The position numbers and the translations under genes are program-made. A stretch of 39,429 nt of DNA from an uncultured Actinomycetes bacterium (GTDB lineage: Bacteria > Actinomycetota > Actinomycetes > S36-B12 > UBA5976): assembly GCA_903892635.1 (NCBI GenBank), contig CAITJH010000025.1, positions 1-39,429 on the forward strand, in the 5' to 3' direction. Shown piece by piece: positions 1 to 39,429 of the stretch; within the stretch, counting starts at the first letter, position 1; each line of letters opens with the position of its first letter. The notes below the pieces were generated by a model. The model saw only the letters and a list, made by a program, of their open reading frames with translations, did not search any database and was not told where the DNA came from.

Positions 1-680
1 ACCTCGGGTACTGAAAATCCAGCGTTCAGTCCTGCAGTCAATACGGCTTTCATCTGCAGTCCCATGACAGCTGCTGATGGACCGTGTCCGGCCACGTCAG
101 CAACAATCAACACGGTTGCACCCTCAATTCGAACCGTGTCCCACCAGTCACCCGCGCTTAAACCCACTGCCGAATCGATGTGTCCAAAAACTTCCAGGTG
201 TGGCGAAATGTTGTGTGATGCCGCAAGAGCGTTTCGAAGTTGCAGAGATACCGGTGCCTCGTGCTCTACTGCTTCATACGCTGCTTTGGTTTGATCCAAT
301 TGATAAACCAAAGCCCGTCGCATGCCTTCGGCATCTTTAGCAACATCGACCAATTCTGTGGGGCCGTGGATAGAAATTTCTGTGTGTAACGAACCGTTTG
401 TTACTTCATTTAATTGCTCTCGAATTTCTTCGAGCGGATACAAAATTGCTCGGCGTAGTCCAAGCCATGCCAGCGCAAGCAAAACAAAATCAATGCTCAG
501 AGATGCAAGCAATGCATCCATCAAGTGATTGCCGGCATCATCAAGCGTCATTGAGTCGGTAACTTGTTGCGGCAATGAATCGCGAGCAACTAAATAGAGT
601 CGCACTTGCCAACCGGCAGCAATAACAAGGACGGCTCCGATCAGCACGCTGCCAATCACTAGTCGTTTGCGAAGAGTCAC
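1..680 (-). CDS. Membrane-anchored SpoIIE/RsbU-type PP2C phosphatase (C-terminus cut off by window edge)
   Basis: I translated this from the GTG at 678-680 to the window edge (about 226 codons, no stop); an in-frame TAG lies just upstream of the GTG. Residues about 7-25 form one membrane segment and about 61-80 a second, with a short extracytoplasmic part between. A HAMP-like linker follows (residues about 85-140). The start of a PP2C/SpoIIE phosphatase domain is then visible: SAGDWWD, and DVAGHGPSAA, which matches the metal-binding DxxGHG motif of RsbU-type phosphatases. Such proteins dephosphorylate anti-sigma-factor antagonists or act in stress signalling; its target is unknown because no anti-sigma genes are in the window. 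It starts 21 nt after the aminotransferase stop, so the two may be co-transcribed, although it has its own leaderless-type -10 element. The catalytic C-terminal half is missing. Confidence 0.75.
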   Translation of the reverse strand, partial: MTLRKRLVIGSVLIGAVLVIAAGWQVRLYLVARDSLPQQVTDSMTLDDAGNHLMDALLASLSIDFVLLALAWLGLRRAILYPLEEIREQLNEVTNGSLHTEISIHGPTELVDVAKDAEGMRRALVYQLDQTKAAYEAVEHEAPVSLQLRNALAASHNISPHLEVFGHIDSAVGLSAGDWWDTVRIEGATVLIVADVAGHGPSAAVMGLQMKAVLTAGLNAGFSVPE

Positions 681-686
681 ATGATT

Positions 687-692
687 ACTCTA
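687..692 (-). promoter_or_regulatory. Candidate leaderless -10 element of the PP2C gene
   Basis: On the minus strand TAGAGT fits TANNNT and is separated by exactly 6 nt from the GTG start at 680, so transcription would begin at or next to the start codon. No ribosome binding site precedes the GTG. No clear -35 hexamer was found. Confidence 0.4.
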
Positions 693-701
693 AGCGAGGG
701 A

Positions 702-2075
702 TTACGCCTTAGTGAGTTCCTTAAGAGCCTCTTCAAAGAGTCGCGCGTGCTCATCTACATCAGCGTGTGTAGTTGACGGACACATCAGTGCCATGTTGTG
801 GAATGGTGTCATCAAAATTCCGCGATTACACATGTACAAATGCATGAATTCATCAAGCTCGTCATCGCCACCGAGCATCGCTTGAGTTCCATTGATAGGC
901 GCGGGATTGGTAAAGCGGTATTCCGCTCGTGCTCCAACCTGTGCGATGCTCCATGGCACGCCGAATCGTTCAAGAAGTTCTTGAACTTGCATGGTGTATC
1001 GATCACACAGCGAAATCATGTGCTCGAAGGCAGCATCGGTAAATACTTCACCTAACGTTGCTCGCATCGCGGCCATGGACAAACTATTTCCTGCAAGTGT
1101 TCCACCAACACCACCCACATCAACAAGATCTGCTTCAGGGTGATTATTAATTGCTGCAGCCACTTCATGCGTAATTCCATAGGCGCCAGATGGAATTCCT
1201 GCCCCAATAGATTTACCAATAATAAAAATGTCTGGCTTTAAATTGTCACGGCGTGTCATTCCGCCCGGTCCAGCAGAAAACGTATGCGTCTCGTCAATCA
1301 TCAACAAAGCTCCGTAGCGCGTTGCGAGTTCGCGCATACCCTCGAGGAATCCCGACTGCGGTAAAACGATTCCGATGTTCGTCATCGCTGGTTCAGCCAA
1401 AATAGCAGCAACATCACCCTTAGCTAATTCGCGTTCAAGAGCTTCTAAGTCATTAAATTCAACGACACGTGTTGTTTCGTCTAACGGAACAGGAGGCGCA
1501 ACATTTCCTGGGCGTGCGACTGCTTTACCATCGGAGTCGGGAACCGCGAAAATTTCATCGACTGAACCGTGGTAACACCAAGCAAAAACCAAAATTTTGC
1601 TCTTGCCCGTTGCTAGGCGTGCCAATCGAATGGCCCAGCGGTTGGCATCGGTTGCCGTCAAAGTAAATGACCACAGTGGTAAACCAAAGCGCCGCGTAAG
1701 TTCTTGCCCGACCCATTGAGCATCCTCCGTTGGCAACATGGTCGTTAATCCGCCATCGTCTTGCATGCGTTGAATAATCGCCTTAACGCTTGGCTCCGGA
1801 GAATGTCCTGCCATGGCGGCGGTATCACCTAATGCGAAATCTATATATGTATGCCCATCAACATCAATGATTCGATTGCCGTGGGCTTTGTCTAGATACA
1901 GCGGGAAGCCGCCTGACCACTTGTTCATCCATGTCATGGGTACTCGGCCAAAGAGGTTATCGGCAGCTTCGTACAGTTCGATCGAACGCGGATTTCGGGT
2001 TCGATATGTTTTGCGCTCGCGCTCTAACAGTGACTGGATGTGTGTGCGATCAAGTTCGACACTTGGGCGTGACAT
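702..2075 (-). CDS. Class III PLP-dependent aminotransferase, glutamate-1-semialdehyde aminomutase-like
   Basis: A 457-aa fold-type I (class III) aminotransferase. Visible features are the N-terminal YLDKAHGNRIIDVDGHTYID region, the PLP-contacting segment around residues 168-171 (CYHG), the aspartate of MIDETHT (residues 259-265) and the Schiff-base lysine in IIGKSIGAG (about Lys288). The overall similarity is to glutamate-1-semialdehyde 2,1-aminomutase (HemL), but true HemL usually has a DEV sequence where this has DETHT, and TATDAN replaces the usual SGTEA. I therefore call it a transaminase of unknown substrate rather than a tetrapyrrole enzyme. A good ribosome binding site (GAGGAG) lies 7 nt before the ATG. 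The 99-nt gap to dnaB contains a TGTGAT-N14-ATCACA inverted repeat (2100-2125) that could be regulatory. It sits between dnaB and a PP2C phosphatase gene, which gives no pathway hint. Confidence 0.8.
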   Translation of the reverse strand: MSRPSVELDRTHIQSLLERERKTYRTRNPRSIELYEAADNLFGRVPMTWMNKWSGGFPLYLDKAHGNRIIDVDGHTYIDFALGDTAAMAGHSPEPSVKAIIQRMQDDGGLTTMLPTEDAQWVGQELTRRFGLPLWSFTLTATDANRWAIRLARLATGKSKILVFAWCYHGSVDEIFAVPDSDGKAVARPGNVAPPVPLDETTRVVEFNDLEALERELAKGDVAAILAEPAMTNIGIVLPQSGFLEGMRELATRYGALLMIDETHTFSAGPGGMTRRDNLKPDIFIIGKSIGAGIPSGAYGITHEVAAAINNHPEADLVDVGGVGGTLAGNSLSMAAMRATLGEVFTDAAFEHMISLCDRYTMQVQELLERFGVPWSIAQVGARAEYRFTNPAPINGTQAMLGGDDELDEFMHLYMCNRGILMTPFHNMALMCPSTTHADVDEHARLFEEALKELTKA

Positions 2076-2174
2076 TGAGATCTCCTCACAGTGGTGATAT
2101 GTGATTCTGGCACGAGGCGATCACAACCAACATGTATTTGTGACATACGGCGTTGCTTGAAACAACGTCAGGAA

Positions 2175-3530
2175 TTAAGACGAGGCCATGTCTACGAAGC
2201 GACTGTAGTGACCTTGGAAGGCAACTGTCACGGTACCTGTCGGACCATTGCGGTGCTTAGCTAAAAGGAAGTCAGCTTCTCCTGCGCGAGCTGATTCCTT
2301 TTCATAAGCATCCTCGCGGTGTAACAGGATGACCATGTCCGCATCCTGCTCGAGTGAGCCTGATTCGCGAAGATCTGAAAGCATTGGTCGCTTATCTTGA
2401 CGTTGTTCGGCACCACGATTGAGCTGGCTGATTGCTATGACAGGAATGTCTAATTCCTTCGCAAGCAGTTTTAACGATCGAGAGAATTCTGATACTTCTA
2501 CTTGACGAGATTCAACCTTGCGGCCACTGGACATCAACTGCAAGTAGTCAATGATGAGCAATCGAAGATCGTGACGTTGTTTCAAGCGCCGTGCTTTTGC
2601 TCGAATTTCCATCATTGTCATATTTGGAGAGTCATCAATGAATAGTGGTGCGTCATTGACTTGCCCCATTTTGTTTGCAAGTCGCGCCCAATCAGCATCG
2701 CCTAGTGTGCCAGCGCGCATGTGGCCGAGTCCGACCTGCGCTTCAGCTGACAACAGACGCATGACAATTTCGTTACGACTCATTTCAAGTGAGAAAATTG
2801 CCGACGTCAATCCGTGTTTGATACTTGCCGCACGAGCAAGATCCAAACCTAAAGTTGATTTACCAATTGCAGGACGTGCTGCAACAATAATGAGCTGTCC
2901 ACCATGCAAACCATTTGTGATGTCATCTAATTGTTGGAATCCGGTTGGCACACCCACCATGCCGCCACCGCGACCTTCGATCGCTTCAATCTCTTCGAGC
3001 GTCTGCGGCATGATTTCAGAAAGTGGCGCATAATCTTCTGAGGTTCGTCGCGATGTTACGTCGTACACCTCAGCTTGCGCACGATCGACAAGTGCATCGA
3101 CTTCGTTATCACCGGAGTAACCCATTTGCGCAATGCGAGTTCCTGCTTCGACAAGACGTCGCAGAATTGCACGTTCACTAACAATCTTTGAGTAATAGGA
3201 AGCATTTGCTGCAGTTGGAACACTTGCCACCAATGTGTGAATGTATGCGGCGCCACCAACGTTATTGAGCACACCTTTTTTAGATAAGTAGTTAGCAACG
3301 GTAATCGCATCGGCTGGCTCGCCCTTGCCGTAGATATCGATAATGCCGCCATAGATTTCACCATGAGCCGGCTTATAGAAATCTGTATCGCGCAACGTTT
3401 CTACAACATCAGCAATTGCATCTTTGCTCAGCAACATTGCACCCAACACGGATTGTTCAGCCACAAGATCTTGCGGAGGTGTCAGTGCGGGACCCGAGTC
3501 AAAGTTCCGCTGGAACTCTGATTCACTCAT
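2175..3530 (-). CDS. dnaB: Replicative DNA helicase DnaB
   Basis: A 451-aa hexameric 5'-3' helicase that unwinds DNA at the replication fork and works with primase. The N-terminal domain (residues about 20-125) starts with the family pattern DLVAEQSVLGAML. The RecA-like domain has Walker A ARPAIGKST (about 218-226), Walker B LLIIDYLQLM, and the DLRESGSLEQDAD and HRNGPTG motifs near the C-terminus. The length is normal and there is no intein, which many actinobacterial dnaB genes carry. A strong ribosome binding site (AGAGGTAGG) precedes the ATG. The gene lies about 10 kb from oriC on the leading strand. DnaA boxes lie about 100-160 nt upstream of the start. DciA, the helicase loader that replaces DnaC in most bacteria, is encoded in the same window. 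Confidence 0.97.
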   Translation of the reverse strand: MSESEFQRNFDSGPALTPPQDLVAEQSVLGAMLLSKDAIADVVETLRDTDFYKPAHGEIYGGIIDIYGKGEPADAITVANYLSKKGVLNNVGGAAYIHTLVASVPTAANASYYSKIVSERAILRRLVEAGTRIAQMGYSGDNEVDALVDRAQAEVYDVTSRRTSEDYAPLSEIMPQTLEEIEAIEGRGGGMVGVPTGFQQLDDITNGLHGGQLIIVAARPAIGKSTLGLDLARAASIKHGLTSAIFSLEMSRNEIVMRLLSAEAQVGLGHMRAGTLGDADWARLANKMGQVNDAPLFIDDSPNMTMMEIRAKARRLKQRHDLRLLIIDYLQLMSSGRKVESRQVEVSEFSRSLKLLAKELDIPVIAISQLNRGAEQRQDKRPMLSDLRESGSLEQDADMVILLHREDAYEKESARAGEADFLLAKHRNGPTGTVTVAFQGHYSRFVDMASS

Positions 3531-3628
3531 GTGCCTACCTCTACTAAAAGCGTCATGACCAAAAGGCCAATGTGGTGTTGTGTTCTGCTTTGACTTTAGG
3601 AGTCATTACCGACAGTCACAATGTACCT

Positions 3629-3693
3629 TGTGGATAACACAGTGGATAATGTGTTGAAAACCCCGTAAACACGCCGTATTTAGCTGGGGATAA
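3629..3693. promoter_or_regulatory. DnaA-box group upstream of dnaB
   Basis: TGTGGATAA at 3629-3637 is a perfect DnaA box (TTATCCACA on the minus strand). AGTGGATAA at 3641-3649 differs from it by one base and is in the same orientation, 12 bp along. TGGGGATAA at 3685-3693 is a weaker third copy. They lie in the 245-bp gap between the MFS stop and the dnaB start, which otherwise holds no gene. DnaA binding here could control dnaB transcription or titrate DnaA; this is inference. Confidence 0.55.
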
Positions 3694-3775
3694 CCTGTGA
3701 CTTAATTTTCTTCAGTGTCCAAATAGTGCCATTTATCAGGCAATAAGTTATGCACCTGTTGTGGGTAGAAATTAG

Positions 3776-5014
3776 TTAGCTGTGGCTTTCGGCCAGCTCG
3801 CGACCATCTTCGACAGCAGTGAGGTTCCGCTTTAAGCCCATACCCAAGTAGCCGGCGATAAAGCTGCCTGCTGCAATTGTCAGAATCCATTCAATTTCAA
3901 ATCCGTGGCCCAACATGAGTCCCGAGAACACAGGTCCAATTGCGCTAGCCATGACCCACGCAATTCCAGCGATCGCGTTATACCGGCCACGTAAGTGCTC
4001 TGGCGCGATCGCGTTTTGTAAGGCGCTACCAATTGGCGACCATACGGTTTCCCCGACTGCAAAGATTGCTGTGCTGACACATGCAATGACAAACGTTGCC
4101 GACTTGATCTGCACGCCAACACCAAGCACAAGCCACGAGGTTGCCCACAACACACCAATGAGACCAAGCAAACGAGTTCGGCTTCGTCCTTCAAGGCGTT
4201 TCAAAATGCTGATCTGAAGAGCAACGACTACTCCGGTATTAACCGCCCACAACGGTCCCAATTGAGACACTGACAGTCCTCCGTAGGTCGTCAGCAGAGC
4301 CGGGATACCGGCATCCATCGATGCATAACCACAGGTCATTAACAAGATTGCGAGCAACGTCATTTTGACTAGACGTTTATCTCTGAGAACTTCTCGATAA
4401 CTACCTTGTTCATCGTCATCATTCTTCTCTAACTTTCCACCAACACCATGAAGTGTTGCAACGAAAATAAAGAATGCAAGATAAGACAAACCATCAAGAA
4501 TGAATAGTCGTACAAAAGATTGTGGTTCTTCGATGCGAACAATAAACGAACTGATCATTCCACCTAAACCCAAACCAAGGTTCAGCATCATGAACTGTAA
4601 ACCGAAAAACTTTTGTCGATCATTTTCATCAACCATGCGAGACATCATTGTTGCCTGCGGCGGCCAGATTCCTGCGTTTCCTAACGCAACAATCGCAGCC
4701 ACTCCATATGCCTGACCGATCGTATGAACATGACCCCAACTCACAGTGCCAATGGCTTCAATGGCAATCGCACACAACATGATTACGCGTGGGCCAAAAT
4801 GATCAACAAGCGATCCAATCGCAGGTGACGACAACAGACCAACGATCGCCATCCATGACAAAACAACAGATGCGCTCGTCATTGAAAGTCCACGTACTTG
4901 GTTGAGATACACAACCAAAATTGGCAGAGTCAATCCACCGCCGAGTGAATTGAGCAACGCTCCACAAAGAAAACGTTTCACTTGCGGTGTTGCGCTCGAT
5001 AAGTACGAAGACAT
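3776..5014 (-). CDS. Major facilitator superfamily transporter
   Basis: A 412-aa integral membrane protein with about 12 hydrophobic segments. The loop between the second and third segments, GSLVDHFGPRVIML, fits the MFS loop 2-3 signature (GxxxDxxGxR). A hydrophilic, acidic loop after helix 6 (KNDDDEQGSYREV) is the usual central loop between the two six-helix halves. It looks like a drug/H+ antiporter-type exporter (DHA1-like), but the substrate cannot be read from the sequence. The ATG follows an AGGTGAGAG ribosome binding site about 10 nt upstream. It stands alone between the tRNA-Ala terminator and the DnaA-box region in front of dnaB. Confidence 0.85.
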   Translation of the reverse strand: MSSYLSSATPQVKRFLCGALLNSLGGGLTLPILVVYLNQVRGLSMTSASVVLSWMAIVGLLSSPAIGSLVDHFGPRVIMLCAIAIEAIGTVSWGHVHTIGQAYGVAAIVALGNAGIWPPQATMMSRMVDENDRQKFFGLQFMMLNLGLGLGGMISSFIVRIEEPQSFVRLFILDGLSYLAFFIFVATLHGVGGKLEKNDDDEQGSYREVLRDKRLVKMTLLAILLMTCGYASMDAGIPALLTTYGGLSVSQLGPLWAVNTGVVVALQISILKRLEGRSRTRLLGLIGVLWATSWLVLGVGVQIKSATFVIACVSTAIFAVGETVWSPIGSALQNAIAPEHLRGRYNAIAGIAWVMASAIGPVFSGLMLGHGFEIEWILTIAAGSFIAGYLGMGLKRNLTAVEDGRELAESHS

Positions 5015-5060
5015 TAGTCGGCTCTCACCTAGTTGTTGTTAACCATTAACTCACGGAATG

Positions 5061-5087
5061 AAAAAGGAGGCAGTATCAACTACCTCC
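5061..5087 (-). terminator. Intrinsic terminator after tRNA-Ala
   Basis: Read on the minus strand, a 9-bp stem with one mismatch (arms 5079-5087 and 5066-5074) closes a 4-nt loop and is followed by five T residues (5065-5061). It is placed 24 nt after the tRNA-Ala 3' end and before the MFS gene. Confidence 0.75.
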
Positions 5088-5110
5088 GTATTGTCACCGT
5101 AGTGACGAAG

Positions 5111-5183
5111 TGGAGAATAGGGGACTCGAACCCCTAACCCCCTGCTTGCAAAGCAGGTGCTCTACCAATTGAGCTAATTCCCC
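5111..5183 (-). tRNA. tRNA-Ala (anticodon TGC)
   Basis: A 73-nt cloverleaf. The acceptor stem is GGGGAAT paired with ATTCTCC (one G-U) with discriminator A. The D-arm is AGCTCAATTGGTAGAGC. The anticodon arm has loop TTTGCAA, giving anticodon TGC, and the T-arm is GGGGTTCGAGTCCCC. The 3' CCA is not encoded, so it must be added by the Cca enzyme (27992-29434). Confidence 0.97.
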
Positions 5184-5205
5184 GCGCAAAACGCGTAAGA
5201 CAAAA

Positions 5206-5319
5206 CTACTCAGAAGTAGCCTGTGTCCACAAATCCTGTTCGGCTTTGTTCGCTTCGATCTGCTGGAAAATCACATAGCCTGCTACTGCGAGGAGAGCTA
5301 CTGAAAGCAACTTCTTCAT
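5206..5319 (-). CDS. DLW-39 family microprotein
   Basis: A 37-aa protein on the minus strand between the two tRNA genes. It starts MKKLLSVALLAVAGYVIFQQ, a single membrane segment (residues 4-18), followed by a charged helix and the motif QDLW (28-31) near the C-terminus. The conserved DLW motif and length near 39 match the actinobacterial DLW-39 family, found next to gyrA and the Ile/Ala tRNAs. Its function is unknown. A ribosome binding site (AAAGGAAAG) precedes the ATG by 5-6 nt, which supports translation. Its charge distribution suggests a small inner-membrane protein with its C-terminus in the cytoplasm or periplasm; orientation cannot be settled here. Confidence 0.85.
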   Translation of the reverse strand: MKKLLSVALLAVAGYVIFQQIEANKAEQDLWTQATSE

Positions 5320-5344
5320 GGACTTTCCTTTCGATTGACTTGCG

Positions 5345-5419
5345 TGGGCCTAGATGGACTTGAACCATCGACCTCTTCCTTATCAGGGAAGCGCTCTAAC
5401 CAAGCTGAGCTATAGGCCC
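5345..5419 (-). tRNA. tRNA-Ile (anticodon GAT)
   Basis: A 75-nt cloverleaf with acceptor stem GGGCCTA/TAGGCCC, discriminator A and anticodon loop CTGATAA (anticodon GAT). The T-arm is GATGGTTCAAGTCCATC. CCA is not encoded. It comes first in the tRNA-Ile / DLW-39 / tRNA-Ala cluster downstream of the gyrase operon. Confidence 0.97.
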
Positions 5420-5466
5420 TTACATTTCTTACGAGGTTTCGCACCCATTTCTAGGCGCGAAATAAG

Positions 5467-5495
5467 AGATTACCCTAATTACGGTTATCACCCAA
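5467..5495 (-). promoter_or_regulatory. Promoter of the tRNA-Ile cluster
   Basis: On the minus strand TTGGGT (5490-5495) and TAATCT (5467-5472) are separated by exactly 17 nt, giving a start near 5460, about 40 nt before the tRNA. The leader contains an imperfect hairpin (5437-5462; 8 of 9 pairs), possibly a processing site. Confidence 0.55.
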
Positions 5496-5512
5496 AACGA
5501 GCGATTAACTGG

Positions 5513-5908
5513 CTAGGAACGGTCAGTAAGTGTTACTTCGATACCGCCAGTAAATCCAACACTGAGGTTGTACAGCACGGCAAAAATCGTTGAAAGTACG
5601 CTCAAAAGCACAATTTCCGCGGCCGAAATCACCATAGAAAGCCCGATCAAACGCCCTAGCGACAAGAAACTCACGCCTGAGCTGCTACCTGAGACGTCTT
5701 TGAATAGTCCAGTTATTGCCTCAAAAACCCCGGCAGCCGACAGCATGATCCACAACGCAATCGTGGCAACAATTGTCACGCCCGCCAAAGTGACACCGAG
5801 CATAAATGCCGCCTTTGCCACCGACCAAGGATCTAGCCGAGTCAAATGCAAGTGCGCTTGCCGAACCTGAGGTTCATCAGGTGTTTGCGAACTTTCAATG
5901 GAAGTCAT
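5513..5908 (-). CDS. DUF3566 membrane protein
   Basis: A 131-aa protein of the actinobacterial DUF3566 family, typically encoded directly after gyrA. After a polar N-terminus with HLHLTRLDPWSVAKAAF (residues about 20-36), a family-typical stretch, come two membrane segments (about 38-60 and 85-112). Between them lies a region with a Ser/Gly-rich stretch. The C-terminus is GGIEVTLTDRS. Its ATG overlaps the gyrA TGA by one base (TGATG), so translation is probably coupled. The function is unknown; conserved linkage with gyrase does not by itself show a role in topology. Confidence 0.88.
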   Translation of the reverse strand: MTSIESSQTPDEPQVRQAHLHLTRLDPWSVAKAAFMLGVTLAGVTIVATIALWIMLSAAGVFEAITGLFKDVSGSSSGVSFLSLGRLIGLSMVISAAEIVLLSVLSTIFAVLYNLSVGFTGGIEVTLTDRS

Positions 5909-8469
5909 CAGTCTTCCTTCGTCTCTTGCGAAGCGGATTCCACCTCAGTTGCTTGCACATCTTCCGTTGGTGCTTCGACTTCTTCGAGGTTCAACTCGTC
6001 GAGTTCTGCCATCGCAGCCGCCGATGATCGTGCAACAGCAACAACTTGTTCGTCCTCGCCTACCTTCATGAATCCCACGCCCATAGTGTCGCGGCCGGCA
6101 GCACGAATCTCGTCGACGCGAGTGCGAATAACAACACCGTTGCTTGCGATCGCAAAGATTTCATCATCTTCGGCACAGACAAGTGCGCCTGCAAGTCCGC
6201 CACGCTTTTCAACAAGACGCATCGCACGCACGCCCTGGGTACCACGACCCTTAGCGTTCCATTCAGTCAGAGCTGTGCGTTTTGCCCAACCACCATCTGT
6301 AACCGTGACTAGGAATTGATCAGGGTGAGCGACCTCAAGAGACAACAAATAATCTTCATCGTTCTTAAAGCGCATACCGATCACGCCAGTTGCCGAACGT
6401 CCCATTGGACGTAACGTGTCATCGCTTGCGTGGAATCGAACTGAGTAACCCTGCTTTGAGACCAACAACAAATCATCAGAATCGCTAACAAGTTGTGCTG
6501 ACACTAGCGCATCATCTTCACGCAAGTTGATAGCAATCAAACCTGTTGAACGTGGTGAATCGTATTCCGAAAGACGTGTTTTCTTTACAGTTCCACCCTT
6601 AGTCGCCAGCACGAGATATGGTGACTGTTCGTAATCACGTAGATCAAGAACTTGAGTAACAAGTTCATCAGGACCAAGTTGAAGCAAGTTTGCAACGTGT
6701 TGGCCACGAGCATCACGCCCTGCATCCGGCAATTCGTAACCCTTGACACGAAATACTCGGCCACGGTTTGTGAAGAACAAGATCCAGTGATGAGTTGTTG
6801 TGACAAAGAAATGCTCGACAACATCGTCCTGCTTGAGTGATGCGCCCTTAACTCCACGGCCGCCACGCTTTTGCGCGCGATAAAGCGCAGCCTTGGTGCG
6901 CTTTGCATAACCATCTTGAGTCAGCGTCACAACAATTGGTTCTTCTGCGATCAAATCTTCGTGGCCGACTTCGTTTTCATCAGCGATGATTTTTGAACGA
7001 CGATCGTCGCCAAACTTAGCAACGCTTTCGGCAAGTTCTTCGCTGACAATCTGACGTTGGCGAGATGGGCTAGCCAAGATATCTTCGTAGTCGGCAATTT
7101 CAGCCATCAGCTTGTCGTGCTGAGCTTGTAATTCATTGCGCTCAAGTGCGGCAAGTTTTCGCAGTTGCATATCAAGAATTGCTTGAGCTTGAATTTCGTC
7201 AATCTCAAGAAGTTCCATCAATCCAGACTGTGCAACTGACGCTGATGCTGATGCACGAATAAGGGCGATGACTTCATCAATACGATCGATTGCCTTGAGC
7301 AAGCCGATCAAAATATGAACGCGCTCTTGAGCAATGCGTAAACGATATGCCGTGCGTCGTTGAATAACTTCAATCTGATGAGTAATCCAGTTAGACACAA
7401 ATGCATCAATCGGCAAAGTGCGAGGAACTCCATCAACAAGAGCCAGCATGTTTGCGCCGAAGTTATCTTGCAGCTGTGTCTGCTTGTACAAATTATTAAG
7501 TACAACCTTTGCCACTGCATCGCGCTTGAGCACGATAACGATGCGCATACCGGTACGAGAACTTGATTCATCGATGATGTCGGCGATGCCATTGATCTTG
7601 CCTTGATCATGAAGTTCAACGACACGAGCAATCAAGTTGTCTGGGTTAACTTGATATGGCAGTTCCGTCACAACGATGATCGTGCGACCGCGCTTGTCTT
7701 CGGTGATCTCGGTAACCGCACGCATCGTGATTGATCCACGACCTGTGCGATAAGCATCCTGAATTCCACGACGGCCAACAATTTGTGCACCTGTTGGAAA
7801 ATCTGGACCAGTAATGCGCTCGAGCAGAGCTTCTAGAAGTTCTTCGCGAGTGGCTTCAGGATTTTCCAACGACCACTGCACGCCTGCTGCGACTTCCCGC
7901 AGGTTGTGAGGTGGGATGTTGGTGGCCATACCAACTGCAATACCCGAGGAACCATTGATTAAAAGGTTTGGAATACGAGCAGGAAGAACCGTTGGTTCCA
8001 GATTCTTTCCATCGTAGTTCGGTGTGAAATCAACAGTGTCCTGATCGATATCACGAACCATCTCCATGGCAATTTGAGCCATGCGTGCTTCGGTGTATCG
8101 CGCCGCGGCGGGGGCGTCATTTCCGGGCGAGCCGAAGTTGCCTTGACCTTGAGCAAGTGGATAGCGCAACGACCATGGTTGTGTTAGTCGAACCAAAGTG
8201 TCATAAATCGCGCTGTCGCCATGTGGGTGATACTGACCCATAACATCGCCGACGATACGGGCTGATTTGTTAAAAGCACGATCAGGTCGGTAGCCGCCAT
8301 CAAACATCGCATACAAAACGCGGCGATGAACTGGCTTGAGTCCATCACGAACATCTGGCAGTGCACGAGAGACGATAACGCTCATCGCATAGTCCATGTA
8401 GGACTTTTGCATTTCGACGTTTAGGTCGACGATTTGAATTGAGTCTTGCTGTTCAGGTGTTTGTGTCAT
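5908..8469 (-). CDS. gyrA: DNA gyrase subunit A
   Basis: An 853-aa subunit that cuts and rejoins the double strand in the A2B2 gyrase, which introduces negative supercoils. The catalytic tyrosine is in AARYTEARM (about residue 125). The quinolone-resistance region reads [10 protein letters not shown], with serine and aspartate at the two key positions, the sensitive type. The C-terminal beta-pinwheel carries the GyrA box (QKRGGRG). The last 35 or so residues are an acidic tail, which in other gyrases tunes supercoiling. It overlaps the gyrB stop by one base (TAATG), and DUF3566 follows with the same kind of overlap. Confidence 0.98.
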
Positions 8470-10436
8470 TAGATGTCCAAGAAGCGTACGTCGTGCGCGT
8501 TGCGCTGAATAAATGTTCGTCGGCTTTCAACGTCCTCACCCATCAAGGTTGAGAACAAAGCGTCAGCCTGTGCAGCATCATCAACTGATACTTGAAGCAA
8601 AACTCGATTATTTGGATCCATTGTGGTCTCCCACAATTCTTCGGCGTTCATTTCGCCAAGACCCTTGTATCGCTGCACATCTTCTTGCTTGAGTTTTTTA
8701 CCTGAAGCAAGACCAGCTTCAACAATTTCGTCGCGTTGACGATCACTGTAGGCATATCCCGGAGATTCACGCTGCCACTTAATTTTGTAGAGCGGAGGCT
8801 GTGCAAGATAGACGTAACCGCCGTCAACCAGAGGTCGCATGTAACGGAAAAGGAATGTAAGAAGCAAGGTACGAATATGTTGACCGTCAACGTCAGCATC
8901 GGCCATCAGCACAATTTTGTGATAGCGCAGCTTGTTGATATCGAACTCGTCTTGGATACCTGTACCAAAAGCTGAAATCAAACCTTGAACTTCGCTGTTC
9001 GCAAGAACTTTATCCAAACGAGTTTTCTCAACGTTAAGAATTTTTCCACGAATAGGCATGATGGCTTGTGTGTGTGGATCGCGACCTTGACCAGCTGAAC
9101 CGCCGGCCGAGTCACCTTCGACAATAAACACTTCGCACTCAGATGGTTCGTTGCTTGAACAATCTTTCAATTTTCCTGGCAAGCCACTTCCGCCAAGCAG
9201 TCCCTTACGGTTACGTGCAAGGTCGCGAGCTTTACGTGCAGCTAATCGAGCAGTTGCAGCTTGAAGTGATTTGCGTGCGATCTCTTTACCTTCGGCAGGG
9301 TTCTTTTCAAACCACTCCCCTAGTTGTTCGTTAACAACTTTTTGGGCAAATGTTTTTGCAGCAGTGTTACCAAGTTTTGTTTTGGTCTGACCTTCGAACT
9401 GCGGTTCGCGCAATTTAATGGAAATGATTGCAGTGAGACCTTCACGAATATCTTCGCCAGAAAGATTGGTGTCTTTCTCTTTCAAGATATTCCAGTCGCG
9501 TGCAAATTTATTCACGAGCGAAGTCATTGCAGCACGAAAGCCCTCTTCGTGTGTTCCACCTTCAACTGTGTTAATTGTGTTAGCAAACGAATACACCGAT
9601 TCGGAATATCCGTTATTCCACTGCAAAGCAACTTCGAGGCTCAATCCTTGTTCGTCATCTTCGGCAAAGAATTCGATCACACCACCGTGTGCCGGAGTCT
9701 TTGTTGAATTCAAATGCTTAACAAAATCCGCGATACCGCCGTCGTAACGATAGGTAATGCTTCGAACAGCTTCTGGTGCTTCTTGTGTTTCGTCGTCCGT
9801 CACAATCGGCTTTGCGATTTCGCGCTCGTCTGTCAGCGAAATGGTTAGACCACGATTAAGGAAGGCCATTTCTTGGAAACGACGAGACAACGTTTCAAAG
9901 TCATAAACAGTTGTTTCAAAAATTTCGCCGTCGGCCCAGAATGTGACTTGAGTTCCGGTTTCATCCGTCTTGCCACCTTGTGCAAGAGGTGCCTGAGGCA
10001 CACCGTATGCATAATCTTGAGTCCAGATTGATCCTTCGCGCTTAACTTCGACCTCAACGCGAGTAGACAACGCATTAACAACCGATACACCCACGCCATG
10101 AAGGCCACCCGAAACGGCGTAACCGCCACCGCCAAACTTTCCGCCGGCGTGCAGGACTGTAAGTACTACTTCAACAGCTGGTTTTCCTTCGGAAGGAACG
10201 ATATCTACGGGAATTCCGCGGCCATTATCTTGAACGCGAACACCACCATCAGCCAAGATTGTGACGGAAATGTGGTCGCAATGTCCCGCAAGGGCCTCAT
10301 CAACCGAGTTGTCGACTACTTCATAAACCAGGTGGTGCAACCCTCGCTCACCGGTTGATCCGATGTACATACCTGGGCGCTTTCGAACTGCGTCGAGGCC
10401 CTCCAAAACTTGGATCGCACTGGCGTCATAAGACAC
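8469..10436 (-). CDS. gyrB: DNA gyrase subunit B
   Basis: A 655-aa ATPase subunit of gyrase. The GHKL ATP site shows [19 protein letters not shown] and [15 protein letters not shown]. The Toprim domain contains EGDSAGG and [14 protein letters not shown], which hold the Mg2+-binding acidic residues, and QRYKGLGEM near the C-terminus is the GyrA-contact signature. The length is typical for actinobacteria, without the long insertion seen in some Gram-negative GyrB. The start is GTG (10434-10436), 11 nt after GAAAGG. The 125-nt gap to dciA contains no gene; a promoter for gyrBA is expected there but I could not choose one convincingly. Confidence 0.98.
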
Positions 10437-10561
10437 AGAAATCTAGCCTTTCAACTTACATAATCTGAGGGCTCAAAAATCCACATAAATAAGGGTTTTT
10501 TGGCACTTTCGGACGCTTCCAATACTACCTGAAAACACCGTAAAAAGGTACCTCTGACTCA

Positions 10562-11071
10562 CTATCCGTAAGTATCGCGAGGACCCCTACCTTGCACGCT
10601 TCGTAAGCCGTGTTTCCACGATGGGGCCACCGGTCCATTGACAATAATTTCGGTGATTCTGCCTGTTCCGACTTCCTCGTCCAGACGCTCTTGAATTGTG
10701 GACAACATGAGTCGAATTTGGGTAGCCCAAGCTGTTGAATCCGCCCTGACAACGAGGACTCCCGATTGGCCACTTGGATCAAATGAGAACGCCTCAATAA
10801 CAACATGATCTGCCACTTCAGGGCCAACGACGTTCGCCCATTGTGAATGAATGCGTCCTGTGGCTACTTTGAGGTCCCAACCCTTATTAACAACAAGTCG
10901 ATCAATGAGGCCCGACAAAGTTGCTGGATCACGTTCATCTGGACCTGGGCCACTTCGCAGATCTTCACTAGTCCAGGTTGTCGTTGTGCGCGTCCGTGTT
11001 GACGCTGAACGCCGAGCTCGTGCGCGCGATAAAAGAGAGTTAAGAAACTCGTGTTGTTCTTTGTTCAACAT
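10562..11071 (-). CDS. DciA-type helicase loader (DUF721)
   Basis: A 169-aa DUF721 protein in the conserved slot between recF and gyrB. After an N-terminal helix (residues 1-25) comes a low-complexity Arg/Ser/Thr stretch (about 18-36). The DUF721/KH-like domain (about 65-150) includes the typical IHSQWANVVGPEVADH and VLVVRADSTAWATQIRLM patterns. DciA is the ancestral replicative helicase loader/operator in bacteria without DnaC, and dnaB lies 7 kb away in the same window. It starts 8 nt after the recF stop with no strong ribosome binding site, so coupling to recF is likely. Confidence 0.88.
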   Translation of the reverse strand: MLNKEQHEFLNSLLSRARARRSASTRTRTTTTWTSEDLRSGPGPDERDPATLSGLIDRLVVNKGWDLKVATGRIHSQWANVVGPEVADHVVIEAFSFDPSGQSGVLVVRADSTAWATQIRLMLSTIQERLDEEVGTGRITEIIVNGPVAPSWKHGLRSVQGRGPRDTYG

Positions 11072-11079
11072 GACAATTC

Positions 11080-12165
11080 TTAGTCTTCCAGCACAAGAGT
11101 TTGTTCGAGGAGAAATTCTGGAACATCTTCTGCGACTGCTGCGGTAATCAAAGTTTGTTCAACACCATCTAATTGCGTTAACAATCGTTCACGTCGTCGA
11201 GCATCAAGTTCGGCAAAAACATCATCCAAAATAAGAATGGGATCGTCATGATGATTGCGAAGCACATCAAATGTTGCAAGACGCATTGCCAGCGCGACAG
11301 ACCATGATTGCCCGTGTGAGGCGAAATTTTTTGCCGGTAATCCAGCAAGTTCTAGAAGTAAGTCATCCCGATGTGGACCGACTAAAGTGATGCCGCGCTC
11401 GATTTCATCAGAAAACCCTTGTGCTAAAGCTGTACGTAATTGTTCTTCTAGTGAATTGTTTTCAACTAACCACTTAGATGAATAAGAAATGTTTAACGCT
11501 TCAGTGTTTGCGCTGATTGCATCACCATGCGATTCGACGAACGGTGCTAACAAACTAAGTGCATCAATGCGTGCCGCTGTGAGTTGTGCTGCCTGCGCAA
11601 TAAATTGTTCAGTCCAAACATCAAGTGTTGCTTTCGCGGAATCATTTAAAGTTCGTCGTCCTGCTGACTTCAATAACGCATTTCGTTGCTTCAAGACTTT
11701 GTCGAAGTCAGCACGGATACCGGCTAGACGAGGTGAGAGTTGGGTAGCAAATTCATCGATATATTTGCGCCGTGTTCCTGGATCGCCCTTGACTAAATCG
11801 AGGTCTTCTGGAGCAAACACAACCGTATGAACAAGTCCTAAAATGTCGCGAGGTCTACGTAATGCTGCGCCATTGAGTTGTACCTGATTTGTTTTGTTGT
11901 CGTTGATATCGATTTCGATCGTTGCACTTCGATCGTCTTTCACAACGGTTGCCACAACATGAGCAGATTCTTTGCCATGACGAATAAGTGGTGCATCGGT
12001 GCTTACACGATGACTTCCTAAAATTGCTAGGTAGTTAATAGCTTCAACGATGTTTGTTTTGCCGCGACCATTGCGTCCAATAATTGTTGTGACGCCAGCT
12101 GGAAAAGTTAGATCGAGATGTTCGTGATTACGAAAGTCTCGCAAGGAAAGCGAACTAATTCGCAT
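11080..12165 (-). CDS. recF: Recombination mediator RecF
   Basis: A 361-aa SMC-like ATPase that, with RecOR, loads RecA on gapped single-stranded DNA. Walker A is IGRNGRGKTN (residues about 28-37). The ABC-type signature region follows GPHRDDLLLELAG, and Walker B is ILILDDVFAELD (about 310-321). The central part is the usual lobe II helices. It begins 14 nt after the dnaN stop without a clear ribosome binding site and is part of the dnaN-recF-dciA-gyrB-gyrA cluster. Confidence 0.97.
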   Translation of the reverse strand: MRISSLSLRDFRNHEHLDLTFPAGVTTIIGRNGRGKTNIVEAINYLAILGSHRVSTDAPLIRHGKESAHVVATVVKDDRSATIEIDINDNKTNQVQLNGAALRRPRDILGLVHTVVFAPEDLDLVKGDPGTRRKYIDEFATQLSPRLAGIRADFDKVLKQRNALLKSAGRRTLNDSAKATLDVWTEQFIAQAAQLTAARIDALSLLAPFVESHGDAISANTEALNISYSSKWLVENNSLEEQLRTALAQGFSDEIERGITLVGPHRDDLLLELAGLPAKNFASHGQSWSVALAMRLATFDVLRNHHDDPILILDDVFAELDARRRERLLTQLDGVEQTLITAAVAEDVPEFLLEQTLVLED

Positions 12166-12179
12166 TGTTAATTCACGCT

Positions 12180-13310
12180 TTATGGTTGACGTATCGGCAT
12201 AAGTAAATATTTGAATGCATCGATTTGTTCGCCATCAATTTCTTTTGCACCAGTGATAATTGCAGGACGATTCGCCGATGTCATTGAAACAACAGCAACT
12301 GCCGCATCAATTGCGCCAAGGCCATCAAGAAGGAATTGGTGATTGAATGCAATCGTCACGTCGTCGCCGTGAAGGGAGCATTCAATATTTTCTCGAGCTT
12401 CAGCAATTTCTCCACTGCCTCCACCGCCAGAGACAACAGCTTCACCATTAGCAAAATGAATTTTTACCGGTGCATCGCGATCAAGAACTAGAGAGACGCG
12501 CTTGACTGCTTCGATCAGTACCTGCGTACTAATTTGCGCGACACTTGATGATTCAGTGGGGAGTAGTGTTTGGTACTTTGGAAAATCTGCGGCAAGTAGT
12601 CGACTGGTTGTTTGACGATTATCGCCAGCGATACCAATGAGTCCTTCGCTTGAACTTGTGAAAGCGAGTGACACTGCGTTGTTGTGAGCTAGCGTCTTTG
12701 CTGCATCGAACATAAATTTCGCGGGCACAAGTGCATGTGTGTTGATTGAAGTTGATTGTGGCGACCAATCTAATTCACGAACTGCAAGTCGGTATCGATC
12801 AGTTGCTGCCATTGTGATCGTTGATCCTTCGACATCCACCTTGATACCGGTAAATGCAGGAAGTGTTTCGTCACGCGATGACGCTACGACAACTTGAGCG
12901 ACCGCAGCTGCAAATTCATTTCCAGCAACACTTCCACTGATGTCTGGCATCGCTGGAAGTGGTGGGTATTCAGCAACAGGCATTGTTGGAATTGTGAAAC
13001 TTGATTTACCGCAAGTAATTTCTGCGCGCGCACCTTCGACAACGAATTCAATTGTTGAAGCAGATGGAAATGAACGAGTGATGTCGGCGAGGAGTCGGCC
13101 GGGAACAAGAACTGTTCCCTGAGCACCTACAGCAGCATCAAGTTGGGCCCGCGCGCTGACGTCTGCATCACTTCCAGAAAGTATGAGTCCTTGTTTGTCA
13201 GCAACAAGATGTAAACCAGTGAGTAGTGGTTGCGTGGATTTACTTGGCAGAGTGCGAGAAGCCCATAAAACCGCATCGGTCATGGCATCACGATCAACAC
13301 GAAACTTCAC
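12180..13310 (-). CDS. dnaN: DNA polymerase III sliding clamp (beta subunit)
   Basis: A 376-aa clamp made of three similar domains that encircles DNA and tethers the polymerase. The N-terminus MKFRVDRDAMTDAVLWASRTLP and the C-terminus ending YLLMPIRQP are family hallmarks; the last part forms the partner-binding groove. I place the start at the GTG at 13308-13310. It gives the standard N-terminus and is preceded by GAAGGTGAG. The upstream in-frame TTG at 13331 would add seven residues and absorb that ribosome binding site. The gene reads away from oriC. Confidence 0.97.
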   Translation of the reverse strand: MKFRVDRDAMTDAVLWASRTLPSKSTQPLLTGLHLVADKQGLILSGSDADVSARAQLDAAVGAQGTVLVPGRLLADITRSFPSASTIEFVVEGARAEITCGKSSFTIPTMPVAEYPPLPAMPDISGSVAGNEFAAAVAQVVVASSRDETLPAFTGIKVDVEGSTITMAATDRYRLAVRELDWSPQSTSINTHALVPAKFMFDAAKTLAHNNAVSLAFTSSSEGLIGIAGDNRQTTSRLLAADFPKYQTLLPTESSSVAQISTQVLIEAVKRVSLVLDRDAPVKIHFANGEAVVSGGGGSGEIAEARENIECSLHGDDVTIAFNHQFLLDGLGAIDAAVAVVSMTSANRPAIITGAKEIDGEQIDAFKYLLMPIRQP

Positions 13311-13400
13311 GGCTAACTCACCTTCACACAAATGTTCTTCTTAATGTTACGAGCCTTTATAGTGGCACGAACATGTGACAGTACATACAAGTACTCCCCT

Positions 13401-13778
13401 AAAAAATTATTTATTAACTAAACGTTCGTTTATTTTTGTTTTCCCCAAGGTTCGCTCGGCAGGAGTCAAAGCAGAATCGCCAAATATATCTTTAGTAGTA
13501 GTCATAGGCCTTGTGGAAAGGTGGATAAGAGTCGATATTCCTGATAAACCTGAATTTCTTACCCACACCCCTCCTGTGGATATGTTGATGAAAACTATAG
13601 CTACCGAGGAAAACCTTAAAGTTATCCACAGTTATCCACAGGTTTATGTGGATATTCACCGATCAGTAAACAAGAACCCCACAAGCAAAGGAATCCCAAA
13701 TAACTTATCCTCACAGTTATCCACAGTGTGTTGAGAAGTGACTTCTGTGACTCGTGTGACTGTGGATAAGTAGGGAGC
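13401..13778. other. Chromosomal replication origin oriC
   Basis: This dnaN-dnaA gap has no gene. An AT-rich block at 13401-13440 (34 of 40 bases A/T) next to dnaN is the likely unwinding element. DnaA-box-like 9-mers follow: TTATCCACA at 13622-13630, 13632-13640 and 13717-13725 (plus) and 13761-13769 (minus), all perfect. Variants lie at 13511-13519, 13520-13528, 13575-13583, 13647-13655 and 13705-13713. Two perfect boxes spaced 10 bp apart (13622/13632) resemble a high-affinity pair. Placement between dnaA and dnaN is the usual actinobacterial site. Confidence 0.93.
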
Positions 13779-15224
13779 CTAAAGTTGGCGCGATTGAGCC
13801 TTGATGCGTGAGGTGAGATCGCTGACTTGGTTGTACAAGCTGCGACGCTCTGCAATGAGCTGACGAATCTTGCGATCGGCATGCATCACAGTGGTGTGAT
13901 CACGACCACCGAATTGTTGTCCGATTTTTGGAAGCGATAAATCAGTGAGTTCGCGACACAAATACATAGCAATCTGTCGGGCTTCAACAAGTTCACGTGA
14001 TCGACTTGCTCCAATGAGTTCGTCAAGAGTGACACTGAAGTAGTTAGCCGTTGCAGCCATAATTTGGCCGGCCGAAATTTCTGGACTAGCAGCGTCACTT
14101 ACGAGATCTTTCAAAACAATTTCAGCAAGACCAAGATCCACTGGTGCACGATTCAAACTCGCAAAAGCGGTGACGCGAATTAGTGCACCTTCGAGTTCGC
14201 GAATATTTGTTGACATCTTTGAGGCGATAAATTCCAAAACTTCTGGCGGGGCACTCAGACGTTCTTGCGCACTCTTCTTGCGCAAAATTGCGATACGTGT
14301 TTCTAAGTCAGGGGGAGTGACGTCAGTGATCAAGCCCCACTCGAAACGTGATCGCATTCGATCTTCGAAATCTTGAAGTTGTTTCGGTGGCAAATCGGAA
14401 GTGACGACGATCTGCTTATTGGCATTATGCAAAGTGTTGAAAGTATGGAAAAACTCTTCTTGCGTCTGGACTTTTCCAGATAGGAACTGAATATCGTCAA
14501 CTAACAGAACATCGACATCTCGATAGCGACGTTGGAAATCTTTTGCTTTGTCATCACGAATTGAGTTGATGAATTCATTTGTAAATTCTTCGCTACTGAC
14601 GTAACGAACTTTTGTACCTGCGTACAACGTTCGGGTGTAATGACCAATCGCGTGAAGCAAATGCGTTTTACCCAAACCAGATTCGCCGTAAACGAAAAGC
14701 GGGTTGTAGGCCTTTGCTGGTTGCTCGGCAACTGCGCGAGCTGCAGCGTGAGCAAAGCGATTCGACGATCCAGGAACGAAAGTGTCGAAGGTGTACTTCG
14801 GGTTAAGGCGACTACCTTCTTCTGATGTACGAGGTGCAGGCGCCGGACCACGGCTACCAGTTGGAGGCAGAGCAGGATTAGGTTCACTTTGTAAAACATT
14901 GGAATCAATGTCGGCGTACGTCGAGTCTGCAAGTTCGTCAGTTGCTGTTTCGTCCAGATCAGGTGCAATGGACTCATCGACAGTCACAGCAATTCTGATT
15001 TCACGGCCCATGATTGACGACAGTGCATCGCAGACAATAGGGGACAAGCGACTTTCCAAAACGTCGCGCGTGAATGCGTTTGGCGCGGCAACCAGCACAG
15101 TGTCTCCGACGACACCCATCGGTTGAGTCAAGGCAACGAACGATCGTTGCTGTGCATTCAGAATGCCATTGGACAAAGCTTCCAAAGTCTTGGTCCAAAT
15201 CAGACCGAGATCTTGTTCTTCCAT
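13779..15224 (-). CDS. dnaA: Chromosomal replication initiator DnaA
   Basis: A 481-aa AAA+ initiator that binds the 9-mer boxes in oriC and opens the AT-rich element. Domain I covers residues about 1-85. Domain II is an acidic and then Pro-rich linker (about 86-140). Domain III has Walker A GESGLGKTH (about 180-188) and Walker B VLLVDDIQFL. Domain IV carries the DNA-binding signature GGRDHTTVMHADRKI. I place the start at the ATG at 15222-15224, which is preceded by GGGGGTG; the longer frame beginning at 15248 would run through a DnaA box in the promoter. DnaA boxes upstream suggest autoregulation. Confidence 0.97.
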   Translation of the reverse strand: MEEQDLGLIWTKTLEALSNGILNAQQRSFVALTQPMGVVGDTVLVAAPNAFTRDVLESRLSPIVCDALSSIMGREIRIAVTVDESIAPDLDETATDELADSTYADIDSNVLQSEPNPALPPTGSRGPAPAPRTSEEGSRLNPKYTFDTFVPGSSNRFAHAAARAVAEQPAKAYNPLFVYGESGLGKTHLLHAIGHYTRTLYAGTKVRYVSSEEFTNEFINSIRDDKAKDFQRRYRDVDVLLVDDIQFLSGKVQTQEEFFHTFNTLHNANKQIVVTSDLPPKQLQDFEDRMRSRFEWGLITDVTPPDLETRIAILRKKSAQERLSAPPEVLEFIASKMSTNIRELEGALIRVTAFASLNRAPVDLGLAEIVLKDLVSDAASPEISAGQIMAATANYFSVTLDELIGASRSRELVEARQIAMYLCRELTDLSLPKIGQQFGGRDHTTVMHADRKIRQLIAERRSLYNQVSDLTSRIKAQSRQL

Positions 15225-15238
15225 GGGCACCCCCGTCG

Positions 15239-15303
15239 TTATCCACAAGTGAGAATACGGAGACTACGGCCTGTGGATAGTCTTTGACAAGCCGTTATCC
15301 ACA
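15239..15303. promoter_or_regulatory. DnaA boxes in the dnaA-rpmH intergenic region
   Basis: Perfect TTATCCACA occurs at 15239-15247 and 15295-15303, and TGTGGATAG at 15272-15280 is a one-mismatch box in the opposite orientation. They lie 15-80 nt upstream of the dnaA start, so they fit DnaA autoregulation or a second origin subregion. Confidence 0.75.
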
Positions 15304-15372
15304 TCTGGGGGAAACTACGTGGATGTAATTTATTTAAGGCTTTTTATTTGATCTGTTCCGTGTGCGTTGAGT

Positions 15373-15402
15373 TTGACCAAGGCCGAACAAAGCCCGTATC
15401 TT
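15373..15402 (+). promoter_or_regulatory. Promoter of rpmH-rnpA-yidD-yidC
   Basis: TTGACC (15373-15378) and TATCTT (15397-15402) with an 18-nt spacer point toward rpmH, about 100 nt upstream of its start. The long leader is usual for rpmH. Confidence 0.5.
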
Positions 15403-15503
15403 TAGTTAGTCGCAATCGACACGCAATTCGAATGTTCACGAATAATCGTGAACGTCCGTGGGCGAGTCGCTCGCTTGAAATCACCGGTGAAAAGAGTTCC
15501 TCA

Positions 15504-15641
15504 ATGTCAAAGCGCACATTCCAGCCAAACAACCGTCGTCGTGCAAAGACTCACGGTTTCCGTGAGCGTATGAGCACCCGCGCTGGCCGTGGCATCCTTT
15601 CAGCTCGTCGTGCTAAGGGCCGTTCAAAGCTTTCGGCTTAG
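15504..15641 (+). CDS. rpmH: 50S ribosomal protein L34
   Basis: A 45-aa strongly basic protein of the large ribosomal subunit. The typical L34 pattern is present: [20 protein letters not shown], then a [13 protein letters not shown] region. It is first in the conserved rpmH-rnpA-yidD-yidC-jag-rsmG-parAB order and diverges from dnaA. A weak purine-rich ribosome binding site (GAAAAGAG) precedes the ATG. Confidence 0.98.
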
Positions 15642-15647
15642 TTTTCA

Positions 15648-15980
15648 ATGCTTTCGGCCGACTCTCGGCTTCGAAAATCTACGGAAATATCGCTAGTTCT
15701 ACGTGGCGGCCGCAGGTTTGCCAGCCAAATGCTTGTTTTGCACGTTTCCCCTGGGAGCACGACTCACACCCGTTTTGCTTTCGCAGTGGGTAAGAATGTG
15801 GGAAATTCTGTGGTGCGACATCGAGTAACTCGGCAATTGAGGCATTTAGCCAAAGAAAATAGTGAAAAATTGCCTATCGTGAGCGATGTAGTAGTTCGAG
15901 CATTACCCGGTTGCTCGAGTGCCTCATTCGAGCAGTTACGTGAATCTTTCTTAGTCGCAGCAAGTAAGGCAAGTGCCTGA
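15648..15980 (+). CDS. rnpA: Ribonuclease P protein component
   Basis: A 110-aa basic protein that assists RNase P RNA in trimming the 5' leader of precursor tRNAs. The family RNR motif region is seen as [17 protein letters not shown] (residues about 52-68), with GN in place of the usual [12 protein letters not shown] lies just before it. It begins 6 nt after the rpmH stop, and its own TGA overlaps the yidD ATG by one base. Confidence 0.95.
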
Positions 15981-16306
15981 TGGATGCGATGAAGAAAATC
16001 TGGGACAGCACCGTCGGTGCCGCACTAGTAGCAGTACTAGTAGTAATGATTCGGCTGTACCAAATTCTGATAAGTCCCCGACTTGGGCCAGTGTGTCGGT
16101 ATTACCCCACCTGTTCTCATTACGGACTTGAAGCAATAAAGACACATCGTGCAGTAAAGGGTGTTGCGTTGACTGCAATGCGCATTGCGCGATGCAATCC
16201 TTGGGCACAAGGTGGGATCGATCCAGTTCCGAAAAAAGGAACATGGCGCAATCCGAAAGTAATTGAAAATTCAACTACATTGAATAGGCAGGTAGTGGCC
16301 GAATGA
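15980..16306 (+). CDS. yidD: Membrane protein insertion efficiency factor YidD
   Basis: A 108-aa YidD protein, peripheral to the inner membrane, that aids YidC-dependent insertion. The core is typical: [25 protein letters not shown], with the conserved cysteines, then [16 protein letters not shown] longer N-terminal helix (residues 1-23) precedes the core. The ATG overlaps the rnpA stop by one base and the end overlaps yidC by four (ATGA), which indicates translational coupling. Confidence 0.95.
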
Positions 16307-17214
16307 GCCTTAATCCGTTGAAGTGGCTTGAAACAATCGTGAGCTGGGTATTCGTCCAGTTCCATGCTTTGTTGTCGCACGTCTTTGCAGCAGACAGTGG
16401 TTGGGCGTGGGGCTTAGCAATTGTTTGTCTTGTGGTGCTCATTCGTTTGATGTTGATTCCGCTGTTCGTTAAGCAGATCAAGAGTCAGCGCAACATGCAG
16501 CTGATCCAACCAAAAGTAAAAGAGATCCAAAAGAAGTACGCCGGAGACCGCGAGCGTCAGTCACAAGAGTTGATGAAGCTCTACAAAGAGACTGGCACAA
16601 ATCCACTTGCTAGCTGTTTGCCAATCTTGGCTCAGTCACCAATCTTCTTTGCTTTGTTCCGTGTGCTGAATGGAATCGCACGAAACATTCCTTATGGCGC
16701 AATGACACCCGAACTCGTGAACTCTGCACGTAACGCAAAAATTTTCGGTGCTCCAATTTACGGAACTTTCACGCATCGCTCCGAGACCGACAACCCAACA
16801 GCAACTTTCTGGGTGACCCTGATCCTGATCATCTTGATGACTTCGACAACGTTCATCACGCAGCGCCAGTTGATCGTTAAGAACTCTGCTCCGGATAACC
16901 CGATGGTTCAGCAGCAAAAGGTATTGCTCTATGTCTTCCCGTTGATTTTCGCGTTGTCGGGTATTAACTTCCCAGTCGGAGTTTTGCTCTATTGGTTCAC
17001 GACGAACTTGTGGACGATGGGTCAACAGTTCTATGTGATTCGCAATAATCCGCAGGAGGGAACTCCAGCACATGAAGCGTGGTTGGCTCGAAAAGAAGCC
17101 AAAGCTAAAGGCAAGTCAGCCATTTCGAATAGTTCAGAACAAGCTGATCTTGCTGACGAAGCAGAACGCACTGTACGCAATCAACCTAAGAAAAAGCCTA
17201 AGAAGAAGCGTTAA
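16303..17214 (+). CDS. yidC: Membrane protein insertase YidC/Oxa1
   Basis: A 303-aa insertase that places membrane proteins in the bilayer, alone or with SecYEG. The Gram-positive form is seen: no large periplasmic P1 domain, a membrane segment at about 34-55, then a cytoplasmic hairpin ([22 protein letters not shown]). [20 protein letters not shown] (about 99-118) follows, then C-terminal membrane segments including [20 protein letters not shown]. The tail is very basic (KKKPKKKR), which may contact the ribosome. Confidence 0.96.
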
Positions 17215-17216
17215 TT

Positions 17217-17232
17217 CGTTTCACGTGAAACA
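17217..17232. promoter_or_regulatory. parS centromere site 1
   Basis: GTTTCACGTGAAAC with flanks C and A, a perfect 14-bp palindrome matching the universal parS core bound by ParB. It lies between yidC and jag, about 3.7 kb from oriC. Confidence 0.93.
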
Positions 17233-17257
17233 TCAGTTTTAGAGAAAGGTACTACCA

Positions 17258-17731
17258 ATGTCAGATCGTATTAAGCAGTTAGAAAAAGAAGGCGACGTTG
17301 CCGCTGATTACCTAGAAGGCCTGCTGGACATTGCCGACCTCGATGGCGACATCGATATGGATGTCGAAAATGATCGAGCTGCAGTCAGCATCGTGGGTGC
17401 TGACCTCAGTATGTTGATCGGCGATAACGGCAAAGTTCTCGACGCGCTCCAAGAACTAACTCGCCTCGCTGTGACTCGCGAAACCGGCGAACGTTCACGT
17501 CTGATGTTGGACATCTCGGGCCATCGCGCCAAGGCACGCGAGACCCTCACCAAGATTGGTGCGGATGCTGCAGCAAAGGCGAATGAAACTGGCGAGCCGG
17601 TAGAACTTAAGGCTATGAACGCTTTCGAGCGCAAGATTGTGCACGATGCAGTTGCAGCTGCCGGAGCATCGAGTGTGTCAAAGGGTGAAGACCCAAATCG
17701 CCGCATTATTGTTCAGCCAGCGGGCGAGTAG
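17258..17731 (+). CDS. jag: Jag/KhpB RNA-binding protein (KH and R3H domains)
   Basis: A 157-aa protein with an N-terminal acidic part and a KH domain (about 38-95) with the GDNG loop. A C-terminal R3H domain follows (about 115-155), with ELKAMNAFERKIVHDAV and RRIIVQP. The separate Jag_N domain of Bacillus is absent, as in other actinobacteria. KhpB proteins bind RNA and influence cell elongation and division in Firmicutes; the actinobacterial role is less clear. AAAGG lies before the ATG. parS sites flank the gene on both sides. Confidence 0.92.
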   Translation: MSDRIKQLEKEGDVAADYLEGLLDIADLDGDIDMDVENDRAAVSIVGADLSMLIGDNGKVLDALQELTRLAVTRETGERSRLMLDISGHRAKARETLTKIGADAAAKANETGEPVELKAMNAFERKIVHDAVAAAGASSVSKGEDPNRRIIVQPAGE

Positions 17732-17736
17732 TTTCA

Positions 17737-17752
17737 CGTTTCACGTGAAACA
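17737..17752. promoter_or_regulatory. parS centromere site 2
   Basis: A second perfect GTTTCACGTGAAAC with the same flanks (C and A), 520 bp from site 1, in the jag-rsmG gap. An adjacent partial copy of the left half (GTTTCACG, 17731-17738) leads directly into it. Confidence 0.93.
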
Positions 17753-17774
17753 TTCGGCATAGATAAGAACTACG

Positions 17775-18377
17775 TTGTCTCGCGAACTTCTCACTGCTAA
17801 GTACCCAGAAGCGCAAGCAGGGTTGATTAAGTATGCCGATTGGCTTGTTACCGCAGGAGTTGAGCGCGGTTTAATTGGCCCGCGCGAGACTGAACGTATT
17901 TGGGAACGCCACATTGCGAACTGCGCAGCATTAGAGGAATTGATTCCTGACGGTGCTCGGGTTATTGATATCGGCAGTGGCGCAGGATTACCAGGACTGG
18001 TCCTTGCAATAGTTCGCCCAGATCTGCACGTAACGTTGATTGAACCATTGCAACGTCGATGCGATTTCCTCAATGAAGTCGTGGTAGATCTTGAGTTGTC
18101 AGATCGAGTAGAAGTTATTCGTGGTCGGGCACAAGATGCACCAGTAGCAAAAGCGGATGTAGTCACAGCGCGAGCGGTTGCGCCATTGAAGAAGTTGCTG
18201 AGTTGGGCTTTGCCACTGGTTGCTCATGGCGGACAAGTCCTTGCAATGAAAGGTTCGTCAGCACCGCAGGAAATCATCGATGCTGCCAGTGTTTTGAAAA
18301 AACGAACCGCTGAAGTAGTTCTCTGTGGCCACGGAGTTGTGGATCCACTAACCACAGTAGTCAGGGTGAGTTCCTAG
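17775..18377 (+). CDS. rsmG: 16S rRNA (guanine-N7) methyltransferase RsmG (GidB)
   Basis: A 200-aa SAM-dependent enzyme that methylates the G527 (E. coli numbering) base of 16S rRNA; loss of such enzymes gives low-level streptomycin resistance. The SAM site is VIDIGSGAGLPG (about 56-67), with GLIGPRETERIWERHIANC upstream as in the family. The only start that keeps the conserved N-terminus is TTG at 17775, since an in-frame TAG lies 15 nt upstream and no ATG or GTG is close. No convincing ribosome binding site precedes it, so the start is less certain than the gene. Confidence 0.95.
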   Translation: MSRELLTAKYPEAQAGLIKYADWLVTAGVERGLIGPRETERIWERHIANCAALEELIPDGARVIDIGSGAGLPGLVLAIVRPDLHVTLIEPLQRRCDFLNEVVVDLELSDRVEVIRGRAQDAPVAKADVVTARAVAPLKKLLSWALPLVAHGGQVLAMKGSSAPQEIIDAASVLKKRTAEVVLCGHGVVDPLTTVVRVSS

Positions 18378-18421
18378 ACTTCTAGTTCAAGCCATACGCT
18401 TGAGCCATTGGAGGTCTTCCC

Positions 18422-19291
18422 TTGAACTTTGACGATGAAGATACACCGTTAGCTGCGGCTGCGGCCGTGTACGTTCGACGCGGTTTAAAAGGAACATTTA
18501 AAGCGCCTCAAAACACTCGCGTGCTCACCGTAGCTAATCAAAAAGGCGGCGTTGGTAAAACCACAACCGCAGTAAACCTTGCAGCATCCATGGGACTTGC
18601 CGGACTTAAAGTCCTTGTTATTGATCTTGATCCTCAAGGTAACGCTTCGACGGCCTTTAGTGTTGATCACCAAGAAGATACGGCTGGAACTTATGAAGTT
18701 CTCGTTGAACAAGCAGCAATTGCGGACACAATGGTTGCAGCCCCCGGCTTTGAATCGCTGTGGGTATTGCCTGCCTCGTTAGATCTTGCTGGTGCGGACA
18801 TCGAACTTATTACAACGGTTTCGGACGAAGAACGCCCATTCCGGTTAAGGGAAGCTTTGGATAACTTCCTTGCGGAATACGAAATGGACTACGTCTTTGT
18901 TGATTGCCCACCAAGTTTGGGCATGTTGACCATTAACGCGCTGGCTGCAGTCACAGAAGTGCTTATTCCGATTCAGTGTGAGTTTTATGCACTCGAAGGT
19001 GTGCAGCAGTTATTGCGGACAATTGAATTTGCGCGAGATCGTCTCAACCCCGATCTTGAAGTCAGCACGATTCTGTTGACGATGTTTAACACGAACACCA
19101 ATCTGTCCTCACAAGTAGCAGATTCAGTGCGGGAGTACTTTGGGGACAAGGTGCTAGAAACTGCAATTCCGCGATCAACTTATGTGGCGGAAGCCCCATC
19201 ACATGGGCAATCAGTCATGACGTATGACCCAGGCTCAACTGGAGCAGTTGCCTATTTGGCAGCAGCTCGTGAAATCACAGAACGCGGCTAG
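18422..19291 (+). CDS. parA: Chromosome partitioning ATPase ParA (Soj)
   Basis: A 289-aa Walker-type ATPase that binds nucleoid DNA and moves ParB-parS complexes apart. The deviant Walker A is KGGVGKTTT (about 39-47). Asp in VIDLDPQGNAST and VFVDCPPSLG follow, as in all ParA. An N-terminal extension of about 35 residues precedes the ATPase core. The start is TTG, supported by a strong GGAGG 8-9 nt upstream. A 6-bp hairpin (18387-18403) lies just before it in the gap after rsmG. parB follows after 11 nt. Confidence 0.96.
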   Translation: MNFDDEDTPLAAAAAVYVRRGLKGTFKAPQNTRVLTVANQKGGVGKTTTAVNLAASMGLAGLKVLVIDLDPQGNASTAFSVDHQEDTAGTYEVLVEQAAIADTMVAAPGFESLWVLPASLDLAGADIELITTVSDEERPFRLREALDNFLAEYEMDYVFVDCPPSLGMLTINALAAVTEVLIPIQCEFYALEGVQQLLRTIEFARDRLNPDLEVSTILLTMFNTNTNLSSQVADSVREYFGDKVLETAIPRSTYVAEAPSHGQSVMTYDPGSTGAVAYLAAAREITERG

Positions 19292-19302
19292 AAGGAGAGA
19301 CA

Positions 19303-20355
19303 ATGGCACAGCGAAAAGGATTGGGTAAGGGACTTGATGCCCTCATGCCGAATGTTTCACGTGAAACTGCAAATCGACCAAAGCCAGCAAAAAAGAGTGC
19401 GCCTCCTGCAAAGAAAGCCACTCCTGCCACCAAGGCCACCTCAGCGAAAAAGGCTCCTGCACCCAGCAAGACTCCAGGTGGAGTAGCCAAGATCATTGGC
19501 GGCGATAGCCCAATGCAGGTAGCTGGACTTACTTTGATGGAAGTTCCGGTGCGAAGTGTTTCGCCAAACCCAAGCCAGCCACGAACGGTGTTTGATGAAG
19601 AGGCACTAGCCGAGCTTGTGTTTTCGATTCAAGAGGTTGGTCTGCTGCAACCAATTGTGGTGCGATCTGCTGACAAGGGATACGAACTTATTGCTGGCGA
19701 ACGCCGGTTGCGTGCGGCCAAGAAAGCTGGACTCAAGACCATCCCAGTTTTGGTTCGTGAGACGTCAGACGATGACATGTTGCGCGATGCGTTGCTTGAG
19801 AACTTGCATCGATCACAACTGACACCGCTTGAAGAAGCCGCTGCGTACCAGCAGTTGCTGCACGATTTCGGTTGCACCCAAGAGCAGCTAGCTTCTCGCT
19901 TGGGCCGTTCACGCCCACAGATCACCAACACCCTTCGACTGTTGAATTTGCCACCGGCAGTCCAACGACGAGTTGCCGCGGGCGTTCTTTCCGCTGGACA
20001 TGCTCGCGCATTGCTTGGTCTGAAGGATCCAGCAGCGATCGAAAAGCTTGCTGCTCGAATTGTTGCTGAGGGTTTGTCAGTTCGTAGCGTAGAAGAGATT
20101 GTTTCTGTCGGGCTCTCTGATGGTCCTGGTTCAACCAAGGGTGCAAGCACGAAGAAGAAGGGCACCATCAGTGCGCCTGGGTTAGCCGACTTAGGCCGAC
20201 GTATGTCTGAACGATTGGACACTCGTGTAACAGTTCAAGTCGGTCGCACCAAAGGCAAGGTTGTTATCGAGTTTGCAACTCTCGAAGACCTACGTCGCAT
20301 CGTTGAGATTGTGGATCCGCCGAAGCGTGGAATGTTTGGCGAACCACTGAAGTAG
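19303..20355 (+). CDS. parB: Chromosome partitioning protein ParB (Spo0J)
   Basis: A 350-aa CTP-dependent DNA clamp that loads at parS and slides. The N-terminal ParA-contact motif is RKGLGKGLDALM (4-15). A Lys/Ala/Pro-rich linker follows (about 25-60). The CTPase domain carries GERRLRAA (132-139) and ENLHR (166-170), and the helix-turn-helix reads QEQLASRLGRSRPQITNTLRLL. The C-terminus is the dimerisation domain. A strong ribosome binding site (GAAGGAGAG) precedes the ATG. The gene contains a parS site within its own codons 17-22. Confidence 0.96.
   Translation: MAQRKGLGKGLDALMPNVSRETANRPKPAKKSAPPAKKATPATKATSAKKAPAPSKTPGGVAKIIGGDSPMQVAGLTLMEVPVRSVSPNPSQPRTVFDEEALAELVFSIQEVGLLQPIVVRSADKGYELIAGERRLRAAKKAGLKTIPVLVRETSDDDMLRDALLENLHRSQLTPLEEAAAYQQLLHDFGCTQEQLASRLGRSRPQITNTLRLLNLPPAVQRRVAAGVLSAGHARALLGLKDPAAIEKLAARIVAEGLSVRSVEEIVSVGLSDGPGSTKGASTKKKGTISAPGLADLGRRMSERLDTRVTVQVGRTKGKVVIEFATLEDLRRIVEIVDPPKRGMFGEPLK
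19353..19368. promoter_or_regulatory. parS centromere site 3, inside parB
   Basis: TGTTTCACGTGAAACT contains the same perfect 14-bp core as the other two sites. It is embedded in the coding sequence, where it spells NVSRET in the parB frame. Internal parS copies in parB are known in other bacteria and can feed back on expression. Confidence 0.9.
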
Positions 20356-20380
20356 TTAGTGCTTTAACGTCTAATCACAA

Positions 20381-20400
20381 TATGTGACCCACGTCACATA
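20381..20400. other. Perfect palindrome (CRP/GlxR-like site or bidirectional terminator)
   Basis: Two 8-bp perfect arms enclose a 4-nt centre. The inner part fits TGTGA-N6-TCACA, the consensus of CRP-family sites, which actinobacterial GlxR also uses. It lies in the 51-bp gap between the convergent parB and cwlM-like genes, where it could instead act as a hairpin terminator for both; there is no T run on either side. Confidence 0.6.
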
Positions 20401-20406
20401 TAAGAA

Positions 20407-21492
20407 TTAACCGATTCTTGGTGCTAACAATCGAGTAATCGCAGCGCTGATTGCGTGAGCAACATTGTCACGAACAACCTCGTTGCCTAAATGCATCGCA
20501 TCGTGCTCATTGCTGATGTATCCCACTTCGACGCGAACAGCTGGCATGCGAGTAAGGCGAAGTAAATCCCAAGTCTTTGGATGACTACGACAATCAAGCA
20601 ATTGTGTAGCCCGAGTGATTTCCTCTTGAATCAATTCAGCAAGCCGCATTCCAGTAGCAGAGCGCGAAAATTCATGACCGAAGTAATACGTTGCAACACC
20701 TTGAGGCAGATTGCTTGATGCACTGTCGCATCGCAGTGAGATGACTAGATCAACTTTCTGATCGTTTGCCAATGCCGCACGTTCACGCTCGTCACCATCA
20801 TGAGCAATCTGCGCTCGAGCCAAGATCACTTGAGCTCCGGCAGTCAGTAGCAGTCCCTCGAGCCGATTGGCGATGTCGTTACACACGAAGCTCTCTGAAA
20901 GATCAGTATGAGAAAACGTTCTGGTCGCAGCACTGGGATCGATCAAAATAACAGCAGAATCTAGTGTGGTTCGGCGCATCACAGAATCAGACATCGCAAG
21001 TTCGCGCAGGTGTTCTTGATTACCGCCCGAGACAGTTCGAATCAGGCGATTCAAAGCTCGAAAAAATTCCGGTCCAGCAATCCCGTCGACATCGAGGCCA
21101 ACATTGCGCTGAAATTCGCGTACCGCCGTGTCAGTGTTGCGTCCAAAGACGCCATCGACCCGATCAAGTGTGAAGCCCAATTCCAACAGGCGTTGTTGTA
21201 ATTGAGCGACATCTTCGCCATGAATAAGGTGGCTCGGAGTAAAACTTAAAACACGATCGCCAAGATTCCAGCGCGCTTCATCCAAGCGACGCATTGTTTG
21301 AGGCCCAGCAATTCCATCAACGGTCAGCCCTCGGCTTTGCTGAAAGACGCGAAGTGCTTGCTCGCATTCGTCATCGAAAATGTCGAAACCCACCTCAGTG
21401 TTCGCTGGCATGAAACCGAGTTGAACGAGGCGCGAACGCACCTCGAGCACTTCTGGTCCTTGATTGCCGAGCTTTAACACTGAAGTGGGCAC
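20407..21492 (-). CDS. cwlM: CwlM-like N-acetylmuramoyl-L-alanine amidase homologue, probably inactive
   Basis: 361 aa with two peptidoglycan-binding (PGB1-type) repeats (about 8-70 and 90-148) and a C-terminal Amidase_3 domain (about 178-358). There is no signal peptide, so it should be cytoplasmic. Active Amidase_3 enzymes begin with an aspartate-proline-glycine-histidine motif and have a histidine in the ISLHxN strand; here these read IDPSAAT (184-190) and ISLRCDS (251-257), so two zinc-ligand histidines appear lost. Glu200 and the catalytic-type Glu322 (VEVGYISN) remain. In mycobacteria CwlM is a cytoplasmic PknB substrate that activates MurA rather than a hydrolase; this homologue in the same locus likely has a similar regulatory role, which is inference. 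It ends without the C-terminal extension of the roughly 400-aa mycobacterial protein. The start is GTG, 11 nt after the trxA stop. Confidence 0.85.
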   Translation of the reverse strand: MPTSVLKLGNQGPEVLEVRSRLVQLGFMPANTEVGFDIFDDECEQALRVFQQSRGLTVDGIAGPQTMRRLDEARWNLGDRVLSFTPSHLIHGEDVAQLQQRLLELGFTLDRVDGVFGRNTDTAVREFQRNVGLDVDGIAGPEFFRALNRLIRTVSGGNQEHLRELAMSDSVMRRTTLDSAVILIDPSAATRTFSHTDLSESFVCNDIANRLEGLLLTAGAQVILARAQIAHDGDERERAALANDQKVDLVISLRCDSASSNLPQGVATYYFGHEFSRSATGMRLAELIQEEITRATQLLDCRSHPKTWDLLRLTRMPAVRVEVGYISNEHDAMHLGNEVVRDNVAHAISAAITRLLAPRIG

Positions 21493-21503
21493 GATAAAAA
21501 GGT

Positions 21504-21827
21504 TTAGATGAATTCCGCGAGATCAGCTAGCAAGCCAGCTTTTGGCTTTGCGCCGATGATCTGCTTAACAATCTCTCCACCTTGGTAGATGTTCATTGTT
21601 GGGATTGATGTAACGCCATAATTGGCTGCAGTTGCAGGGTTTTCGTCAACATTGAGCTTGACGATTGTGATCTTGTCACCATGCGCAGCAGCAATTTCTT
21701 CAAGAATTGGGCTGACCATTTTGCATGGACCACACCATTCTGCCCAGAAATCAACTAGTACTGGCTTTGTGCTGTTAAGCACTACTGACTGGAAATCAGC
21801 ATCCGTAACGGCGGCTGTAGCACCCAT
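21504..21827 (-). CDS. trxA: Thioredoxin
   Basis: A 107-aa thioredoxin that reduces protein disulfides and is recycled by the reductase encoded just upstream. The active site is WCGPCK (about 31-36), with the cis-proline in SIPTMNIY. I choose the ATG at 21825-21827, preceded by GAGGAAG, over the upstream ATG at 21860, which would add 11 residues not typical of the family. trxB-trxA-cwlM matches mycobacterial trxB2-trxC-cwlM order. Confidence 0.96.
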   Translation of the reverse strand: MGATAAVTDADFQSVVLNSTKPVLVDFWAEWCGPCKMVSPILEEIAAAHGDKITIVKLNVDENPATAANYGVTSIPTMNIYQGGEIVKQIIGAKPKAGLLADLAEFI

Positions 21828-21864
21828 GTGCTTCCTCGTTTCTATTTCGTGTGTCTGCATCTAA

Positions 21865-21870
21865 AGCATA
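21865..21870 (-). promoter_or_regulatory. Possible -10 element upstream of trxA
   Basis: TATGCT on the minus strand in the 77-nt trxB-trxA gap would start transcription near 21860, giving a leader of about 33 nt that contains the GAGGAAG ribosome binding site. No good -35 is seen at 17 nt. Confidence 0.35.
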
Positions 21871-21904
21871 GATGTCATTGTGGAACTTGCGGGAGCAATA
21901 ACCC

Positions 21905-22834
21905 CTAGTGAGCTAGGAATCGTTCTGCATCGAGTGCGGCCTTGCACCCAGAGCCTGCGGCTGTGATTGCTTGGCGGTAAGTGTGGTCTACCAAATCTCC
22001 ACAGGCGAAAACTCCATCAACATTCGTTGCAGAAGAGTTGCCCTTGGTTATTACGTAGCCTTCGGAATCTAGTTCAACAACGCCCTTGATCAGTTCGGAA
22101 CGCGGGTCATGACCAATGGCTACGAATAGACCAGTGACATCAAGCGATCGTGTCTGTCCTGTTTGGGTATCGCGCAAGGTAACGCCCGACAATTTGGGAT
22201 CGCCATGAAGTTCGGTGACTTCGCTGTTCCAAGCGAATTTAATTTTTGGATCGTTATGTGCACGTTCGGCCATGATCTTGCTTGCTCGAAGTTCGCCACG
22301 ACGATGGATAAGAGTTACAGACTTAGCAAACCGAGTGAGGAATGTGGCCTCTTCAATTGCTGAATCGCCACCGCCAACAACTGCAATGTCTTGATCGCGG
22401 AAGAAAAAGCCATCGCAAGTTGCACACCATGACACCCCGTGGCCGGACAATTCTTGTTCGCGGTCAATACCTAAATTGCGGTAGGCCGAACCCATCGCCA
22501 AAATTACAGAACGTGCTTGGTAGGTGTTTCCCGAACCATCAGTAACACTCTTGATTGGGCCAGTGAGATCCATGGCAGTGACATCGTCAGTGATGAGTTG
22601 TGCATCAAAACGAGCAACTTGGGCACGCATGTTTTCCATCAAAGTTGGCCCCATCACACCATCAGGGAAACCTGGGAAGTTTTCAACCTCGGTGGTGTTC
22701 ATGAGTGCGCCACCAGCAGTGACAGCACCCTCGAAAATAATGGGATTTAGTTGGGCGCGCGCGGCATAAATTGCTGCGGTGTAGCCAGCTGGACCTGATC
22801 CAACAATGATGACTTCTCGAACGTCTTGACTCAT
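21905..22834 (-). CDS. trxB: Thioredoxin-disulfide reductase
   Basis: A 309-aa flavoprotein that passes electrons from NADPH to thioredoxin. It has the N-terminal FAD site [16 protein letters not shown] (about 12-27), the redox-active CATCDG, the NADPH site [10 protein letters not shown], and a second FAD motif VFACGDLVD near the C-terminus. The length is standard for the low-molecular-weight class. GAGGGG precedes the ATG. I found no clear SigR-type promoter (GGAAT-N18-GTT) in the 95-nt upstream gap, although such control is common in actinobacteria. Confidence 0.97.
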
Positions 22835-22929
22835 TAGTGCCCCTCAACTAGCTCTCGAGCAATCTTACGTTCGATACCTCAAGACTTCGCGGTGTGCCTA
22901 GTGCTTTTGAGTTCGTTGCTCGTAGCTTG

Positions 22930-24384
22930 TTACAACCCAAACGTGATGCTTGTTATTCCGCCTTGATACGTTCCTGGTGTGGTTTCGGGAACCGCAGTGA
23001 TCCACACCAATACATAACGACCCGAAATAGCGCGTGGCGATTTAATGACACCTGACATGTCGGCATTTGTTAATGAACCCAGTTGTTGTGCCGTAGTGAC
23101 ATCGGGGTTTGCAGAGTCAGTCACGAACACTGTGGCAGACATCCCCGCAACAGTGAAATCTAGATTCACTTGCGAAACTGGCCGCGGCGCCCCAAGGTCA
23201 AGCAGTAATCCAACTCCGGGCTTTCCAGCCATATTGCTTGATCGGTATTTGACGGTTGTCCATGCTGTGGCCGCATCTGCATCTATCGCATTGTTAGCTA
23301 GGTCTGGGTTCTCACTGTTATCCCCAAATGGATCGTAATCCTTGACCGAGACAGCTTGAATTGGTTGCGTTGAAGTAGCTGTCGGACTGACGATAAGTCT
23401 TGGGGTGGCTTCAGGAGTCAGCAGAATCGAAGCAGGTACCTCAGACTTATTGAAATTGTGCGTCATGAGTTGCCAGCCAATCCAACCCATTCCCAGCACA
23501 CACACAACAGCAATGGCTGTTGCTCGAACCCTATGAGAGTGTGTTTCTGGTCGGCCATGCCATGTCACTGGATGAGCGGCAAGGCGAGCAAGCGTTGATG
23601 TTTGCTCAACTGATGCTTCAGCAGTGCCTACGCTGATGAGATCAATGAGCTCGCGCATCAATGTGATGCTGCCATCTTGGGTACGTAAGTAGAGCGCATC
23701 AATCGAATGTGGAATCGCTCCTCGCAAAGCACTGGGCAATTTTCGACTAGTACTAATAGGTGCAGTGGGTAAACCATCTGCTTCACCAGCAGGCCATACG
23801 CCGGTCACCATAGCGAAAAGCAGATTTCCGACCCCTTTGATGTCGGCGCGAATCGGATCGGTTTCATCGAGGCCAAGAAATGAACAGTCCACACCGAATC
23901 CAGAAATTCGAACAGGTTGAAGTTCATTAAGCAACACATTGTGGGGACGTAATCGTCCATGGCCAATGTGTTTATCGTGCGCTTGGGCTAATGAGACGGC
24001 AAGTTGTCGAACAAGATCCAACGCAACACCAGCGGTAAAGGGCTCTTGGTCTGACGTTAATCGTTCGTCCAGGCCGGTGCCTTCGGCCCATTCAGTGACA
24101 ATTCCGACGTAACGAGTTGGTTGAGCCAAGCTCTGATTATCTGTCAGACTCCCAGATTCAATGACATCAAGAAGTGCAATTGAATTGCGGCCAGCATTGG
24201 CCGCTGCCAAAAGACATGTCGTTACAACATTGTTTCGTCTCGAATCAGTCTCGTCGAGAAGATACAGAGTTACCCAGCGATTAAGAACAGTATCGAGCGC
24301 TCGCCACACCGTTGGGCTAACGGGTGAACTGACTTGAACGTCGAGCAGATAACGATCTGCAAATGTACGTCCCGCATCACTCAT
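22930..24384 (-). CDS. Pseudokinase-membrane-discoidin-like protein, partner of MurJ (split MviN C-terminal half)
   Basis: 484 aa. Residues about 10-255 resemble a Ser/Thr protein kinase fold that has lost catalysis. The invariant lysine strand reads WVTLYLLDE, the catalytic-loop HRDxxxxN is HGRLRPHN (142-149, no aspartate) and DFG is SGFG (161-164). A membrane segment covers about 287-306. An outer linker rich in Thr/Pro follows, then a C-terminal beta-rich domain (about 345-484) with DADAATAWTT and LLLDLGAPRPVSQV, as in F5/8 type C-like modules. In mycobacteria the same domain order is fused to the C-terminus of MviN/MurJ, where the phosphorylated pseudokinase recruits FhaA. Here it is a separate gene 10 nt after murJ. 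No ribosome binding site is present; TAATCT lies 7 nt upstream. Confidence 0.82.
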   Translation of the reverse strand: MSDAGRTFADRYLLDVQVSSPVSPTVWRALDTVLNRWVTLYLLDETDSRRNNVVTTCLLAAANAGRNSIALLDVIESGSLTDNQSLAQPTRYVGIVTEWAEGTGLDERLTSDQEPFTAGVALDLVRQLAVSLAQAHDKHIGHGRLRPHNVLLNELQPVRISGFGVDCSFLGLDETDPIRADIKGVGNLLFAMVTGVWPAGEADGLPTAPISTSRKLPSALRGAIPHSIDALYLRTQDGSITLMRELIDLISVGTAEASVEQTSTLARLAAHPVTWHGRPETHSHRVRATAIAVVCVLGMGWIGWQLMTHNFNKSEVPASILLTPEATPRLIVSPTATSTQPIQAVSVKDYDPFGDNSENPDLANNAIDADAATAWTTVKYRSSNMAGKPGVGLLLDLGAPRPVSQVNLDFTVAGMSATVFVTDSANPDVTTAQQLGSLTNADMSGVIKSPRAISGRYVLVWITAVPETTPGTYQGGITSITFGL

Positions 24385-24394
24385 ACATCAAAGA

Positions 24395-26017
24395 TTATCT
24401 GCGCAAGCGACGATTGAGAAATTCTTGAAGAGCGTCGAGCTCGCGAATATGTGTGCGGTGTGCAGCAAAAACAAAGACAACCGCGAAGACCAAAGCTTCG
24501 ATACTGAACTTCGCAAGTAACGCAAAGAAGCCACTAGCGGTGTCAAGTTGCCCAATCGCAACATGAACGGCGATAGCTACCAGTGATGCAGTAATTGAGC
24601 ACACAATCACACGAACAATGTGGCGCGTTAAGTCAGTGGACTGCGAAGCAATGTGACGTCGACTGACTCGTTTCCAAGTGACAATCGCCGTGATGGTGTA
24701 CGCCACCGAATAGGCGAGAGCTAATGAAGCAACCTTGTGACTGATTGTGACGTAATGAAAAAGAATGAGACCAATTCCAAGGTGCAAGCCATTGAATCCA
24801 AGATTGAGAAAGAACGGTGTCTTGGTATTTTCTTGCGCGTAGTAACTGCGCAAGAGAACATAAAAAATTGAAAAAGCGGGCAGACCGAGGGCAAACATCG
24901 AAGCAATAACACCGACTGATGAGCCTTGCTGATGCGATGAGGCTCCAAATCCATAAAGCAATTGACCCAAGAGCGGACCAGTAATAAAGAGCAGTGTTGC
25001 GCCGGGAACAATAAAAGCAATAACAGTGCGCACACCATCGGTGAGATCATGACCAAAACTGTCGAAGTCACCAGCATGCGCTTGTCGACTTAGTCGTGGC
25101 AATAGTGCAGTAATCAAACTGACAGTGATGATGCTGTGCGGCAACATCATCATGAGCTGACCTTTTTGATACGAGGTAAAACCAATCTCGACTAAGCCCG
25201 CTTGCGAAGCCACTACGTTTGCGTAAGTCGTAAGGCGAGCGATAACCAAAAAACTAATTTGATTTACTGCAACAAACCCAATGGTCCAAATAGCTAAGTC
25301 ACCGACTTTTCCTAGACCGCTACCACGCAAACCAAACTTTGGAGTGAACCAATAACCACTCTTCTTCAGTGCAGGTAACAAGATGCCCGCCTGCATAATC
25401 ACACCAAGAGTTGTTCCTGCTCCAAGCAATGTCAATTGCGCCGAGGTCACTGAGGATGTATTTGGTTGTCCTACCGAGATCGAAATAAAAATTACTGCAG
25501 TAACAATGACAATGACATTGTTAACGATCGGGGCAAACATCGGAACGATGAATACATCACGCGAATTAAGTACTTGGCTAATGACGGTGTAGAGACCATA
25601 GAAAAAGATTTGCGGTAAACACCACAGTGCAAAAATTGTCGCAACATGTAAATCTTGATTTGTCCACTGCGATGTTGAATATATTCGAACCAACAAACTA
25701 GCGGCCATCATCGCGATGACAACAATGATCAACAAGATGCTGCTAATCGCAGTGAGTAACTGATCGGTGAATTTCTTGCCACCATCGTGGTCATCTTGCA
25801 TGTGGCGAATGAGCGATGGAATAAAGACAGCATTAATTGCGCCGCCGGCAATCAAAATGTAAATAATGTTAGGGATGCTGTTGGCAACGGAGTAGGTGTC
25901 CGAAAAAATACCTGTACCGATTGCAGCAACGAGGACAATGTCGCGAACCACACCGGATAGCCGACTGATCAACGTGCCAAGGGCCATACCTGAGGTATTG
26001 CCCAATGACTTACCCAT
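24395..26017 (-). CDS. murJ: Lipid II flippase MurJ (MviN)
   Basis: A 540-aa polytopic protein of the MATE/MOP superfamily with about 14 membrane helices that moves lipid II to the outer face of the membrane. The N-terminus MGKSLGNTSGMALGTLISRL and the following GVVRDIVLVAAIGTG are typical, including the early arginines of the central cavity. The protein stops after the membrane domain (…EFLNRRLRR), at the usual length of non-mycobacterial MurJ; the kinase-like half is a separate gene downstream. AAGG lies 7-9 nt before the ATG. It follows the DUF6049 gene by 34 nt, as in mycobacteria. Confidence 0.95.
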   Translation of the reverse strand: MGKSLGNTSGMALGTLISRLSGVVRDIVLVAAIGTGIFSDTYSVANSIPNIIYILIAGGAINAVFIPSLIRHMQDDHDGGKKFTDQLLTAISSILLIIVVIAMMAASLLVRIYSTSQWTNQDLHVATIFALWCLPQIFFYGLYTVISQVLNSRDVFIVPMFAPIVNNVIVIVTAVIFISISVGQPNTSSVTSAQLTLLGAGTTLGVIMQAGILLPALKKSGYWFTPKFGLRGSGLGKVGDLAIWTIGFVAVNQISFLVIARLTTYANVVASQAGLVEIGFTSYQKGQLMMMLPHSIITVSLITALLPRLSRQAHAGDFDSFGHDLTDGVRTVIAFIVPGATLLFITGPLLGQLLYGFGASSHQQGSSVGVIASMFALGLPAFSIFYVLLRSYYAQENTKTPFFLNLGFNGLHLGIGLILFHYVTISHKVASLALAYSVAYTITAIVTWKRVSRRHIASQSTDLTRHIVRVIVCSITASLVAIAVHVAIGQLDTASGFFALLAKFSIEALVFAVVFVFAAHRTHIRELDALQEFLNRRLRR

Positions 26018-26051
26018 GAACAGCCTTAACTTTCTTTCTCAAACCAGCTTT

Positions 26052-27929
26052 TTAGGTGGTTTGTGAACCTCGAGTACGTCGCCACACGTTATGTGCAACT
26101 AATAGCACGAGTGCAATAAGTGCTATCCACACCAGACTACGGGCGAATTGCTGATAAGCAGTGGAGGCAATCTCCACAATCAGCTTGTCTCCAAAAATAT
26201 TTCCAGTCGAGTCGGCAAGTGATACCTGTGCTTGAACATCTCCGGAAATGTGTAGAGCAATCGGAATCTGCACAGTAATGCGCCGTTTTGGTTCGATCGT
26301 TATAGTGTCAACTTTTCCAGCAGTTAAATGACCAGGTACCGAGCTAGTCACAACAACATTGACAGTCGCCGTAAAGTCCGTCGGATTAAAAACGGTGACA
26401 GGTAGTTGCGCTGTTGTTCCCGGAATTGTGATGTGCTTGGACCCTTCAAGCGCAAGTTCGTTCAATTGCGATACTTCTTGCTCTACGAATGACCTGCCAA
26501 AGTGTTGTGCTGAACTTTCGCTAGTCCAATCTTGCGAATAGAGAACAGTCGACGCCGCAGTGAGAGCTGATGTATTAGCCGATGAACCAAAAACATTTCG
26601 TACAAGTGATTCGGATTTGACGATGTCACGTTCGATCTTGCGCGTTTGCATGTTAAAGGGTTGTGCACGTGTACCTTGATTGGACACTGTAGATACTGCA
26701 TGGGCTGACAGTAATGACGAAAGCGAACTAAGTGTGTAAGCGCGATTGCCTTGAACTTGTTCGTTCACTAATTGCGCAAAAGTTAAACTTGGATCCCAAT
26801 TCTTGGGAGTCGAGACCAGCACCGTGCGGCTCGCATTTGGTGATTCAGCAGTCATCATTGACAGTTGAGCATTTAAGCACCAGCCTGCCGAGAATCCATC
26901 TACTAGAGATAGACATGAACTTGCGCCACTGTCATTAATCAACACTTGCCCAGTTGACGATGTACTGCGGGCATCGGTGGTTACATTCTTGTCGCGCGAC
27001 AAAAACGTGTTATCGACAACTGTGACCACTTGCTTATCGAAGTCGGTTCCGAATGAACCGATAGCACCGGTCTTTGTGTCGAGGAAGTACAACGTATGTG
27101 CGGCGGTTGGATCCTTCGAAAGCGCTCGTTTAATCGAAGTAGTTTGGTTTCCAGCAACTAAACGAGCCAGATTAACGTTTCCAAATGCACTCGGGATTGC
27201 TCCAAGAGATTCAAGCTCTTGTCCCATTTCACGTGTTGCTTCATCGGTTGAACTTGTCAGCAGGGACGTTGTGTATCCATCAACAACGTATGAGGCACCC
27301 GTCAGATTTGCTGCAAGTATTTGACGGATGCGTTCTGCTTCGATTGAACTAGTTGTTGCGCGCACATCTTCACGGACGTCGTGCGTGCTAGTTGTTATTG
27401 GAACTGCAAGCACAACAGTGGTTGGCGACAGTGATGAACTCTTAGCAAACCACGCAAGTGCAATTACTTCAGAGACTCGTGAAGTAGTGGCAGTTACTCC
27501 AATTGGGAAAACGCCGCCAGAAGTATTGCTCCACAGTTTCGTTGTAGGAATTGAAATGGACCATTGTGCACTAGCCTGTGCAGTCAGATTGGCAATTGAT
27601 GTCGTAGCGCTGGCTACAGGACTTACGGATGTTGAAGAGTGGGTGTCAATGACATCAGCCAATTGTGATCGCGTAGCGAATGGATGGCCGGTTACAAGTT
27701 GCAACTGTTCAGTTAATGACGAGCCTCCTGTATTTTTCAAGGTTCCAGCCAAAGTCACAGTGTCTTGACTTTGACCCGTTACAGGATCTTTAGCCGACGA
27801 GATGGTGGCTCCAGTAATTGTCAGGGCAATACTTGGGCTTGATGCGCGAGCAGGGGCCATCGTTAAGAATGGCAACAGGATGACAACTGCGAGGGCTGAT
27901 CGAGTCAGCAGGCGCAGGAGTGAAGTCAT
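26052..27929 (-). CDS. Secreted, membrane-anchored DUF6049 family protein
   Basis: A 625-aa protein with a signal peptide (residues 1-29, MAPARA as the likely cleavage region). It has a long extracytoplasmic part rich in Ser/Thr/Val, then a C-terminal membrane helix (about 596-615) and a short basic tail (RRTRGSQTT). A segment near residues 510-590 looks like an immunoglobulin-like beta domain. It occupies the position of mycobacterial Rv3909 next to mviN and is best assigned to DUF6049. The function is unknown; constant linkage with MurJ suggests a cell-wall role. It has no ribosome binding site but has a leaderless-type -10. Confidence 0.8.
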   Translation of the reverse strand: MTSLLRLLTRSALAVVILLPFLTMAPARASSPSIALTITGATISSAKDPVTGQSQDTVTLAGTLKNTGGSSLTEQLQLVTGHPFATRSQLADVIDTHSSTSVSPVASATTSIANLTAQASAQWSISIPTTKLWSNTSGGVFPIGVTATTSRVSEVIALAWFAKSSSLSPTTVVLAVPITTSTHDVREDVRATTSSIEAERIRQILAANLTGASYVVDGYTTSLLTSSTDEATREMGQELESLGAIPSAFGNVNLARLVAGNQTTSIKRALSKDPTAAHTLYFLDTKTGAIGSFGTDFDKQVVTVVDNTFLSRDKNVTTDARSTSSTGQVLINDSGASSCLSLVDGFSAGWCLNAQLSMMTAESPNASRTVLVSTPKNWDPSLTFAQLVNEQVQGNRAYTLSSLSSLLSAHAVSTVSNQGTRAQPFNMQTRKIERDIVKSESLVRNVFGSSANTSALTAASTVLYSQDWTSESSAQHFGRSFVEQEVSQLNELALEGSKHITIPGTTAQLPVTVFNPTDFTATVNVVVTSSVPGHLTAGKVDTITIEPKRRITVQIPIALHISGDVQAQVSLADSTGNIFGDKLIVEIASTAYQQFARSLVWIALIALVLLVAHNVWRRTRGSQTT

Positions 27930-27935
27930 TTATCA

Positions 27936-27941
27936 AGGATA
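27936..27941 (-). promoter_or_regulatory. Leaderless -10 element of the DUF6049-murJ-pseudokinase operon
   Basis: TATCCT on the minus strand lies exactly 6 nt before the ATG at 27929. No ribosome binding site precedes the ATG, so a leaderless transcript is likely. Confidence 0.5.
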
Positions 27942-27991
27942 CTTGCGGCTTAAACATCGAAGTCCGACTTACGCCTAGGCTAGAGCGCAGT

Positions 27992-29434
27992 ATGAATGCA
28001 GTTCCGTCACCACATGACCTTGCGTCGCAACTAGTGCACGACGCTGTTTTGGCGATGCCAGGACTAAAGGAACTCGGAGAGCTTTTCGAGGCTAGTGGCT
28101 TTGAAATCGCCATAGTTGGTGGCCCGGTTCGCGATATCTTGCTCAAACGCGAGATTCATGACCTTGATTTCACAACTAATGCCACACCAGAACAAATCAT
28201 TTCTGTAGTCGAACCGTGGGCTGACACTGTATGGGATGTCGGAATTGAATTTGGAACCGTCGGCGTACGCAAAGGCGATTTCTTTGCGGAGATCACAACA
28301 TACCGCTCTGAGGCGTATGACAGCGATAGCCGCAAGCCGCAAGTAACCTTTGGCACTTTGTTAATCGACGACTTAGAACGTCGTGATTTCACAATTAATT
28401 CGATGGCGGTCCGACTGCCTTCGGGTGAATTTGTCGATCCATTCGGTGGAGTGACTGACCTCGTGAAGAAAGTGATTCGCACTCCGCGCGCAGCCGAGTT
28501 GTCGTTTTCTGATGACCCTTTACGAATGATGCGTGCAGCGCGATTTGCTAGCCAACTTGAATTCACTCCTGTTGCAGATGTCGTCATCGCCGCAACAGAT
28601 ATGGCATCACGAATTTCAATAGTTTCAGCTGAGCGAGTTCGTGACGAGTTATCGAAGTTGCTGCTCGGTGCTAAACCTCGTTTGGGATTAGAAATTCTTG
28701 AAGGAACAAAAATCTCAGATGTCATTTTGCCTGAACTTCCTGCACTTCAACTTGAAATTGATGAGCACCATCGTCATAAAGATGTATATGAACACAGTTT
28801 GATTGTGTTGGAGCAAGCAATTGATTTAGAACGAAGTCACCAACCAGTACTGGAACCAGATTTAGTTTTACGGCTTGCAGCATTGCTGCACGATATTGGT
28901 AAGCCCAAAACTCGACGTTTTGAATCTGGTGGTGGAGTGAGCTTTCATCATCACGAAGTTGTTGGAGCAAAACAAGCACGCAAACGTTTGGTAGCGCTTC
29001 GCTATTCCAACGAGATCATTGATGACGTGTGCAAACTTATTGAATTGCATTTGCGGTTCCATGGTTACGGCGATGGTCAGTGGACTGATGCAGCTGTGCG
29101 ACGCTATGTACGAGATGCCGGTGACCAGTTGGCACGTTTGCATAAACTCACTCGTGCCGATTGCACAACGCGTAACCAACGTCGAGCCATGATGCTTGCT
29201 GCGACGTACGATGATTTAGAAGAGCGCATTGCAGTGCTTCAAGAACAAGAAGAACTCAATTCGATTCGGCCTGCCCTCAATGGAAATGAAATCATGGAGA
29301 TTCTCGGAGTAAAACCCAGTCGTGACGTGGGTTTGGCATACGACTATTTGCTCAATGCTCGTCTCGATGAAGGCCCAATGGATCGCGAACGAGCAATCGA
29401 ATTACTTAAGGCGTGGTGGGCGACTCGACCTTAG
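27992..29434 (+). CDS. cca: CCA tRNA nucleotidyltransferase
   Basis: A 480-aa class II enzyme that adds or repairs the 3' CCA of tRNAs. The nucleotidyltransferase core shows VGGPVRD and the metal-binding HDLDFTT (about 45-70). An RNA/ATP-binding region follows with RRDFTINSMA. The C-terminal HD domain has HRHKDVYEHS and ALLHDIGKPKTRR. I choose the ATG at 27992 because upstream codons do not look coding and TAGGCT lies 10 nt before it, which would give a very short leader. The gene is divergent from DUF6049, as in mycobacteria (pcnA), but no mutT-like gene intervenes. Both tRNAs in this window need this enzyme. Confidence 0.94.
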   Translation: MNAVPSPHDLASQLVHDAVLAMPGLKELGELFEASGFEIAIVGGPVRDILLKREIHDLDFTTNATPEQIISVVEPWADTVWDVGIEFGTVGVRKGDFFAEITTYRSEAYDSDSRKPQVTFGTLLIDDLERRDFTINSMAVRLPSGEFVDPFGGVTDLVKKVIRTPRAAELSFSDDPLRMMRAARFASQLEFTPVADVVIAATDMASRISIVSAERVRDELSKLLLGAKPRLGLEILEGTKISDVILPELPALQLEIDEHHRHKDVYEHSLIVLEQAIDLERSHQPVLEPDLVLRLAALLHDIGKPKTRRFESGGGVSFHHHEVVGAKQARKRLVALRYSNEIIDDVCKLIELHLRFHGYGDGQWTDAAVRRYVRDAGDQLARLHKLTRADCTTRNQRRAMMLAATYDDLEERIAVLQEQEELNSIRPALNGNEIMEILGVKPSRDVGLAYDYLLNARLDEGPMDRERAIELLKAWWATRP

Positions 29435-30738
29435 TCCGTGCGACGAAGGTTTGTGAGTACTGCAAGGCAACTTGCACTTAAGGTCACAGTCAGCACGATA
29501 ACCGGAAGTAAGTTATTCATCATTGCCGGTACTAGCGCAGTGACTGCAATGCCACTGACTAATGCAAAATTAATTCCCATATCAAATAGTGAAAAGACGC
29601 GACCGCGATGAACGTCATCGATTGTCGTCTGAATATTGGTATCAGCAGAAATCTTGAGCAACTGTCCTGCGAATGCAAGTACACCGGCAGCAGTAAAGAT
29701 ACTCAGACGCGAATTGCTGAACATCGCAAGATCAGTGACAACGATCCCTCCAACCAGTGCAACGATTGCAGTTCGTTGCAACGTTCGTTGACGCGTTAGC
29801 GATCTGTTGTGACCTATCGAAGAATTTTTTAGTAGAAAAGCACTTATGAAAGCGGCAATGAAAGCACCCACAGCAGCGCAACCAGCTGCAATTCCAAAAT
29901 CCACAACAGATGAACTTGGATTATTGGGATGCCACACAGTTCGAGCAAGGAGCAACGTGCGCACTGTCAGCGATCCAAAAGTAAATCGTTGAAGTAATAC
30001 AGCAAGCATCGAACGACGAGCGATGTGCTGTTCCTTTAGTTTGTAAATTCCGTCCGCGAGTCCGACAAGAACATTGCGCAGTTTTTCCCGAGATTCTTGC
30101 GAACTGGTGTGAGGTCCTAAAAGGTGCTTTGGTCGAATGGATGCTGCAGTGTATGCCGCAATCAGTGCGAGTATCACTCCGCTTGAAATGATGAGCGAGT
30201 TTGTTGTGTCATCGTTGCCCGCAAAATGTTGAAAAGTCAGAGCAGTAGTTGCCGCGATTGAGGCACTGGCAGTGCCCAGTGTCGGAAACAAAGCATTCGC
30301 ATTGACAAGTTGATCGTGACCAACGACATGGGGCAAAGAAGCAGCCAACGATGCTTGCAGGAATCGATTAACACCCAGGCTGACAATAACGAGGCAAGCC
30401 AACTGCCAGCTCTCGGCACGACTGGCTACCAAAAACGCTAGACCGATCATCGTGACTGCTCGAACACTGTTGGCAATATAAAGAATGACGCGGCGTTGCC
30501 ACCGATCGATAAAGACACCCACAAAGGGTCCGATAACCGAGTACGGAATGAGCAAGATGCCAAAAGATAAAGCAATAGCTTGGGAGTTCGCAGCACGTTC
30601 GGGCGAGAATAAAACGAAACTCGCTAGGGCAGTTTGGAGCAAGCCATCACCAGCTTGACCAAACACTCGTACCGCTAATAGTCGACGGGCTTCTGCTGGA
30701 GCAAAAACAGCCATCACGCGGTTATCTCTCCAAGTCAC
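29431..30738 (-). CDS. Major facilitator superfamily transporter (MFS_3-like)
   Basis: A 435-aa polytopic protein with about 12 membrane segments. The loop after helix 2 reads GVFIDRWQRRVIL, a variant of the MFS signature, and a hydrophilic central region (about 205-245) separates the halves. It resembles putative drug or siderophore exporters of the MFS_3 group; the substrate is unknown. The stop overlaps the convergent cca stop by four bases. I take the GTG at 30736-30738, which has a leaderless -10; an alternative GTG/ATG seven or eight codons later follows GGAGAG. Confidence 0.82.
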   Translation of the reverse strand: MTWRDNRVMAVFAPAEARRLLAVRVFGQAGDGLLQTALASFVLFSPERAANSQAIALSFGILLIPYSVIGPFVGVFIDRWQRRVILYIANSVRAVTMIGLAFLVASRAESWQLACLVIVSLGVNRFLQASLAASLPHVVGHDQLVNANALFPTLGTASASIAATTALTFQHFAGNDDTTNSLIISSGVILALIAAYTAASIRPKHLLGPHTSSQESREKLRNVLVGLADGIYKLKEQHIARRSMLAVLLQRFTFGSLTVRTLLLARTVWHPNNPSSSVVDFGIAAGCAAVGAFIAAFISAFLLKNSSIGHNRSLTRQRTLQRTAIVALVGGIVVTDLAMFSNSRLSIFTAAGVLAFAGQLLKISADTNIQTTIDDVHRGRVFSLFDMGINFALVSGIAVTALVPAMMNNLLPVIVLTVTLSASCLAVLTNLRRTD

Positions 30739-30744
30739 CGCTCA

Positions 30745-30750
30745 ACTTTA
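30745..30750 (-). promoter_or_regulatory. Leaderless -10 element of the MFS gene
   Basis: TAAAGT on the minus strand is 6 nt before the GTG start at 30738, the same geometry as at 687, 27936 and 37674. Confidence 0.42.
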
Positions 30751-30817
30751 GTCCTTTTACTGAAAAACCCAATAAATTGGGGATTTTCCCGATTTTGCAA
30801 ACTAATGGCTAAAGCAA

Positions 30818-30839
30818 AGTTATCGAAAAGTTACCGAAA
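30818..30839 (+). promoter_or_regulatory. Tandem 11-bp repeat, candidate operator of the fructose operon
   Basis: AGTTATCGAAA (30818-30828) is followed immediately by AGTTACCGAAA (30829-30839), differing at one position. One helical-turn spacing puts both copies on the same DNA face, as expected for binding by the adjacent DeoR-type regulator. It lies about 40 bp upstream of the -10 of that gene. Confidence 0.5.
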
Positions 30840-30878
30840 CAAACACAAACGGAACCAAAAACGGGCAAACTCGGACAA

Positions 30879-30884
30879 TAGATT
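30879..30884 (+). promoter_or_regulatory. -10 element of the fructose PTS operon
   Basis: TAGATT lies 24 nt before the GTG at 30909, and AGGAG sits between them as a ribosome binding site. No convincing -35 was seen, so an activator or extended contacts may be needed. Confidence 0.4.
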
Positions 30885-30908
30885 GAAACTGTTGTTAGGA
30901 GTTTCCCC

Positions 30909-31670
30909 GTGTACGCACCCGAACGATACCGCTCTATTGTCGAGCGCGTTGTTGGCTTCGGGCGGGCATCGGTGAACGATCTTGCTGATGACTTGGATGT
31001 GACACCGGAAACTATCCGTCGTGATTTGAGCCACCTAGAGCGTCAAGGACTTGTTCGCCGAGTTCATGGCGGTGCAGTGCCGGTCGGTCGTGTGATTCTT
31101 GAACCCACTGTTGATTCGCGTAACGCGGTTTTAGTTCCACAAAAGAATGACATCGCTAAAGCTGCACTGGCTGAAATTCCAACCGAAGGCGCTGTCATCG
31201 TTGATGCTGGAACCACAACCTCACGTTTGTTAGCAATGATCCCTGATGAATATCAGATCACAGTTATTACAAACTCAGTCGAGCATGCAATGGCACTTGC
31301 GAACAAGCCCAACATCAACACGCTTTTGATTGGTGGCCGTGTGCGTACTCGCACACTTGCTTGTGTAGATCAGTGGGCACTCGATGCACTCGGAGGACTT
31401 TATGCTGACGTTGCCATCTTGGGTACCAATGGAATTAGCGTCGAACGCGGATTAACAACACCTGACTCGGCAGAAGCTGCAGTAAAGCGCGCAATGCTTA
31501 ATGCAGCTCGACGCAAAGTTGTCCTTGCTGACCATTCAAAATTTGGTGACGATCATTTTGCGCAGTTCGGATCACTTAGTGATGTTGATGTCGTGATTAC
31601 TGATAGCGAAACCGATGAGAAGTTTGTCAAAGAGTTAGCGGCATTCGATGTTCCAGTGGTGATCGCATGA
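30909..31670 (+). CDS. fruR: DeoR-family regulator of fructose metabolism
   Basis: A 253-aa repressor. The N-terminal winged helix (about 4-58) contains ASVNDLADDLDVTPETIRRDL and LVRRVHGGA, the DeoR signature. The C-terminal sugar-phosphate sensor domain (about 75-235) has DAGTTTSRL and TTPDSAEAAVK. Such regulators respond to fructose-1-phosphate or related sugar phosphates and control the linked PTS genes. The start is GTG with AGGAG upstream. The last codon overlaps fruK by four bases (ATGA). Confidence 0.92.
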   Translation: MYAPERYRSIVERVVGFGRASVNDLADDLDVTPETIRRDLSHLERQGLVRRVHGGAVPVGRVILEPTVDSRNAVLVPQKNDIAKAALAEIPTEGAVIVDAGTTTSRLLAMIPDEYQITVITNSVEHAMALANKPNINTLLIGGRVRTRTLACVDQWALDALGGLYADVAILGTNGISVERGLTTPDSAEAAVKRAMLNAARRKVVLADHSKFGDDHFAQFGSLSDVDVVITDSETDEKFVKELAAFDVPVVIA

Positions 31671-32611
31671 TCGCAACCGTGACACTCAACCCGAGCATTG
31701 ATCGACAACTGATGCTTAATCATCTGGCAGTTGGTGAAGTTAATCGTGCTGATCTCAATCACATTCATCCAGGCGGAAAAGGCGTCAATGTTTCGCGAGC
31801 ATTAAAGAGCTTTGGTGCCGCAACACATGCGCTACTTGTTGGTGCATCGCTGGGTGGCCGTTGGTTTGACGAACAACTCACAGAACTTGGCATTGATCAT
31901 GAAGTGATCATCACTTCGGGTGTCACACGAAGCAATCTCACAATCGTTGAGGCAAATGGAACTGTAACCAAAATCAATGAACAGGGTTTCTCTATCACGC
32001 CTGAGATTTTGGCGGACGTACGTAATGCACTCAGTAATTTAGATCTACAAGATCAGTGGGTGGTGTTTGCCGGTCGTCTCAATTACGGTGCGCCTACAGA
32101 CACGTACTTACATCTTGCGCAATATGCACGCTCACTTGGTGCACGCGTTGCAGTGGATGCAAGCGATGCCGAACTCGCAAATTCTTTGTGGAGTGACGGA
32201 CCAGATTTAATTAAGCCCAACCAACATGAACTTGCGTCAATAGTCGGTCGCGAACTAGTGACAATGAACGATGTGATTGATGCCGCGCGCGAAGTTATTG
32301 CACGAGGAGTCAAAGCTGTCTTGTGCAGCCTTGGGGCAGATGGAGCTTTGTATATCACGGCCGATTCTGCGGTTCATGCCGAACCAGCTCACCCAGTGAA
32401 TGGTGTGCCGGTAGGTGCAGGCGACATTATGTTGGCGACATTTCTCGGCGGCGGTGCAAACGTTGACGCTCTTGCCGGTGCTGTGGCGTGGTCAGCTGCT
32501 TCCGTTGCATTGCCAGGAACGTCGATCCCAACTCCAGCACAGGCACAAGCAGTCGAAGTATTAGTGCATCACGATCTTGATGCTCAGCGTTCATTGGTCG
32601 AGGTGGGTTAA
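31667..32611 (+). CDS. fruK: 1-phosphofructokinase
   Basis: A 314-aa PfkB-family kinase that converts fructose-1-phosphate, the PTS product, to fructose-1,6-bisphosphate. The N-terminal HPGGKGVNVSRAL (34-46) holds the substrate and first PfkB signature, and GAGD (250-253) holds the catalytic aspartate. NPSIDR at the start is typical of FruK/LacC. It is coupled to fruR by an ATGA overlap, and IIA follows after 2 nt. Confidence 0.94.
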   Translation: MIATVTLNPSIDRQLMLNHLAVGEVNRADLNHIHPGGKGVNVSRALKSFGAATHALLVGASLGGRWFDEQLTELGIDHEVIITSGVTRSNLTIVEANGTVTKINEQGFSITPEILADVRNALSNLDLQDQWVVFAGRLNYGAPTDTYLHLAQYARSLGARVAVDASDAELANSLWSDGPDLIKPNQHELASIVGRELVTMNDVIDAAREVIARGVKAVLCSLGADGALYITADSAVHAEPAHPVNGVPVGAGDIMLATFLGGGANVDALAGAVAWSAASVALPGTSIPTPAQAQAVEVLVHHDLDAQRSLVEVG

Positions 32612-32613
32612 CA

Positions 32614-33054
32614 ATGTCAGTTTTTTCAGCCGAGTTGGTCAATCTAGATATGAAAGCAACTGAAAAAGTTGCTGCCATTCGCGAGCTTGCTGAACTAATC
32701 GTCGCGAACGGTCGCGGAACTGATGTAGATGCCATTGTTACTGATGTTCTTGCTCGCGATGAACTGGGAACGCCGCAAGTCGAAGGTGTTGCGATTCCTC
32801 ATGCACGCACGAGTGGAGTGACAACTGCAAGCGTTGCAGTAGGACGTACAACTGGCGTCGTCTTCGATCCAGAAGAGGGACCGGCCACAACCATATTCAT
32901 GATCTTGGTTCCAGAATCAGCATCGGATGAACACATCGTAATTTTGTCTGGTCTAGCCCGTCGCTTGATGGATCCAGAATTCACTGCGGTACTCCGTAGT
33001 GCTACAAGTGCAGATCAGCTCGCTGCTGCGCTTAGTCAAGGAGATGACAACTAA
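32614..33054 (+). CDS. PTS fructose-type IIA component
   Basis: A 146-aa cytoplasmic phosphocarrier of the fructose/mannitol IIA (PTS_EIIA type 2) family. The phosphorylated histidine is His63 in VAIPHART. It takes the phosphate from HPr and gives it to IIB. It is a free-standing protein, whereas many fructose systems fuse it to IIB and IIC. GAGGTGGG in the end of fruK serves as ribosome binding site. Confidence 0.93.
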   Translation: MSVFSAELVNLDMKATEKVAAIRELAELIVANGRGTDVDAIVTDVLARDELGTPQVEGVAIPHARTSGVTTASVAVGRTTGVVFDPEEGPATTIFMILVPESASDEHIVILSGLARRLMDPEFTAVLRSATSADQLAAALSQGDDN

Positions 33055-33366
33055 ATGAAGATCATTGCGATCACATCATGTGCAACTGGAATTGCACACA
33101 CCTACATGGCAGCTGAAGCACTCGAACGTGCGGGAAAAGCTGCCGGTCACGAAATGTGGGTTGAGACTCAAGGCGCTGGTGGCTACAAGCCATTAGGCGT
33201 AGACGTTATCTCCCAAGCAGACGTCATTATTTTTGCCAATGATGTCGGCATTCGCGACAAGGATCGCTTTGATGGTTGCAAGATTGTCGAAAGTACTCCT
33301 AAAGAAGCAATTAAGAATGCAAAAGGCTTAATTGAACAAGCCGAACAATTAGTTTCTGGAAGTTAA
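33055..33366 (+). CDS. PTS fructose-specific IIB component
   Basis: A 103-aa IIB of the fructose subfamily. The phosphorylated cysteine is Cys9 in TSCATGIAHTYMAAEAL, the fructose-type loop. It starts directly after the IIA stop, with AAGGAGATGA as ribosome binding site inside the IIA end. It passes phosphate to fructose carried by IIC. Confidence 0.94.
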   Translation: MKIIAITSCATGIAHTYMAAEALERAGKAAGHEMWVETQGAGGYKPLGVDVISQADVIIFANDVGIRDKDRFDGCKIVESTPKEAIKNAKGLIEQAEQLVSGS

Positions 33367-33428
33367 CAGCTTTCAGATTTGACGCACTAGCAACCCCGCA
33401 AGTGTGATCACCTAGAAAGGAACAGCTC

Positions 33429-34556
33429 GTGAGTGCTGGTACCAATTTGCGCCAGTGGTTAATGACTGGCGTCAGTTACATGATTCCATTTGTTACCGCA
33501 GGTGGAATTCTCATCGCCCTAGGTTTCATGATCTCAGGCGACCCTGCTGGATTCACCGGCATCCAAATTAATGACGCACTCAGCGGCGCCATTACCGATG
33601 CATCTGGTGCTTCTACAGATCTAGAAATGAAGTTGCGTATTGGCGCTCTGGTTTTCCAGCTAGGTGCTGCTCTATTCGGCTTCTTGCTTCCAGTCCTAGC
33701 TGGTTACATTGCCTTCGGCATTGCTGACCGTCCAGGTCTTGTCCCCGGTTTCTTGGCCGGTGCTCTTGCTGGTGGCGTTGGCGCCGGCTTCCTTGGCGCA
33801 ATGGTCGGCGGTCTTCTTGCCGGTTTCGTTGCTCGATGGATCTCCGAACGAAATGTTCCAAGTGCACTTCGCAGCATCATGCCGATTGTTGTGAACCCAC
33901 TCTTGAGCTCAATCGTTGTTGGTCTAGCCATGATCTTCGTTGTTCGCACAATTGTTAAGCCAATCAACACCGGTCTAACAAACTGGCTGAACAACCTAGG
34001 TGGCGGCTCGCTCGTTGTTCTAGGCATCGTCCTTGGTTTGATGATGGCATTCGACATGGGTGGTCCACTTAACAAGGTTGCTTACACCTTCGCAACCGCT
34101 GGCATCGTCAGCGCTGCAAAGGCAGGCATCACACCTGATAGCTCAAACAACTCGGCTTACATTGCAATGGCCGCAGTTATGGCTGCAGGTATGACACCTC
34201 CATTAGGTCTTGCACTTGCAACCGTTCTTCGCAAGAAGCTCTTCTCAGATGCTGAAATCGAAAACGGTAAGGCAGCTTGGGTACTTGGCGCATCATTCAT
34301 CACTGAAGGTGCTATCCCATTCGCAGTAGTTGATCCACTGCGCGTGATCCCAAGCTTGATGGTTGGTTCAGCTGCTGCTGGTGCAACTATCGCCTTGACT
34401 GGTGCAACTCTTAACGCTCCACACGGTGGCATCTGGGTTCTTCCGCTAATTGGTAACCCACTTGCATTCCTTGCAGCGTTGGTTGTTGGTACCGTCGTAA
34501 CTGCAGCTGCAGTTATCGCGGCCAAGAGTTCCCGTAAGGAAGTTGCTGCTGCGTAA
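33429..34556 (+). CDS. PTS fructose-specific IIC permease
   Basis: A 375-aa membrane channel that binds and moves fructose while it is phosphorylated. About nine hydrophobic segments are seen. Family motifs are MIPFVTAGGIL near the N-terminus, FDMGGPLNKVA, GMTPPLG and ITEGAIPFA. The central Gly-rich helix (about 108-140) is typical. The start is GTG with AAAGGAAC at 8 nt. The 62-nt gap after IIB contains no gene. Its codon choice looks more uniform than that of its neighbours (many GTT/CTT/GGT/GCA), as for a well-expressed gene; this was judged by eye only. Confidence 0.93.
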   Translation: MSAGTNLRQWLMTGVSYMIPFVTAGGILIALGFMISGDPAGFTGIQINDALSGAITDASGASTDLEMKLRIGALVFQLGAALFGFLLPVLAGYIAFGIADRPGLVPGFLAGALAGGVGAGFLGAMVGGLLAGFVARWISERNVPSALRSIMPIVVNPLLSSIVVGLAMIFVVRTIVKPINTGLTNWLNNLGGGSLVVLGIVLGLMMAFDMGGPLNKVAYTFATAGIVSAAKAGITPDSSNNSAYIAMAAVMAAGMTPPLGLALATVLRKKLFSDAEIENGKAAWVLGASFITEGAIPFAVVDPLRVIPSLMVGSAAAGATIALTGATLNAPHGGIWVLPLIGNPLAFLAALVVGTVVTAAAVIAAKSSRKEVAAA

Positions 34557-34584
34557 GCATTAGCAATCCTGAGTGAATACTCGA

Positions 34585-34619
34585 GGTGCCCCATCGCTCG
34601 CCATGAGTGATGGGGCACC
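34585..34619 (+). terminator. Long hairpin between IIC and ptsH
   Basis: A 15-bp stem (34585-34599 with 34605-34619; one G-U pair) closes the 5-nt loop GCCAT. No T run follows, so it may be a partial terminator, a processing site or a 3'-end stabiliser that sets IIC levels apart from HPr and Enzyme I. Confidence 0.7.
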
Positions 34620-34663
34620 ATACTCCAAGTAAGAATGTGTCAGTACAAGAAAGAAGTGAGAAC

Positions 34664-34933
34664 ATGCCAAGTGAAGTTGTTACCGTTGCAAGCGCCGTTG
34701 GGTTACATGCTCGACCAGCTTCACTTCTCATCAAGGCTGCGGCTGCAGCTGGTGTGCCAGTGACAATTGGTCGTGTTGGCGAGACACCAGTAAATGCTGC
34801 AAGCATGTTGTCAGTATTGGCACTAGGCGCCAAGCATGGCGAGCAAGTTGAAATCACTGTTGCCGATGGCGACAATGCTGATTCAATCTTGGCTGGCCTT
34901 GTCGAGATCGTTTCGACAAATCACGACGCATAA
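34664..34933 (+). CDS. ptsH: Phosphocarrier protein HPr
   Basis: An 89-aa general PTS carrier. The phosphorylated His15 is in GLHARPAS. A serine (Ser47, in AASMLSVL) stands where Gram-positive HPr is regulated by HPr kinase, though no such kinase is in the window. I take the ATG at 34664, which gives the standard N-terminus; an upstream in-frame ATG at 34607 falls inside the hairpin. AAGAAGTGAG precedes the start. Confidence 0.96.
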   Translation: MPSEVVTVASAVGLHARPASLLIKAAAAAGVPVTIGRVGETPVNAASMLSVLALGAKHGEQVEITVADGDNADSILAGLVEIVSTNHDA

Positions 34934-34935
34934 CT

Positions 34936-36576
34936 ATGTCGCTTTCCGGGATTGGTGTTTCGCCAGGTGTCGTCGTTGGTGAAGTCCACCGCATCGTTCA
35001 CGTTAATGTGACCGTTCCTGTTCCAGGAACTCTGGCCACAGTCCTGACCGCACTCAATGATGTCGCTAGTGATCTTGAGCAGCGTGCAGAACACATTGAT
35101 CTTGAAATTGCCAAAGAAGTATTGTCAGCGCAAGCCATGATTGCGCGCGATCCTTCTTTGGAAGAAGCACTGTCAGGCTTATTGGTTTCTGATACCAACT
35201 ATGCAGATGTTCGCCCTGCAATCAATGAAGCCTTTGCAGGCTTTCGAAACGCACTTCTATCGCTAGGCGGATACTTTGCAGAGCGCGTCGCTGATCTAGA
35301 TGAAATTGCACAACGCACTGTAGTTCGCCTCAGTGGACTTGAAGTAGCGGATGTTGCCCTGACTAAGCCAAGTATTGTCATTGCCGAAGATCTCACGCCA
35401 GCAGATACTGCGGCGCTCGATCTCAATTTCGCTTTGGCACTAGTTGTTGAAAAGGGTGGACCAACGAGTCACACGGCAATTGTTGCGCGTGGACTTGGCA
35501 TCCCTGCAATCGTTGGTTGCGCAGGAGCACTTGAGATTGCCGCAAGCACACAGGTACTTGTTGATGGTCGTGATGGAGTCGTACTGGTTGAGCCAAGTGA
35601 CGATGAGATTGCAACTCGTCAAAATCGTGAAGCGCTATTGCGAGTACGAGCTGATTCGGTATCTGGTCCAGGCCGACTGGCTGACGGTACACCGATCCTA
35701 TTGATGGGCAATGCAGGAAATGAATCAGATGCGCTTTCAGCTGTCGCAGTAGGTGCCGAAGGCATTGGATTATTTCGAACTGAACTCCTATTTCTTGATC
35801 GACAAACCGAACCATCTGTCGATGATCAAGTGCTTATGTATCGAGCAGTATTCGACGCATGTGATGGCCGCAAAGTAATTGTTCGCACCTTGGATGCCGG
35901 AAGTGATAAGCCAGTTCCGTTCCTTAACGCAATGGACGAAGAGAACCCAGCATTAGGTGTTCGAGGTTGGCGTCTGACTCGAATTGCTGATGATGTTCTT
36001 GATCGTCAACTTCAGGCAATTGGAATCGCGGCTAGCCAAAGTGCTGCTGAAGTGTGGGTCATGGCACCCATGATTGATACTCCACAAGAGGCAGCTCAAT
36101 TTGCTAGTCGAGCCCGATCACATGGAATCTCACAAGTTGGTGTCATGATCGAGACGCCAGCCGCAGCGCTGCTTGCAGACAAAGTTTTAGCCGAAGTTGA
36201 TTTTGCAAGCTTAGGTACTAACGACCTCACACAATATGTAATGGCCGCCGATCGTTTGGACTCACGACTTAGTGACCTCACATCCTCGTGGCATCCAGCG
36301 GTACTTCGTGCGATCGCACTTGCTGCGCAGGCTGCACAAGAACAAGGTAAACCAATTGGTGTGTGTGGCGAATCAGCAGCGAACCCAAAACTCGCAGCTG
36401 TCTTGCTTGGAATTGGAGTGACAAGTTTGTCAATGGCACCTTCGGCTCTAGCTGAAGTGCGAGGCTATCTTGCTGGACTTGATCTCGCTGCGTGCCACAA
36501 GGCTGCGCAAGCTGCGTTGAACGCAACATCTGCCGATGATGCAAGGCAGCAAGTCACCGCAATTCTTGGTGACTAA
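34936..36576 (+). CDS. ptsI: PTS Enzyme I (phosphoenolpyruvate-protein phosphotransferase)
   Basis: A 546-aa enzyme that takes phosphate from PEP and gives it to HPr. The N-terminal HPr-binding region is followed by the swivel domain with phospho-histidine His179 in GGPTSHTAIVARGLGIPAI. The C-terminal PEP-binding barrel has GIGLFRTELLFL, GTNDLTQYVMAADR and GVCGESAANPK, with the catalytic cysteine. It starts 2 nt after ptsH. The stop overlaps the convergent lyase stop by three bases within a 4-bp shared stretch. With fruK, IIA, IIB, IIC and HPr this makes a self-sufficient fructose PTS. Confidence 0.97.
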   Translation: MSLSGIGVSPGVVVGEVHRIVHVNVTVPVPGTLATVLTALNDVASDLEQRAEHIDLEIAKEVLSAQAMIARDPSLEEALSGLLVSDTNYADVRPAINEAFAGFRNALLSLGGYFAERVADLDEIAQRTVVRLSGLEVADVALTKPSIVIAEDLTPADTAALDLNFALALVVEKGGPTSHTAIVARGLGIPAIVGCAGALEIAASTQVLVDGRDGVVLVEPSDDEIATRQNREALLRVRADSVSGPGRLADGTPILLMGNAGNESDALSAVAVGAEGIGLFRTELLFLDRQTEPSVDDQVLMYRAVFDACDGRKVIVRTLDAGSDKPVPFLNAMDEENPALGVRGWRLTRIADDVLDRQLQAIGIAASQSAAEVWVMAPMIDTPQEAAQFASRARSHGISQVGVMIETPAAALLADKVLAEVDFASLGTNDLTQYVMAADRLDSRLSDLTSSWHPAVLRAIALAAQAAQEQGKPIGVCGESAANPKLAAVLLGIGVTSLSMAPSALAEVRGYLAGLDLAACHKAAQAALNATSADDARQQVTAILGD

Positions 36577-37667
36577 AGCGCGGGATTCGCGGCGCGACCT
36601 TCAGTACTTATCAACACAACTACCGAGTCGTTTGTAATCCCGAGTGCTTCACGACGTTCACTCGAATTCAAGGCTTGACGTACACCAGCAAGTGTTGCTG
36701 CACCGCAAGGACCCGAATCAATATTGAGCTCATGCAGAGTGTGAAGTGCTTCGCGAGTTTGTTCATCAGTGAGGGCAACTGCTGCATCAACGCCAGCGTG
36801 ATGAAATGGCCACGAGTCACTAGATGGCGTTCCGCAGTTCATGCCTGACATGATTGTGACACCGGTATCAACTGAGGTGAGCACTCCGCGAGTGAGTGAT
36901 TGCAACACGCAGTCAGCAACAACTGGTTCAACACTGAGTACCGATGGAGCGCAATCAACGCGGCTGCGATAGTGCGCAACAACTGAATGAAGGAATGAAC
37001 CAACGCCAACGGGAACGGCAACAAGGTTTGCCGGATAAGCATCTATGGCACGAAGTTGCTCATCAATTTCGACGCACAATGTTGTGTAGCCTTCGATAAT
37101 CCATTCTGGAATATCGGTGTAACCATCCCACGACATGTCTTGGACGTGAATGGCAGTCGGTAACCCTGACGTAATTTCTTTGGCGCGGTCAACTGCTTCG
37201 TCATAGGTACAGTCCAAGACCGTGACATGCGCTCCTTCGCCTCTCACATTCGCGATGGCCAGATCACTGACACCGCGTGGAATCACGATATGACTTTCCA
37301 ATCCCAGTTGTGCAGCCATGTGAGCAACAGCTCGTCCATGATTACCATCTGTGGCAGCAACAAGAGCAGGCGCGTTATGACGATCAATTGCAGCATTCAC
37401 ATCGGCTAACGAGGTTGGTTGTGAACCATTAGTGAGTGCTTGAGCAACGGCCCACGATGCTCCAAGAATCTTAAAAGCAGCGAGATTGAGTCGGGCTGAC
37501 TCGTCTTTAATAAAGACGCGACCAATGCCTAGTTCGCGTGCAATGGTAGGCAACTCGATGAGTGGTGTGTATTCATAGTTCGGCAGACTCTGATGAAAAG
37601 CACTTACAGAGTCTGATGGCGCTGCACACCTCCAACTGCGTGCTTGCGGATGTGAGTACCACGTCAT
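36573..37667 (-). CDS. Diaminopropionate ammonia-lyase-like PLP enzyme
   Basis: A 364-aa fold-type II PLP enzyme of the threonine synthase/dehydratase group. The lysine that binds PLP is in NLAAFKILGASWA, and ATDGNHGRAVAHMA is the form seen in diaminopropionate ammonia-lyases (YgeX), as is SGMNCGTPSSDSWP. The reaction in that family is 2,3-diaminopropionate to pyruvate and ammonia; other amino-acid lyase or dehydratase activity is possible. It lacks a partner gene. I choose the ATG at 37665-37667, which has a leaderless -10, over the TTG eight codons upstream. Confidence 0.8.
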   Translation of the reverse strand: MTWYSHPQARSWRCAAPSDSVSAFHQSLPNYEYTPLIELPTIARELGIGRVFIKDESARLNLAAFKILGASWAVAQALTNGSQPTSLADVNAAIDRHNAPALVAATDGNHGRAVAHMAAQLGLESHIVIPRGVSDLAIANVRGEGAHVTVLDCTYDEAVDRAKEITSGLPTAIHVQDMSWDGYTDIPEWIIEGYTTLCVEIDEQLRAIDAYPANLVAVPVGVGSFLHSVVAHYRSRVDCAPSVLSVEPVVADCVLQSLTRGVLTSVDTGVTIMSGMNCGTPSSDSWPFHHAGVDAAVALTDEQTREALHTLHELNIDSGPCGAATLAGVRQALNSSERREALGITNDSVVVLISTEGRAANPAL

Positions 37668-37673
37668 GAAAGA

Positions 37674-37679
37674 AGTGTA
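37674..37679 (-). promoter_or_regulatory. Leaderless -10 element of the lyase gene
   Basis: TACACT on the minus strand is exactly 6 nt before the ATG at 37667, and there is no ribosome binding site. It lies 11 nt beyond the ino1 terminator hairpin. Confidence 0.5.
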
Positions 37680-37689
37680 AGTGAATGAC

Positions 37690-37720
37690 AATGGGCCAGA
37701 CCGTAATGGTCTGGCCCATT
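37690..37720 (-). terminator. Terminator hairpin downstream of ino1
   Basis: A 13-bp perfect stem (37690-37702 with 37708-37720) closes a 5-nt loop, 25 nt after the ino1 stop. There is no T run, which is common for actinobacterial terminators. It should isolate ino1 from the lyase gene. Confidence 0.8.
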
Positions 37721-37745
37721 GTTAAAGGAGCATTAGTGGCTATTA

Positions 37746-38813
37746 CTAGCCAGCGATGAAGTCTTCGACCTCACGCTTGCACTTTGCATCGTCATACTGA
37801 ACCGGTGGGCTCTTCATGAAGTAACTTGATGCTGAAAGGATTGGTCCACCGATGCCACGATCCTTAGCGATCTTGGCAGCGCGCAGGGCATCAATGATGA
37901 CGCCAGCTGAGTTTGGTGAATCCCATACTTCGAGTTTGTATTCAAGGTTCAAAGGAACATCGCCGAATGCGCGACCTTCGAGACGAACGAACGCCCACTT
38001 GCGATCATCCAACCAAGCAACGTAGTCGCTTGGACCGATGTGAACGTTGCGAGCACCGAGATCGTGCTTAAGTTGTGAGGTGACTGACTGAGTCTTTGAA
38101 ATCTTCTTTGATTCCAAACGATCGCGTTCCAACATGTTCATGAAGTCCATGTTTCCGCCAACGTTTAGTTGGTAGGTGCGATCGACAATTACGCCACGAT
38201 CTTCAAAAAGTTTTGCAAGAACGCGGTGGGTGATTGTTGCACCAACTTGGCTCTTGATGTCGTCGCCAACAATTGGCACGCCTGCATCTTCAAATTTCTT
38301 GGCCCACGTTGGGTCTGATGCAATGAAGACTGGAAGTGCATTGACGAACGCAACGTTGGCATCGATTGCACATTGTGCGTAGTACTTTGCAGCTTGTTCT
38401 GAACCAACTGGCAAATAGCAAACGAGAACATCGACCTTGGCATCCTTAAGTGCCTGCACGATGTCGACTGGCTGCTCGTCTGATTCAACAATCATTTCGC
38501 GGTAGTACTTACCAAGACCATCGAATGTGTGACCACGCTGAACTGTCACACCTGTTGGTGGAACATCGCTGATCTTGATGGTGTTGTTCTCACTTGCAAA
38601 GATAGCTTCGGAAAGATCTTGACCGACCTTCTTTGCATCCACATCGAATGCAGCAACGAACTTTACGTCGCGCACGTGATACTTACCGAACTGAACGTGC
38701 ATCAAGCCAGGGACTTGCTGGTCTGGATTTGCGTCCTTGTAGTACTCAACGCCTTGTACGAGTGACGCAGAACAGTTACCTACGCCAACGATGGCTACTC
38801 TAATTTCATTCAC
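37746..38813 (-). CDS. ino1: Inositol-3-phosphate synthase
   Basis: A 355-aa NAD-dependent enzyme that converts glucose-6-phosphate to inositol-3-phosphate, the entry to phosphatidylinositol and, in many actinobacteria, mycothiol. The NAD-binding N-terminus is [16 protein letters not shown], and the central region includes [15 protein letters not shown] and LNVGGNMDF, conserved in actinobacterial Ino1. The start is GTG, preceded by AAAGGAGC. It lies downstream of a padR gene, the pair also found near oriC in mycobacteria (Rv0046c-Rv0047c). Confidence 0.96.
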
Positions 38814-38860
38814 TTCGCGATGCTCCTTTAGTGTCAGTGAATTTCTTACTGTTTCCTGTA

Positions 38861-38876
38861 TGAAGAATTTTCTTCA
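38861..38876. repeat. Inverted repeat between padR and ino1
   Basis: TGAAGAA-TT-TTCTTCA, two perfect 7-bp arms, 48 nt upstream of the ino1 start. TTGACT overlaps its left edge on the minus strand, so it sits in the likely ino1 promoter. It could be an operator for PadR or another regulator, or a short terminator of padR. Confidence 0.45.
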
Positions 38877-38887
38877 GTCAAGAAGTT

Positions 38888-39429
38888 TTAGGTTGTGACT
38901 TGTCCGCGTTCGGACACGTCAGTGTTGGCGATACCGCCGGCTTCTTCACGCGAGATCAAATCGCCAAGCCACGCGACTTCGCGTTCCATAGCGTCCAAAC
39001 CATGCTGTTGAAGTTCAAGTGTGTAGGCATCAAGACGCTCACGACCTTTAGCAAGATTGCTTCGCATCTGATCGAGACGATCTTCGAGACGGCGACGGCG
39101 ACCTTGCAAGATGTGCAAACGCGCATCAGGTGCAGTTTGCCCAAAGAGTGCAATACGAACGGCAAAGATTTCGTCATCCCACGAGCCGGCGCCATCGTCA
39201 GCTACAAGTGAGTTGAAGTAGTCGACACCAGCTGGTGTCATGGCATACACAATACGATTTCGCTTTGGATACACAGTTGATGGATTTACATCTTGTTCGG
39301 CGATAAATCCGCGCTGAACCAGTGATTTCAAAGTTGGATAAAGCGCACCGTATGAAATTGTCGTGAATAGACCCAGCACCGAAACCAGACGTTTGCGCAG
39401 TTCGTAGCCATGTTGTGGGCTCTCAGAAA
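38888..39429 (-). CDS. PadR-family transcriptional regulator (N-terminus cut off by window edge)
   Basis: At least 180 aa; the reading frame stays open to the window edge. The visible winged-helix part includes SPQHGYELRKRL, ISYGALYPTLKSLVQRGFI and RIVYAMTPAGVDYF, the PadR pattern. The rest is a long C-terminal helical region (about 100-150) rich in Arg/Glu for dimerisation, as in the larger PadR subfamily. It is directly upstream of ino1 in the same orientation, as Rv0047c is to ino1 in M. tuberculosis. The start codon is outside the window; an internal GTG at 39379 should not be taken as the start. Confidence 0.88.
   Translation of the reverse strand, partial: SESPQHGYELRKRLVSVLGLFTTISYGALYPTLKSLVQRGFIAEQDVNPSTVYPKRNRIVYAMTPAGVDYFNSLVADDGAGSWDDEIFAVRIALFGQTAPDARLHILQGRRRRLEDRLDQMRSNLAKGRERLDAYTLELQQHGLDAMEREVAWLGDLISREEAGGIANTDVSERGQVTT

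Follow-up and report, generated by a model that had tools for sequence, protein, structure and literature searches.

A separate pseudokinase gene beside murJ in Actinomycetota and its probable place in the ancestry of MviN

The pseudokinase joined to the lipid II flippase MurJ in mycobacterial MviN has been well studied; to our knowledge, pseudokinase control of MurJ has been investigated almost solely on such fused proteins, from mycobacteria and corynebacteria. In the 39,429 nucleotides (nt) of DNA analyzed here, from an uncultured Actinomycetes bacterium and termed ‘the window’ throughout, the same two components occupy separate reading frames. murJ (positions 24395–26017, minus strand) specifies 540 amino acids (aa), and the adjoining pseudokinase gene (22930–24384, minus strand) specifies 484; the gap between the murJ stop and the pseudokinase ATG is 10 nt (24385–24394, minus strand), and the frames differ. 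Which is the older form, the pair or the fusion, and what might a dead kinase do beside a flippase from which it is detached? We consider it likely that the pseudokinase is a separate, catalytically dead membrane protein, and most likely a regulatory subunit of MurJ; that this arrangement is ancestral; and that the protein is a stepwise-decayed kinase that was fused to MurJ at least twice later.

The actinobacterial genome measures 1.68 Mb, and the window represents its replication-origin region. Its genes run gyrA-gyrB-recF-dnaN-dnaA and then rnpA-yidC-rsmG-parA-parB. Beyond parB comes a minus-strand block comprising a cwlM-like gene (20407–21492; 361 aa, with two PG-binding domains and Amidase_3 by domain search), trxA (21504–21860) and trxB (21905–22834), both identified by reading their ORFs, the pseudokinase gene, murJ and, upstream of murJ, a DUF6049 gene (26052–27929; Pfam PF19516, E 4e-22), followed by pcnA on the plus strand. 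This we take to be the Rv3907c–Rv3915 block of M. tuberculosis minus sigM and rsmA. The order is conserved: a locus from another class (L193) has parA-parB, then cwlM-trxA-trxB-pseudokinase-murJ-DUF6049-NUDIX, then pcnA, verified protein by protein, and DUF6049 also precedes murJ in L182 and L199. The window MurJ matches TIGR01695 at full length (E 2e-93; 313.6 bits, cut-off 235.55) and Pfam MurJ at E 1e-88, and it stops directly after the last membrane helix, with a C-terminal tail of 0 aa. That the flippase ends at its membrane domain, as a preliminary description of the window had it, is therefore correct. The gap is just 10 nt and the frame shifts across it, but a sequencing or assembly error that broke one reading frame is ruled out, since independent genomes of the same genus have two separate genes wherever a contig covers both, with other gap lengths and relative frames, and isolates such as Streptomyces and Nocardioides are likewise split. 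The pseudokinase was detected in the other searched genomes of the genus, the match in one (G405) being weak.

The neighboring gene encodes a kinase-like domain, a membrane helix and a discoidin-like domain, as had been proposed. Residues 5–258 (23611–24372, minus strand) form a kinase fold according to active-site alignment, structure comparison and an AlphaFold2 model of the 484-aa protein (mean pLDDT 88.7). The fold assignment itself was made on residues 5–255, which the NCBIfam PknB model matches at E 8e-14 and Pfam Pkinase at E 5e-7, just under the family cut-off; the kinase-fold similarity on which the preliminary description had staked its reading is thus present. Ranked by VIA Z, the best fold match is to PknB-type PASTA kinases (23.8 with M. 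tuberculosis PknB), and the M. tuberculosis MviN structures (PDB 3otv, 3ouk, 3uqc and 3oun) follow within about 2; the match to 3otv (Z 22.0, 239 residues, 24% identity) is one of related domains. A predicted membrane helix, residues 283–309 (23458–23538, minus strand), contains the membrane segment in the model and is followed by a disordered stretch (residues 312–337). The final domain, residues 338–484 (22933–23373, minus strand), is expected outside the membrane and has a discoidin, or CBM32, fold. Its Pfam score (F5_F8_type_C, E 0.014) is sub-threshold and was not taken as proof; a separate model was used instead (pLDDT 95.9), and this matches CBM32 modules with a VIA Z of 16.3 and an rmsd of 2.1 over 122 residues. 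Like PknB-type PASTA kinases, the protein combines a cytoplasmic kinase fold, a single membrane helix and an extracellular sensor; unlike them, it has no catalytic residues, and a CBM32-type domain replaces the PASTA repeats.

The closest known system is M. tuberculosis MviN (Rv3910), with which the window shares MurJ, the pseudokinase, the one helix, the C-terminal sugar-binding-like domain and the chromosomal block. The window differs from it in having two proteins rather than one—a stop, 10 nt and a change of frame stand where MurJ would be fused—and in lacking both the 140-aa linker and a conserved phospho-Thr947. The domain order is nevertheless that of the C-terminal half of mycobacterial MviN, as first suggested: a single profile spans split and fused proteins alike from end to end, and gene order is conserved. 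A profile built from fused and split members matches the M. tuberculosis pseudokinase structures at E 1e-82, and one built from split members only matches 3otv at E 9e-23. In a PDB search the split-only profile gives 105 bits for PknB but 84 bits for the MviN pseudokinase of M. tuberculosis, a shortfall explained by how strongly derived that domain is. Since that profile failed to place MviN first, our claim of orthology rests on the full-length domain match, gene order and trees, and not on sequence score alone.

To map the two arrangements, a pseudokinase profile was searched against 138 genomes from across the class, and the results were compared with MurJ positions in the same genomes. Pseudokinase and MurJ share one open frame solely in two families: f4, one of whose proteins groups with M. 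tuberculosis MviN in the tree with full support, and f99, whose MurJ is nearest to that of Nocardioidaceae. The class sample of 59 loci from 33 families contains 43 split-adjacent loci, 7 fused loci and 9 without a recognizable partner, with split pairs in 27 of the families. Among 80 named loci, reached through a MurJ alignment, 57 are split (e.g. in Streptomyces, Kitasatospora, Nocardioides and Aeromicrobium), 2 are fused (Tessaracoccus antarcticus and a Propionibacteriaceae MAG) and 21 have no partner. Some of these 21 lie on contigs that end too early; many of the remainder are probably extra MurJ paralogues of Streptomyces, for Streptomyces-like genomes carry one to three MurJ hits each. 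Fusion was seen only in Mycobacteriaceae and in Propionibacteriaceae or a related family. Other classes have split pairs in several families, and no fused locus was seen among those examined there. Separate genes are the norm; fusion is exceptional. Five loci (L111, L114, L115, L117 and L144) come from public MAGs whose titles—Bifidobacterium breve, Rubrivirga and Candidatus Fonsibacter lacus—conflict with their MurJ matches and, for L111, also with the pseudokinase tree; these are probably mislabeled.

The preliminary description had called for a profile search across actinobacteria and a phylogeny of the two forms, and had not decided whether the split came first or arose by fission. A tree built on MurJ and pseudokinase together (69 rows, 999 columns) nests the fused proteins within the split ones at two places. 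Forcing all fused proteins to share an origin lowers lnL by 105 and fails the AU test (p = 0.002); for the Propionibacteriales fusions taken by themselves, a common origin passes it (p 0.35). Nesting and the rejected single origin together make the split form ancestral, with fusion occurring at least twice. Secondary fission of a once-fused MviN would account for a domain order that matches the fused protein, and gene fission is known in small genomes like that of the window, but the spread of split pairs through the class and beyond it, the fused loci confined to the class, and the AU test lead us to reject it, within our sample, as highly improbable. Ancestral separation is the alternative that stands. 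It also bears on a proposal made for the fused MurJ-pseudokinase of Corynebacterium diphtheriae, which has the same two components as the window pair: that only bacteria with arabinogalactan have the pseudokinase extension (PMC10166564, available part). With fused forms in Propionibacteriaceae, and a separate gene phylum-wide, the present data contradict that restriction.

Is the window protein truly dead? The catalytic Lys, the HRD Asp and the DFG Asp had been reported as lost, and they are, the corresponding residues being Tyr41, Arg144 and Gly162. Measured between the DFG position and the helix-F Asp, the activation loop has 19–20 residues, compared with 40–43 in intact relatives and 13 in the M. 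tuberculosis protein; this is the deletion characteristic of MviN-type (ActPs3-like) pseudokinases. The HRD His and a remnant of the DFG motif, GFG, survive in the window protein; M. tuberculosis MviN has LSID and a deleted DFG. With the ActPs3 family, as described in the available part of PMC12599244, the window protein shares its actinobacterial origin, the loss of all three motifs, the activation-loop deletion and a C-terminal membrane helix; its motif remnants are closer to those of kinases. Apart from M. tuberculosis MviN, ActPs3 members have no carbohydrate-binding domain according to the same review; the split protein of the window does have a domain of this type. Some phosphotransfer through an unusual active site is conceivable, given that the catalytic-loop residues His142 and Asn149 are retained and that Lys-less kinases are known elsewhere. 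It is very unlikely, however, when all three catalytic residues are substituted, the activation loop is halved, and the Trp that fills the ATP pocket of M. tuberculosis MviN (W789) is kept in the window protein and in 95 of 118 split proteins.

If the protein is dead, its relatives in other classes need not be. The murJ neighbor there can be an intact kinase, with VAVK, HRD and DFG, as in L182 (7476–8996), L199 (5462–6955) and L191; these three, together with L203 and L205, whose kinases lie near a murJ, have all of K/D/D and activation loops of 40–43 residues. In L182 and L199 the order is DUF6049, murJ, a short gap, the kinase, an intervening ORF and trxB, and in the L182 kinase a discoidin-type domain scores above its Pfam cut-off. 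The L182, L199 and L191 enzymes are probable glycan-sensing kinases of wall synthesis that dispense with PASTA repeats. Between the intact and the dead stand intermediates: the HRD Asp alone is lost (K-x-D) in L190, L192, L193 and L206 and, inside the class, in L045, L046 and L075, while members of family f98 are without the Lys but retain the DFG Asp. In almost every other member of the class all three are gone. In a carefully built tree the members of the class form one clade (support 100/99), and 29 fully degraded rows, including those of the window, Streptomyces and Propionibacteriales, group together with support of 99/95. The Mycobacteriaceae fall outside this degraded group, beside partly degraded forms, although their exact place comes with a long-branch warning. 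Their position outside it means that decay may have been completed independently in Mycobacteriaceae and in the clade of the window.

The intact syntenic kinases, and the intermediates that lack only the HRD Asp, suggest that catalysis was lost before fusion took place. We think it probable, with somewhat less assurance than for the overall reading, that the partner began as an active receptor-like kinase encoded separately beside murJ; that in Actinomycetes it would have decayed stepwise, the HRD Asp going first in the intermediates seen; and that fusion to MurJ came afterwards, independently in Mycobacteriaceae and Propionibacteriales. If so, the mycobacterial MviN pseudokinase is the end point of a traceable transition from kinase to scaffold, one with living intermediates that concerns a drug-relevant, essential flippase, and same-locus relatives, intact and half-decayed, open the original substrate and the post-catalytic function to experiment. 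The intact syntenic kinase and the HRD-only intermediates are new here. A separate pseudokinase gene is not described in the available parts of PMC12599244 and PMC10166564, and we found no paper on the split form in the open-access literature; genes of this kind may already pass through annotation pipelines, without comment, as kinase-family proteins. Because the gene is separate phylum-wide, the regulator can be removed, exchanged or purified while the essential flippase is left intact, for instance in Streptomyces or other harmless species.

How might the separate protein act? As we picture it, it would be a non-enzymatic, single-pass subunit of MurJ whose cytoplasmic part is a kinase-shaped scaffold and whose outer part is a CBM32/discoidin domain of sugar-binding type. 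Outside, the protein would sense wall glycan or dock on it; inside, its dead kinase domain would bind MurJ, cytoplasmic regulators of wall synthesis, or both, and so tune the export of lipid II. From the independent fusions and the long-conserved, phylum-wide adjacency we infer, reasonably we believe, that the two membrane proteins form a functional partnership and must meet, as the preliminary description supposed. Adjacency alone is unspecific for such a complex, because the entire oriC-side neighborhood is conserved. Co-divergence adds support of a weak kind, helpful rather than decisive: across 58 loci, pseudokinase distances correlate with those of MurJ after correction for TrxB (partial r 0.59), and not with those of TrxB after correction for MurJ (0.06).

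The pseudokinase could instead sit beside murJ merely as part of an old origin-proximal block, its real partner being, say, CwlM, DUF6049 or a PASTA kinase. The trxA, trxB, cwlM, DUF6049 and parAB genes are conserved around it just as murJ is, and in two genomes of family f8 it persists more than 190 kb from murJ (L084 and L085, compared with L068), a natural separation of the pair. Such an explanation is unlikely, though, as the independent fusions joined MurJ and no other neighbor in our sample, the divergence tracks MurJ rather than TrxB, and the fused mycobacterial domain belongs to the flippase protein (PMC6180346). Partnership with MurJ, which we prefer, need not be obligatory. In families f9, f102 and f90 murJ is followed directly, or nearly so, by trxB, with no recognizable pseudokinase partner, and since murJ is kept where the partner is lost, the partner is dispensable there. 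The rest of the block remains in L064, L065, L079, L081 and L083, from these families; the f102 genomes measure 1.2–2.2 Mb, and the protein at their DUF6049 place has only about 360 aa. In family f2 a strongly diverged kinase-like ORF, with no Pfam match, follows murJ.

The preliminary description further expected PknB/FhaA-type control of lipid II export. In that circuit a PASTA kinase phosphorylates a juxtamembrane Thr, FhaA docks on it, and MurJ is inhibited. The genome of the window encodes FhaA (identified by its FhaA_N and FHA domains) together with FhaB, PstP, RodA and an intact PASTA kinase (named from their sequences), so that the FhaA, PstP and PASTA kinase of the circuit are all at hand. 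In the column of M. tuberculosis phospho-Thr947, moreover, the window protein has Thr, as do 3 of 3 Mycobacteriaceae proteins; genus-mates, however, have Arg (L027) or Gln (L088), and a docking Thr is therefore not conserved in the genus. The C-terminal linker of MurJ is essential in M. tuberculosis. It binds CwlM there (PMC6180346), and in the window MurJ it is absent. The window CwlM-like protein stops at the close of its amidase domain and has no counterpart to the C-terminal tail that is phosphorylated in M. tuberculosis CwlM, and the FhaA of the genome (L168, 3719–4429; 237 aa) lacks the long linker of mycobacterial FhaA. Expected control of this kind thus finds no support at the level of residues. 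Judged from the gene complement, a PknB–FhaA route is possible in this organism, but operation of the mycobacterial mechanism is doubtful, and with the docking Thr unconserved, the linker absent and the CwlM-like tail missing, the circuit should not be transferred to it.

One further feature of MurJ linkers may be recorded. The fused MurJ proteins of family f99 (L058–L061) conserve a linker motif, ETGTLSIFRRP...EFFLDET, that resembles a docking site or a phosphorylation site.
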